Part shown: positions 1 through 50,153 of the stretch, piece by piece
Numbering within the stretch: the stretch's first letter is position 1
Layout: each line of letters starts with the position of its first letter
The notes under the pieces: model-generated
Databases searched by the model: none
Told to the model about the DNA's origin: nothing
Seen by the model: the letters and a program-made list of their open reading frames with translations, nothing else
Position numbers and translations under genes: made by a program
From: Methanothermobacter sp.
GTDB taxonomy: Archaea > Methanobacteriota > Methanobacteria > Methanobacteriales > Methanothermobacteraceae
Direction of reading: 5' to 3'
Assembly: GCF_030055435.1 (NCBI RefSeq)
Contig: NZ_JASFYG010000001.1
Location: 1-50,153 of the forward strand
DNA length: 50,153 nt

Positions 1-310
1 GTATACCCAGGGCCATACCGGCTGACCAGAGCATACCTATCGCGGTATCCTCACTTATATCTGTTTTCCTTGTGATTTTACCCATAAGGAGAGCGGCTGC
101 AACGGTGAAGGGGATGGCCGCTGTCACCGGATTCACACCGAGGAGGTATCCCAGCCCCACACCACCAAATGCCGCATGTGATATACCCCCGCTTATCGAG
201 ACTATCCTCTTGGTCACCACGTAGCTTCCAACTATACCGCAGGCTACGCTGACAAGCACCGCTGCAATCACTGCGTTCCTCATGAACTGGTACTGGAGAA
301 TTTCAAGCAC
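1..310 (-). CDS. znuB: Metal ABC transporter permease, ZnuB/MntB type (partial, 3' end cut by window edge)
   Basis: This is the membrane permease of a zinc/manganese-type ABC importer. The visible N-terminal 103 residues are hydrophobic, with membrane segments near residues 11-31 and 56-75 and a family-like stretch around residues 37-52 ([16 protein letters not shown]). I chose the GTG at 308-310 because a GGAGGGGTGAT-like ribosome binding site, shared with the stop of the ATPase gene, lies just upstream. It follows the ATPase and binding-protein genes on the same strand, giving the order binding protein, ATPase, permease. The gene runs off the left edge, so the C-terminal half is unseen. The metal could be zinc, manganese or nickel; the adjacent NikR-type regulator makes the specificity uncertain. 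Confidence 0.85.
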
Positions 311-315
311 GGCAA

Positions 316-1062
316 TCACCCCTCCTTGTGTTCATGGAGCACCCTGTGGGGTATCCCATGTGCGATGAGTTCCACTGGACAGCCATATGCATCCTCAAGG
401 CAGCTAACGGCCTCCTCCACTGTCCCATGGACGAATAGCCTGTGGTTCAGGCACGCCACACTGTCCACGTGCTGCGCGACCGTCCCGATATCGTGGGATA
501 CAAGGATCACCGTCATCCTCTCCCGCAAGCCATCTATGAGGCTGTAGAATGAGGTCCTGAAGGCCGGGTCAACGCTTGCAGTTGGTTCATCAAGGAGGAG
601 TAGATCAGGGTCCCTCACAATGGCCCTTGCCAGGAAAACCCTCTGTAGCTCTCCCCCTGAGAGCTCGCCAATTTTTCTATCCCTGTAATCCAGCATCCCC
701 ACCATTTTCAGGGATCTGAGGGCCCTTTTTCTATCATCATCTGTATATGCCGCAAATCTTCTGTATGTGCCCATGAGGACTGTCTGGAGGACGTTTATGG
801 GGAAATCTGTTTTGAAGTGACTCCTCTGGGGGAGGTATCCGATCTTTTCCCGGGCATCCTCAGGATTTTTCCCCAGCACCTTCACAGTTCCTGAAGATGG
901 CCTTATCTGTCCTGTTATGAGTTTCAGGAGTGTTGTTTTACCCCCACCGTTGGGGCCGATCACTGCAAGGATTTCACCTTCAGGTACCTCAAGGTTGATG
1001 TCCTCAAGTATGGGCCTGCCATTCACGTGGTAATTGACATCCCTCATCTCAACTGCCAGCAT
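316..1062 (-). CDS. znuC: Metal ABC transporter ATP-binding protein, ZnuC type
   Basis: This cytoplasmic ATPase would energise the metal importer. From the chosen start it has Walker [10 protein letters not shown] at residues 36-44, then a Q-loop (YLPQRS), the ABC signature LSGGELQ, Walker B LLLLDEPT and a switch histidine in VSHD. The 248-residue length is normal for the family. A GTG at 1071 overlaps the stop of the binding-protein gene. I prefer the ATG at 1060-1062 because AAGGGGTGAT sits four bases before it. The near-overlapping neighbours mean the three transporter genes are translated as one operon. The fold is certain; the substrate is inferred from the partners. Confidence 0.93.
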
Positions 1063-1067
1063 TTCCA

Positions 1068-1955
1068 TCACCCCTTAAGGGCCCTCAGTACCTCCTCAAT
1101 GTTCCTGGTGTAGTTTCCCCCCAGTGGATCCACAACGGCAATCCTCGCCCCTATCTCGTCTGCAATGAGTTCTGCATTTCTGCTGCTGAACTGTGGGGAT
1201 ACGATTACAACCCTTATGTTCTTCCTTCTGGCATCCTGAATTATCAGTGATAATGTTGCCGGGCCGGGTTCCTTTCCCTCCCTTTCAATTGCAACCTGTT
1301 TTAGTCCGTATTCCCTGCAGAAGTATCCCCAGGCGGGGTGGTAGACCAGTATGCTTTCACCGGTCCTGTTTTTAAGTTCCATTCTGAGCCGGCTGTCCAG
1401 TTCATGCAGCTTTTCAAGGTAGGTGGCAGCGTTTTCCCTGTAGTATCTGCTGTGCTGGGGGTCGATCTCCTGGAGCCCCCTCAGTGTGTTGTTCACCATC
1501 ACCATTGCGTTTCTGGGTGATGTCCACACGTGGGGGTCGTATGGGCTCTCTGATGATTCATGTGAATCTTCAATGGATGATGGGATGAACTCTATCCCCT
1601 CTGAAGTGTTTATTATCCTCATAGTGGGGTTGAGCGTCCTTATTTTATCAAGGTAGTGGTTTTCGAATTCAAGGCCGGATCCAACAATGAAGTATGCTCT
1701 GGCCTCTGACACTCTTCTTAGTGTCTCTGGTTCAGGTTCATAGGTGTGTGGGTCGGCGCCCTCCGGTACCAGGACAACCACCTCTGCCCGGTCCCCTGCA
1801 ATTGCCTCCACGAACTCCTTCTGGGGCATTAGTGTAACCGCAACAATCAGTTTTTCCTGCTGCGGCTCATCCGACGTCTCTGATGTGAAGATGTACATTC
1901 CACTCATGGAGAGTATGGTTATGAGTGCAATTGCACCTATCTTCCATCTTTCCAT
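1068..1955 (-). CDS. znuA: Metal ABC transporter substrate-binding protein, ZnuA family
   Basis: This extracytoplasmic metal-binding protein has one N-terminal hydrophobic segment (about residues 7-24). There is no lipobox cysteine, so it is probably held by an uncleaved anchor. Cluster A-I family marks are visible: PHTYEPEPETL with the first metal histidine, DPHVWTSPRN with the second, HPAWGYF with the third, and a C-terminal VVDPLG with the acidic ligand. It lacks the long histidine-rich loop of many zinc-specific ZnuA proteins and has only a short acidic EDSHESSE stretch. It heads the transporter operon, reads away from the NikR-type regulator, and has GGTGGTTGG just before its ATG. Confidence 0.92.
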   Translation of the reverse strand: MERWKIGAIALITILSMSGMYIFTSETSDEPQQEKLIVAVTLMPQKEFVEAIAGDRAEVVVLVPEGADPHTYEPEPETLRRVSEARAYFIVGSGLEFENHYLDKIRTLNPTMRIINTSEGIEFIPSSIEDSHESSESPYDPHVWTSPRNAMVMVNNTLRGLQEIDPQHSRYYRENAATYLEKLHELDSRLRMELKNRTGESILVYHPAWGYFCREYGLKQVAIEREGKEPGPATLSLIIQDARRKNIRVVIVSPQFSSRNAELIADEIGARIAVVDPLGGNYTRNIEEVLRALKG

Positions 1956-2071
1956 CCAACCACCAATTCACTTTATGTCCATGAAAATATATAAAAATTG
2001 TTAATATATGAGGCATAATTTAATAAATTTTAGCATAAAGTATATAAATTCTTATTAAAATAGAGTGATCT
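1956..2071. promoter_or_regulatory. Divergent promoter region between metal transporter operon and NikR-type regulator
   Basis: This AT-rich spacer holds a TATA-like element for the leftward transporter operon near 1985-1995 and one for the rightward regulator near 2039-2049. Between them GCATAA occurs twice in the same orientation, at 2013-2018 and 2033-2038, 20 bp or about two helical turns apart. The second copy abuts the regulator's TATA element. These copies are candidate operator half-sites, but I see no long perfect palindrome, so binding is inference. The regulator TATA lies about 26 bp before its ATG, suggesting a very short leader. Confidence 0.5.
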
Positions 2072-2455
2072 ATGGTTGTGGTCAGTGTTTCACTCAGTGA
2101 AAAGTTACTTGCAGAGATAGATGCACTTAGGGATGAGATGGGATTCTCAGGAAGATCCGATGTTATAAGGGCTGCTGCAAGGCTTCTGATAGATGAGAAA
2201 AGAAACATGCAGGAATTGAGTGGAGATATAAACGCGGTTCTCTTTCTAATACACAAAAGAAATGACGAGGACATGGTCACAGAGATAAAACATGACTATG
2301 AGGATATAATCAGCACCCAGATACACAGTCACCTCAAGGATGGGAAGTGCCTTGAACTCTTCATAATTGAGGGAGAGTCCTCAAGGGTGAGGGAACTCAC
2401 AGAGAGCTTCATAGCCTGTGGCAGAATGGTCCACATAAAGCTCTTCACGTTCTGA
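2072..2455 (+). CDS. nikR: NikR-type nickel-responsive ribbon-helix-helix regulator
   Basis: This 127-residue metal-dependent DNA-binding protein has an N-terminal ribbon-helix-helix domain (about residues 1-44, with the basic helix [13 protein letters not shown]) and a C-terminal ACT-like metal domain. The nickel site matches NikR: H74, H85, H87 and C93 keep the exact spacing of E. coli H76, H87, H89 and C95. GAGTGATCT precedes the ATG. It is divergent from a ZnuABC-type operon, not a NikMNQO or NikABCDE operon. It may therefore control that transporter, itself, or genes elsewhere. Family assignment is strong; the regulon is inferred from position only. Confidence 0.92.
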
Positions 2456-2548
2456 TCTCAGGTACCTAAAAAAGGAGAATAGGTTTGTTAAGGGCTTGCC
2501 GTCGCTTAAATCGGCGTCAGGGGAAATAATGTTGAGTACAAGATTTGT

Positions 2549-3337
2549 TCAGGACCTGTATTCATGGCTGAATCCGGCGTCATAGAGCTTGGAGGCCCTG
2601 AAATCCCCTGGATCTAGAACTCTTCCCACGATTATCATGGCAGTTTTTTTTATACCGGCCTCACGTACCTTCATGGATATATCCGCCAGGGTGCCACTCA
2701 CAATCTCCTCATCAGGCCATGAGGCCCTCTTAACCACGGCAACGGGAGTGTCAGCTGGGTAGTGCTTCATCAGCCTCTCTGCAACATCCTCTATCATGTG
2801 GACACCCAGGAATATGCACATGGTTGAACCGTGCCTTGCAAGCTCCTCGATGCTCTCTGAAGGCGGCACAGGTGTTCTCCCTGCAGGACGTGTTATTATA
2901 ACGGTCTGAGAAATCTCAGGGAGTGTAAGTTCAGCCCCCAGGGCGGCTGCGGCTGCAAAAACGGAACTTACGCCGGGTATAACACTGTATGGAATTCCTT
3001 TCTCATCAAGGACCCTCATCTGCTCCCTGATGGCCCCATAAATAGAGGGGTCTCCTGTGTGAACCCTCGCCACTGTTTTACCGGCCCTGCAGGCATCCAC
3101 CATGATCTCCGTTATCTCATCAAGGTTCATGTGGGCGCTGTTGTGGACCTCCGCGCCTGGCGCATACTCTAGGATCTTTTTGTTTACAAGTGAACCTGCG
3201 TATATCACAACATCGGATCTTTCAAGAACCCTTATGGCCTTCAGTGTTATGAGTTCAGGGTCTCCTGGACCTGCACCTATGAATACAACCTCACCTGTAA
3301 CTTTCTCATTAACTTCAGGGTTTTGTGTGCCTTTCAG
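2549..3337 (-). CDS. cobM: Cobalt-precorrin-4 C11-methyltransferase (CobM/CbiF)
   Basis: This SAM-dependent tetrapyrrole methylase of anaerobic cobalamin biosynthesis would methylate C11 of cobalt-precorrin-4. The N-terminal GAGPGDPELITLKA motif (residues 21-34), HTGDPSIYGA and PGVSSVFAAAAALG are typical of the family, as is the 262-residue length. The first conventional start in frame is a GTG at 3208, which would delete the GAGPGDPELIT motif. Upstream, the frame stays open to a stop at about 3358. The only well-placed start is CTG at 3335-3337, preceded eight bases from its GGAG by AGGAGATGAT (3341-3350). I therefore extend the gene to CTG. Family call is strong; the start codon is inferred. 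Confidence 0.88.
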   Translation of the reverse strand: MKGTQNPEVNEKVTGEVVFIGAGPGDPELITLKAIRVLERSDVVIYAGSLVNKKILEYAPGAEVHNSAHMNLDEITEIMVDACRAGKTVARVHTGDPSIYGAIREQMRVLDEKGIPYSVIPGVSSVFAAAAALGAELTLPEISQTVIITRPAGRTPVPPSESIEELARHGSTMCIFLGVHMIEDVAERLMKHYPADTPVAVVKRASWPDEEIVSGTLADISMKVREAGIKKTAMIIVGRVLDPGDFRASKLYDAGFSHEYRS

Positions 3338-3402
3338 ATTATCATCTCCTCTGTGTTATTCAGGGTTTTACGTAAGGGGTAGGGATGACCCTGCGGATCC
3401 CG

Positions 3403-4275
3403 TCATGTCCGCGGGTTTATAATTTCTATGGCCCTATTGGGACATTCCCTGGCGCACCTCCCACAGGCACCGCAGGAGAAGGGATCCACCTCTGCAGTCA
3501 CACCCATCCTTATGGTATTCATGGATAACCTGACAAGGGGGCAGACATCCCTGCAGAGGAAGCCGCACTCCTCTCCCAGACATTCCCGGGGGTCGACGTG
3601 GGCATAAACGCCGGGCACACCGGCAGCCCTCTTGAAGGCCTCCCTTGTGAGGTAACCTGCAACATGCAGGGGGGTATCCCCCAGCACAGGGTCAGCTTCC
3701 ATGGACGCCAGGCAGGGGTAGTTGTGGAATCCTTCACCTGCAGCCACATCCACCTCAGGGAGGGGAACCCCCCTTATCCTCTCTGCAACGTAGAAGGTGG
3801 AACCGCATGGAGCGCTTCTTTTAACCCTGACCGAAAGGACACTCTCCTTCACATCCATCTTCACATCAGGCTTCCCGAATCTCGAGGCAAATGAGTCAAT
3901 GAAGGGATTTCCTGTAATATCAAGTGAACAGAAGGGTAATGGGAAGACGGCTGATTCAACCATCCCTGAAATCTCAGATTTAAGACCTTCAGGGAGCTGA
4001 CCTGGCGCATGGGATTCCACTATGATGGCCTTCGATCCCGATTCAACCGCTATTTCAGCCGCGACGAGGTTAAGGTCACCGAAGAGTCCCGCAGCAACTG
4101 TGAGATCTGCATCAGGGATTTCTGGGGGAAGAAGTGATGATGGATCATCCAGAAATTCATCTAGATAGTCATCATAATCAAATACAGCCACTATGTCCGG
4201 TGCCAGCCCATGGGCGGCGACGGTATTCACCACCCTGGCGCCGTATTCTCCACAGGCCACCATTATGATCCTCAT
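3403..4275 (-). CDS. DUF166 family protein with C-terminal ferredoxin-like 4Fe-4S domain
   Basis: This 290-residue protein of unknown function is found mainly in methanogens. It has a Rossmann-like N-terminus (MRIIMVACGEYGARVVNTVA) and a DUF166-type core. The C-terminal segment has many cysteines: ECLGEECGFLCRDVCP, then a single-cluster ferredoxin-type motif CGACGRCARECP. An electron-transfer or redox-sensing role is inferred from these. An upstream in-frame start at 4311 lies inside the neighbouring gene, so I chose the ATG at 4273-4275, which has AGGTG about six bases before it. It precedes cobM on the same strand with a gap of about 65 bp. A cobalamin or corrinoid link would be guilt by association only. 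Confidence 0.8.
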   Translation of the reverse strand: MRIIMVACGEYGARVVNTVAAHGLAPDIVAVFDYDDYLDEFLDDPSSLLPPEIPDADLTVAAGLFGDLNLVAAEIAVESGSKAIIVESHAPGQLPEGLKSEISGMVESAVFPLPFCSLDITGNPFIDSFASRFGKPDVKMDVKESVLSVRVKRSAPCGSTFYVAERIRGVPLPEVDVAAGEGFHNYPCLASMEADPVLGDTPLHVAGYLTREAFKRAAGVPGVYAHVDPRECLGEECGFLCRDVCPLVRLSMNTIRMGVTAEVDPFSCGACGRCARECPNRAIEIINPRT

Positions 4276-4285
4276 GGAAGCACAC

Positions 4286-4528
4286 CTATCTGTAGAAGAG
4301 TATGTATGCAATCACCATGAGGATCAGGGCTAGCACAACCCCTGTGATGGCCATGTTCCTGTCGCTGCCAAAGATTATGGGCACGGGCCCTATCATTACA
4401 ACTCCCGCGGCCTTAACCTCCCCCTTTTCCCTTGTCTGGGAGGCGCTGAGGGCTCCTCCGATGAATGTTAAGAGTATGCCTGTGATTATAAGGATTACTC
4501 CCGCGGTTATGAGAATCTCTCCTCTCAT
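4286..4528 (-). CDS. DUF131/TIGR00304-type small membrane protein
   Basis: This 80-residue integral membrane protein has two hydrophobic segments (about residues 3-26 and 57-78) around a short loop. The loop contains GVVMIGPVPIIFGSDRN, which matches the DUF131/TIGR00304 family of archaeal membrane proteins. Function is unknown. The ATG at 4526-4528 is preceded at five bases by GGAGG, so I prefer it over the GTG at 4540. A TATA-like CTTATAAAAT lies upstream near 4600. It ends about 10 bp before the DUF166 gene begins and is probably cotranscribed with it. Confidence 0.82.
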   Translation of the reverse strand: MRGEILITAGVILIITGILLTFIGGALSASQTREKGEVKAAGVVMIGPVPIIFGSDRNMAITGVVLALILMVIAYILFYR

Positions 4529-4673
4529 GATATCCTCCACTGAATTGTTGTACTCCTATATCTGGTGTATCTGGTCTCAGTACAGCTATTGTACTCCTCA
4601 TTTTATAAGTGGTATGTCGCGTGTCAGTGGCTGCTAAACCCCTCTCTCTGAATGAAATAAATTGCTGATGATT

Positions 4674-4895
4674 TTACTCTCGTTCCACGTATTCAATGGA
4701 CACACATTCCCAGGGCTGGACCTCGGTATTTATTGTGGCGTAGAGTTCCCTATCATTGTGCCTGAAGAGGTCCTCACAGCTGAAACTGAGGTCTGATGAT
4801 ACCTTAACCGGGTAGATCCTCCCCCTGTTACTCTTTACGATTATCTCTCCATCTCTGCTTATACCTATCACAAGCTGTTTTATTTCATTTGCCAT
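4674..4895 (-). CDS. Small hypothetical protein
   Basis: This 73-residue acidic protein looks mostly beta-stranded (QLVIGISRDGEIIVKSNRGRIYPVKV). It has a single cysteine pair separated by more than 30 residues and no membrane segment. I do not recognise the family. The ATG at 4893-4895 has GGAGGATTCAAT immediately before it, a convincing ribosome binding site; the in-frame codon at 4934 does not. The gene stands alone between divergent or co-directional unknowns, so context suggests no role. Confidence 0.65.
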   Translation of the reverse strand: MANEIKQLVIGISRDGEIIVKSNRGRIYPVKVSSDLSFSCEDLFRHNDRELYATINTEVQPWECVSIEYVERE

Positions 4896-5001
4896 ATTGA
4901 ATCCTCCAGCTCCTATACTAATCTGAAGGACCACCTAGATAAATCTGACATGAATCCTCTGATTCGGGATGGACCCTGTAAATCTTCGTCAGCATAGAAT
5001 C

Positions 5002-5433
5002 TCATAGCAGACGGTACTCGACCCTGTGGCCCATCTTTCTTCTCTCAATGAGTTCCATGTCAACCATTTCATCAAGGAGGCCGTCATCGGTTGCGATCTC
5101 ATCTCCGGGGGTCCATGAAGGTTCTTCTGCGAGCCTATCGTAGACCTCAAGAAGGGACTGTATCCTCTCAAGGACATCTTTATCAACATCAAGGCCCTCT
5201 ATCTCCCCCTTTATCCTTCGGGCGGTCTCTCTGAGCATGTCTTCATCTGTGCTGGGAATGATGCACAGGACTCTGACCTCATTCCTCAGGAAGTACTGAC
5301 CCCTGTGAACACTGAATATGTCCCTCTGGATTATAAGGCCACCGGCATCCTCAACAAATTCCTCAAGTTCATGGAAGTTATGGGGTCCCCCTCTGAAGAC
5401 CACTAGGGAATACATGTAAGTTTTTATGTGCAT
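5002..5433 (-). CDS. Uncharacterized conserved archaeal protein
   Basis: This 143-residue soluble protein has an N-terminal alpha/beta region (MYSLVVFRGGPHNFHELEEF), a charged helical middle, and a C-terminal segment that could be a small winged helix (LLDEMVDMELIERRKMGHRVEYRLL). I cannot name a function. Several starts are possible: GTG 5451, ATG 5433 and ATG 5415. None has a good ribosome binding site. The TATA-like element centred near 5468 lies about 35 bp before 5433, which favours that ATG with a short leader. It is divergent from the pilin-like genes and shares their promoter region. Confidence 0.65.
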   Translation of the reverse strand: MHIKTYMYSLVVFRGGPHNFHELEEFVEDAGGLIIQRDIFSVHRGQYFLRNEVRVLCIIPSTDEDMLRETARRIKGEIEGLDVDKDVLERIQSLLEVYDRLAEEPSWTPGDEIATDDGLLDEMVDMELIERRKMGHRVEYRLL

Positions 5434-5463
5434 CAAACTATATCTATACACCAGTTAGTAATA

Positions 5464-5472
5464 TTTATATAC
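5464..5472. promoter_or_regulatory. Shared TATA-like element between divergent genes
   Basis: TTTATATAC is the only strong TATA-like sequence between the divergent starts. It lies 26 bp before the rightward ATG at 5494, the expected spacing for a leaderless archaeal transcript. It lies about 35 bp before the leftward ATG at 5433. Neither gene has a good ribosome binding site, consistent with leaderless or short-leader transcripts in both directions. Confidence 0.5.
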
Positions 5473-5493
5473 TAAAATTTATTAATTATCCTC

Positions 5494-5937
5494 ATGGATA
5501 AACATGGTGTTCTGGCAGCTGACGCCGTAACATCAACCTTTTTCATGGTTCTGCTTTTATCCACCATGGTTGCCATCGCTGGTTCAAGGATTGAGGGTGT
5601 TCACCATGAGGAGGGACTTCTTGAACTCCGCATACTCATGGACGATGTGGCATGTGCCGTTGACCTTGCAGTTGCAGGGGGCCCGGGCCGTGAAGTTGTT
5701 GTTGAACTCCCACCCAGTCTCAACCACACATCAGCTTACAGGCTGAGGATCAACTCAACCGGGGTCTACGGCTGGGTGGATGGCTACAGGGGGTTCTCAG
5801 ATATATGCCCTGTTATCATTGCGGACTCAAAGGGGAACCCCACATCAATTAACCTTGAGGCAGGCAGGAAATACTCAATAAGGAACACCTGCAGGAATAA
5901 CAGGACCCTTATCATGGTCTCGGAGGTGAAACTTTGA
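5494..5937 (+). CDS. Secreted pilin-like membrane protein
   Basis: This 147-residue protein has one N-terminal hydrophobic segment (about residues 11-29, VTSTFFMVLLLSTMVAIAG) followed by a polar, probably extracellular domain with two cysteines and NxT/NxS sites. The layout of short charged head, hydrophobic helix and beta-rich body resembles archaeal pilins or minor pseudopilins, but I see no clear prepilin peptidase motif. It overlaps the next gene by four bases, and that product has a clear class III pilin motif. The two are translationally coupled and probably form one surface structure. The pilin label is inference from architecture and context. Confidence 0.6.
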   Translation: MDKHGVLAADAVTSTFFMVLLLSTMVAIAGSRIEGVHHEEGLLELRILMDDVACAVDLAVAGGPGREVVVELPPSLNHTSAYRLRINSTGVYGWVDGYRGFSDICPVIIADSKGNPTSINLEAGRKYSIRNTCRNNRTLIMVSEVKL

Positions 5938-6500
5938 GGTTGGATGTATCCAGGAGTCCCTGGGCTTCATCTGTGACAAATTTGAGGCCAGGTCATATCT
6001 ATGGCTGCACCGGAGGGCAGGTACCCATTGAGTACCTGCTACTTACAGGGGCCGGGCTCCTCATTGCCATACTCATCTCTGGTCAGGCTGGAATGCAGCT
6101 TGAACTCCTGGCAGCCCATTCGGCTGCAAAAACCGGGGCCCTGGAGGGGGTTACGACTGACACCCTCGCAGTCTACCCTGCTGTTACCTTTGAGGAGTAC
6201 CAGAACCAGAAACCGTCCCTACTCCAGCCATCAGATGTGAGGGTTCTCAGGGTTGAGATGATTGACGAGGGCTACAACAGCACATACGGTCGGAGGAAGT
6301 TCCGTCTGAGGGCATGGCTCTCTGGCCCACCTATGGAGCCTTCCCTGAGGGAGTCCCTCTCTGACAGGGTGAACTTCTGCATGAGGAGATCCATCTCACG
6401 GACCTTCAGAACAGAGAACCTGACCGGCACCTACCACAACCCCGCCCTTTCAGACCACTACGTCTTCACAACATCTGAGGCGGTGTGGGTTCCTCCTTAA
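5934..6500 (+). CDS. Class III archaeal pilin-like protein (QxPxExxxL processing motif)
   Basis: This 188-residue surface protein carries GGQVPIEYLLLTGAG at about residues 27-41. It closely matches the class III prepilin motif QxSxExxxL cut by EppA-type peptidase just before the glutamine; here proline replaces the usual serine. A hydrophobic helix follows, then a polar domain with two NST/NLT sequons. The 26-residue leader before the glutamine is longer than usual. The TTG at 5934-5936 is supported by GGAGGTGA (5922-5929) and overlaps the upstream stop. It lies directly upstream of the roadblock/GTPase/KaiC-like genes, which suggests a regulated pilus-like structure, though this link is inference. 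Confidence 0.7.
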   Translation: MRLDVSRSPWASSVTNLRPGHIYGCTGGQVPIEYLLLTGAGLLIAILISGQAGMQLELLAAHSAAKTGALEGVTTDTLAVYPAVTFEEYQNQKPSLLQPSDVRVLRVEMIDEGYNSTYGRRKFRLRAWLSGPPMEPSLRESLSDRVNFCMRRSISRTFRTENLTGTYHNPALSDHYVFTTSEAVWVPP

Positions 6501-6615
6501 ATTACACCAAGGCTGGATGTAAACTGATATAAAGGGTTAACAACATAATTAAACTGTAATACTCATCGCCGGGGACACTTCCTGATACCGGTTACCGAGT
6601 CACTGGGGTGTATTG

Positions 6616-6993
6616 ATGGCCAAAACAAAGAAGGAAAAACTGGATGATGTGCTCTCTGCTTTTATGCAGGTCGGTCAGATAAGGGCTGCGGGTATTGTTT
6701 CAAAGGAAGGGCTGCTTATAAACGCACGGACACCTCCAGATGTTGATGCCAGGATATTCTCAGCCCTCTGTTCAACAATAATGGGTGCTGCAGAGGCGGC
6801 TTCAGGGCAGATGAACACTGGCGGCGTTTCTGAGATAACCGTGAGAACCGAGAAGGGTATAATCATTCTCAAACCTGCAGGTGAGAAGGCCATATTCACG
6901 GCCCTGGCAGAACCTGAGGCACAGCTTGGTCTGCTGCTCTTTGAAATGGATTCAAGGGCAGCACAGGTTGATGAAATTCTAAGGGAGATGTGA
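6616..6993 (+). CDS. Roadblock/LC7-domain protein (MglB/CvnB-like)
   Basis: This 125-residue single-domain roadblock/LC7 protein shows the typical pattern: an N-terminal helix ([18 protein letters not shown]), a strand pair [14 protein letters not shown], a helix over the dimer interface, then [39 protein letters not shown]. Such proteins dimerise and regulate small Ras-like GTPases, as MglB does for MglA and CvnB accompanies CvnD. I chose the ATG at 6616 because GGGGTG lies five bases before it; the TTG at 6613 is too close. The stop nearly touches the start of the GTPase fusion gene, which makes that GTPase the probable partner. Confidence 0.85.
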
Positions 6994-6995
6994 AC

Positions 6996-8171
6996 ATGAA
7001 GAGGACTTACATCCCGAAACTCGACGACCTCCTTGGTGGTGGAGTGAGGGAGGGGGCTTCTGTGATGTTCTCGGCATCCCCCGGAGTTGACTATGAGGCA
7101 TTCGGTTACCAGATGCTGAACGGGCGCCTTGCTGAGGGCGAGAGGGGGTTCATATTCACCAACGTCGAGGAACCAGAGAGCATAATATATGAATTCAGCT
7201 CCTATGGCTGGGACATCAAGCCCCACATTGAGAGGGGGGATATGTTCTTTGTTGATGGAAGTTCACCCTTCCTTGGAATGCCATCAGAGGAGCGTTATAC
7301 TGTCAGTGATTACTCAGAGATAAAGGAGATTGTTTTGAATGCAATAGAGGATATTCCCGGTGGATTGGGGGTTATAAACTGTCTATCTGTAATCATAGAT
7401 TACGTGGGGGATGAAGACACCCTTGAAATTGTTGAGGCATGGAACAGGAGGGCCTCTGAACTGGATGTAAACCTGGTCTACCTCTTCACCGAATGGGACT
7501 ATGAAAGGGATCTCATGGATAAATTGAGATCACTTATGGACTGTGTCATTGACCTGAGGACTATTGAGGAGAGGGTCATAATAGGTCAGGGGTTCATGGT
7601 TGCACATTCTGACTGGTCCAGCCCCCCCGATACCATGGTGCTCTTCTTTGTTGTACAGCCAGGTGGCGTTAAGGTCTATGTGCCCAAGATACTGGTAACT
7701 GGCCCCTACAATTCAGGAAAATCCACATTCGTGAAGTCCATATCCACAAAAGCAGTTTCTGTTGATAGAAAGGCCCTCTCGGCGTTCCCCACAACCATTG
7801 CAATGGACATAGGCCACCTTGAGTATAAGGGCTTCATGGCGGATATCTTCGGTACACCGGGACAGGAGAGATTCGACCTAATACTGGATGTCCTCTCAAG
7901 GGAGGCTGTAGGGGCATTTATACTGGTGGATTCAACCGCACCTGAAACCTTCGCCAGGGCCAAGGAGATGATAAGAAAGACAAGGGCAGAGGCGATACCT
8001 AAGGTTGTGGTTGCCAATAAACAGGACCTTCCAGGCGCACTCTCACCTGATGAGATAAGAAAAAGGATGAAGCTTGGAGGTGATGTCCCCATAATACCTG
8101 TTTCACTTAAAGAGGGATGGGGAGTGAAGGAAGCACTTGAAACCCTCCTCGGACTTCTCTATGGTGGTTAA
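6996..8171 (+). CDS. Degenerate RecA/KaiC-like domain fused to MglA/CvnD-like small GTPase
   Basis: This 391-residue two-domain protein has an N-terminal half (about 1-228) that resembles the RecA/KaiC fold. It has the typical lead-in [17 protein letters not shown], but the Walker A position reads [11 protein letters not shown] without the GKT/S signature, so it probably does not hydrolyse ATP. The C-terminal half is a Ras-like GTPase: G1 GPYNSGKST (236-244), switch region [11 protein letters not shown]3 GTPGQERF (from 286), G4 NKQD (341-344). The [14 protein letters not shown] pattern is that of bacterial MglA and conservon CvnD (COG2229). GGGAGATG precedes the ATG at 6996. The roadblock gene upstream is the obvious regulator. 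Confidence 0.88.
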
Positions 8172-8867
8172 ATGATTGTTAAAATTCCCTCAGGAATACG
8201 TGGCCTTGATGAGCTCATTGGTGGAGGGGCGATCCCTGAAAATACTGTTACACTTGTCTATGGGCCCCCGAAGGTTGGTAAATCCATATTCAGTTATGGT
8301 TTCGTGGTTGGGGGTGCCGAAAGGGGCGAACCCTGTCTCTACATATCCACAGACTATGGACTGATGGACCTCAAGAGGAACATGAAGGTTCTTGGTATGG
8401 ATGCCGAGAGTTACATGGAGAAGGAACTTCTCTATGTGATAGACGCGATATCAAGCATATCAGGCCCAGCATCTGATGCTGGCAACACCTACCTCTCATC
8501 ATCTGTGCATAACCCCACCGATATAATGGTGAAACTGGGGGTTGCCATAAGGAACATAACTGCAAGCTACAGCATGTTCAGGTCTGTCCTGGACTCCCTC
8601 ACAACTCTAATGGCATTCAATGATGAGATGCTGATAGTCCGTGTCCTCACAGCATACATAATGAGGATCAAGGACGCTGGCGGAACTGCCATTGTCACCT
8701 ACACCGAGGGATCAGCAGACCCTAAGGTTGAGACCATGCTCAAGGCGGTTGTGGATAACATAATACACCTCGATGGATCCGAACTCACAGTTGAGGCCAT
8801 GATAGGGATCGGGAGGGTCAGCGCCCCCTACACCATAGACGATGAGGGCCTTAAGGTCAACCCATGA
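8172..8867 (+). CDS. KaiC-like RecA-superfamily ATPase (first of a tandem pair)
   Basis: This 231-residue single-domain ATPase of the RAD55/KaiC group has the GIRGLDELIGGG lead-in and Walker A GPPKVGKS at residues 31-38. A Walker B-like strand ends FRSVLDSLTTLM, followed by late strands TAIVTYTEG and NIIHLDG. It is shorter than true KaiC and comparable to ArlH/FlaH-type regulators of archaellum and pilus motors. Its ATG follows the stop of the GTPase fusion with no gap. It is paralogous to the next gene, with shared PTDIMVK and TYTEG..ADP motifs. A regulatory ATPase role is inferred; the target is unknown. Confidence 0.85.
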   Translation: MIVKIPSGIRGLDELIGGGAIPENTVTLVYGPPKVGKSIFSYGFVVGGAERGEPCLYISTDYGLMDLKRNMKVLGMDAESYMEKELLYVIDAISSISGPASDAGNTYLSSSVHNPTDIMVKLGVAIRNITASYSMFRSVLDSLTTLMAFNDEMLIVRVLTAYIMRIKDAGGTAIVTYTEGSADPKVETMLKAVVDNIIHLDGSELTVEAMIGIGRVSAPYTIDDEGLKVNP

Positions 8868-9550
8868 GGGATATCATGAGTGAGAACTACACCACAGGTA
8901 TAGCGGGACTTGATGATATGGTGGGTGAACTGGAGCCTGGTTCAGTCATCCTGGTCACGGGTCCCCCCAAGGCAGGTAAATCTGTACTTGCAACGGAGTT
9001 CATCTACAGGGGGCTTCAGGCAGGAACCCCATGTCTTTTCATAGCAGCAGAATATGGTTACAGGGACCTTCAGAGGAATACGATGGCCTTTAACTGGTTC
9101 ATCCAGACCTTCAGTGATAAACTTCATGTAATTGATCTTCCAACGGGACTTGGAGGTGGTAAACCCCAGGACTCAGGGAACATAAGATACTCTGCCCTTC
9201 AGAATACCACCGACCTCATGGTAAAGGTTGGTATAGCCACAAGGAGCCTCTACCAGGAGTCTGGAATATTCCTTTCAGCATTTGACTCTGCATCCATTCT
9301 CCTGGCATTCAACCCCCCAAGACTTGTGCTCAGGGTGCTCAAGGCCTACAATAACCGTGTGAGGGAGGCCAATGGAATAGCACTGGTGGCGTATACAGAG
9401 GGTGTTGCGGATCCAGAGATAGAGAATGGAATTTCTGAACTCTTCGATGTGCATATCCGCATGGACGGCTCCATGATATCTGCCAGTACCCCCAGAGAAA
9501 CCAGGGAGGCACCCTACAGTATATGTGACCAGGGTCTTCTGGTGGGCTGA
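8864..9550 (+). CDS. KaiC-like RecA-superfamily ATPase (second of a tandem pair)
   Basis: This 228-residue paralog of the preceding protein has TGIAGLDDMVGELEPG, then Walker A GPPKAGKS (33-40) and a matching core with TTDLMVKVGIATRS. A Walker B-like strand ends in SAFDSASILLAF, and TEGVADPEIENGI follows late. The ATG at 8864 overlaps the upstream stop as ATGA, so translation is coupled. An alternative ATG at 8876 has GAGGGATAT before it and cannot be excluded. Two near-identical-sized KaiC-like proteins side by side suggest a hetero-oligomer. Their differing middle segments suggest different partners. Confidence 0.85.
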   Translation: MRDIMSENYTTGIAGLDDMVGELEPGSVILVTGPPKAGKSVLATEFIYRGLQAGTPCLFIAAEYGYRDLQRNTMAFNWFIQTFSDKLHVIDLPTGLGGGKPQDSGNIRYSALQNTTDLMVKVGIATRSLYQESGIFLSAFDSASILLAFNPPRLVLRVLKAYNNRVREANGIALVAYTEGVADPEIENGISELFDVHIRMDGSMISASTPRETREAPYSICDQGLLVG

Positions 9551-9690
9551 TCTAGATTTCAGGCCCCATTTTTAGTGGCTGAAGTTATTGCATAAGGTCC
9601 ATTAACGGCTAATTGGGTCATCAGGTCCCTTTACGGTAGCTATTTAAATTAAGATTCCCATATATTTCATTAATAATATCTGGGGCTGTA

Positions 9691-10575
9691 ATGATGATAT
9701 TAACCATTCTGAGCATATTTGATTTTCTTAAGGGAGAGGGGGAGACTGAATCTCTGGAGAAGTACCTCCGTAAACTTGAGGAACTCCTTGAGGAGGAATT
9801 TGACACCCTCATAAGAATAGCCAGCTTTTATGCTGATGAAGGGAATAGCCGGGAGGCCCTTGATTACCTTGAAAGGGCCTACAAGGTGGCATCTGATATG
9901 AATGACGAGGAACTCATGGCATTTGCCCTTGACTCCATGGGTGACGTTTACCTCAGTGATAGGAAAATCAAAACTGCAATGGAGTACTTTAAAGAGGCGC
10001 TCCGGATCTATAACTCTGTTAACTCTCCACTCAGAAAGGATTTAAGGGAGAAGATCAAGGAGGTCGAAAAGATCAGGGAGGCCATAGATATAGCAAGTCT
10101 CAACCGCCTCCAGGAGGAAGCTGAACCTGAGATGGCAGAGGTGGATCTTGGTGCCCTTGAACCATTACTGGACAGGCTTGTGGAAAGAGTTGAATCACTT
10201 ACAATGTACCAGTCACAGTCCTATGAGGACTCCATATCCCAGATAAGGGAGGCCTACCATATTGCAAGGGATATTGGTGATACAGCCACAGAGGCATCAT
10301 TGCTCCTGCTACTGGGGGCCTATTCACTTAAAAATGAGGATTTCAGCGATTCAAGGAAGTACCTTAAGAAGTCCGAGGATCTCTTTAAAAAGACAAACAA
10401 TGATATGGGACTTGCCGTCGTAATGGTACTCATGGGGGTCCTTGACTTTATAGAAAACAACCCTGAGGGTGTTGCATCAAGTTTCAGAGGGGCTGTTGAG
10501 ATCTTCCAGAAACTGGATGAGAGGGAGATGGAGTCTGTGACCCTTGAACTCCTCAACAAACTCTACAGTTTCTGA
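9691..10575 (+). CDS. Tetratricopeptide (TPR) repeat protein
   Basis: This 294-residue all-helical protein has at least two clusters of TPR-like helix pairs. One is around residues 40-110 (ASFYADEGNSREALDYLERAY, LDSMGDVYLSDRKIKTAMEY) and one is around 190-290 (LLLLGAYSLKNEDFSDSRKY, VLMGVLDFIENNPEGV). The repeats are joined by a charged linker. Such proteins act as protein-protein scaffolds. A TATA-like CATATATTTC lies about 30 bp before the ATG and there is no clear ribosome binding site, so the transcript may be leaderless and separate from the upstream operon. Its position makes it a plausible scaffold for the KaiC-like/GTPase proteins, by inference only. Confidence 0.8.
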   Translation: MMILTILSIFDFLKGEGETESLEKYLRKLEELLEEEFDTLIRIASFYADEGNSREALDYLERAYKVASDMNDEELMAFALDSMGDVYLSDRKIKTAMEYFKEALRIYNSVNSPLRKDLREKIKEVEKIREAIDIASLNRLQEEAEPEMAEVDLGALEPLLDRLVERVESLTMYQSQSYEDSISQIREAYHIARDIGDTATEASLLLLLGAYSLKNEDFSDSRKYLKKSEDLFKKTNNDMGLAVVMVLMGVLDFIENNPEGVASSFRGAVEIFQKLDEREMESVTLELLNKLYSF

Positions 10576-10740
10576 GACCAGAAGGGCAGATACTCTGGTT
10601 CACGGAACAACTGCATCAACAGAAGGTACTTCATAAGGTAAGAGATGAGGAATGTTATGAAACAAACTTCCTAATCAACAATTCTACTCTCTCCACCTTA
10701 CTGGGGCTTTAAACTCTAAGGCCTTTGAATACGAAAATTC

Positions 10741-11712
10741 TTAGAAGGGGTCCAGAGGGAGTATGAATGCAAGTAGAACCCCCAGGGCCCCGAAGAATAC
10801 CCCAATTGACCACACTATCATCACAACCTTCTTTTCGGTCATGGGTCTTCTTAGTATCCATCTTATGAGGGAGTTGAATCCCTCAGAGGGGGCTATGAGT
10901 TTTCCATCCTCTGAGATTTCTGTAGGCTTGTGATTGTGCCTTTCAACTACACCAGCACTGTAGAACTTCAGGAGACCATCTATGATGTTGGGGAGGAGGA
11001 CTATTAGTGCTATTATCTTGATCCTACCTATGAATGCAACAGAGGCTATGCAGGCCCCTATTATTAGGGTTCCAACATCCCCCGGGAATACCCTTGATGG
11101 GTACCTGTTGTAGATTAGGAAGGCCAGGAGGGCTCCGAGCATTGCCATGGTTATTATGGAGACATTGTATTTGCCCATTATGATACATGAGGCTGTGAGG
11201 GCAGTCATTGCAATTGATCCAAGGCCAGATTCGATGCCATTCAGGCCAGCAAGCATGTTTGTGAGGTTTGATGCAATTGAAACTGCAACTGGCATCATAA
11301 TCATGTAAAGTATTCCGACGTTTGGGGGGGCCACCCATATTATGGGAAGACCTGCAAGGAAGAGAAGGAAGAGTTTTTCACGTGATGATAGCCTCACAAG
11401 GTCATCAACCATGCCGACTATACCCACAAGGAGTATCACAAGGAGCGTCACCATGAGTTCGTAGTGGAGGCGCGGAAAGAAATACATACCGAGAAACATT
11501 CCTATTGTGAAGCCAAATAGTATCCCGATACCACCCATCTCTGCAACGATGGGCTTTGAGATCTTATGTATGTCGTTTCCAACGACGTTAGCATCTTTAA
11601 GCTTACTTATAAGTCTTGGCATAACCATATACGTTGATGTAAATGATATGATACAGCAGATTATTGATACGATAAGTACAGATGAATATTCGGGTGTAAA
11701 GTTCAGCACCAT
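10741..11712 (-). CDS. GPT/MraY-family polyprenyl-phosphate sugar-1-phosphate transferase
   Basis: This roughly 323-residue polytopic enzyme of glycosyltransferase family 4 would move a sugar-1-phosphate (often GlcNAc-1-P) from a UDP-sugar to a membrane polyprenyl phosphate, starting glycan or cell-wall precursor assembly. Visible family marks are GMVDDLVRLSSREKL (aspartate pair), NLTNMLAGLNGIESGLG, FPGDVGTLIIGA, and a cytosolic loop VVERHNHKPTE. About ten hydrophobic segments span the rest. The ATG at 11710-11712 is preceded at four bases by GGTGAT and is favoured over the upstream GTG. N-glycan (AglH-like) and pseudomurein precursor roles are both possible. Confidence 0.87.
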   Translation of the reverse strand: MVLNFTPEYSSVLIVSIICCIISFTSTYMVMPRLISKLKDANVVGNDIHKISKPIVAEMGGIGILFGFTIGMFLGMYFFPRLHYELMVTLLVILLVGIVGMVDDLVRLSSREKLFLLFLAGLPIIWVAPPNVGILYMIMMPVAVSIASNLTNMLAGLNGIESGLGSIAMTALTASCIIMGKYNVSIITMAMLGALLAFLIYNRYPSRVFPGDVGTLIIGACIASVAFIGRIKIIALIVLLPNIIDGLLKFYSAGVVERHNHKPTEISEDGKLIAPSEGFNSLIRWILRRPMTEKKVVMIVWSIGVFFGALGVLLAFILPLDPF

Positions 11713-11771
11713 TAAAATCACCGGATTTATCCTACTATTAACGATACGGCTTTATAAATATTTTCAGTTAA

Positions 11772-12236
11772 TCACCCATTCTTGAGTATATAGTATACTG
11801 TCCTGAGGGGTATGCCGAGCTCCTCAGAAATTTTTCTGGCTGGAACACCATTCTTTGCCATCTCACGAACCCTGAAGCGCGTGTTCTTATCATACTTCTT
11901 CTTCTTACCACGCTTCAGTTTCATATCGCCCTTGAGGTAGTATACAGTCTTGAGGGGTATATTTGTGATACCTGAAATCTGCTTGGGAGTTTTACCCTCC
12001 CTCAGGAGACTCTGAACCATCTTAACGTCCTTTTCTGTGTACTTCCGGGGTCTCCCGATTCTCTTGACAGGTTCAACCTCCACTCCAAGTTCCTCAAGGG
12101 CCTCCAGGTACCTCTTTGATGTACGGTGATAGAGGCTTATGGGACATGTGATCTTCTTGAGGTCAGGGTTCTTCTCAAGAATCTCAATTATTCTCCTGGC
12201 AGTCAGAGGCTGATTTAAATGGATCTTTTCTGCCAT
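11772..12236 (-). CDS. Helix-turn-helix DNA-binding protein with AT-hook-like motif
   Basis: This 154-residue basic protein has two similar helix-turn-helix units in its C-terminal two thirds (GKTPKQISGITNIPLKTVYYL and GVPARKISEELGIPLRTVYYI). Each resembles the recognition region of resolvase or sigma-like HTH_38 domains. Just before the first unit is RIGRPRKYT, close to an AT-hook, and KRGKKKKYDK links the two. A DNA-binding regulator or chromatin-associated role is inferred. The next gene's stop overlaps an alternative TTG at 12248; I prefer the ATG at 12234-12236. It follows the DUF530 gene closely and is probably in the same operon. Confidence 0.7.
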   Translation of the reverse strand: MAEKIHLNQPLTARRIIEILEKNPDLKKITCPISLYHRTSKRYLEALEELGVEVEPVKRIGRPRKYTEKDVKMVQSLLREGKTPKQISGITNIPLKTVYYLKGDMKLKRGKKKKYDKNTRFRVREMAKNGVPARKISEELGIPLRTVYYILKNG

Positions 12237-12244
12237 AAAATCAC

Positions 12245-13822
12245 TCAATTACCTTTTATAAGGTTAAGAAACATTCTAGCCCTGTCAGTAGATGGCTTGC
12301 CCAGGTTTTCAATGCTTCTTTCTTCTTGTGTCACGTCCTCCACACTCACATGGAAGAGTTCAGCGCATGTTTCAGTGTCAATATCTGTCTCCATGTGCAG
12401 TACAGCGGCCCCGAATGCAAGGGGGTCAGGTTTCATGTGCAGGCCCTTCATTTTCTCCTCAATCTCAAATTTCCTCAGTAGAACATCCCCCAGGTTCTCA
12501 ATATAGACCATTCCACAGTTCCAGTACCCCCTGAGGAGTTCAAGGGCATCCTCACTGAACTCATCGAAGGTCCTCACCTGTGTCCTGTCAAGTACGGGTC
12601 TAAGGTTGGGAAATGGACCCGAGTATTTGGAGCGACGATCCAGGGATGTTCCAAGGTAGTAGAAGGCGATGTCCCAGAGAATGAGGTTCACGGGAACATC
12701 CCTGAAGACCTCCCTCTTGAGTTCCTCCATTGTCTCAAGATCCTCCTTCAGCTTGGGATTCAGGTTACCATTTTCATCACCAAGACCGGCTTCATGGATT
12801 AGCCTGTGCATCCTATGCAATCTAACCTCCCTTAGTTCATCTTCGGAAATCCTGAGATCAGGTGAATATGTCCTGGCATCAAAGACTATCTCCCGGTACC
12901 TCTCCACAGCATCGTAATCCCTGAGATTCTCTCTGTAGACGGTATCCTGTATCTGATCTATTATCTTCTGGGATAGACCTGCATATGCAAGTGCAAGGGC
13001 GGTCCTCGTGTACCTGTCATTCACTATGCTGGATTTTTTCCTGTGGAACTGTATCAGCTCCACCCTAACATTTGGGCCATACTTCTGCCTCAGCATCCTC
13101 TCGTAGTCATCGTCCTCACTGTCAAGGGTTATGCGCCTTCTGATCCACCTTCCATCCTCAAGGACCCTTATAACGAGGCTGGCAGATCTTACAGCCCCCT
13201 TCTTTTCGTTTTTAAGGAGCCTCATTATCTTCTTGAGGGCCTTCCTGGCCCAGAGGCTCAGCTCAGACATCTTCACCATGTAATCCCCTGAGAGAGGGAG
13301 GTGCGGTATTATCTCAGGCCTGCAGATTGCCCGTTCATTGAAGATGACCTTCAGGCTATCTGATCCACAGGGGCAGTCAATACCCCCTGCTGGGTCATGA
13401 AGCTCAACCTCTCCCAGCCGCAGGGTTCTTGAACATCCATGGCATGTGAGGAAAACGTACTCCTCAATGTTGCCAAGGGCTATCCTGTGGGATGAGATTG
13501 CAGAGTTAACCCTGTCAAGAAGGTTCTTCTTTACAGATGCCTTCATACGGAAGTACTGGGCATGCCTCTTTATATCATGGATGTCCTCAGCGATTTCAGG
13601 GGACTGGTGGGTGCTGTACCCGGATATTGACCTGAAGGGGTACTTGAAACCCCTCAGCTCCATAGCCTCCTTCAGATCCTGAAGCTCCTCAAGGTTTCCA
13701 CGGAGATAGATGTAAAGGTTAAGGAGCGCCTCCGGTGACTTAAGATCATCTTCAGAGATCCTTCTATCCCTTATACTCTCCAGAAACCTTTCTGACCTTG
13801 CAATTAGACCTGATTCGTTCAT
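12245..13822 (-). CDS. DUF530 family protein
   Basis: This 525-residue protein of unknown function resembles the archaeal DUF530 family. A zinc-ribbon-like pair lies about residues 127-156 (CHGCSRTLRLGE, then CPCGSDSLKV). The rest is mainly helical and charged, with a basic stretch around KKIMRLLKNEKKG. The late segment FGAAVLHMETDIDTETCAELFHVSVEDV looks like a cyclin/TFIIB-type or HTH-like helical region, but I cannot confirm it. GGAGAATATT precedes the ATG. It is followed by the HTH gene and preceded by MetRS on the same strand, which hints at a role in information processing. Confidence 0.75.
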   Translation of the reverse strand: MNESGLIARSERFLESIRDRRISEDDLKSPEALLNLYIYLRGNLEELQDLKEAMELRGFKYPFRSISGYSTHQSPEIAEDIHDIKRHAQYFRMKASVKKNLLDRVNSAISSHRIALGNIEEYVFLTCHGCSRTLRLGEVELHDPAGGIDCPCGSDSLKVIFNERAICRPEIIPHLPLSGDYMVKMSELSLWARKALKKIMRLLKNEKKGAVRSASLVIRVLEDGRWIRRRITLDSEDDDYERMLRQKYGPNVRVELIQFHRKKSSIVNDRYTRTALALAYAGLSQKIIDQIQDTVYRENLRDYDAVERYREIVFDARTYSPDLRISEDELREVRLHRMHRLIHEAGLGDENGNLNPKLKEDLETMEELKREVFRDVPVNLILWDIAFYYLGTSLDRRSKYSGPFPNLRPVLDRTQVRTFDEFSEDALELLRGYWNCGMVYIENLGDVLLRKFEIEEKMKGLHMKPDPLAFGAAVLHMETDIDTETCAELFHVSVEDVTQEERSIENLGKPSTDRARMFLNLIKGN

Positions 13823-13874
13823 AATATTCTCCAGCCAGGCACAGCATACCGAAGTAGCAGAGGTTTATACACGT

Positions 13875-15833
13875 CTACATTATCCGTTCACCGATACCTG
13901 CATCACCAGGATCCAGGAGGTTCAGTGATTCACCGGTTGCAAGGACCATGCCCTCAGATTTAACACCAAAGAGTTTGGCTGGTTTAAGGTTGGTAAGGAC
14001 GGTAACCTTCCTCTCAAGGAGATCATCGGGGCTGTACTTCTCTGCAAGGCCCGCAACCACCTGCATTTCCCTTTCACCCACGTCTATAATAAGTTTAAGG
14101 AGCTTATCTGACCCCTCTATTCTCTCAGCTGACCTTATAATACCCACCCTGATGTCCAGGGCTGCAAAGTCATCGATTGTCACGGTCTCAGACACACTAT
14201 CCTCCTCCTTGATGAGTTTTGATTTCTCCTCCTCAATTACCTCATCAGGTATCTTTGAGAAGAGGGGCTTGGCCCTCTCTATGACCCTTCCCGCTTCAAG
14301 TTCATGGAAGCCCCATGGTTCATCCTCCATGTTCATGATGGAGAGCACTCTCCCCGCTGAGGATGGCATGAAGGGCATTAAGAGTTTCCCGAGGTTGGCC
14401 GCAAGGAGGTTGCATAGGTAGAGGCATGTTGAGGCCCTCTCAGGTGACTCCTTAATGGCCTTCCATGGTTCCTGATCGTTGAAGTACTTGTTACCCTTCT
14501 TTGCAAGTTTAATCACTGCCATCAGGGCGTCCCTGAACTGGAAGTTCTCCAGGAGCTCACCCACAGTATCTGGGGCTCTTTTTATGGAGTTGAGGAACTC
14601 CTCGTCCTCTGCGGTGAGTTCTGATGGTTCAGGCACCCTGCCATCAAAGAACCTCCCTGTGAAGGAGAAGGTGCGGTGGAGGAAGTTTCCAAGGACATCC
14701 GCCAGTTCATCGTTGACCCTCCTCTGGAAGTCGTCCCATGAGAAATCAGTATCCCTGGTTAGCGGGGCGTTGACTGTGAGGTAGTACCTCAGAAGGTCCT
14801 TATGGAATCTTTCAAGGAAATCTGATGTCCAGACAACCCAGTTCTTACTGGTGGACATCTTTCTCCCCTCAAGTGAGAGGTACTCCCCGGCTATTATGTT
14901 CTCAGGGGTTCTGCACCCGTAGGCCATGAGGAGGGCTGGCCAGAATATGGCGTGGTGGTATATTATGTCCTTTCCTATGAAGTGAACCGCGCCTGCATCC
15001 CAGTATTCCCTCCAGGGCTTTCCGCTTCTTCTGCTCCAGGCTGCAGCAGATGATATGTATCCAAGGAAGGCCTCACCCCAGACATAGATTATCTTACCAT
15101 CATTTCCCTCAAGGGGTACAGGGACTCCCCAGTCCATGTCCCTCGTGAGTATCCAGTCCCTGAGGCCCTCCCTGAGCCACTGCAGGGCGTAGTTCTTAAC
15201 ATTTGAGGGCATATCCGATTCCTCAATCCATCCCCTGAGTTTATCCTGGAACTGGCTGAGGCGGAAGAAGTAGTGCCTTGAATCCCTCACCACGGGTTCT
15301 GAGCCGCACACCATGCACAGTGGATCCTCAAGCTGGAGGGGTTCAAGGTGCCTTCCACAGCTCTCACAGTGGTCTCCACGGGCACCCTCACCTCCACAGT
15401 GGGGACAGGTCCCCTCAACGTACCTATCCGGGAGGAAGCGCTCACAGCTGTTGCAGTAGAGCTGCTTTATATCCTTCTCGTATATGTAGCCCTTCTCATA
15501 GAGTTTCAGAAAGAAGTTCTGGGCTATTTCATAGTGCAGATCATCGGTTGTCCTTGTGAAACTGTCAAAGGATATGTCGCATTCCTCAAGGTCACGTTTT
15601 ATCATCTCATGGTACTCTGTGGCCACTTCAATGGGTTCCAGGCCCTCCCTCTCTGCCTTGACAGCTATGGGTGTTCCGTGTTCATCTGTGGCGCACACAA
15701 ACAGGACATCGTCACCCCGCAGCCTCCTGTACCTTGCATATATATCTGCGGGTATGTAGGTTGACCTCAGATGACCGAGATGTGTGGGCCCATTGGCATA
15801 GGGAAGTGCGCAGGTGATAAATACTTTGCTCAA
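13875..15833 (-). CDS. metG: Methionyl-tRNA synthetase with C-terminal tRNA-binding domain
   Basis: This class I synthetase charges tRNA-Met. It has the HLGH signature at residues 18-21, a four-cysteine double zinc knuckle (CNSC, CPHC, CESC, CMVC), and [10 protein letters not shown] as the KMSKS motif. The C-terminal region from about residue 550 ([21 protein letters not shown]...LATGES) is the EMAP/Arc1p-type tRNA-binding domain. The length of 652 residues fits the fused form. An ATG at 15854 exists, but the GGAGGAG ribosome binding site lies downstream of it, seven bases before the TTG at 15831-15833. That TTG also gives the usual family N-terminus, so I chose it. Confidence 0.95.
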
Positions 15834-16109
15834 CTCAACTCCTCCTCGAATCATAAAACAGATTAGAATAAGATGAGTGATATCATTAAGATACAGTTTA
15901 GATTTACGGTTTACCTCTATATAAATTTATGTGAGGGAATTTAAAACCATCTCCATTTTCATGGAACCACTTTAGGGGCCCCCTTCCGAACATTAAGGTT
16001 TATATGACCCTTTCATGGCTTATGGGCAGAATCCTTCTGACCTCCTATCCTGGTAACTGTGAAGTATGGACCCATATCTTTATGGGTCACCTCAGTAAAC
16101 AGTTAAAAC

Positions 16110-17423
16110 ATGGTGTCTTCACTTTTCATAAACCCTTTCTCAGAGGATGCCAGGGAAATTGTAAGGAACTATGGATCCCCTGACACTATATTTGAGGCCA
16201 GCAGTGCACTCCTGGATACAGTTAAACGTACAAGGGGCCAGAACCTTGATGATAATTCACTCCTCCCGGGAAGCATAGGTGAACTTGCCATCAAGAGACT
16301 GGAATGGTACCTCAGGAGGCAGAGAAAAGGTTTTGATCATGGGGACTACGCATACCTCATGAACCCCGAAATAGAGGAGTACGATGTAATTGCATTCTAT
16401 GTCCTTGCACAGGCAGCAGGTGCAGGTTTCAGAAGGGGCTCAAGGGAGGTGAGACTGGTTGTTGAATCTGCAGGGGCCCTTGTGGAGGACCGCTTCAGGG
16501 TCCTTGGAAGTGAAAGGGCTGAGATAATCGAGGAAGTCCTCATTGAACTTGGATCCGAAGGAACCGGCTGGATTGAACTCTCAGAACTCATTGGGTCAGG
16601 TAAGCTGAGGCTCACAGACCTCATACTCCACAGGGGGAGGGTTGTGATTGATGAGGACGAATTCCTCATGACATTCCAGGATCGAATAACCGACAGGGAC
16701 CCCAGGAGTCTCTATGCTGCACTTGTGGGTCTGGAACTCAAGGAGACACTGATATCCCGTATAATAATGCAAAAGACAGAGGACTACATTGAGAGGGTCT
16801 CTGAGATGAGCTCCACAGTGGAACCCCACCCCATCATCATTGAAACAGCAGAAAGGATAAGGGAGACTGTTAATGAGGTCACATCATTCAGGGGAGGGCC
16901 GGTTAAATCTGCAGGGCAAGGTAAACTTGTCCCGGATGCATTCCCCCCATGCATAAGGGGGACCCTGGATGGTGTGAAATCAGGTAACAGGAACGACGCC
17001 ATCGTCCTCCTGCTCACCTCATTCATATCCTATGCAAGGTTATACCCCTCGGTTTTCAGGGACCGGACACCCCTTAAGGTTTCAGACCTTGACCCTGACC
17101 TAAGGGTGGTCAGGGAGGAGATACTCCCCATAATATATGGGGCAGCAGAGAGGTGTGAACCACCCCTATTTGAGGACGACCCCCAGGAGAAGCTGAACAT
17201 AACCGCGAAGCTGGGATTTGGGGTCCATGATGAACTGGAACCCGAACATGAGGGTGAGAGTAAATGGTACACTCCCATGAGCTGCGAGAAGATCAAAATA
17301 CACCTACCCGACCTCTGCAGACCCGATGAGCTCTGCAGGAGGATCACCAATCCCCTCACCTACTACAACAGGAAGAGGTGGGAGCTCCAGAAGGAGAAGT
17401 CAGAACAGGAAGGGGAGGACTGA
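16110..17423 (+). CDS. priL: DNA primase large subunit PriL (4Fe-4S)
   Basis: This 437-residue regulatory subunit of archaeal replicative primase stabilises PriS and helps start RNA primers. The C-terminal region holds the conserved iron-sulfur cysteines: FPPC, ERCEPP, MSCEKIK and DLCRPDELC. It ends with ITNPLTYYNRK, typical of PriL. The N-terminal half is helical with the usual FDHGDYAYLMNPE stretch. A TATA-like element at about 16075-16085 is roughly 30 bp before the ATG and there is no ribosome binding site, so the message may be leaderless. priS follows directly, so the two subunits are produced together. Confidence 0.94.
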   Translation: MVSSLFINPFSEDAREIVRNYGSPDTIFEASSALLDTVKRTRGQNLDDNSLLPGSIGELAIKRLEWYLRRQRKGFDHGDYAYLMNPEIEEYDVIAFYVLAQAAGAGFRRGSREVRLVVESAGALVEDRFRVLGSERAEIIEEVLIELGSEGTGWIELSELIGSGKLRLTDLILHRGRVVIDEDEFLMTFQDRITDRDPRSLYAALVGLELKETLISRIIMQKTEDYIERVSEMSSTVEPHPIIIETAERIRETVNEVTSFRGGPVKSAGQGKLVPDAFPPCIRGTLDGVKSGNRNDAIVLLLTSFISYARLYPSVFRDRTPLKVSDLDPDLRVVREEILPIIYGAAERCEPPLFEDDPQEKLNITAKLGFGVHDELEPEHEGESKWYTPMSCEKIKIHLPDLCRPDELCRRITNPLTYYNRKRWELQKEKSEQEGED

Positions 17424-17427
17424 TAGG

Positions 17428-18393
17428 ATCTTTGAGGCCGCAACACCCCTTGAGAGGAAGAGGTACTACCGTGAAGAGTGGGATGTAAGGAAACTCCCGG
17501 AATTCATAGCCAGGAACATCCATATGAGGGAGTTCGGATTTGACCACACAGGCAGGGGCCCCAGTGACAGGTACAGGGTATTCGATGATGAGAAACGCCT
17601 TTCAAGGTTCATGAGGGCCAGGTTCCCATTTGCAGCCTACTCCTCCGTCGCATTCTACAGGGAGCCAGGTAAGAGGAGGGGATGGCAGCGATCTGAACTC
17701 ATCTTTGACGTGGACGCCAAGGACCTTCCTGTGAGGTCATGTAACTGTGAGGGGGTCTGTGAAACGTGCCTTGATGAGGCAAGGGAACTGGTCCTCATGA
17801 TGGTTGACACCCTCAGGGGTGACCTGGGACTGGGGGACGTGCACGTGGTATACTCAGGGAGGGGCTACCATATAAGGGTCCTTGACCCTGGGGTCATGGA
17901 ACTTGGATCAGAGGTGAGGGCTGAGATCCTGAGGTACACCGCCGGTGCACGCAGGCCCAGGAGGAAATTCATACACAGCGGCGAATCCTATGAGATGGAA
18001 CACTTCTCCATCCCCCTAGGGTACCACAGGGTCTTCACAGAGAGGGCGAAGCACGTCTTCCTCCACATGAGGGGTGATGAGAGGATAGAGAATGTCACGG
18101 CAAGGACGGTCCGTGAAGTTGTGAAGAACAGGGAACTCCTCCTTGAGGACAGGTGGGGGGAGTTCAAGAGGAGGATAGGCCCAAGGGTCTACCCCCGGCT
18201 GGTTGCCGGTGTTGCCGGGATAAACATGAAGATGGTGGATGCCAAGGTCACAATTGACCTCAAAAGGATACTGAGACTCCCCACATCACTCCACTCGAAG
18301 GTTAGCATGATATGCATGGAGGTTAAGAACCCTGAGACATTTGATCCCCTCAAGAGTGCCGTCCCGAAATTTGTTCATGAAAGGGAATCATAA
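17428..18393 (+). CDS. priS: DNA primase small (catalytic) subunit PriS, probable ATC start
   Basis: This catalytic subunit makes RNA/DNA primers. The active-site strand reads ELIFDVDAKDLP with the two metal aspartates. SGRGYHIRVLD carries the conserved histidine, a zinc-knuckle-like C-N-C..C..C stretch follows, and VDLKRILRLPTSLHSKV is the C-terminal signature. The only conventional in-frame start is an ATG at 17326 inside priL, which would add a 34-residue Ser/Arg/Gly-rich tail unlike the family. Alignment from memory with P. furiosus PriS begins at IFEAATPLERKRYY. An ATC sits there at 17428-17430, with GGGGAGGAC placed about nine bases before it. I therefore propose ATC as the start. Confidence 0.88.
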   Translation: MFEAATPLERKRYYREEWDVRKLPEFIARNIHMREFGFDHTGRGPSDRYRVFDDEKRLSRFMRARFPFAAYSSVAFYREPGKRRGWQRSELIFDVDAKDLPVRSCNCEGVCETCLDEARELVLMMVDTLRGDLGLGDVHVVYSGRGYHIRVLDPGVMELGSEVRAEILRYTAGARRPRRKFIHSGESYEMEHFSIPLGYHRVFTERAKHVFLHMRGDERIENVTARTVREVVKNRELLLEDRWGEFKRRIGPRVYPRLVAGVAGINMKMVDAKVTIDLKRILRLPTSLHSKVSMICMEVKNPETFDPLKSAVPKFVHERES

Positions 18394-18395
18394 TA

Positions 18396-19754
18396 TCATC
18401 TTCTGATGGCCTTCCAGGGATTCAGGAAGGCGTCAAGGAACATCAGAAATTCAGGGGCCAGTGATTCAATTGTATCATTGAGTAGCTCAACACTGAAACC
18501 CTTTATTATCTCTTCACGGATGTGCTTTCCCATCTTCAGCCTTTCAGGTTTTGATAGGAGCCTTTTAATGTAATCAACTGCGTTCCTATCCCTCCTGGGG
18601 AATTCCACTACAAGCCTTGGACCCTCAACCCATACCCTCTCATGCCTTTCTGTGAACCTCTCACTGTGCCGTCTGGACCAGACAGGGGGGCCGTATCTTT
18701 TCCTGTAGGATGGAAGCTTCCAGACCTCCATTTCAATGAGCATAGAAGCTACACTTGATTCGTCACTCCAGTAGTCGGCCCCAAGAATCGAGAAACCTTC
18801 ATTCTCCAGGTTCCTGACTATGGAATCAAGGGTCTTCCTGAGCTGTGGGTAAAGGGCATCCGCCGGGACATCAGGCACCCCTGTGGATACCAGGATGACC
18901 TTTGAGCCCCTTTTTTCAATGGTTTCAAGTATTTCACTGGGGTCTGAGGTGTACTGTGGTTTCCTGAAATATTCTGGTTTCGGGTCCCTCAGGAAATTCC
19001 TGGCCGCGGTTACAAATTCAGCCATCCGCTGGAGTGTGAGTGCCGCCGCAACGTTCCTATTACTATCTACAGGGTCAACCACCACGAGGGGCTCCTTGAA
19101 GTCCCCACCGGTACCATGGCCCTCGAGGTCTATGATGTACCCGGGCCTCCAAGTGAGGGCGCCCTTAAGCACCCCCTCGAAGTTTCCATAGTGGAGAACA
19201 AGGAGCTCTGCAAGGTAACCTGCAAAGCCTCCAACCCTGAACTCTGATCCATAGGTTCCCGTTGACTTCATGAACTGTTTGAGGAGAAGAACCTCATCCA
19301 TCTGCTCCTCCTTAAGGTTCCTCTGGATGTACTTGGTGTGGAGTATGGTTCTGTCAACTGCGGATCTGAGTTCTGAGGCATGGGATATCCTGTAGCAGGG
19401 GACGAAGTCCACCTCGTAACCATCTATGTGTCCTGTAACGTAGGGGTGTGACGCATACCTCTCCTCGGCCTCTCCCCTGAACCTCTCTATGCACATGTAT
19501 CCGAGTTTCAGGCCCTTCTCCTTCAGTTCATCCTCGGGGGTGTCCAGGGGGAAGTGGATGAATATGTCGATGTCGGCGCCGCCTGAGAGCCAGGTTCCCT
19601 TGGCAACTGAACCCACAAGGAAGGCCTCAGCATCTATCCCCATCCTCGCTGCGAGTTCATTTATACATTCAACAAGGCTATCTGATAATTCCATGACCCG
19701 CTGATATTCTTCTCTTCTGGGTTTTATACTTTCAAGTATCCCGCTGTAGTCCAT
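18396..19754 (-). CDS. cca: CCA-adding enzyme (archaeal class I tRNA nucleotidyltransferase)
   Basis: This 452-residue template-independent polymerase adds or repairs the 3' CCA end of tRNAs. The nucleotidyltransferase signature GSVAKGTWLSGGADIDIF (about residues 47-64) with the DxD pair is clear. A third acidic residue lies in DGYEVDFVPCYR. KQFMKSTGTYGSEFRVGGFAGYLAELLV is typical of the archaeal class I central domain. GGTGGATAAAC precedes the ATG. The gene converges on priS with only two bases between stops. Upstream on the same strand is thpR, another tRNA-end enzyme, suggesting a shared RNA-processing unit. Confidence 0.95.
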   Translation of the reverse strand: MDYSGILESIKPRREEYQRVMELSDSLVECINELAARMGIDAEAFLVGSVAKGTWLSGGADIDIFIHFPLDTPEDELKEKGLKLGYMCIERFRGEAEERYASHPYVTGHIDGYEVDFVPCYRISHASELRSAVDRTILHTKYIQRNLKEEQMDEVLLLKQFMKSTGTYGSEFRVGGFAGYLAELLVLHYGNFEGVLKGALTWRPGYIIDLEGHGTGGDFKEPLVVVDPVDSNRNVAAALTLQRMAEFVTAARNFLRDPKPEYFRKPQYTSDPSEILETIEKRGSKVILVSTGVPDVPADALYPQLRKTLDSIVRNLENEGFSILGADYWSDESSVASMLIEMEVWKLPSYRKRYGPPVWSRRHSERFTERHERVWVEGPRLVVEFPRRDRNAVDYIKRLLSKPERLKMGKHIREEIIKGFSVELLNDTIESLAPEFLMFLDAFLNPWKAIRR

Positions 19755-19828
19755 GTTTATCCACCACGTATCCAGGTTTTATACTCTCAGTGTCCACTGT
19801 GGCCCATGATTGTCCGCCACAATTAAAA

Positions 19829-20383
19829 TCAGATTCTGAAGACCTCAAGGTCACTGTAGATGGGTCCCTCCCGTGTGAGATCACTCCTTTTAAGTGAGAC
19901 CCTGTCAACCCTGAGGGTTCCGGCTTCCACATTCTCAAGCTCATCTATCAGGGTTGCGAGTTTCTCACGGTTCCTCGGACCCTTGACCCGCCCGATGGTC
20001 AGGTGGGGCACATAATCCCTTTCCTTCCGGAATCCTATCCTGGCAAATTCCATGTCCAGGTTTCTCTGTAGCTCTGAGAATACCCCCGGGTTTTCAACGC
20101 CAAGCCACACCACCCGGATATAGCGTGGGTTAGGAAAGACACCTGCCCCCATCACGTGAAGGTCGAATGGTTCATAACCCTTCAGGGTTTCCTCAACTAT
20201 CCCCCTTATCCTCCTCAGTTTGCCCTCACCCACATCACCGAAGAATTTCAGGGTGAAGTGGAGGTTCTCAGGTTCAACGAACTTTATCTGGGCATCGGCG
20301 CCCCTCAGGATATTCTGTATCTCACACACCCTTTCCCTTAGTTCATCGTCAGCATCAACTGCAAGGAAGGCCCTGACCTTCAT
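19829..20383 (-). CDS. thpR: RNA 2',3'-cyclic phosphodiesterase ThpR (2'-5' RNA ligase family)
   Basis: This 184-residue 2H phosphoesterase has both catalytic HxTx motifs: HFTLKFFGDV near the N-terminus and HLTIGRVKG in the C-terminal half, separated by the usual distance. The family opens 2',3'-cyclic phosphates on tRNA-type substrates and can join 2'-5' ends in vitro. An ATG at 20398 precedes the GGAGG site, so I chose the ATG at 20381-20383 (MKVRAFLAVD), eight bases after GGAGG. It lies between cca and the HprK-like gene, whose 3' end it nearly touches. The three are probably one operon. Confidence 0.92.
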   Translation of the reverse strand: MKVRAFLAVDADDELRERVCEIQNILRGADAQIKFVEPENLHFTLKFFGDVGEGKLRRIRGIVEETLKGYEPFDLHVMGAGVFPNPRYIRVVWLGVENPGVFSELQRNLDMEFARIGFRKERDYVPHLTIGRVKGPRNREKLATLIDELENVEAGTLRVDRVSLKRSDLTREGPIYSDLEVFRI

Positions 20384-20401
20384 TTCATGATCCTCCATGT
20401 T

Positions 20402-21331
20402 TCAGTCAAGTTTTTTCAGCCTTTCAAGGCTCCTGGCCGGTGTTTCAATGGTGTTGAGTATGTGGAGTTCCACCCTGCCCAGGAGTTCACTGAAGAACCT
20501 CCTGCGGAGCCCCATCTTTCTCTCATCCCTTACAAGCTGGTGGGGGTTGCAGAAGTCGTTTTCCAGCAGGTACTTCAGGCCCTCATCTGGATCCAGCCTC
20601 CTCATGGGGGGGTTATCAGGGTTTCTCTCAAGGAGAACGACCCTTTTGAGTGTGGTAGAATCCCTTATTCTCCCCCCGAAGAGCATTCCAACATCTGCGA
20701 CCCCCCTGGATCTGGCATCCAGTTTCACAGATTCCAGGAGGGGGGAGTACTCCTTCCACACAGTCCCTATATCGTCCCGGATGTAGGAGTTCTTCTCGGA
20801 TGCATAAACGAGGACTCCGTTCTCAAGGAGGCGGATGAAGAACCAGTCATCTGAGACATAACTGTAGGCCTCATCTAGGAGTAGACCGTAGGTGAGGGTC
20901 GTCTTACCTGTACCCGGCGGCCCTATGATCGCAAGTCCAGCCCCTTCACGGTCGAGGGCTGAGCCATGTACCGAGTAGCGGCGGTGCTCTGAATGGTACT
21001 CCTCAAAGAAGTCTGCAACCGCTGCAAGGGCTATGCTCTTAACCCAGCCATAGTAGTCACAGTTTCTGATTATGACTGTCTTTGAATTTGCCTCGTAGAG
21101 AACCTCCAGGTCACCACCATCTGACACAGCGAATACCTTTGCATGGGGCCTCACATCTTCGCTCATGAATCTGAAGTTGTCCTCCCACTCCTCCTTAAAT
21201 GACACGTCATCTGTGAGGAGCTTGACACAGGCCCCATGGAGGCTGGCCTTCCTCTCAAAGAGTCTGAGTCTGGAGAGTTCAGCCAGGAATTCATCCTTTT
21301 CCCCGGGCGTTATGAGCCTGACGCTGTACAT
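20402..21331 (-). CDS. HprK-like P-loop protein
   Basis: This 309-residue protein has a C-terminal ATPase domain like that of HPr kinase/phosphorylase: Walker A IIGPPGTGKTT (about residues 135-145), then LTYGLLLDEAYSYVSDDWFFI with the paired aspartates (161-162) that follow Walker A in HprK. Upstream, SVHGSALDREGAGLAI matches the strand before the P-loop in that family. The N-terminal 110 residues are unlike bacterial HprK. No HPr or PTS gene is visible here and methanogens lack a typical PTS, so the phosphate acceptor is unknown. It precedes thpR and cca, and a role in RNA-end or small-molecule phosphorylation is conceivable. Confidence 0.72.
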   Translation of the reverse strand: MYSVRLITPGEKDEFLAELSRLRLFERKASLHGACVKLLTDDVSFKEEWEDNFRFMSEDVRPHAKVFAVSDGGDLEVLYEANSKTVIIRNCDYYGWVKSIALAAVADFFEEYHSEHRRYSVHGSALDREGAGLAIIGPPGTGKTTLTYGLLLDEAYSYVSDDWFFIRLLENGVLVYASEKNSYIRDDIGTVWKEYSPLLESVKLDARSRGVADVGMLFGGRIRDSTTLKRVVLLERNPDNPPMRRLDPDEGLKYLLENDFCNPHQLVRDERKMGLRRRFFSELLGRVELHILNTIETPARSLERLKKLD

Positions 21332-21387
21332 AGTATCCCATTTTCAGGGGTGGTGGGTTGATGATGGCGAATCCACCATCTGCCAGC

Positions 21388-22512
21388 TTATTTCTCGATT
21401 ATGGTCTCTTTTATGGCCATACCGAAGTGCCTTGCAGAGTCCTCAAAGTAGACAAGGACCTTATCACCCTCACTGAGCTCACTCACAGATACAGGTTCAC
21501 CCCTATCATTCACCAGCCTTATTGTCTCGGCGTTCTGCAGGAGGGTCCTCACCTTCACGCCCTCATACTCTGCCTCAACAAGTATCAGGGGCCTCTTCTC
21601 AATCTTAACCCTTCCAACAACCGCGGTCCTCGACCTCCCATTCCGGTCAACGATGAGGACCTCATCCCCGGTTTCAAGTTCAGAGAGGTACTTTGTCCTG
21701 CCACCGGGTATCATGACGTAGGCCTGTACAGGTCCGGCGTTCACTCGGAAGGGCCTTGAGGCCACATATTCGCTTTCAAGGGACTCACTGTGCACCAGGA
21801 AGAGACCCTGTGAGTAGCTGCCCACCAGCATACCCTCACCGACGTCCATCATTGAGCAGGTGTCCACGCAGACCCTGTCACCGGAGCCCAGGGGCTCAAC
21901 CCTGGTGACGGTGGCGGGCTTGAGTTCATAGGTTTCACTTTCGATCTCCTCGAGGAGCTCTGCTATGGCCTTTATCTGTGAGATGTCCGCGGGTTCTATG
22001 AGGACACCGTCGGTTCCGTGTTCAAGGGTTTCAAGGGCAACCCTCGCCTCATCGGCATCTGCAACCGCAGCCACAAGTTTAACGTCCTCGTCCTGGAGAT
22101 CTGCTATTATGTTCTCAAGGGGGATGATCTTCCAGTCCTCACCAACGAGTATGAGGTAGTCCACGATGCGGCCCAGTTTCCTTGCGAGTTCCTCGTGGGC
22201 CTTGCTCCTTATCTCAACGTAGGCCGCAACCTCTTTACCCCCGGATTTAAGCTCAGCTGCCATTTCAAGGTCCCTTGAGTAATCAAGGGTCTCGGGGAGT
22301 TCCAGGGTTCCATCGCCCTCCCCATCCTTTCCGATGAGTACTATGTCCGCCTCCTCCTCAGGGGATATGAGGGTGAGGTTTCCAAGTTTCTTTATCCTAT
22401 CTGTATCGGAGGTGTCCACGATGTGGTCTATCCCTGATTCGAGGGCTGCTGTTATGAAGGCCTTCTTCTCATCCCAGTAGGTGTCAGGGGCCATCAGCCA
22501 TGCGAATTTCAT
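21388..22512 (-). CDS. aroB': 3-dehydroquinate synthase II (archaeal AroB')
   Basis: This 374-residue enzyme converts 2-amino-3,7-dideoxy-D-threo-hept-6-ulosonate (ADH) to 3-dehydroquinate in the alternative archaeal shikimate entry route. The family is recognisable from MKFAWLMAP at the start, [52 protein letters not shown] and [15 protein letters not shown]. The longer in-frame ORF from 22581 overlaps the ADH synthase gene. The ATG at 22510-22512 fits the family N-terminus and has GGGGTGG eight bases before it. The gene begins one base after the stop of ADH synthase, the preceding step of the same pathway. Confidence 0.95.
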
Positions 22513-22513
22513 C

Positions 22514-23314
22514 TCAGTCGCCACCCCTGAGTATCCTGACGGCATCCTCAACTTCAAGGCCATCATGGACGATACCTGCAATGGCCCGGGTCATATCTGC
22601 CGGTGAATCAGCCTGGAAGATGTTCCTTCCAATGGCTACACCGGCACCACCTGCATCAACGGAGTCCCTGACCATCTGGAGGAGTTCATCCTCTGTTTCA
22701 ATCTTTGGGCCCCCTGCTATCACCACAGGGACAGGGCAGCCCTTCACAACCTCCCTGAAGGTGTCAGGGTCACCGGTGTAGTTGGTCTTTATTATATCTG
22801 CACCCAGTTCTGCACCTGCACGCGCTGCAAGTTTAACAACCTCAGGGTCGTGCTCGTCCTTTATCTTCTCACCCCGGGGGTACATCATGGCTATGAGTGG
22901 CATTCCCCAGTCGTCACAGATCTCGGCCACGGTACCGAGCTTTATGAGCATTTCGGGTTCCCTCTCGGATCCCACGTTAACATGGACAGAGACGGCATCG
23001 GCGCCCAGCTTGAGGGCCTTCTCAACCGAGGTGACAAGCACCTTATGGTTGGGGTCAGGGCCGAGGCCCGTGCTTGCGGATAGGTGTATTATGAGGCCGA
23101 TATCCCTCCCGTACCCCCTGTGTCCGCTCCTCACCATCCCCTTGTGCATGAGGACGGCGTTGGCTCCGCCACTTGCCACCTCATCAATGGTCCCAGCCAT
23201 GTCTATTATCCCCTTAACGGGTCCAATTGAGACTCCATGGTCAAGGGGTACTATGACAGTCCTGTCGGTCTTCCTGTTGATTATCCTCTCAATTCTAATC
23301 TTTTTGCCTATCAT
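22514..23314 (-). CDS. aroA': ADH synthase (2-amino-3,7-dideoxy-D-threo-hept-6-ulosonate synthase)
   Basis: This 266-residue class I aldolase (DhnA/FBA-like) condenses a methylglyoxal-derived ketose with aspartate semialdehyde in archaeal aromatic amino acid synthesis. Marks include [14 protein letters not shown], a catalytic-lysine strand [25 protein letters not shown], and the phosphate-binding [13 protein letters not shown]. The upstream in-frame codon at 23449 runs into the methyltransferase gene. The ATG at 23312-23314 has AAGGAGGGTG ideally spaced before it and gives the family start [11 protein letters not shown]. The gene is coupled to DHQ synthase II, and its start overlaps the end of the upstream methyltransferase gene by 20 bp. 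Confidence 0.95.
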
Positions 23315-23855
23315 GGGCACCCTCCTTGTAGATTTTACTGGACCAGAGTTTAAATTCCCTGAGCCTTGGTGGGATTCCAGCATCCCCACTTGACTCAAGC
23401 CATCCATACCCTGAGGTGAATGACTCTTCGGTGATGGATGAGCATACAAAGTCCAGGAGGCCCCGGTTCCTTATGATGGAGACCCCTGGTTTGAGTGTGG
23501 ATGACCATATGAAGTACACCTTGAAGGTTGTATCTGGATGGTAACCCCCTCCAAGGTCAACGCTGAGCACATCACAGGATTCAATCATACTGCAGACCTC
23601 TTCAAGGGTTTCATGGAGGCGAACATCGCCTGATATGAATTCAACGTTATCCCTCTCCCTGCTGAGGGTCTCCATAACATCAACCGCCTCGGGACTGTTA
23701 TCAACCGCCACAACCCTGCCACCCGGCACGAGGTCAGATATTATTCGTGTTGAGTTTCCTATGTGGCACCCCAGTTCAACAACGGTATCCCCTGGTCTCA
23801 GGACCTCCCTGAGGACGTCCCGGTAGATGTTTATATCATATACCAGTCTTATCAT
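23295..23855 (-). CDS. SAM-dependent methyltransferase-like protein (class I fold)
   Basis: This 186-residue protein has a class I methyltransferase core: motif [13 protein letters not shown] (about residues 25-36), [14 protein letters not shown] for the acidic ribose-binding strand, [10 protein letters not shown], and [13 protein letters not shown]. The substrate is unknown. It resembles small archaeal methyltransferases near aromatic biosynthesis genes. AGGTGAGGCC precedes the ATG. Its 3' end overlaps the ADH synthase start by 20 bp, so that gene's ribosome binding site lies inside this coding region and the two are translationally linked. Confidence 0.75.
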
Positions 23856-24022
23856 GGCCTCACCTGACTATTCCCTTCAAACCATTCCTCAGGGGATTCC
23901 CTGATGTAAGATGGAACAGTGATTAATATAATCTTTTAATTTAAAGTATTTTCCCCCTAAATCCACAGATCTGTTCATTATCACCCCTAAAACTCCATAT
24001 GGTCGCCTACCACTCATCAGCA

Positions 24023-24877
24023 TCACAGAAACCTTGCACCTGAAAAGTCAATTCCATACACATCATCCCCTCCGGCATCGGGGTCTTCTGACAGGGCGAA
24101 TACAGTGTTACCCAGCATCGCCATGGATGCCCCCAGTGTCCCCTCAGAGAGGGCCTCCATGGGTTCTCTGAGTTCAGGGGTTATGAGTGAGGTTCCCGTG
24201 GCAAACTCACGGGAGAGTTCCATGAAGGTATGTGGTGTCGGCTCCCTGAGGAGCCTCCGGATCATCCCGGCGCCCATCCGGTTTATCGCCCCAACCTTTG
24301 CTTCGTCACCGATGACCGATGCCGTGTCAAGCTCCCCCAGGGTCTCTGTTAAGACATAGAGGCCCCTTTCAGTGATCCTGTCTGTCCTCCCGTATCCAGG
24401 TGGACCCTCCCTGGTTCTTATGACTATCCCGCCGGTCATCTCGGCTATCAGGTCCCCCAGTCCTGTTCCAAGTTCCACCTCGGCCCTGTGGGCCACTGAA
24501 CCTGCAGTGTTGACCGTGATGGGGAGTTCAAGTTCCCTTGTGGCTGCAAGGACGCTCCCCAGGGCGCAGGCAGCTGATACCCCAAAACCACACCCTATGG
24601 GGACATCGACCCTGTGGTGTATGCTCACACCCTCCCTGAATCCTGTGATTTCCCTGAGGATTTCAAGGGAACGCAGGCTAACTGATTCCCCGTCTTCTCT
24701 TTTTCCGTTGACCCTTACAACTGTTTTATCTTCGGAACTCCTGACCTTTATGGAGGTTTCAACTCCCCGGTCAAGGACGACCCCTGCACCCCTGGAACCT
24801 GTTCTCAGGGGATCATCGGCCCTTACAACCTCAAAGAATCCGGTTATATGTGCTGGGACAAAGACGGTGGGCTTCAT
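24023..24877 (-). CDS. Pantoate kinase (GHMP kinase family), archaeal CoA pathway
   Basis: This 284-residue GHMP-superfamily kinase has N-terminal AHITGFFEVV, the central ATP-binding motif VPIGCGFGVSAACALG (about residues 89-104) and a late glycine-rich GASMAMLGNTVFAL. The arrangement and length match archaeal pantoate kinase (COG1829), which phosphorylates pantoate before condensation with beta-alanine in CoA synthesis. A mevalonate-type kinase is less likely because PIGCGFGVSAA and the AHITGFF start are typical of the pantoate group. The divergent PHP gene begins about 80 bp away, and both promoters lie in that gap. Confidence 0.87.
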   Translation of the reverse strand: MKPTVFVPAHITGFFEVVRADDPLRTGSRGAGVVLDRGVETSIKVRSSEDKTVVRVNGKREDGESVSLRSLEILREITGFREGVSIHHRVDVPIGCGFGVSAACALGSVLAATRELELPITVNTAGSVAHRAEVELGTGLGDLIAEMTGGIVIRTREGPPGYGRTDRITERGLYVLTETLGELDTASVIGDEAKVGAINRMGAGMIRRLLREPTPHTFMELSREFATGTSLITPELREPMEALSEGTLGASMAMLGNTVFALSEDPDAGGDDVYGIDFSGARFL

Positions 24878-24910
24878 TTAAATACTTCCCTGGACATACT
24901 CTAACTGTTC

Positions 24911-24949
24911 ACTTATATTGTAACATAAATATAATGATTTTTAAGGAGG
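24911..24949 (+). promoter_or_regulatory. Promoter and ribosome binding site of the PHP-domain gene
   Basis: ACTTATATTG at 24911-24920 is a TATA-like element. Its expected start of transcription, about 26 bp on, falls near 24941, directly before AAGGAGG (24943-24949). The ATG at 24934 in another frame would therefore lie at or before the 5' end of the message. The ribosome binding site points seven bases downstream to the ATT at 24957. TSS position is inferred from spacing alone. Confidence 0.5.
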
Positions 24950-24956
24950 ACCTGCC

Positions 24957-25622
24957 ATTAGAAAGAGGATTGATCTTCACACCCACAGCCTCCTGAGTGA
25001 CGGTGAGCTCCTGCCATCTGAACTTGCAAGGAGGGCATGTGTCCTGGGACATGAGGCCATAGCCATCACGGACCACATCGACGCCTCGAATATAAACACC
25101 ATAACATCCCTAATAGACGCGGTTGAGGATATCGGAGATAACTGGGACATCAGTGTCATCCCGGGGGCTGAGATAACACATGCACCTGTTGAGATAATTG
25201 AAAAGCTTGCAGTGAGGGCAAGGGGCCTGGGGGCTGAGATTATTGTTGTGCACGGGGAAACAATAGTTGAACCTGTGATTCCCGGCACCAATCATGCGGC
25301 TGTGAGCTGCCCGGAGGTTGATATACTGGCCCACCCTGGCCTCATAACGGTGGATGATGCTGAACTTGCCCGTGAGAATGGGGTTACGCTTGAGATAAGC
25401 GCAAGGAAGGGGCACTGCCTTGGCAACGGGCATGTTGCCCGTGTTGCCCGTGAGGTGGGGGTTCCGGTTGTCATTGACACTGACACCCATGCACCGGGTG
25501 ATCTACTTGACTATGACACGGCACGCCGCGTTGGTCTTGGAGCTGGGCTCAATGAATCAGAGGTTGAGGAGGCCCTTGTTAAAAACCCCAGAAAGCTTCT
25601 TAAGGGTAATGGCATTATATAA
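24957..25622 (+). CDS. PHP-domain metal hydrolase, histidinol-phosphatase-like (probable ATT start)
   Basis: This 221-residue metal-dependent phosphoesterase has motif 1 [13 protein letters not shown] (residues 6-18), motif 2 [30 protein letters not shown], and late DTDTHAPGD, a full set of PHP metal ligands. The first ATG/GTG/TTG in frame is near 25212, which would remove motifs 1 and 2. The reading frame is open and family-like from 24957. AAGGAGG (24943-24949) lies exactly seven bases before ATT at 24957-24959, so I take ATT as the start. Histidinol phosphatase, RNase P p30-like or other phosphatase roles are possible; the exact substrate is not visible. Confidence 0.85.
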
Positions 25623-25698
25623 GCTGTTATTTTTAATAGAATTTTCTGAGATTTTCATTTTTCAGCACTGGAAAAACGCGTGAATGATTGTAAGCCAT

Positions 25699-26732
25699 TT
25701 AAGGGATTAAAAACGGATCTAAAAAAGAATTTAATAAGTGAATTTTTAATGTGTCTTCACCTTCGCCCGTTCTGAACTTCAGGGTCCACATTTTGTGGGG
25801 GGGGGGGGAATCCACCAGTGCTGCAGCGGGCACCACGAGGGTGTACCACCTGTTTCCGGAGAGCCTTGATAGGGGTTTCACATTGAGGGTGTTGCCGCTC
25901 ACCCACTTTTTAATCCTCACTGTTTTCCCTAACTGGTCCCTGAGTGTTATACTCTTCCAGTATCTGCCCGGTTTTATTTGAGAGGAGAATGTAACACTGA
26001 TGATGGGCCTTCTTGTAGTCATACCCCCCATCTGGAATTGCTTGAGGTTACACTGGGCCCGTTTTCCGTGTATCTCTGGAGGCCGTCAAGTGCTTTTACC
26101 AGGAGATCAGCGTCGCTGAGTTTCCTTGAGTAGGTGTCATGGAAGCATGTCTCATAGATCACAGTATTGTAACCCTGTGATGCTATAAGTATTATAACAT
26201 ACTGGGGGCTTGTTGTTTTGGGGACTGTAGATCTTCAGAGAATTCATGCGGGCTATTATCTGGTCAGTGTAGTTGATGGTTGCGGTGTTCTCTGATATTA
26301 TGTACGGGAATCTTGGGTAGGCGTATACACTGTCATGGTAGTGGTTCTCATGGCAGTCTATGACAAGCATGGGGTTCTCGTTCTTTATATAGGCACTAAG
26401 AAGTCCCTTGCAAGGAGCTGGCCGTTCATACGACCCTTTGAGTAATCCTGCACGTCCTGGGTTACGTGGACACTGTAGAGAAGATACCTCTTTGTGAGGT
26501 TTGATGTCTGGATCTTCTCTCTCACTGCGCTTTGTATACCTGAATCCTGGGGGTGGACGCCTATGATGACTGCAATGGTTTCATTTGAGTTGAGGTCTCT
26601 GTAGTAATCCTTTTCAACATAGCCATAGGTCCTGTTTCCAAGTTACACGGCCTGTGAGGATCCCATGAGGGCAAAGGCCATTACAACAATTAAAAGTTTC
26701 CTAAATGCTTCATACTGATCAATGGAACTCAT
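25699..26732 (-). pseudogene. Decayed secreted protein: peptidase/amidase-like region plus C-terminal Ig-like domain
   Basis: Read on the minus strand, an ATG at 26730-26732 starts a signal peptide (MSSIDQYEAFRKLLIVVMAF), then hits TAA at 26643-26645. The same frame continues with LGNRTYGYVEKDYYRDLNS and VIIGVHPQDSGIQ, then shifts near 26400. Another frame carries NPMLVIDCHENHYHDSV, shifts again near 26200, and a third holds SQGYNTVIYETCFHDTYSR. A further shift near 26025 leads to a Big_5-like Ig domain (PIISVTFSSQIK..WYTLVVPAAA). A run of 12 G (25797-25808) lies in that domain. The DCHENH and VHPQD pieces recall zinc-dependent amidase or carboxypeptidase folds, by inference. At least one nonsense and three frameshift lesions argue for a pseudogene. 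Confidence 0.8.
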
Positions 26733-27224
26733 CTAAAATATGTCAAACATATAATGTATGATTGGTATGTTAATAGAGTCAAAATGGCAACATGATCTAG
26801 ATCCTCCATCAAAGTATGAGATAAGGAATTCTTTTTGATATTGGATCCAATCTTGAATACTGTATTACTTCTGTAAGCGTTCTGGTGGCAGTCTATGAGA
26901 AGCAGGGTTTATCGTAAGTCCCTGGAGTATCTGCCATCATTTGTCAATGGAGAACTCATTGCATTACTTGTAACGCGTGGTAAAGGATGAATTACATTTA
27001 TTCTTCCATAGACAATTTACAGCCTTAGAACTCCAGATCTGCCCTGAATATACTTATCGAGGGAGCTAATGTTATCTTACAGTAACCTTATGATATCACG
27101 GAGGGACAGTTGAAGTAGAATCAAATGCGATAAAAAGAATGATAGGTTATAAGAACACATTTCCAATTGTGCACTTGGAGTTACAATAAGTCTTAATAAT
27201 TTGATGCCAATAAATAACAAAAAC
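26733..27224. other. Intergenic decayed DNA with a short remnant related to the neighbouring pseudogene
   Basis: I see no intact gene in these roughly 490 bases. Around 26880-26915 the sequence GGCAGTCTATGAGAAGCA closely resembles GGCAGTCTATGACAAGCA at about 26352-26369 inside the pseudogene, where it encodes the minus-strand LVIDCHE motif. This looks like the residue of a second, more decayed copy. The remainder is AT-rich without a recognisable feature. Confidence 0.5.
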
Positions 27225-27231
27225 TTTATAT
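27225..27231 (+). promoter_or_regulatory. TATA-like element for the HtpX-like gene
   Basis: CTTTATATCC around 27224-27233, preceded by an A-rich BRE-like stretch, lies about 40 bp before the ATG at 27269. Standard archaeal spacing would start transcription near 27254, giving a leader of about 15 bases. Confidence 0.45.
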
Positions 27232-27268
27232 CCCCTTCAGAATAAAATAACTCATTGTAACTAATACC

Positions 27269-28243
27269 ATGATGGAGGAAAAAGCCAAAATGAGAAAACT
27301 CAGCACATGGAAACTGAAGCTAAGGATGTTCTTGGCAACAGCACTTTTATTTGGTATAATCTACGCCATACTCATAGCAATAGGGGCCCTAATGGGATTC
27401 GGCGGACCACTCTTCTATGCCCTGCTTGGTTTTGGCATAGTGTTCCTTCAGTACCTCCTATCCCCCAAGATAGTGGAACTCACAATGAACGTCCACTACG
27501 TCAGCGAGGCCGAGGCCCCCAGACTCCACGCCATGGTGGATGAACTTGCAAGGAATGCAGGAATACCCAAACCCAGGGTTGGAATTGCAGAGATTGCAGT
27601 GCCCAACGCCTTTGCATTTGGGAGAACAAAATCAGACGGCAGGGTATGTGTAACAAGGGGCATACTGAACCTCCTTGATGAGGAGGAACTCCGGGCCGTC
27701 CTTGGACACGAGATATCCCACATAAAGCACAGTGACATGATAGTCATGACCCTTGTGAGCGCGGTTCCACTCATCTGCTACTACATATTCTGGAGCACAG
27801 TATACAGCAGGGACGACGATGCAACTCTCCTTGGAATCGCGGCACTCATAGCCTACTTCCTTGGCCAGCTGATAGTCCTCTTCATATCAAGGACAAGGGA
27901 GTACTACGCGGACCAGGGCAGCGTAGAGATCGGTGGCCAGCCACACAAACTTGCAAGTGCGCTCTACAAACTGGTTTATGGCTCCGCTGCATTTGACAGG
28001 GATGAGCTGAAGCAGGTTGAGGGTGTTAAGGCATTCTTCCTTAACGATGTATCCGATGCCAGAAATGAGATAAATGATCTCAGGCAGCTTGACATTGACA
28101 TGGACGGCACCATAAGCATGGCTGAGCTTCAGAGAGTGAAGTACAGTGGAGTAAAGGTTGGAGTTGGTGCAAGAATACTTGAACTTCTCTCAACACACCC
28201 AAACATGCTCAGGAGGATTAAGAGGCTCTCTGAGTTCACCTGA
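27269..28243 (+). CDS. htpX: HtpX-like M48 membrane zinc metalloprotease with EF-hand-like loop
   Basis: This 324-residue membrane protease of the M48B group has two N-terminal membrane segments (about residues 19-66), PNAFAFGRTKSDGRVCVTRG, the zinc motif HEISH (about residue 150), two more membrane helices, and the third ligand in SRTREYYADQGS. It ends with LSTHPNMLRRIKRL. Unusually, residues 275-286 read DIDMDGTISMAE, a full EF-hand calcium loop pattern DxDxDGxIxxxE, set between charged helices ahead of the C-terminal motif. HtpX proteins degrade damaged membrane proteins; calcium control is my inference. The first ATG of an ATGATG pair is used; a later ATG at residue 8 follows GGAGG but at 11 bases. 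Confidence 0.9.
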   Translation: MMEEKAKMRKLSTWKLKLRMFLATALLFGIIYAILIAIGALMGFGGPLFYALLGFGIVFLQYLLSPKIVELTMNVHYVSEAEAPRLHAMVDELARNAGIPKPRVGIAEIAVPNAFAFGRTKSDGRVCVTRGILNLLDEEELRAVLGHEISHIKHSDMIVMTLVSAVPLICYYIFWSTVYSRDDDATLLGIAALIAYFLGQLIVLFISRTREYYADQGSVEIGGQPHKLASALYKLVYGSAAFDRDELKQVEGVKAFFLNDVSDARNEINDLRQLDIDMDGTISMAELQRVKYSGVKVGVGARILELLSTHPNMLRRIKRLSEFT

Positions 28244-28268
28244 TTTTTTATCTAGAATTCAATTTTTT
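28244..28268 (+). terminator. Oligo-T terminator after the HtpX-like gene
   Basis: Six T at 28244-28249 overlap the end of the gene and six more lie at 28263-28268. Archaeal terminators are commonly T-rich tracts without a required hairpin. Nothing else is seen up to the convergent S26-like gene end at 28453. Confidence 0.5.
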
Positions 28269-28452
28269 GTGATATGATCGATTCTTTTTGGAGTGTATTG
28301 GCTCTGAACATATTCAGAATCCTCTGATTAAAAAATCTGATTCAGCAATGAGGCAGACATTCAACACTTCACAGATCCCTATGAGTTTCTTCATCAGTAT
28401 CATCGTTCCAGGCAGTAGAAAACGTAGAAATAGGGACGAAGTGTGCGGGTTT

Positions 28453-29064
28453 TCAGTACTCCTTCACAACACCCACAATGGCCGACCTTGGAACCCATGT
28501 GTTGAGGGGCGTCCTCACGATGACCGATGTTGGTGTGTAGATGCGCTCAACCTTCTTGTTGTCGCTCATGAGGTACACCCTGGTGGGCTCTATCTTACCG
28601 ACCCTCTTCACGATGAGGCCATACTCCGGGTGCTTGGCTATAACTATGTCCCCCACCTTGTAGTCGTCTGTTTTGAGCACTATGAGTTCCTGCCCATCCC
28701 TGAGCGTCGGGTACATGGAGTCACCGCTCACAACGGCTGGCATGGGGAGCTGGTCAACACCGAACTGGGACTCAATGGTCACATCCACCTTACTGTAGCC
28801 GTAACTCCTTGCTATCTCTGTGACATTAGCCTTTATTGTTTCAACGGTACTGTCAGGGTCATTTATAACGTCCGCTATGTATTCGCCGATCTTCTGCTCC
28901 ATCTCAGGAGGAGTTTTCTGGAAGAATATGGTGTCTGCCTCAACCGTGATGTTAACCCCGTCAGTCTTTATTTTGATATCAACTGAATGGGCCTTCTCAT
29001 TATAGTAAAATGCACCTGCAAAGGCAATGAAAAGCACTGCAAGGATAATCGGAACTTTCCTCAT
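28453..29064 (-). CDS. S26/S24-like signal-peptidase-type membrane protease
   Basis: This 203-residue protein has one N-terminal membrane anchor (about residues 4-21), then an uncharacterised domain of about 90 residues. A signal-peptidase-like C-terminus follows: VVSGDSMYPTLRDGQ carries the nucleophile serine, GDIVIAKHPEYGLIVKRVGKI carries the general-base lysine, and a late box is VYLMSDNKK. It is more like archaeal signal peptidase than LexA, but the long N-terminal domain is unusual. The TTG at 29070 precedes the GGAGG spacing, so I chose the ATG at 29062-29064. Its start overlaps the aroD stop region. A substrate other than signal peptides is possible. Confidence 0.8.
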   Translation of the reverse strand: MRKVPIILAVLFIAFAGAFYYNEKAHSVDIKIKTDGVNITVEADTIFFQKTPPEMEQKIGEYIADVINDPDSTVETIKANVTEIARSYGYSKVDVTIESQFGVDQLPMPAVVSGDSMYPTLRDGQELIVLKTDDYKVGDIVIAKHPEYGLIVKRVGKIEPTRVYLMSDNKKVERIYTPTSVIVRTPLNTWVPRSAIVGVVKEY

Positions 29065-29066
29065 CT

Positions 29067-29732
29067 TCAATCCTCCGGCATGAGTTCATCAATCATTCTT
29101 CTGGTGATATGGACGTCCATCTGTCCCGGTGCTGTTGAACGATCCGCTGATGCAAAGGTTATTGGGGCACCGAAGAGGGCGGCTGCAACCCTAGTGTATT
29201 TCCCTGCTTCCCCCATGGATATTGCTATTGTGTTATCCTCCACCGAGAGCAGCTGAAGAACAACAAGGGTGTCCGCCATGTTCTGGGGCATAACCGCCAC
29301 CTTTGCAATGTCTCCGAATTCCTTCTCCATACGGACTATCCGCAGGAGGGCCTCCAGTGAGGGTGTTCCCGTGAAGTCATGGTATGATATGATGCTTCTA
29401 CTGGCAACTGCAGTGACGCTCTTTATGTAATCCGGCTCCGTGCTGAGTTCAACATCAACATAGGGGGCCACCTCGGCAGCGGACCTTAGGAGTTCTATCC
29501 TTTCAGTTTCAGTGCCACTGAAGTGGCCTCCCTCCTCCGGGGATCTGTTTGTTGCTATTAAAGGAAAGTCAATATCTTCTATAACCCTTTTCACTTCAGC
29601 CTCGGATACACCTTTGAGGGCGTCTATTCTGAGCTCCAGGATATCGGCCCCTGCATCTATGGCCCTTTCTGAGGATTTGATAGCAGCTTCATATGTCCTC
29701 TCAAATATGGGAACACAAATCCTGGTTTCCAT
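29067..29732 (-). CDS. aroD: 3-dehydroquinate dehydratase, type I
   Basis: This 221-residue TIM-barrel enzyme of the shikimate pathway dehydrates 3-dehydroquinate through a Schiff-base lysine. It shows ADILELRIDAL for substrate contacts, PLIATNRSPEEGG, SYHDFTGTP with the catalytic histidine, DIAKVAVMPQN with the Schiff-base lysine, and AISMGEAGKYTRV near the end. AAGGAGAAAT lies upstream of the ATG. It complements the ADH synthase and DHQ synthase II genes about 6 kb away. The downstream S26-like gene starts at its stop, so the two are cotranscribed. Confidence 0.95.
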   Translation of the reverse strand: METRICVPIFERTYEAAIKSSERAIDAGADILELRIDALKGVSEAEVKRVIEDIDFPLIATNRSPEEGGHFSGTETERIELLRSAAEVAPYVDVELSTEPDYIKSVTAVASRSIISYHDFTGTPSLEALLRIVRMEKEFGDIAKVAVMPQNMADTLVVLQLLSVEDNTIAISMGEAGKYTRVAAALFGAPITFASADRSTAPGQMDVHITRRMIDELMPED

Positions 29733-29885
29733 TTAATTATTTCTCCTTAAGTTTGTGGAGTTTCGAGAACCAATAATTTACATTAACCTCTATATGTTAT
29801 TTCTGGTAATTAAATTTTGTATTGTTTGGGTGCTTCTTATTCCCATCATACGAGACAGCACTCAGTAACCTCCACACTCCACATG

Positions 29886-30025
29886 GTTCTGCTGTAACCT
29901 ATTTGTTTCTGCACTTTGAATGGGGTGAAGGTGAAGGGTGCGGTGTTCTGCTGTAACCTATTTGTTTCTGCACTTTGAATGGGGTGAAGGTGAAGGGTGC
30001 GGTGTTCTGCTGTAACCTATTTATT
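29886..30025. repeat. 59-bp tandem repeat, two exact copies plus a diverged third
   Basis: A 59-bp unit beginning GTTCTGCTGTAACCTATTT occurs at 29886-29944 and, identically, at 29945-30003. A third copy starts at 30004 with 19 matching bases and then diverges as it runs into the ribosome binding site of the next gene. The rest of the 29733-29885 spacer holds nothing I recognise. The repeat duplicates the leader region of the downstream gene. Confidence 0.9.
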
Positions 30026-30058
30026 CCCGCACCTCAAATTAGGTATAAGGTGATTGAT

Positions 30059-30787
30059 TTGAGGATAACTTCCATAGGTGCAGATATATCAGATAATGAT
30101 ACAAGCTGCAGCAGGGAACTTATAAATGCACTGGAGGCCTCGATACCGGGCCTCCTTGATGCGGGTGCAGAGAGCGCAGCACTTACAAACATAACAGGCG
30201 ACGATGTGGTTATAAGTGCATTTGTAGAGGATGATATGCTGGAGGACGTGAACAGGGCAATAGTTGAGATACTCAGGGACTCATCAGAGAGCCTCGGTGA
30301 CCTTGAGGGGATATCAGATGAACCTGATGGTGCAGGTGAGGGCATATCATATGCAGAGGCACTTGTGAGGCAGGATCGTTACCCTGATGCGGTTATACTG
30401 GCATTTGACACCTATGGTGGTGAGGACTTCGTGGCTGATGTTGCAAATTCAGCCATACAGGCTGCCGGGGGAATGACTGGCGTTACAGATGTGAGCCAGG
30501 AGATCAAACCAGGGGTTCGCAGGATTCCAGGAGTGGGTTACGTTTCGGATAAGACCGATGATCCGGTCGTTGTGGCAACGATAGAGGATATGGAGAGTGT
30601 TGGGGTAGTGGCAGGGGCAATGCTGGGGGCAGCCCTTGGCCACAAGAACGTGTACCTTGTAAGGAGGGGTTCACCTTCACATGTGATACCTGGAAGTGTA
30701 ATAGTCTCTGCAACTGCATTCCTCAACGGGAACCTCATCGACCTCTCGGTGCCATTTGAGGAGAGAACCAGAATACTGATGGTCTAA
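30059..30787 (+). CDS. Uncharacterized conserved archaeal protein
   Basis: This 242-residue soluble, acidic protein has an alpha/beta N-terminal domain (LRITSIGADISDNDTSCSR, ELINALEASIPGLL), a variable acidic middle, and a C-terminal part with glycine-rich motifs AAGGMTGVTDVSQ and VVAGAMLGAALGHKNVYLV and ending in PSHVIPGSVIVSATAFLNG. I do not recognise a function. The ORF extends upstream into the tandem repeat, but AAGGTGAT at 30047-30054 points to the TTG at 30059-30061, giving MRITSIGADISD as a natural start. It precedes sucD on the same strand by about 115 bp. Confidence 0.7.
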   Translation: MRITSIGADISDNDTSCSRELINALEASIPGLLDAGAESAALTNITGDDVVISAFVEDDMLEDVNRAIVEILRDSSESLGDLEGISDEPDGAGEGISYAEALVRQDRYPDAVILAFDTYGGEDFVADVANSAIQAAGGMTGVTDVSQEIKPGVRRIPGVGYVSDKTDDPVVVATIEDMESVGVVAGAMLGAALGHKNVYLVRRGSPSHVIPGSVIVSATAFLNGNLIDLSVPFEERTRILMV

Positions 30788-30901
30788 ACATGTGCCTCAT
30801 GGATCCGATGATCTGGAATTGAGGCTTTCAGGTCAACTGGCTAGGTCGACTGATCACCAAGTATTTTAGATTTCATCAACATAGTATTGAGGGGATTTAT
30901 C

Positions 30902-31771
30902 ATGATACTGCTTGATGAGGATACAAGATGCCTGGTTCAGGGCATAACAGGTAAACAGGGATCATTCCATACGAAACAGATGCTTGAATATGGAACAAGG
31001 GTAGTGGCCGGTGTAACACCAGGTAAGGGTGGACAGGAGTTCCTTGGCCTCGGCGTGTACAACTCCGTTGAGGAGGTCAAGGAGGATATGGACGTCAATG
31101 CATCCATAATATTCGTACCTGCGCCCTTTGCCAAGGACGCGGCCTTTGAATCCATAAAGCACCTTGACCTTGTAGTTATAATAACAGAGCACATACCTGT
31201 CCACGACTCGATGCAGATAATGGAATACGCTGAAAGGATGGGTAAAACCGTTGTAGGGCCCAACACCCCTGGTATAATAACTCCCGGTGTTGGTAAACTG
31301 GGTATAATGCCCACAAACATCTTCAAAGAGGGCAATATAGGCATAGTCTCAAGGAGCGGAACACTCACCTATGAATTCGCTGCCCAGCTCACGGATGCTG
31401 GTTTTGGCCAGAGCACCTGTGTGGGGATAGGTGGAGACCCTGTAACGGGCCTTGGATTTGTGGATGTCCTTGAGAGGTTTGAGGAGGATCCCCAGACAGA
31501 CGCAGTTGTCCTAATAGGTGAAATAGGGGGAGACGCAGAGGAGAGGGCCGCAGAGTACATAGGTGACCACATGTCAAAGCCGGTCTTTGCCTTCATCTCA
31601 GGTTCAACTGCACCTCCAGGCAAGAGGATGGGGCATGCAGGGGCCATCATAGAGGGCAGTTCAGGAACAGCTAAGAGTAAAAGGGAGGCCCTTGAAGCCG
31701 CAGGTGCAGTGGTTGTTGACAGGCCATCAGCCATAGTCAGGGAACTCAGGCGCATGGAGGGGGCTCTCTGA
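30902..31771 (+). CDS. sucD: Succinyl-CoA synthetase alpha subunit
   Basis: This roughly 289-residue alpha subunit carries the CoA-binding domain and active-site histidine of succinyl-CoA ligase, used by methanogens in the incomplete reductive TCA route. It shows [65 protein letters not shown] and the phospho-histidine region MGHAGAI. GAGGGG lies seven bases before the ATG at 30902-30904; the upstream GTG lacks support. The beta subunit is not adjacent. Its stop overlaps the HMG-CoA reductase start as TGATG. Confidence 0.95.
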
Positions 31772-32964
31772 TGTCACTCATGGATGACCTCCTTGAGGGT
31801 AAGATAAAGCTCTATGAACTTGAAAGGCATGTACCTGTTGATGAGGCTGTCAGGATAAGAAGGGAGTTCATTGAGAGGGTCTCAGGTGCCAGGCTTGAGC
31901 ATGTATCCCACTATACAATTGACATGGATAGGGCGTCAAGGAGGAACATTGAAAACCCCATAGGTGTCGTTCAGATCCCCCTGGGGGTTGCCGGGCCACT
32001 GCTGGTTAAGGGTGAATATGCAGACGGCGAGTACTATGTACCCCTTGCAACCTCAGAGGGTGCACTGGTGGCCTCTGTGAACAGGGGTTGCTCGGTGATC
32101 ACAGGGGCCGGGGGTGCATCTGTAAGGATAACAGGCGACTCTATGACAAGGGCCCCTGTTATAAGGACTGGTTCTACTGTTGAGGCTTTAAAGCTCAGGG
32201 AATGGATCCGGGAGAACATTGATGCCCTCAGGGAGGAGGCGGAGTCAACAACGAGGCACGGGAAACTCATAAAGATAGACCCGATTATCGTGGCGGGACC
32301 CTACGTTTACCCCAGGTTCGTATACACAACAGGGGATAGTATGGGGATGAACATGGTCACCATCGCCACAGAGAAGGCCCTTGAACTCCTCACAGAGGAG
32401 ACAGGTGCCCATGTGATTGCCCTGAGTGGAAACCTCTGCACCGATAAGAAACCGGCATCCATAAACCTGGTTGAGGGTCGGGGTAAGAGCATCAGTGCAG
32501 AGGTAACTGTACCAGGGGAGATGGTTGAGAGTGTCCTCAAGACAACACCAGAGGCTGTTGTTGAGGTTAACACCGCAAAGAACCTTCTGGGATCAGCCCT
32601 CGCTGGGAGTATGGGGTTCAATGCCCACTATGCCAACATAATAGGGGCTATATTCCTTGCAACGGGACAGGATGAGGCCCACATTGTTGAGGGTAGCCTG
32701 GGGGTTACCGTTGCAGAGGAGAAAAACGGTGACCTTTACTTCTCCGTCAACCTCCCTGATGTGCCCCTTGCAACTGTTGGGGGTGGCACGGGACTTGAGA
32801 CGGCATCCGAGTGCCTTGATATCATGGGTGTCGGGGGTTCAGGGGGTGTCCATGAGTTTGCAGAGATCGTGGGGGGAGCTGTCCTTGCAGGTGAACTCTC
32901 CCTAATGGGCGCCCTTGCAGCCGGACACCTTGCACGTGCACACAGTGAACTGGGGAGGGGTTAA
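31771..32964 (+). CDS. hmgA: 3-hydroxy-3-methylglutaryl-CoA reductase, class I
   Basis: This 397-residue NADPH-dependent enzyme makes mevalonate, the entry to archaeal isoprenoid lipids. Catalytic and binding motifs are visible: ENPIGVVQIPLGVAGPL, ATSEGAL with the catalytic glutamate, GDSMGMNMVT, GNLCTDKKPA with the lysine, ATGQDEAH with the aspartate, and a late GHLARAHSEL with the catalytic histidine. It lacks the membrane anchor of eukaryotic enzymes. The start overlaps the sucD stop, so the two genes are translationally coupled even though they serve different pathways. Confidence 0.97.
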   Translation: MSLMDDLLEGKIKLYELERHVPVDEAVRIRREFIERVSGARLEHVSHYTIDMDRASRRNIENPIGVVQIPLGVAGPLLVKGEYADGEYYVPLATSEGALVASVNRGCSVITGAGGASVRITGDSMTRAPVIRTGSTVEALKLREWIRENIDALREEAESTTRHGKLIKIDPIIVAGPYVYPRFVYTTGDSMGMNMVTIATEKALELLTEETGAHVIALSGNLCTDKKPASINLVEGRGKSISAEVTVPGEMVESVLKTTPEAVVEVNTAKNLLGSALAGSMGFNAHYANIIGAIFLATGQDEAHIVEGSLGVTVAEEKNGDLYFSVNLPDVPLATVGGGTGLETASECLDIMGVGGSGGVHEFAEIVGGAVLAGELSLMGALAAGHLARAHSELGRG

Positions 32965-32998
32965 TCTCATTGACTGAAATTGGGATGGATGATCAGAG

Positions 32999-33577
32999 AT
33001 GGATATACGTGAATTTCTTCATGAGTACATCAACATGAGCCGCTACGTGGCTCTCGGGACACTTGACGGTATACTGGCTGTGATGGGTGTTACACTCACC
33101 GCCAGTGGAGTTGCAGGTGCAGGTGGTCTCAGTGTGGAAAACCACCTCATAGCCCTGACAGGACTCAGTGGTGGCGTGGCCCTTGCAATGTCCAATGCCT
33201 TCGGTTCATTCATAGGTGAGAGGGCTGAGGAAACAAGGACAATGCGTGAGCTTGAGAAGAAGATGATGATGGATGAGGGTAAGCTGGATGACACCATCAT
33301 CCACCAGCAGGCAAGGCGCCGGGTGTACATGAGCATGTTCACACATGGATTCTCAAGCTTCCTTGGCTCCTTTGTACCTGTACTCCCCTTTCTTGTGATA
33401 TCTGAGAGGACGACAGCAACCATTGTGACTGTTGTACTGTGCCTCGCAGCCCTCCTGGTCCTTGGTATCTACCTCGGGAGGGTTTCAAGGGAGAACATCT
33501 ACAAGACCAGCCTTGAGGTTGTTGTGATAGGGATCCTCATAGGCCTTGTCAGTATTTTCCTCGGGGGATCCCACTGA
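32999..33577 (+). CDS. VIT1/CCC1-family (TIGR00267-type) membrane protein
   Basis: This 192-residue integral membrane protein has about five hydrophobic segments. It has the N-terminal VALGTLDGILAVMGVTLTASG and MSNAFGSFIGERAEETRTMREL, the latter being the acidic loop seen in CCC1/VIT1 iron or manganese transporters and in the archaeal TIGR00267 family. A metal-ion transport role is inferred; specificity cannot be read from the sequence. It follows HMG-CoA reductase by about 35 bp and ends at a T-tract. It is not clearly linked to the lipid genes. Confidence 0.82.
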   Translation: MDIREFLHEYINMSRYVALGTLDGILAVMGVTLTASGVAGAGGLSVENHLIALTGLSGGVALAMSNAFGSFIGERAEETRTMRELEKKMMMDEGKLDDTIIHQQARRRVYMSMFTHGFSSFLGSFVPVLPFLVISERTTATIVTVVLCLAALLVLGIYLGRVSRENIYKTSLEVVVIGILIGLVSIFLGGSH

Positions 33578-33583
33578 AAGTGA

Positions 33584-33590
33584 TTTTTTT
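33584..33590 (+). terminator. Oligo-T terminator
   Basis: Seven T directly follow the stop of the VIT-family gene. This is a probable end point for the sucD-hmgA-VIT transcript. Confidence 0.45.
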
Positions 33591-33675
33591 GCGGATACAA
33601 AGGTTATTAACATATTATTTTCTTAGAAGGTTCTATTCAGAAAAAATATAATCATTTGGGCAAGAAATTAGCTAT

Positions 33676-34509
33676 TTATAGACCGTAAACCCTTTCAAAG
33701 GTCTCCTGGTGTATCCTGTAGGCGTCCTCCTCGGTGAAGATCCCCTTATTCAGGAATTCAATTGTCCTCCTCGGGACGGTCTTGGGTCCGAGGACCGCGC
33801 CTGGTCTGCTGTTATCATCAAGGTAGTCGGTCTCCATGAGGAAGCCTGAACCCTTTCCGATACCCTCCCTTATTACATCCCCTGATGCAATGAGGGATGG
33901 TGTGAGTCCATGGTTCTCATCCCTTCCTGTCAGGGGACCGGAGAAGTGCTTTATAACCATATACTTCTTTATGCCTGCTTTAGAGGCCATCCCTGCGAAT
34001 TCCTTGAACTCTTCAGGTCCAGATGTCTCGGTGTGGAGCTGTACAGGACATGAGGCCTCGGCTGCAAGTTCCATGGCATACACCATGAGCCTGTTGTGGA
34101 TGGCCATCTCCTCAGGGGGGACAGGGTAGTGGGGTCTTCCAACCTCACCTATTGCAACGGCCCTCCCCTCAAGGACCAGTGACTGGGCATATTCAAGGCC
34201 CTCCCTTATCATCTCCTCGGCCCTCTCAGGGTCGCGGCCGGCCTCAAGGAGCCTTGATAACTCCGCCGGGTGGAGTCCCACCACAGCATATGCTTCAACC
34301 TCTGTCTCATGGTTGATGATGTCAACGTACTTAAGCACGGTATCCATGGTTTTACGGTAATCTGTACCGGCGTTTATGGTCCAAGATGGCTTGTTGGGGA
34401 TTATCATCCTCCTCCCGCCGGACCTCTGAAATTTAAGGGCCACGGCTTTCGGTCCCTCGCCGTTGATAGGGTCGACGTGTATGTGGTTATCGGTGATGGG
34501 TATGTCCAA
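33676..34509 (-). CDS. TatD-related metal-dependent hydrolase
   Basis: This 277-residue TIM-barrel hydrolase has the N-terminal metal motif DNHIHVDP, AVVGLHPAEL, AIGEVGRPHY, QLHTETSG and a C-terminal METDYLDD. These are the positions of TatD/PHP-type metal ligands in the archaeal COG1099 subfamily. It might act on DNA or small esters; nothing here decides. The TTG at 34507-34509 is preceded by GGTGAT at three bases. It ends the minus-strand group that begins with the zinc-ribbon gene at 35874, and its start lies only a few bases after the stop of the DUF116 gene. Confidence 0.85.
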   Translation of the reverse strand: MDIPITDNHIHVDPINGEGPKAVALKFQRSGGRRMIIPNKPSWTINAGTDYRKTMDTVLKYVDIINHETEVEAYAVVGLHPAELSRLLEAGRDPERAEEMIREGLEYAQSLVLEGRAVAIGEVGRPHYPVPPEEMAIHNRLMVYAMELAAEASCPVQLHTETSGPEEFKEFAGMASKAGIKKYMVIKHFSGPLTGRDENHGLTPSLIASGDVIREGIGKGSGFLMETDYLDDNSRPGAVLGPKTVPRRTIEFLNKGIFTEEDAYRIHQETFERVYGL

Positions 34510-34513
34510 TCTA

Positions 34514-35212
34514 TCACCGCTCCAGGGTTTTCTCGGGTACCTGGTTCATGCAACCACGTGGTCTTCTCATCTCCCCTTCAAGGCCCATCTTCTCCAGGAC
34601 AGCCCTGAAGTCAACCTTGGTCTTGAAGCACCCGTCCCTGAGGAGGGGGACACCCTGTGGTGTGAACCTTGAGAGCTTCATCATTGCCAGGTTGAGGTCC
34701 TGGTAGCAGGCCACCCCCAGGACTGCCTTGAACCTCCGCTCCTCCATTATCTTCTTTATGAAGGTTGACCCCGGTATCACGAATACCGTGTACCCTATGC
34801 TCTCGGCCCGCTCCTTGATCTTACCTATTATGCAGCGGTTGCATCCCGTGCAGACAAGCCCTGTCCTGTCAAGCCTTGCCTCACATTTGGGATTCCTGAG
34901 GCAGTGGGGCAGTACAAGTGCCTTCTCATGGGGGTCTATTGACCGGAACCTCTTCTCGTTGATCTTATTCCTCACCTCAACCCCTATCTGGTCCACTATG
35001 CGACTGTTGAGCCCCAGCGTCTCTGAGAACTTCTTGAATGGACCGTAGAACATGTCCACTGTGATAAGGAGGAGTCTGGGGAATATCAGCCGGTCCTCAT
35101 TGAGAAGAAGCCTCCCAAGGAAGAGGCTTGAGGCTAGCATCACAATGAGGCCCAGACCCGCCATGAATACCAGCTGCCCGAATATCTGATAGAATTCGTT
35201 GATCATGGTCAT
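34514..35212 (-). CDS. DUF116 family protein
   Basis: This 232-residue protein has an N-terminal membrane segment (about residues 12-33) and a cysteine-bearing soluble domain: [39 protein letters not shown] and [10 protein letters not shown]. This is the archaeal and bacterial DUF116 pattern, which often accompanies metal or redox biochemistry. The cysteine set suggests an iron-sulfur or metal site. Either ATG 35212 or ATG 35206 may be used; the ribosome binding site is weak. Its role is unknown. Confidence 0.82.
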
Positions 35213-35259
35213 TCACGTTGATGGTTTATGTGGGTGTACTTAAAAATAGTTTCCCTGCC

Positions 35260-35736
35260 TCACCACTCAAGTTTTGTCACCCGCGTCCTGATACCAGGTG
35301 GCGTGTTTGAGAGTTTAACCAGGCCATTCTCCGACACTATCTCCATCCCTGAGAGTTCACTGACCGAGCAGAGCAGGTGGTGGTCCGGGTGGGTGCCAGG
35401 GGTTATATCGCAGCTCAATCTTATGGTATCTGAGGCAGAAACCACCATCTTCAGCCTCCGGGACCCTGGATGGTTCTCAGGGAGAACAACAAGGGGGTTC
35501 TCCATCTCAAGGAGGAGGTATGCGAGGGCCATTATGCCCCTCCTTGCCTTTTCCCCTGAGCTGAATGCGGATATGACTATGATATCGTCGGGTTCAAGGA
35601 ACAGGGCAACCTCGTCATCAGGGGTGTTCATGAAGATGTTTCTCCTCCTGCCGGAGGGTATTATGCCAACTGTACCTGAATCCGACTCCACAAAGAGTAT
35701 CCTGTCATCCCTCAGATTGAATTCCAGACCACTCAC
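35260..35736 (-). CDS. Uncharacterized protein
   Basis: This roughly 158-residue soluble protein has strands alternating with short helices (DDRILFVESDSGTVGIIP, DDIIVISAFSSGEKARRGIMAL, ENPLVVLPENHPGSRRLKMVV) and a late CDITPGTHPDHHLLC segment with clustered histidines. I do not recognise it. The called start is GTG 35736, but AGAGG abuts that codon with no spacing. AGAGGGTGA is better placed before a CTG at 35725-35727, a possible further non-canonical start. It begins four bases after the zinc-ribbon gene stops. Confidence 0.65.
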   Translation of the reverse strand: MSGLEFNLRDDRILFVESDSGTVGIIPSGRRRNIFMNTPDDEVALFLEPDDIIVISAFSSGEKARRGIMALAYLLLEMENPLVVLPENHPGSRRLKMVVSASDTIRLSCDITPGTHPDHHLLCSVSELSGMEIVSENGLVKLSNTPPGIRTRVTKLEW

Positions 35737-35739
35737 CCT

Positions 35740-35874
35740 CTAGCCTTCACATTCAACATTATCTGACTGGCATGATGGGCAGATTATCCGCCTTCCAACA
35801 CCCTTGAACTCGTTTCCACAGTCAAGGCACTTACACTTACGGGTCTTCATCTTCTTGATGTCAATATCAGCCAT
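35740..35874 (-). CDS. Small zinc-ribbon protein (44 residues)
   Basis: This short gene encodes a 44-residue basic protein. Its two cysteine pairs are CKCLDCGNEF and CPSCQSDN, giving a typical zinc ribbon, with a lysine-rich N-terminus (MADIDIKKMKTRK). GGAGG lies four bases before the ATG at 35872-35874, and the stop is followed immediately by the next gene, which supports it as real. A nucleic-acid or RNA-polymerase-associated role is typical for such small archaeal ribbons, but no target is visible. Confidence 0.8.
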   Translation of the reverse strand: MADIDIKKMKTRKCKCLDCGNEFKGVGRRIICPSCQSDNVECEG

Positions 35875-35929
35875 TGGACCTCCAACAGTGCACATATCTA
35901 TCACCAGCTTAATATATCTTCAGCATCCC

Positions 35930-36035
35930 TTATCTACTTTATCCAGATTGACTCCTACACCGACCCTATTTTATTAATACCATTATCTACTTTATCCAGA
36001 TTGATTCCTACACCACCGCTCCATTTTAATACCAT
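35930..36035. repeat. 53-bp imperfect tandem repeat
   Basis: Two adjacent 53-bp copies begin TTATCTACTTTATCCAGATT at 35930 and 35983. They are nearly identical for about 31 bases, then diverge but end alike in TTAATACCA. They lie in the promoter region upstream of the chelatase-like gene and downstream of the divergent zinc-ribbon gene. No array of regular spacers is present. Confidence 0.85.
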
Positions 36036-36101
36036 CCCACGTAAAAACTTATTATTGAGAATAAAGATAGAATTATATGGTTATAAAAACCAGGTGAGTT
36101 A

Positions 36102-38102
36102 ATGAAGAACCTTATTTTTCCATTCACAGCTATAGTTGGACAGGAGAAGGTGAAAAAGGCCCTTATACTCAATGCAATAAACCCCAGGATAGGCGGTGTA
36201 CTCATAAAGGGTGATAAGGGGACAGGTAAAACAACCGCCGTGAGGGCCCTGGCAGACCTTCTTCCATCACTGCCGACAGTTAAAGGTTGCCCCTTCAACT
36301 GCGACCCTGATGAACCTGAAGAGGCATGTGAGATGTGCCGTTCAGGTGACCTGGAGGTGGAGTACCGGAAGATGCGGGTGGTTGAACTCCCCCTGGGTGC
36401 AACAGAGGACCGCGTGGTTGGTTCCCTTGACATAGGGAAGGCGCTCACAGAGGGTATAAAGGCCCTTGAGCCAGGTATACTTGCAGAGGCCAACAGGAAC
36501 ATACTCTACGTTGACGAGATAAACCTCCTGGACGACCACCTGGTGGATGTCCTGCTTGATGCGGCGGCCTACGGTGTGAACACAGTTGAGAGGGAGGGAA
36601 TATCCCTTCAGCACCCATCAAGGTTCATCCTGGTTGGGACCATGAACCCCGCTGAGGGCGAACTCCGGCCCCAGCTCTCAGACAGGATAGGTATACACAT
36701 AAATGTTGGCACGGTCACCGACATCAGGCAGAGGATCCTCATAATGAAGCGGAGGGATGAATTCGAGGATGACCCTGAGGGATTCGTTGAGAGGTTCGCT
36801 GAGAGTCAACGGGAACTCAGGGAGAGGATAATGGAGGCCAGGAAGCTCCTTCCAGCGGTCACCATTGACGACGACCTCCTTGAGCTGATAGCAAGGGTCT
36901 GTGTGGATGCAGGTGTCGATGGGCACCGGTCCGATATTGCAATCGTCAGGACCTCAAAGGCCATAGCGGCCTTCAACGGCAGGAGGAGGGTCCGTGAGGA
37001 GGACGTCGAGGATGCAATAATACTAGTTCTTGGGGAGAGAATACCTGGAAGGACCTATAACCGTGAAAACACGAGAAGGGAGATGCAGAGGGCCCGTGAG
37101 GAGATGGAGCGTGAAAGGGAGTCAGAGGAGTCTGAATCAGAAAGTGGTGACTCAGGCAGTGACTCAGGTGAGGGTGCAGAGGATGAAACCTCTGGAGAGG
37201 GGTCACCAGGGGAGGGTAGCAGTGGAGACTCAGGGGCTTCACCGGCGGCATCATCCCTGGGGGCCCTTGCCGCTGATGTGGATGGCAGGGAACCTGAAAC
37301 CCAGGACATGGACGTTGATATAAAGAAGATCCTCAGGATACGGGGTAAGAAGAAGGAGCGCCTCTACGGCTCAAGGGTTGAGTCAAAGACCACCAAGGGC
37401 AGATACGTGAAGAGCAGGTTCCCCCGGGGCTCAGGTGACGTTGCTGTTGACGCAACACTGAGGGCCGCCGCCTCAAGGGGGGAACTTAAGATAGAACCCG
37501 GTGATATAAGGGAGAAGATACGCAAGCACGGTGCAAGGGCATCAATCGTCCTGGTGGTGGATATAAGCGGGTCCATGTTCTCTGAGAAGAAGGCCGCCAG
37601 GGTCAAGGGCCTCATAGAGAGGTTCATAGAGGACGCCCAGAGGCATAAGGACAGGATAAGTGTTGTGGGGTTCCGTGGAAGGGACGCCAAGGTTATAATA
37701 CCCTCAACATCCAGGGCATCATCATTCAGGGATACAGTGGACAGCATACGGGTTGGTGGCACAACACCAATGGCACAGGGCATAAAGAGGGGCCTTGAGA
37801 TACTCAGAGAGGAGAAGAGACACAGCGAGTACGTCCCCTTCATGGTTATCCTCAGCGATGGTATGCCAAACGTGGGGGTTGAAAGGAACCCGAAGAGGGA
37901 GGCGGTTGAGGCCGCAGCCAGGCTCAGGGAGGAGGATATACCCTCCGCTATCATAAACTTTGAGCAGGGCTCAAGGGGTGGAAGGGACCTCAACATGGAG
38001 ATAGCCCTGGCCTCAGGTGGCAGTTACTATGACCTCCATGACCTTGAGGACCCATCCATCGCTGTTCCAAGGATAATGGAGCATGAGAGGGAGATGTTCT
38101 AG
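36102..38102 (+). CDS. Magnesium/cobalt chelatase-like ChlI-ChlD fusion (AAA+ plus VWA)
   Basis: This 666-residue protein joins a ChlI-like AAA+ domain (Walker [11 protein letters not shown] from about residue 36, a cysteine insert [39 protein letters not shown]) to a very acidic linker. A C-terminal VWA domain follows with MIDAS motif VVDISGSMF (about residues 485-493). This is the motor part of a class I metal chelatase. It could act with a CobN-type subunit in cobalt insertion or an unrelated metal process; no CobN is in the window. AGGTGAG precedes the ATG. The 3' 24 bp recur downstream. Confidence 0.9.
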
Positions 38103-38149
38103 CAGATGCTACTTTGGTATCCTTCTGGAGCATGAGAGGGGGATGTTCT
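38077..38149. repeat. Short duplicated 3' end of the chelatase-like gene
   Basis: The last bases of the gene (38077-38100, TGGAGCATGAGAGGGAGATG followed by TTCT) recur almost exactly at 38126-38149, a 49-bp offset, just past the stop. It looks like a small tandem duplication or a decayed former extension of the coding region. Confidence 0.75.
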
Positions 38150-38213
38150 GGCCAGGCTATGGGATCCCCCTCCATCCACATTATTTATACATGGAGATTC
38201 CAATATCAACCTG

Positions 38214-38723
38214 ATGAGAATCGTTGTATACCATGCGGAGGAGTGTGACAGGAAGAAATGCACCAGCCTCAAACTGGGAAGGAAGGGAAAATTTAAAATA
38301 GTAAATAGTCTCAACCAGATACCCAGAGGTGCACTTGTCCTCAACCCTTTTTCTGAGAAGGCAGTCTCACCCAGGGACCGTGACATGGTCATGAGGAGGG
38401 GCATTGCAGCCCTGGACTGCTCATGGAAAAAGGTAAGAAAGTCATCGGTCATATTCCAGACCGCAGGGAACCACAGGGCGCTGCCGTTCCTGGTGGCTGC
38501 AAACCCCACCAATTATGGAAAGCCCTGCATACTATCAACTGCAGAGGCTGTGGCGGCAACCCTTTATATAGTTGGACTGAAAGATATAGCGTCTGACATC
38601 ATGTCCTACTTCAAGTGGGGTCCACACTTCCTGGACCTCAACCGTGAACTTCTTGAAGCTTACTCCCAGGCTAGGGATAGCCGTGAGGTTGTTGAGATTC
38701 AGAAAAAATACATAGGAGGCTAA
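38214..38723 (+). CDS. tsr3: Tsr3: 16S rRNA aminocarboxypropyltransferase
   Basis: This 169-residue SPOUT-like enzyme (DUF367) transfers the aminocarboxypropyl group of SAM to the N1-methylpseudouridine of small-subunit rRNA. Family motifs are clear: [65 protein letters not shown] and [11 protein letters not shown]. The gene for ribosomal protein L40e begins two bases after its stop, a shared ribosome-biogenesis transcript. Confidence 0.95.
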
Positions 38724-38725
38724 TT

Positions 38726-38872
38726 ATGGCAAGATTTGAGGAAGCAGAAAACAGACTATTCAATATCAAGATCTGCCTTAAATGTAACGCCAGGAACCCA
38801 CCAACTGCGAAGACATGCAGGAAGTGCGGTTACAAGGGATTAAGGTACAAGGCAAAGGAACCAAGGGGCTAA
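38726..38872 (+). CDS. rpl40e: 50S ribosomal protein L40e
   Basis: This 48-residue basic zinc-ribbon protein, [15 protein letters not shown] then [20 protein letters not shown], is the archaeal L40e of the large ribosomal subunit. Four cysteines in CxxC pairs bind zinc. GGAGG lies within reach of the ATG at 38726-38728 and overlaps the end of tsr3. Its shortness can make it easy to miss in automated calling. Confidence 0.95.
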
Positions 38873-38914
38873 ACAGCCCCCACTCCCCATTTATTACTTT
38901 TCTGAGTGTTTAAA

Positions 38915-39658
38915 ATGAAGGTTGAAGATTATTTCCATAATATTCTTGGGGAGAGGAAGATACACCTTACCCTCATCGACCCTGAGGAGCAGACCCCTGA
39001 GGAGGCCGTTGAAATCGCAGAGGCCGCCATAAGGGGTGGTACCGATGGTATAATGCTCGGCGGGTCAACCACCGATTCCAGTGAACTCGATGCCACCGCA
39101 AGGGCTCTGAGAAAGAACATAGATGTGCCGATAATACTTTTCCCAGGGAACACCACGGGTGTCAGCCGCCATGCAGATGCCATATTCTTCATGAGTCTCC
39201 TCAACTCAAACAACCCCTACTGGATCATAGGTGCCCAGGCCCTTGGGGCGCCAGCCGTTAAGAAGATGGGGATAGAGGCCCTCCCAATGGGTTACCTTGT
39301 GGTTGAACCGGGGGGTACGGTGGGCTGGGTTGGAGATACAAAGCCAGTTCCCAGGAACAAGCCGGACATTGCGGCAGCATATGCCATGGCAGCGGAGTTC
39401 CTTGGTATGAGGCTCTTCTACCTTGAGGCGGGTTCAGGTGCCCCACAGCATGTGCCTGAGGAGATGATATCCCTCGTTAAAAGGTGCACAGACCAGATAC
39501 TCATAGTGGGCGGCGGTATAAGGACTGGTGAGGATGCCGCAAGGGTTGCAGGTGCAGGTGCAGATATCATAGTCACAGGTACTGTGGTTGAGAACAGTTC
39601 AAACGTTGAGGATAAAATCCGTGAGATCGTTGAGGGTATGGGTTACTCGAAGTTATAG
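38915..39658 (+). CDS. Geranylgeranylglyceryl phosphate synthase
   Basis: This 247-residue TIM-barrel prenyltransferase forms the first ether bond of archaeal lipids by joining geranylgeranyl diphosphate to sn-glycerol-1-phosphate. Motifs include KIHLTLIDPEEQ, GGTDGIMLGGSTT, PIILFPGNTTGVS, NPYWIIGAQ, YLEAGSGAPQHV, IVGGGIRTGEDA and ADIIVTGTVVEN. I chose the ATG at 38915, about 22 bp after a TATA-like TTTATTAC, consistent with a near-leaderless message; the GTG at 38906 is an alternative. This gene and HMG-CoA reductase in this window both serve ether-lipid synthesis. Confidence 0.95.
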   Translation: MKVEDYFHNILGERKIHLTLIDPEEQTPEEAVEIAEAAIRGGTDGIMLGGSTTDSSELDATARALRKNIDVPIILFPGNTTGVSRHADAIFFMSLLNSNNPYWIIGAQALGAPAVKKMGIEALPMGYLVVEPGGTVGWVGDTKPVPRNKPDIAAAYAMAAEFLGMRLFYLEAGSGAPQHVPEEMISLVKRCTDQILIVGGGIRTGEDAARVAGAGADIIVTGTVVENSSNVEDKIREIVEGMGYSKL

Positions 39659-39811
39659 ATAACTTTGATTTCACTCTTTCATTTTATCTTCATTGTTCTT
39701 AATCATTTTTCAGGTTTCAGAGACACTTACTGATATGAACAGCATATCACAGCAAATTATATACATATGTGAATTAATAAAATTTTTTCAAGGCTGTATG
39801 GGGGTGATGGA

Positions 39812-40357
39812 ATGAGATCACTCGTTGCATTGGTTCTTCTAGCAGTGATCCTTCTGGGTTCAGTCCCAAAGGTGTTTGCAGCTACCTCACCGTCATCCAC
39901 ACAGGAGCTTCAGGCTGAAGTCGAGCCAACAATAGCCATTGGGGCATTCTGGAAGGGTGGTGCAAATAACAGCACAATATACCTTCTTGATCTACTTGCA
40001 GATAATCAGGAATACACATGGGAAGGTGGATCAAACGGTGAACAGGTCAGACATTCATCAAACGTCGCCATAGACCTCTATGTGCGTGCAGCAGGAGACC
40101 TTCAGAACGGTACGAACACCATATCCCTTTCCAACCTCAAATACGCAGATTACGGTGACAATGTAGCAAAAACAGCATTCACAACCACCTACGCTCTTGT
40201 AAGGGAGAACTGGGCTCCACCAGCACAGGGTTCAGAGGCCATAATCCCGGTTGACCTCTTCCTGCTTGTGCCATTTGCAACACCACCTGGTAACTACACC
40301 ACAACAATATACCATGCCGCTGTAGAGACCGGTGGAACAGCACCAAGCAGTCCATAG
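39812..40357 (+). CDS. Secreted surface protein with signal peptide
   Basis: This 181-residue protein has a clear signal peptide (RSLVALVLLAVILLGSVPKVFA, cut probably before ATSPSS), then a beta-rich body with NST, NGT and NYT sequons and aromatic strands (IAIGAFWKGG, EYTWEGG, FTTTYALV). Function is unknown. A TATA-like AATTATATAC near 39755 and GGGGGTGATGG before the ATG support expression. A T-tract lies downstream, then a second secreted protein with a C-terminal anchor. The two may form a surface assembly. Confidence 0.75.
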   Translation: MRSLVALVLLAVILLGSVPKVFAATSPSSTQELQAEVEPTIAIGAFWKGGANNSTIYLLDLLADNQEYTWEGGSNGEQVRHSSNVAIDLYVRAAGDLQNGTNTISLSNLKYADYGDNVAKTAFTTTYALVRENWAPPAQGSEAIIPVDLFLLVPFATPPGNYTTTIYHAAVETGGTAPSSP

Positions 40358-40374
40358 GTTGAACAATCCTTTCA

Positions 40375-40381
40375 TTTTTTT
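40375..40381 (+). terminator. Oligo-T tract between the two surface-protein genes
   Basis: Seven T lie shortly after the stop of the first secreted protein. This may end part of the transcripts, but the second gene's ribosome binding site follows within ten bases, so readthrough is likely. Confidence 0.3.
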
Positions 40382-40399
40382 ATTTTGGGAGGTGTTAAA

Positions 40400-41284
40400 C
40401 TGGATAGAAGAATTTTACTTGTAGTATCAATCGTGCTTATCATGTCGTTAATCGGGGAGTGCCTCGCTGTAGGTGTTGTTGTGGCACCCACACGGTTTGA
40501 GTTCAGGGGTGCCGGTGAACATACAGGTAAGATTACAGTTTCAAACCCATACGGTGAGGTCCTGCAGGTCACAGTAACCCCGAAGAGGATACTGAAGGAT
40601 AAAAAGAATCTTCTGCTTCTTGATGATGGAGTTGCAGACTGGATAACAATTAGCAATGGATCATTCACCCTTCGCCCCGGTGAGAGAAGGGATGTGAACT
40701 TCAAGGTAATGGTACCTGCTAACTACAACTACAGGGACGCTGCGGGGGCGCTGCTTGTAACAGCAACCACACCGGGTAGGAACATTGCCCATCAGGGGAC
40801 CTCGGTGATGCTGAGGCAGGCAAGTGAGGTGATAGTCCCGGTGGTCATAGGCCTTCCCGGGGAGATACGGGAGGGTCTGGCTGTTGAGTCATTCACTGGT
40901 CCGATGATACTCGTGGGGTTGATGCCCGGCAGATTCTCCTATACCCTCAAGAACCATGGAAACGTCTATGAGAACTTCACATCTACCATGAGGGTTAACG
41001 GATTTTTCCATCATACCTTAAACTCCACTGGAGGTCTATATCCCGGAGACAGCTACTCAGATGAAGTTACTTGGACTCCAGGTATACTGGACGCCGGTAT
41101 CTACACTGCAACCCTCAATGTGGACTACGGCCGCTACAGTAGACAGGAACCTCTCATGGAAGAGAGGACAGTTATAGTTATTCCAGTCTGGTTGATAATC
41201 ATTGTAGCCCTTGCAGTGACTGTATGGTTCATAAGGTCAAGGAGGCCGCGAATCCCACGGATCAGGGTAAGGATAGAAAGATAG
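40400..41284 (+). CDS. Secreted membrane-anchored surface protein, DUF916-like layout (probable CTG start)
   Basis: This roughly 294-residue protein has a signal peptide (RRILLVVSIVLIMSLIG), an extracellular region with beta-sandwich features (PTRFEFRGAGEHTGKITVSNP, LRPGERRDVNFKVMVP, FSYTLKNHGNVYENF), and a C-terminal membrane helix (WLIIIVALAVTVWF) followed by an Arg-rich tail. The layout resembles bacterial DUF916 surface proteins that pair with WxL-type partners, by analogy only. The TTG at 40385 lies within the ribosome binding site itself. GGGAGGTG (40387-40394) is correctly spaced before CTG at 40400-40402, which I take as the start. TTG 40385 remains the fallback. Confidence 0.75.
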   Translation: MDRRILLVVSIVLIMSLIGECLAVGVVVAPTRFEFRGAGEHTGKITVSNPYGEVLQVTVTPKRILKDKKNLLLLDDGVADWITISNGSFTLRPGERRDVNFKVMVPANYNYRDAAGALLVTATTPGRNIAHQGTSVMLRQASEVIVPVVIGLPGEIREGLAVESFTGPMILVGLMPGRFSYTLKNHGNVYENFTSTMRVNGFFHHTLNSTGGLYPGDSYSDEVTWTPGILDAGIYTATLNVDYGRYSRQEPLMEERTVIVIPVWLIIIVALAVTVWFIRSRRPRIPRIRVRIER

Positions 41285-41299
41285 AACTCATCCACTCCA

Positions 41300-41305
41300 T
41301 TTTTT
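41300..41305 (+). terminator. Oligo-T tract after the anchored surface protein
   Basis: Six T lie about 15 bases after the stop and mark a likely end of the surface-protein transcript before the separate PolX promoter. Confidence 0.4.
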
Positions 41306-41430
41306 AATTTTGAATAGGATAAAGCTAATTTTAGGAAATATCTGCATGACCAACCTTCCTAAAACATCATCTGTCCAGTTGGTGGTATCATTAGATGACC
41401 TTTTAATTTAATATGGTCATATATAATCCT

Positions 41431-43083
41431 ATGAAGAATCATCTGGTGGCCCATATTCTGAACCGTGTTGCTGACTACATGGAACTCAGGGGCGATGAAT
41501 TCAGGACAAAGGCCTACAGGAGGGCCGCGAGGACAGTGGAATTTCTTGGGGAGGACATAGAGGATGTGGCAGCCCAGGGGAGACTCAGGGAACTCCCCGG
41601 TATAGGGGAAAACATCGCTGCAAAAATAGAGGAGATACTATCCACGGGTTCACTCTCACTCCTCGAGAAACTGGCAGGGGAATACCCTGTGGACCTTGAC
41701 TCCCTCCTCTCGGTGGAGGGCGTGGGTCCGAAGACGGTTAAACTCCTCTACGAGGAGCTGGGGATAAAGACACTGGATGACCTAGAAGAACAGGCAAGGA
41801 GGCACCGTATAAGGCGACTCAGGGGGATGGGTGAGAAGAGGGAGGCCATGATACTCCGTAACATTGAACTTGCAAGGTCAAGGATCTCCAGGAGACCCCT
41901 CGCCTACGTGGTACCCCTGGCATCCCGGATAAAATCAGAGCTCCTTGAACTTGAGGGTGTCAGGAGGGTTGAGGTGGCAGGATCCATAAGGCGGGGCCGT
42001 GAGACCGTCGGGGACATAGACATACTGGTGACAGCCACCGACCCCCATAGGGTCATGGACCACTTCACCTCCATGGACCTGGTTGAGGAGGTCGTGGTTA
42101 AGGGTTCCAGGAAGTCAACCGTGCGCCTCAGGGAGGGCCTTGACTGTGACCTCAGGGTCTTCGACGACGAGGTCTTTGGGGCGGCACTCCTCTACTTCAC
42201 AGGCTCATGGGAGTTCAACGTGGAGCTAAGGAGGATAGCCATCTCCTCCTCAATGAAACTCAGTGAATACGGCCTCTTCAAGGGGGATGAGAGGGTCGCC
42301 GGGAGGACAGAGACCGAGGTCCTGGAGGCACTTGGACTGACCTACATTGAACCTGAACTCAGGGAGAACCGTGGCGAGGTGGCCGCCGCAGCGGAGGGGA
42401 AACTCCCGGACCTTGTAAACTTCTCAGATATCAGGGGGGACCTCCACATGCACAGCCTCTTCAGTGACGGCATCGATGCAATGGAGTACATGGCAGAGTA
42501 CGCATCCATCCTTGGGAGGGAGTATATTGCCTTCACCGACCATGCAAGGTACATCGACGATGTGGATGCATACCTACGGGCCGCCGAGCGTATAGAGGAC
42601 GTGGAGATCCTTGCAGGTGTCGAGGTCAACATACTCTATGATGGAAGCCTCGAGGTCCCTGATAAAATCCTGCAGGACTTTGACCTGGTTGTTGCAAGCA
42701 TCCATGACCCCGGGAACATCACAGAGAGGCTACTCAGGGCAATGGAGCATGAACCTGTGGATATAATAGGCCATCCCACCGGGCGAGTCCTGGGGTCACC
42801 TGACCCCCTGGTTGACATGGAGAGGGTGGTTGAACGCGCCTCTGAACTGGGAGTCGCCCTAGAGGTGAACTCCAACCCCCTCCGCCTGGACCTTAGAGAC
42901 ACCCATGTCCGGATGGCGGTTGATGCAGGCTGCAGGATCGCAATAAACAGTGACGCCCACTCACGGGGTGCCCTTGAGAACATCAGGTGGGGTGTTATAA
43001 CCGCAAGGCGCGGCTGGGCAGAGAAGGATGATGTGATAAACACCATGGGTATCCGGAAACTCAGAAGGTGGCTTGGCGGCTAA
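41431..43083 (+). CDS. polX: DNA polymerase X family protein with C-terminal PHP domain
   Basis: This roughly 550-residue repair polymerase has an N-terminal helix-hairpin-helix region (LRELPGIGENIAAKIEEIL, LLSVEGVGPKTVKLLYEELG), a PolX palm with VEVAGSIRRGRETVGDIDILV and DCDLRVF for the three metal aspartates, and FTGSWEFNVELRRIA. A C-terminal PHP phosphoesterase follows: DLHMHSLFSDG, AFTDHARY, VEVNIL, ASIHDP, GHPTGR and NSDAHSRG. The PHP part may proofread or process 3' ends. The ATG at 41431 lies a near-leaderless distance from an AT-rich TATA region at about 41402; the ATG-like start at 41413 is less fitting. Confidence 0.94.
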   Translation: MKNHLVAHILNRVADYMELRGDEFRTKAYRRAARTVEFLGEDIEDVAAQGRLRELPGIGENIAAKIEEILSTGSLSLLEKLAGEYPVDLDSLLSVEGVGPKTVKLLYEELGIKTLDDLEEQARRHRIRRLRGMGEKREAMILRNIELARSRISRRPLAYVVPLASRIKSELLELEGVRRVEVAGSIRRGRETVGDIDILVTATDPHRVMDHFTSMDLVEEVVVKGSRKSTVRLREGLDCDLRVFDDEVFGAALLYFTGSWEFNVELRRIAISSSMKLSEYGLFKGDERVAGRTETEVLEALGLTYIEPELRENRGEVAAAAEGKLPDLVNFSDIRGDLHMHSLFSDGIDAMEYMAEYASILGREYIAFTDHARYIDDVDAYLRAAERIEDVEILAGVEVNILYDGSLEVPDKILQDFDLVVASIHDPGNITERLLRAMEHEPVDIIGHPTGRVLGSPDPLVDMERVVERASELGVALEVNSNPLRLDLRDTHVRMAVDAGCRIAINSDAHSRGALENIRWGVITARRGWAEKDDVINTMGIRKLRRWLGG

Positions 43084-43093
43084 AGGTGAGGAC

Positions 43094-45205
43094 ATGACGT
43101 CAATTCTGATCGTAGAGGACGAGGCACTCATAGCATCGGATCTCAGAATGAGACTGGAGGATATGGGCTACAGTGTCGTTGGGGTTGCAGCCACAGGTAA
43201 AGAGGCCCTCAGGCTGATAGCAGAGAAGAGGCCGGACCTTGTGCTCATGGACATAGTCCTGAGGGGTGAGATGGATGGTGTGGATGTGGCCCGGAGGGTG
43301 AAGGAACTCAGGGTCCCGGTGGTGTTCCTCACAGCCTACTCTGACCCCGAGACCATAGGGAGGGCCAGGAGGGCCGGGGCCTACGGTTACCTCCTCAAAC
43401 CCTACGATGACCGGACACTCAAGGTGACGGTTGAAACAGCCCTCAAACGGTACCGGGCAGATATAAGGGACCTCCTGAAGGTCCCAAAGGAGAGGAAGAC
43501 CGGTGCAATCCCTAGTGTCCTTGTGGTGGAGGATGAGGCGATCGTCGCAGCTGACCTCTCCCATAAACTGGAGGAGGCAGGGTTCAGGGTAGTGGGGGTT
43601 GAGGATACAGGTGAAGGTGCTGTATCAGCGGTTTCCGAACTCCAGCCCGACGTTGTCATCATGGACGTCTACCTCCGTGGTGAGATGGATGGTATAGAGG
43701 CCGCGGAGATGATACAGTGCGAACACGGGATCCCTGTGATATACCTTACAGCCTATTCAGATGACTCGACCCTCGCCAGGATACTGGAGACAGAACCCTA
43801 CGGTTATCTCCTCAAACCCTTCAGCACCGAGCAGCTGAGGGCCGAGATCGAGGTGGTACTACAGACCATTAAGGAAACTGAGGATTACTCAAGGAGGATG
43901 CATGAGGTCATCGTCACCAAGGCAGAGGAGATGAAGATAGAGAAGACCGGCGTCTTCTTTGTATCATCTGTGATAGTGGGACTTGCAGCCTATGGCTTCA
44001 TAACATGGAGCATGACATGGCTTATGTACACACTATTCATACCTGTGGTTTACAGTCTCCTGCATCTTTCATTCAGTTACAGGAAACCTGAAAGACCTGT
44101 TTCAGATTCAATGCCCATGGTGAGCATTATAGTCCCCGCCAACAACGAGGAAAACACCATTGAGAGGTGCGTTGAAACCCTATCCTCCCTGGACTACCAT
44201 GTAAACGGCAGGAGGAACTATGAGATCATAGTGGTGAACGACGGGTCAACGGATCGTACCGGTGAGATCCTGGAGGACCTCGTGAAGAGGTACAGGCACC
44301 TGAAGGTTGTAACAAGGAGGGCACCCTTCGCCTTCAACGGTAAGGGGTACGCCCTCAACGATGGCATGACAATTGCTGAGGGCGACGTCATAGCGGTCTT
44401 TGATGCCGATGCCAGGGTTGAACCGGACTTCCTCAGGAATATAGTCCCCTACCTTGATGGTGATGATGTGGCCGGTGCCCAGTCCAGAGTGAGGATGTAC
44501 AATGCAGATGAGAACCTCCTCACCAGGATGCAGGACATTGAATTCGCCATATTCGGCAACGTGATCATGAGGTCAAGGATGAACATGGATGTCCCGGCCT
44601 TCCTTGGGGGTAACGGCCAGCTGGTTAAGAGGAGGGTTGTTGAGGAGATAGGGGGCTGGGATGGCTACGCGGTTACAGAGGACCTGAACCTCAGCGTCAA
44701 GCTGATGCTCAGGGGGTACCATGTCAGGTATTCCCCGGAGGCGGAGGTCTTCCAGGAGGCCGTGAGTGAGTGGCCGGCCTTCTTCAGGCAGAGGACCCGC
44801 TGGCTCACAGGTAACCTGGAGACCCTCTTTGTCTACCTTGCCCCGATGATCGATGCCCCCATAGCACTCCACAGGAAGCTTGACGCCATGTTCTACCTCT
44901 TCTCCATGATCTTCATAGGGTTCGTCATGCTGGGTTATGTGGTGTTCATTCTGAACCTGGCTGGTTTCGGATTCAGGATGGAGGCCCCCTTCATAATAGG
45001 CCTAATATCAACCGTGGCGTTCTTCCCCCTCACAATGAGCGGTATAAAAATGGACGGCTACAGCATACCCCGTACTATACTTTTATCCATTGAGTACTGG
45101 GCCTACTGTTTATACCTCATACCCCTCTTTGTGGCGGCAGCAGTTCACATGCTACGGAGGCGCGAGAGGCGCTGGGCCAAGACTGTCCACAGGGGGGAGG
45201 GATAG
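43094..45205 (+). CDS. Double receiver-domain glycosyltransferase (REC-REC-GT2, BcsA/NAG-synthase-like)
   Basis: This 703-residue fusion has REC1 (about residues 1-118, phospho-acceptor D53 in VLMDIVL, switch TAY, lysine in LLKPYD), REC2 (about 137-255, D191 in VIMDVYL, LLKPFS), two membrane segments (about 290-330), and a processive GT2 domain with NDGSTD (D383), FDADA (437-439), a TED-like catalytic motif in AVTEDLNLS and QxxRW at 566-570. Several C-terminal membrane helices follow. It would polymerise and export a polysaccharide under phosphorylation control. AGGTGAGGAC precedes the ATG at 43094. No histidine kinase is adjacent. Confidence 0.93.
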   Translation: MTSILIVEDEALIASDLRMRLEDMGYSVVGVAATGKEALRLIAEKRPDLVLMDIVLRGEMDGVDVARRVKELRVPVVFLTAYSDPETIGRARRAGAYGYLLKPYDDRTLKVTVETALKRYRADIRDLLKVPKERKTGAIPSVLVVEDEAIVAADLSHKLEEAGFRVVGVEDTGEGAVSAVSELQPDVVIMDVYLRGEMDGIEAAEMIQCEHGIPVIYLTAYSDDSTLARILETEPYGYLLKPFSTEQLRAEIEVVLQTIKETEDYSRRMHEVIVTKAEEMKIEKTGVFFVSSVIVGLAAYGFITWSMTWLMYTLFIPVVYSLLHLSFSYRKPERPVSDSMPMVSIIVPANNEENTIERCVETLSSLDYHVNGRRNYEIIVVNDGSTDRTGEILEDLVKRYRHLKVVTRRAPFAFNGKGYALNDGMTIAEGDVIAVFDADARVEPDFLRNIVPYLDGDDVAGAQSRVRMYNADENLLTRMQDIEFAIFGNVIMRSRMNMDVPAFLGGNGQLVKRRVVEEIGGWDGYAVTEDLNLSVKLMLRGYHVRYSPEAEVFQEAVSEWPAFFRQRTRWLTGNLETLFVYLAPMIDAPIALHRKLDAMFYLFSMIFIGFVMLGYVVFILNLAGFGFRMEAPFIIGLISTVAFFPLTMSGIKMDGYSIPRTILLSIEYWAYCLYLIPLFVAAAVHMLRRRERRWAKTVHRGEG

Positions 45206-45323
45206 AGATGCCTCACCGGTTTTTCACGGAATCATGAGAATCCAGACCCGGCATGCTTCATGATATCAGAAGCACCCATCCCACTGAGAGGAGTACAGAT
45301 GCCAATTCAGGTCCAGGGATGGG

Positions 45324-45530
45324 TCATGAGGGATTGAAAACGACCAGAATGTCTCTGTTCTCTGAAAAACATGCTTGAAGCAGATTCACGTTTACCAGAT
45401 TGCTGATCCACTGGTACTGTGGATTGTAGGTTTCTGGGTACATTGAAACTGAAAGCAGTGTGAATACCAGAAAAACGCTAACACCGAGAAAGCCGATGAA
45501 GGAGCTTACAGGGATAGGGTTTCAGCATTC
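45324..45530 (-). pseudogene. Remnant of a DUF998-like membrane protein
   Basis: On the minus strand one frame reads PIPVSSFIGFLGVSVFLVF then TLLSVSMYPETYNPQYQWIS before a stop. It resembles the N-terminal part of DUF998 membrane proteins (hydrophobic segment, then a YPxxYNPxYxWIS-like stretch). An ATG about ten bases upstream is out of frame by one base with respect to it, and the rest of the gene is missing. I read it as a frameshifted, truncated remnant. The surrounding 45206-45568 region holds no intact gene. Confidence 0.5.
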
Positions 45531-45568
45531 AGACACTAAGGGAAAACATTCCACCAATATCTATTCCA

Positions 45569-46849
45569 TCATACCTTATTCTCTGAGTTCTTCCAGCTGA
45601 ATATGAGGTATAATGGGACGCCCCCCATGATCAGGAGTAAGCCGGCGATGATGGTCCCTGGTGTGGTATTAAGGAGGAGGTAGATACAGATAAGGACACC
45701 CAGGACACTCTTCACAGGAACCCTAGCACCACCTCTCCTTTGAAGTATCACCAGTGAAACGCAGGTTGCCGCGTAGGGGAGTAGAAGGGTTAAAACTGAT
45801 AATTCAATGAGCCCAGCCGCCGTACCGGTGAGTGCAGCTGCAAGGGCCGTGAGGTTCTGGACCAGGATGCTGACGTGGGGTGTGCCGAACCTCCCGTGGA
45901 CCCTGGAGAGGAGACGCGGAAGGAAACCATCCCTGGACATGGCAAAGAGTAGCCTTGCAGTTGAGAGCATCCCTGCCTCCTCTGAACCGGCAATCGAGAA
46001 CACGGCACCTGCAGTGAGTATAAGGGCCCCAAGTTCACCCATGAGGCTGTACCCGGCAACCGTGAGGGGTGCGTTTGAGGCTGCAAGGACCCTCCAGGGC
46101 ACAAGCCCAAGGATAACGGCATTGGTGAGGAGATAGAATAGCATCACAAAGACCATCCCCAGGGTTATGGCCAGGGGTATGTTTCTCTCAGGATCCTTAA
46201 CCTCATCTGCAGGGACGGTTACAAGTTCAAATCCAACGTAGGCCCAGAAGACCAGGACGGTGACACCGCCAAGGGCCCCGAGGCCCATGGGTGCCAGGGG
46301 GGTGTAATTAGCTGCAGGGGTTGCGGGGTTGAGGGCGAGGTACACCGCCCCCAGGATTGCAAAGAGGAGCACCGGCGCCACTTTGAGTACTGTCAGGGCA
46401 TCGTTCACCTTACCTGCCCTTCCAACCCCTGCGATGTTTATGAGTGTGAGTGAGACTATGAAGAGGACCTTGACGAGGGCCTCCCAGATGGCATTAAGGG
46501 GGATGAAGTATTCAAGGTAGTAGACGAAGGCTATGGGGAACACCGCTATGGCTATCCACGAGGAGACCCAGAGGGACCATCCGGTTATGAAACCCGCGAA
46601 ACGTCCGAGGGTCTCACATGTATAGGCGTAGGGGCCCCCGGTCACAGGGAGGATCCTGGAGGCCTCAGATAATACAAGGGCAATAACCACGGCCATGAGG
46701 CCGGCCAGGAACCAGGCCATTATGGAGGCCGGGCCAAGGCTACCTGCACCATAGGCAGCCACGATGTAGATGTCAGCCCCCACTATGGTCCCGATTACAA
46801 GGTTAACCGTGTCAAAGAGGGTCAGCTCCCTCCGCAGCTGGGTTTTCAT
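45569..46849 (-). CDS. APC-superfamily amino acid/polyamine permease
   Basis: This 426-residue transporter has about 12 hydrophobic segments. It begins LTLFDTVNLVIGTIVGADIYI, the APC opening with the glycine-rich unwound first helix, then GGPYAYTCETLGRFAGFITGWSLWVSSW and a later FWAYVGFELVTVPADEVKDPERNIP. These are family signatures. Substrate cannot be told. It has a weak ribosome binding site. It ends next to the DUF998 remnant, and its ATG faces the small plus-strand ORF. Confidence 0.88.
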   Translation of the reverse strand: MKTQLRRELTLFDTVNLVIGTIVGADIYIVAAYGAGSLGPASIMAWFLAGLMAVVIALVLSEASRILPVTGGPYAYTCETLGRFAGFITGWSLWVSSWIAIAVFPIAFVYYLEYFIPLNAIWEALVKVLFIVSLTLINIAGVGRAGKVNDALTVLKVAPVLLFAILGAVYLALNPATPAANYTPLAPMGLGALGGVTVLVFWAYVGFELVTVPADEVKDPERNIPLAITLGMVFVMLFYLLTNAVILGLVPWRVLAASNAPLTVAGYSLMGELGALILTAGAVFSIAGSEEAGMLSTARLLFAMSRDGFLPRLLSRVHGRFGTPHVSILVQNLTALAAALTGTAAGLIELSVLTLLLPYAATCVSLVILQRRGGARVPVKSVLGVLICIYLLLNTTPGTIIAGLLLIMGGVPLYLIFSWKNSENKV

Positions 46850-47010
46850 GGATTTAAATTAGAGTGGTTCCACCTTAATATCATTGTTCCCAAAAACTGA
46901 TGGAAACATTTATAGATGCAGGGAATAAATGAAAAAATTGGACACTCTAACCTTGAAATTGATATTAAGATATTACAATTGAACTGAAATTCAGCACCTT
47001 CCTCGACAAC

Positions 47011-47187
47011 ATGTTCGATATTATCAAGATCAAGAAGGCCATCAACGAGGACTTCATCAACCTGGATGCGGTGGCTGAGATAAGGATAGTGGCAAGTGAT
47101 GGGGAAATGAATGAGGAGAAGTATGCCAAGATCCTTGAAACATTTGAACAGCTGGGAGTCCATTTAAAGAAGAGTATAAGGAGGTAG
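47011..47187 (+). CDS. Small hypothetical protein or gene remnant (58 residues)
   Basis: This plus-strand ORF encodes MFDIIKIKKAINEDF... then AVAEIRIVASDGEMNEEKYAKIL and LGVHLKKSIRR, a plausible alpha/beta mini-protein with good codon use. The frame stays open and protein-like for about ten codons upstream (ELKFSTFLDN) back to a stop near 46970 with no conventional start. It may therefore begin at an unusual codon or be the 3' end of a decayed gene. No ribosome binding site precedes the ATG. I do not recognise the family. Confidence 0.45.
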   Translation: MFDIIKIKKAINEDFINLDAVAEIRIVASDGEMNEEKYAKILETFEQLGVHLKKSIRR

Positions 47188-47224
47188 ACATCCTGTTGAA
47201 CATGGAAAATTCACCCTCAAATTA

Positions 47225-47270
47225 TTTTTTTGATCATTCAGACCCCTTTAATAGTCCTTTTTTTGTTTTT
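47225..47270 (+). terminator. T-rich terminator region between convergent genes
   Basis: Plus-strand T runs at 47225-47231, 47258-47264 and 47266-47270 lie between the small plus-strand ORF and the convergent membrane-protein gene. They fit an archaeal T-tract terminator for the plus-strand transcript. Confidence 0.45.
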
Positions 47271-47278
47271 GCATAAAA

Positions 47279-48595
47279 TCAAAGGGGATCTATAACATCC
47301 AGGGTCCTGTTTTCCAGGTCCCTCACAACAAACCTTCCATCCTCCTCGTAGATATTTATTTCCTGGTATGTTTCCCTAAATCCAGGTGGGGGCCCATAGC
47401 GACCATTGGAGACCCTCCTCCCGGTCATCCAGGCAACCTTATCTGCAACTGAACCAGAGGCCCACACCACATCACCAGGGGACGTGTGGGTATCAATGTA
47501 CTCCTTAAGGGGATAGTAACGATTTTCAAAGGGCGTGCTCATATCTGCCCAGGAAGTATCGATTAAACTTAAAGGTGCCAGAAATGCAGATGAAGAAAGT
47601 ATGACAAGCAGCAATATTATGATCTTGAAGGAAGCTGGGGATCTGTTTATCAGCTGATTAAAGAAATATGACCCTGTAATAGCAAGGGGAAGCACCACAT
47701 ACTGGAAGGCCCTTGAAACATCAAAGTATAGCTGTAATATGAGTATACCTGTAATGTATGCTACAATAGGTTTAAATTCTTTCCTTTTTCTTATGAACCA
47801 CAGACCGATAGTTCCGCTTATAATAGGTATCAGTGAAAGTTCATTTACCAGATCAAGGCCCTGAAAATCTGAGCTTAGATTTCCAGAAGATGAAGGACCG
47901 TAAACTGCAAAATAAATTATCCAGAATATGATTAGAGGGGATATAGCGATTATCAGGTTCCTATTCTTTTTGATACTATCTGCAAGGATAACAGGCAACA
48001 CCAGAAGACCCATGATATGTGTGGAAATGGCCATCAATGACGTTATGAACGATAGCTTCAGCTTTGACCTTGAGAGAGAATATATCGTGAGTACAATGAA
48101 TATGGGGACGAATGTGGCGGGCATTACTACTGAGAGTGTGTCTGGTCTCGGAGCTGCAAGTACAAGCATCCCTGCAATGAACCCTGCTCTTTCCCCATAA
48201 AACTTTGATGAAACCCATGATGCTGTGAGGACAGTAAGGAGAATCTGGAGGATACACATGATGGAGTGCATGAATCTAACTCCACCAATCCACCAGAGGG
48301 ATGCCATTAGTATATGTATAAGGGGCTGATGCCAGAGGGGTCTTCCTGCTGGATAGTAGACCATGTAGTCCCAGAGGAGACCATGAATTGGATCATCAAT
48401 AATTTCCCTCGCCCTCACAAGATGAAAATCAAGATCACCATGTGTGGGAAACAGATAATATGGATTCAATATAAGAAGAAAGGCAACTACAACAAGCGGA
48501 ATATATGGTAGAATCCTTTGCAACTTCCTTTTACTGAAAAAGTTTATCTTTGGCGGGGCAGTGGAGGGGTTATCCATATCATCTGCAGATTTCAT
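47279..48595 (-). CDS. Polytopic GT-C-like membrane protein
   Basis: This 438-residue integral membrane protein has about ten to twelve hydrophobic segments. The first luminal loop reads FPTHGDLDFHLVRAREI, with an acidic motif at the position of the metal-binding DxD of GT-C glycosyltransferases such as STT3/AglB and GT39. A C-terminal soluble tail follows (TSPGDVVWASGSVADKVAWMTGRRVSNGRYG), as in many archaeal dolichyl-phosphate-mannose-type glycosyltransferase relatives. A glycosylation role is inferred. AAGGTTAT lies before the ATG at 48593-48595, which I prefer over the TTG at 48619. Confidence 0.75.
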   Translation of the reverse strand: MKSADDMDNPSTAPPKINFFSKRKLQRILPYIPLVVVAFLLILNPYYLFPTHGDLDFHLVRAREIIDDPIHGLLWDYMVYYPAGRPLWHQPLIHILMASLWWIGGVRFMHSIMCILQILLTVLTASWVSSKFYGERAGFIAGMLVLAAPRPDTLSVVMPATFVPIFIVLTIYSLSRSKLKLSFITSLMAISTHIMGLLVLPVILADSIKKNRNLIIAISPLIIFWIIYFAVYGPSSSGNLSSDFQGLDLVNELSLIPIISGTIGLWFIRKRKEFKPIVAYITGILILQLYFDVSRAFQYVVLPLAITGSYFFNQLINRSPASFKIIILLLVILSSSAFLAPLSLIDTSWADMSTPFENRYYPLKEYIDTHTSPGDVVWASGSVADKVAWMTGRRVSNGRYGPPPGFRETYQEINIYEEDGRFVVRDLENRTLDVIDPL

Positions 48596-48641
48596 GATAA
48601 CCTTATTATACGTCTGCAATAAAAATAATTATGGTGTTATT

Positions 48642-49166
48642 ATGGTTACAAGTGAGGAGATGAAGATGAGACTGGCTGAGAGGAGAGGCAGAGCTGTTTC
48701 AGCTTCCCCAAGAGAGTCATCAGCAGAGAAATTCTGTCCAAACTGCGGGAAGGAATATGGGGCTGACTCAAACTTCTGTGACGAGTGCGGCACGAGGCTT
48801 GAGGAGCGAAGAGAAGCGCCTGCAGTTGAAAAGCACGGTGACGTGCTATACGTTACAAGCAACCATATCCCCGGGTACAAAGCTGTTAAAACCCTTGGAT
48901 TCGTTTATGGGCTGACAGTTAGAAGCAGGGGACTCGGGGGTCAGATAGGCGCAAGCTTAAGGTCCATTGTGGGTGGTGAGATCAAGGAGTACGTCACCAT
49001 GATGGAGCACTCAAGGCAGGAGGCCCTTGAAAGGATGCTTGACCATGCCCGTGAACTCGGGGCAAATGCGGTTATAAGTGTCCGTTTCGACTCAGACTCC
49101 ATATCCGACATAATGCAGGAGATCCTTGCCTACGGTACAGCAGTCATCGTTAAGCCAGAGGAATAG
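48642..49166 (+). CDS. Zinc-ribbon plus YbjQ/DUF74-domain protein
   Basis: This 174-residue protein fuses an N-terminal zinc ribbon (CPNCGKEY..NFCDECGTRL, about residues 30-53) to a C-terminal YbjQ/UPF0145 (DUF74) domain. The latter has the family marks VTSNHIPGYKAVKTLGFVYGLTV, SLRSIVGGEIKEYVTMMEHSR and ARELGANAVISVRFDSDSI. YbjQ proteins form pentamers of unknown, possibly metal-related, function. The ORF opens at 48561, but GGTGTTATT lies just before the ATG at 48642. It is divergent from the GT-C-like gene, and a T-rich spacer separates it from the NurA-like gene. Confidence 0.85.
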   Translation: MVTSEEMKMRLAERRGRAVSASPRESSAEKFCPNCGKEYGADSNFCDECGTRLEERREAPAVEKHGDVLYVTSNHIPGYKAVKTLGFVYGLTVRSRGLGGQIGASLRSIVGGEIKEYVTMMEHSRQEALERMLDHARELGANAVISVRFDSDSISDIMQEILAYGTAVIVKPEE

Positions 49167-49270
49167 GTAAGGCCCCGGATATCCCTGGAACGATCAGATG
49201 ACCTGGCCATTCAACTAAAAACCACAAACTATTTATAATATTTATTTCTTATTCAACATTAAACATTTAC

Positions 49271-50153
49271 ATGGGGGATTTTTTATTGGACATTTTTGAT
49301 AGGATTGCACAGACCCTTGAGAACAGGGTGAGGTCAGGGATCGGAACACCCTACTTCAGCTCAGCGAAATACAGGACCCATGAATTCAGCACAGCTAATT
49401 TCAAGCCCATTGAGGCGGGAGAGGAGCGGCTCATTGCCTTCATAGACGGCGGCAACAGCCCCATACTGGAGGGGCCGGGCATCTCAGTCCAGCTCAACAG
49501 GGTTGCACTGGGCCTCTTCAGGGGAGGCCAGAGGGTCCAGTCCGAGATGCCATCGAGGATCGAGTTCTTCTCTGTCATGACCATGAACCCGGAGGAGGAG
49601 ATCTGCAGATTCCAGCTACACCCCATGAGGGAGGAGTACCTGGAATTCCTCCCGGATGAGGATGACATGCACCTTGAACTGAAAGAAACCGATACAATTG
49701 ATGAGCCAACCCTCAAGGGCCTTCCCAGGAGATTTGCAGAGTGGAGCATGGCACTGGGTGCCCTTGATGAACTCGATGCAGGGGATGTACTGGTTAGGGA
49801 CGGTTCACTGCAGGCGTCATTCGAGAAGGAAAACAATTACATAAATGAGCTTGGGGATAGGGCAGGGGACATCCACGTGGTAGGGCTCTCAAAGACCTGC
49901 ACCCTCTACACCACCACTTCAATTTCACTCCTTTCAGCCATCGGGAGGCTCGCATCAGAGGGTGATGTGAAGGGGACATGGTGCTATGACCCCATAGCCA
50001 TAAGGACAGACAGGCCCACCATCCTGGCGGCGGTTAAGCTGAACCCCGCAGGAAGGATATTCCGCATGGACATCCTCGGGGATTATGAGGCGTATAAGGC
50101 ACTGGAAGTGGCATCCGCCCTCTCACTGAACGCAGGGGACGCCTGCTTCCCGG
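49271..50153 (+). CDS. NurA-domain nuclease-like protein (partial, 3' end beyond window)
   Basis: This is the N-terminal 294 residues of a NurA-type protein, related to the 5'-3' nuclease that works with HerA and Mre11-Rad50 in archaeal end resection. It has the catalytic FIDGGNSP (acidic residue after a strand), a middle with AEWSMALGALDELDAGDVLVRDGSLQASFE carrying the second acidic motif RDGSL, and a late VVGLSKTCTL. The start may be the ATG at 49271, close to a TATA-like element at about 49229-49242, or the TTG at 49286, which has GGGGGAT at seven bases. No HerA gene is visible before the edge. Confidence 0.75.
   Translation, partial: MGDFLLDIFDRIAQTLENRVRSGIGTPYFSSAKYRTHEFSTANFKPIEAGEERLIAFIDGGNSPILEGPGISVQLNRVALGLFRGGQRVQSEMPSRIEFFSVMTMNPEEEICRFQLHPMREEYLEFLPDEDDMHLELKETDTIDEPTLKGLPRRFAEWSMALGALDELDAGDVLVRDGSLQASFEKENNYINELGDRAGDIHVVGLSKTCTLYTTTSISLLSAIGRLASEGDVKGTWCYDPIAIRTDRPTILAAVKLNPAGRIFRMDILGDYEAYKALEVASALSLNAGDACFP

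Follow-up and report, generated by a model that had tools for sequence, protein, structure and literature searches.

A two-receiver membrane glycosyltransferase of Methanothermobacter and its probable direct control by a two-component system

The gene at 43094..45205 (+) of the window (the whole 50,153-nt stretch analysed, from Methanothermobacter sp. contig NZ_JASFYG010000001.1) encodes a 703-aa protein with the domain order REC1, REC2, helical linker, and membrane helices with a glycosyltransferase (GT2) domain. We propose, with a probability of about 0.55, that it is a membrane glycosyltransferase under direct two-component control, in which the signal would pass from a HisKA_2 kinase to REC1, then via REC2 and the linker to the GT2 activity. 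The REC-REC-GT2 architecture is already known, having been published in 2018; what is added here is the comparative evidence on it. An earlier note on this DNA had described a polysaccharide synthase wired to two phosphoinputs and served by orphan kinases, which is a correct observation of a published architecture, and its interpretation is right in outline, but the number of inputs and the kinases need correcting.

The gene is a single uninterrupted ORF, from the ATG at 43094 to a stop codon ending at 45205. The sequence GGTGAGG lies upstream of the ATG (43085-43091); the in-frame TTG at 43073 lies inside the upstream gene, and the Met encoded at 43094 is where the alignment with orthologues begins. 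Pfam recognizes Response_reg twice (3.5e-50) and Glyco_tranf_2_3 (1.9e-34, residues 341-572). The same fusion occurs with 93-97% identity in four congeners, 71% in a sister family and 50-54% in other genera, which excludes that two genes were wrongly joined here. A sequencing or assembly error, named in the earlier note as what would overturn its reading, is thus refuted by independent assemblies from several genera and can be dismissed for practical purposes, no point in its favour having been found; the fusion of a receiver pair to a membrane GT2 is real. A PolX-PHP type DNA polymerase gene (41413..43083, +) adjoins the locus throughout the genus and an amino acid permease gene (45569..46849, -) lies on its other side, both identified by Pfam. 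No linked exopolysaccharide, export or polymer cluster, for which the earlier note had advised looking, was found beside the REC-REC-GT2 gene. Two secreted or surface-type proteins are encoded between the GGGP synthase and PolX genes (39812-41281, +), the second with a weak CARDB match. A genus-conserved 446-aa multi-membrane protein without a Pfam match (47282-48619, -) resembles, by eye only, a GT-C type membrane glycosyltransferase.

The available passages of Galperin et al. 2018 (PMC5847659) include ‘REC-BcsA, REC-REC-BcsA’, assigned to Methanobacteriaceae, in a list of enzyme-output response regulators of archaea, give Methanobacterium, Methanobrevibacter and Methanothermobacter as the only genera with the class, and mention MTH_548 of M. 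thermoautotrophicum by name; BAM69725 is also of this class. Defined after MTH_548 by one or two RECs N-terminal to a PF13641 GT2, the class includes the window protein, which has the same domain order and comes from the same taxonomic group, the named example being from the window's own genus. PMC5847659 is the only publication found under the locus name MTH_548. Its available passages give architecture and distribution, make no mention of gene neighbours or partner kinases of the REC-BcsA class, and do not contain the kinase operon, receiver decay, single fission, gene losses and s208 partner described below.

The GT2 catalytic domain (residues 341-572; 44114..44809, +; PF13641) is bordered by hydrophobic segments at residues 285-306 and 595-688, and hydropathy delimits an N-terminal membrane region of residues 285-328 (43946..44077, +) and a C-terminal one of residues 595-688 (44876..45157, +). 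The DxD (D437-A-D439; 44402..44410, +), TED (528-530; 44675..44683, +) and QxxRW (QRTRW, 566-570; 44789..44803, +) motifs do not vary across ten aligned fused proteins, Q566, R567, R569 and W570 being the conserved positions of the last. The membrane GT2 with DxD and QxxRW motifs reported by the earlier note is confirmed. No DNA-binding output domain is present and the receivers are covalently joined to the membrane GT2, so the absence of a transcription-factor step was also read correctly. The best structural match over the GT2 core is BcsA (PDB codes: 4hg6, 5ej1; E about 2e-15, 328 residues), and the window protein shares with BcsA and PgaC/IcaA the GT-A core with DxD, TED and QxxRW and the flanking membrane helices. 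It differs from them in its input, receiver domains instead of c-di-GMP: a Pfam search of the 703 residues found no C-terminal PilZ domain, and the PgaC/IcaA equivalog TIGR03937 scores 146.8 bits against a cut-off of 422.3. GT2 proteins of haloarchaeal plasmids (Halorubrum lacusprofundi NC_012030 and Halorussus halophilus) show about 30% identity over residues 287-696, including the first membrane helix, but the match stops short of the receivers; in a plasmid search no record covered 80% of the REC-REC-GT2 protein.

The protein is likely a polysaccharide synthase. The main rival to this identity is a GT2 that is controlled likewise but is not a polymer synthase: in the manner of a ceramide glucosyltransferase, it would transfer a single sugar, or a small number of them, to a membrane acceptor such as a lipid. 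The QxxRW motif also occurs in non-processive enzymes and is no proof of processivity; ceramide glucosyltransferase structures match residues 293-573 (26qs, 2e-11), and the low equivalog score and the lack of a nearby export or polymer cluster point the same way. The best structural match is, however, to the processive BcsA, and a GT2 domain flanked by membrane segments is in keeping with a synthase-exporter, so that we regard the non-processive role as unlikely, yet the most serious competitor.

REC1 (43103..43432, +) and REC2 (43517..43849, +), both PF00072, each carry the five residues of a phosphorylatable receiver (D/E-D, D, T/S, K), in both cases as E-D-D-T-K: E8, D9, D53, T80 and K102 in REC1, and E146, D147, D191, T219 and K241 in REC2. 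The acceptor aspartates had been correctly numbered (Asp53 codon, 43250..43252, +; Asp191 codon, 43664..43666, +). Their conservation differs among the 17 intact fused proteins. REC1 is E-D-D-T-K in all but that of G032 (Thr to Ala), and its acceptor Asp is lost in none. REC2 retains all five residues in 15, from several genera, but is degenerate in G032 and G023 (Asp to Ser, Thr to Val). Loss of the acceptor aspartates in orthologues, which the earlier note had set as a ground for abandoning its reading, thus applies to REC2 and not to REC1. Searches of G032 and G023 gave no HisKA_2 match; receiver-site decay accompanies the lack of a detected kinase of this type. G032 is a single-contig 2.4-Mb genome with a single HATPase match; its only receiver domains are those of this fused protein (L040), and both of them are decayed.

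The receiver, GT2, kinase and s208 genes were mapped with local profiles in 56 neighbourhoods, of which 32 loci, with G147 and one contig fragment set aside, have a single receiver on the GT2 and form the split set. All 32 have a stand-alone receiver gene just upstream of the GT2 gene, 29 have a co-directional HisKA_2 kinase gene no more than 3 kb away on the upstream side, and 29 have, at most 100 bp downstream of the GT2, a gene for s208, a protein of ~205 aa with a single membrane helix at its N-terminus. Gene order in the split clade is conserved as kinase - REC - REC*-GT2 - s208, REC* being the GT2-fused receiver. The kinases tested are HisKA_2 by Pfam, most of them with PAS and HATPase_c, and many split loci have two in tandem. 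In the main stand-alone receiver the five residues are complete at every locus where they are readable, its acceptor Asp being the equivalent of Asp53; REC* is degenerate in every split locus, the acidic pair and Thr being lost, and in g2, g5 and g6 the Asp as well. Like pseudo-receiver response regulators, REC* is missing key residues and has an intact receiver as its neighbour. Under the pseudo-receiver definition of Bourret et al. 2025 (PMC12632262), one or more of the five residues being absent, only the split-clade REC* and the proteins of G032 and G023 qualify; REC2 of the window does not, because all five are present; a coupling domain that has kept them is the better description. The same paper proposes phosphorylation-dependent contact between receiver and pseudo-receiver as a general mode for pseudo-receivers. 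The receivers of the split pathway are almost the only ones in many Methanobrevibacter-like genomes.

The s208 protein combines a membrane helix at its N-terminus with an extracytoplasmic domain (for example L042:10643-11266, L044:7480-8112 and L045:5049-5675); it adjoins nearly all split or paralogous GT2 genes and is a possible accessory or export partner. It has no Pfam or PDB match, and its gene is absent from the window's genome. In G012 an intact s208 (L148:6262-6873) follows a GT2 reduced to a 47-aa remnant, so s208 can outlive the synthase. At four further loci a fused REC-REC-GT2 is followed by s208 and then by a 200-aa HisKA_2 protein; such proteins, without a sensor domain, are encoded at L098:3396-3998, L099:9581-10180 and L100:7717-8334.

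In a GT2 tree (IQ-TREE, 53 rows) all split proteins form a single clade (99/94) that branches from among the fused lineages, and hence one fission of a fused ancestor would be the simplest account; the tree is unrooted and the fused-to-split direction is by parsimony. A receiver tree of 123 columns groups the stand-alone RECs with REC1, and REC* with REC2, of fused proteins of the same clade; this short tree leaves the orthology of the Methanothermobacter receivers to the split-clade REC1/REC2 unresolved. These groupings indicate one signalling unit in fused and split forms, and this speaks for the two receivers being in contact.

None of the kinase matches of this genome lies in the window, the nearest on the contig being at about 144 kb. 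The earlier note was right that no kinase is nearby, but its appeal to orphan kinases does not carry over to the relatives, where a PAS-HisKA_2 kinase is encoded just upstream in 29 of the 32 split loci; since kinases are co-encoded there, the missing neighbour is not a family feature. In three g8 genomes the fused gene has the orthologous kinase-receiver cluster about 4 kb to its upstream side. Among the genomes of family f2, GT2 and HisKA_2 occur together in 46, GT2 alone in 2, the kinase alone in 8 and neither in 83 (Fisher 6.5e-26, a test that ignores relatedness and partly counts the operon itself). A choice of the cognate kinase by similarity failed, the best candidate (C1:156556, 112 bits) being barely above the next (110 bits). 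A scan of the genome contigs with single-protein patterns gave receiver-domain matches only.

Taken on conservation, the natural reading is that REC1 would take the phosphoryl group and REC2 would couple it to the enzyme. A HisKA_2-type histidine kinase, for the window protein one encoded elsewhere in the genome, would phosphorylate the REC1 Asp; REC1~P would pair with REC2, and REC2 would relay the state via the helix that leads into the first membrane segment. This linker, predicted as helical by a low-confidence single-sequence AlphaFold2 model (mean pLDDT 43.6, too weak for firm claims), spans residues 245-284 (43826..43945, +), and its K276, E279, E283 and K284 are invariant in the aligned fused proteins. 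The relayed state would set the activity of the GT2, which most probably polymerises and exports a surface polysaccharide. The domain order, the intact catalytic motifs, the retained REC1 Asp, a dispensable REC2 site and the kinases co-encoded in relatives can be read from the sequences; from phosphotransfer and REC1-REC2 pairing to the direction of the effect and the polysaccharide product, the steps are what we infer. The control logic resembles that of BcsA, which is controlled by c-di-GMP through PilZ, with receivers replacing PilZ.

Two other roles of the receivers have to be weighed against this one. Both may be independent phosphoinputs, served by two kinases as an AND/OR gate, as the intact REC2 of 15 fused proteins and the tandem kinase pairs at many split loci would suggest. 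The “two phosphoinputs” of the earlier note hold insofar as both window receivers have their five residues; but GT2 is retained in G032, G023 and the whole split clade where the REC2 site is gone, and tandem kinases persist where the operon retains only one phosphorylatable receiver, which makes two separate inputs improbable. Still less credible is a part for the receivers in folding, localisation or docking to proteins in which phosphorylation would not matter. Degenerate receivers do persist, and G032 keeps the protein without a detectable HisKA_2 and with its lone HATPase match; against this, the REC1 Asp is intact in all intact proteins, the stand-alone RECs are intact throughout, and kinase genes are adjacent. 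With direct control by a kinase through REC1 preferred, we give an even chance to a complete archaeal kinase-to-synthase pathway without a transcription step, composed of PAS-HisKA_2 kinase(s), a phosphorylatable receiver, a pseudo-receiver-GT2 and the membrane-anchored extracytoplasmic s208 in one conserved operon, from which Methanothermobacter would differ in having both receivers fused and the kinase apart.

Most archaeal response regulators are without DNA-binding outputs. The conserved operon described here ends in an enzyme, and a direct assay is therefore conceivable, with kinase, receiver and synthase combined and sugar transfer read out; the comparative evidence thus makes a long-listed protein class directly testable. 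A surface sugar layer has been described in the aggregating Methanothermobacter CaT2 (PMC6759345) and is, by inference, a candidate product of the GT2. The pathway would link environmental sensing to a CaT2-type surface sugar layer, which bears on methanogen granules and gut colonisation.

The GT2 (E<=1e-60) is found in 55 of 151 Methanobacteriales genomes and in 11 of the 19 genera of the order, families other than Methanobacteriaceae (coded f1 and f3) among them. In the window's genus five of the eight genomes have the gene intact; it is broken in G006, a short REC2 remnant in G005 and absent from G003, so it is not essential; the PolX and permease flanks, which mark the locus, remain in congeners where it is lost, which points to repeated loss within the genus. 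A gene for a TPR-plus-membrane protein, missing in G007 and without trace in the window (45206-45568), lies directly downstream in G001, G002 and G004 (L031:6750-7895, L034:6658-7905 and L032:6647-7894). Elsewhere, the 1396-aa family GT2 protein of G088 (L095:5007-9194) has about 1000 residues without an assigned domain in front, and at L096:2147-6619 (G084) a REC and a long unassigned region of about 1000 residues precede the GT2 in a broken frame.
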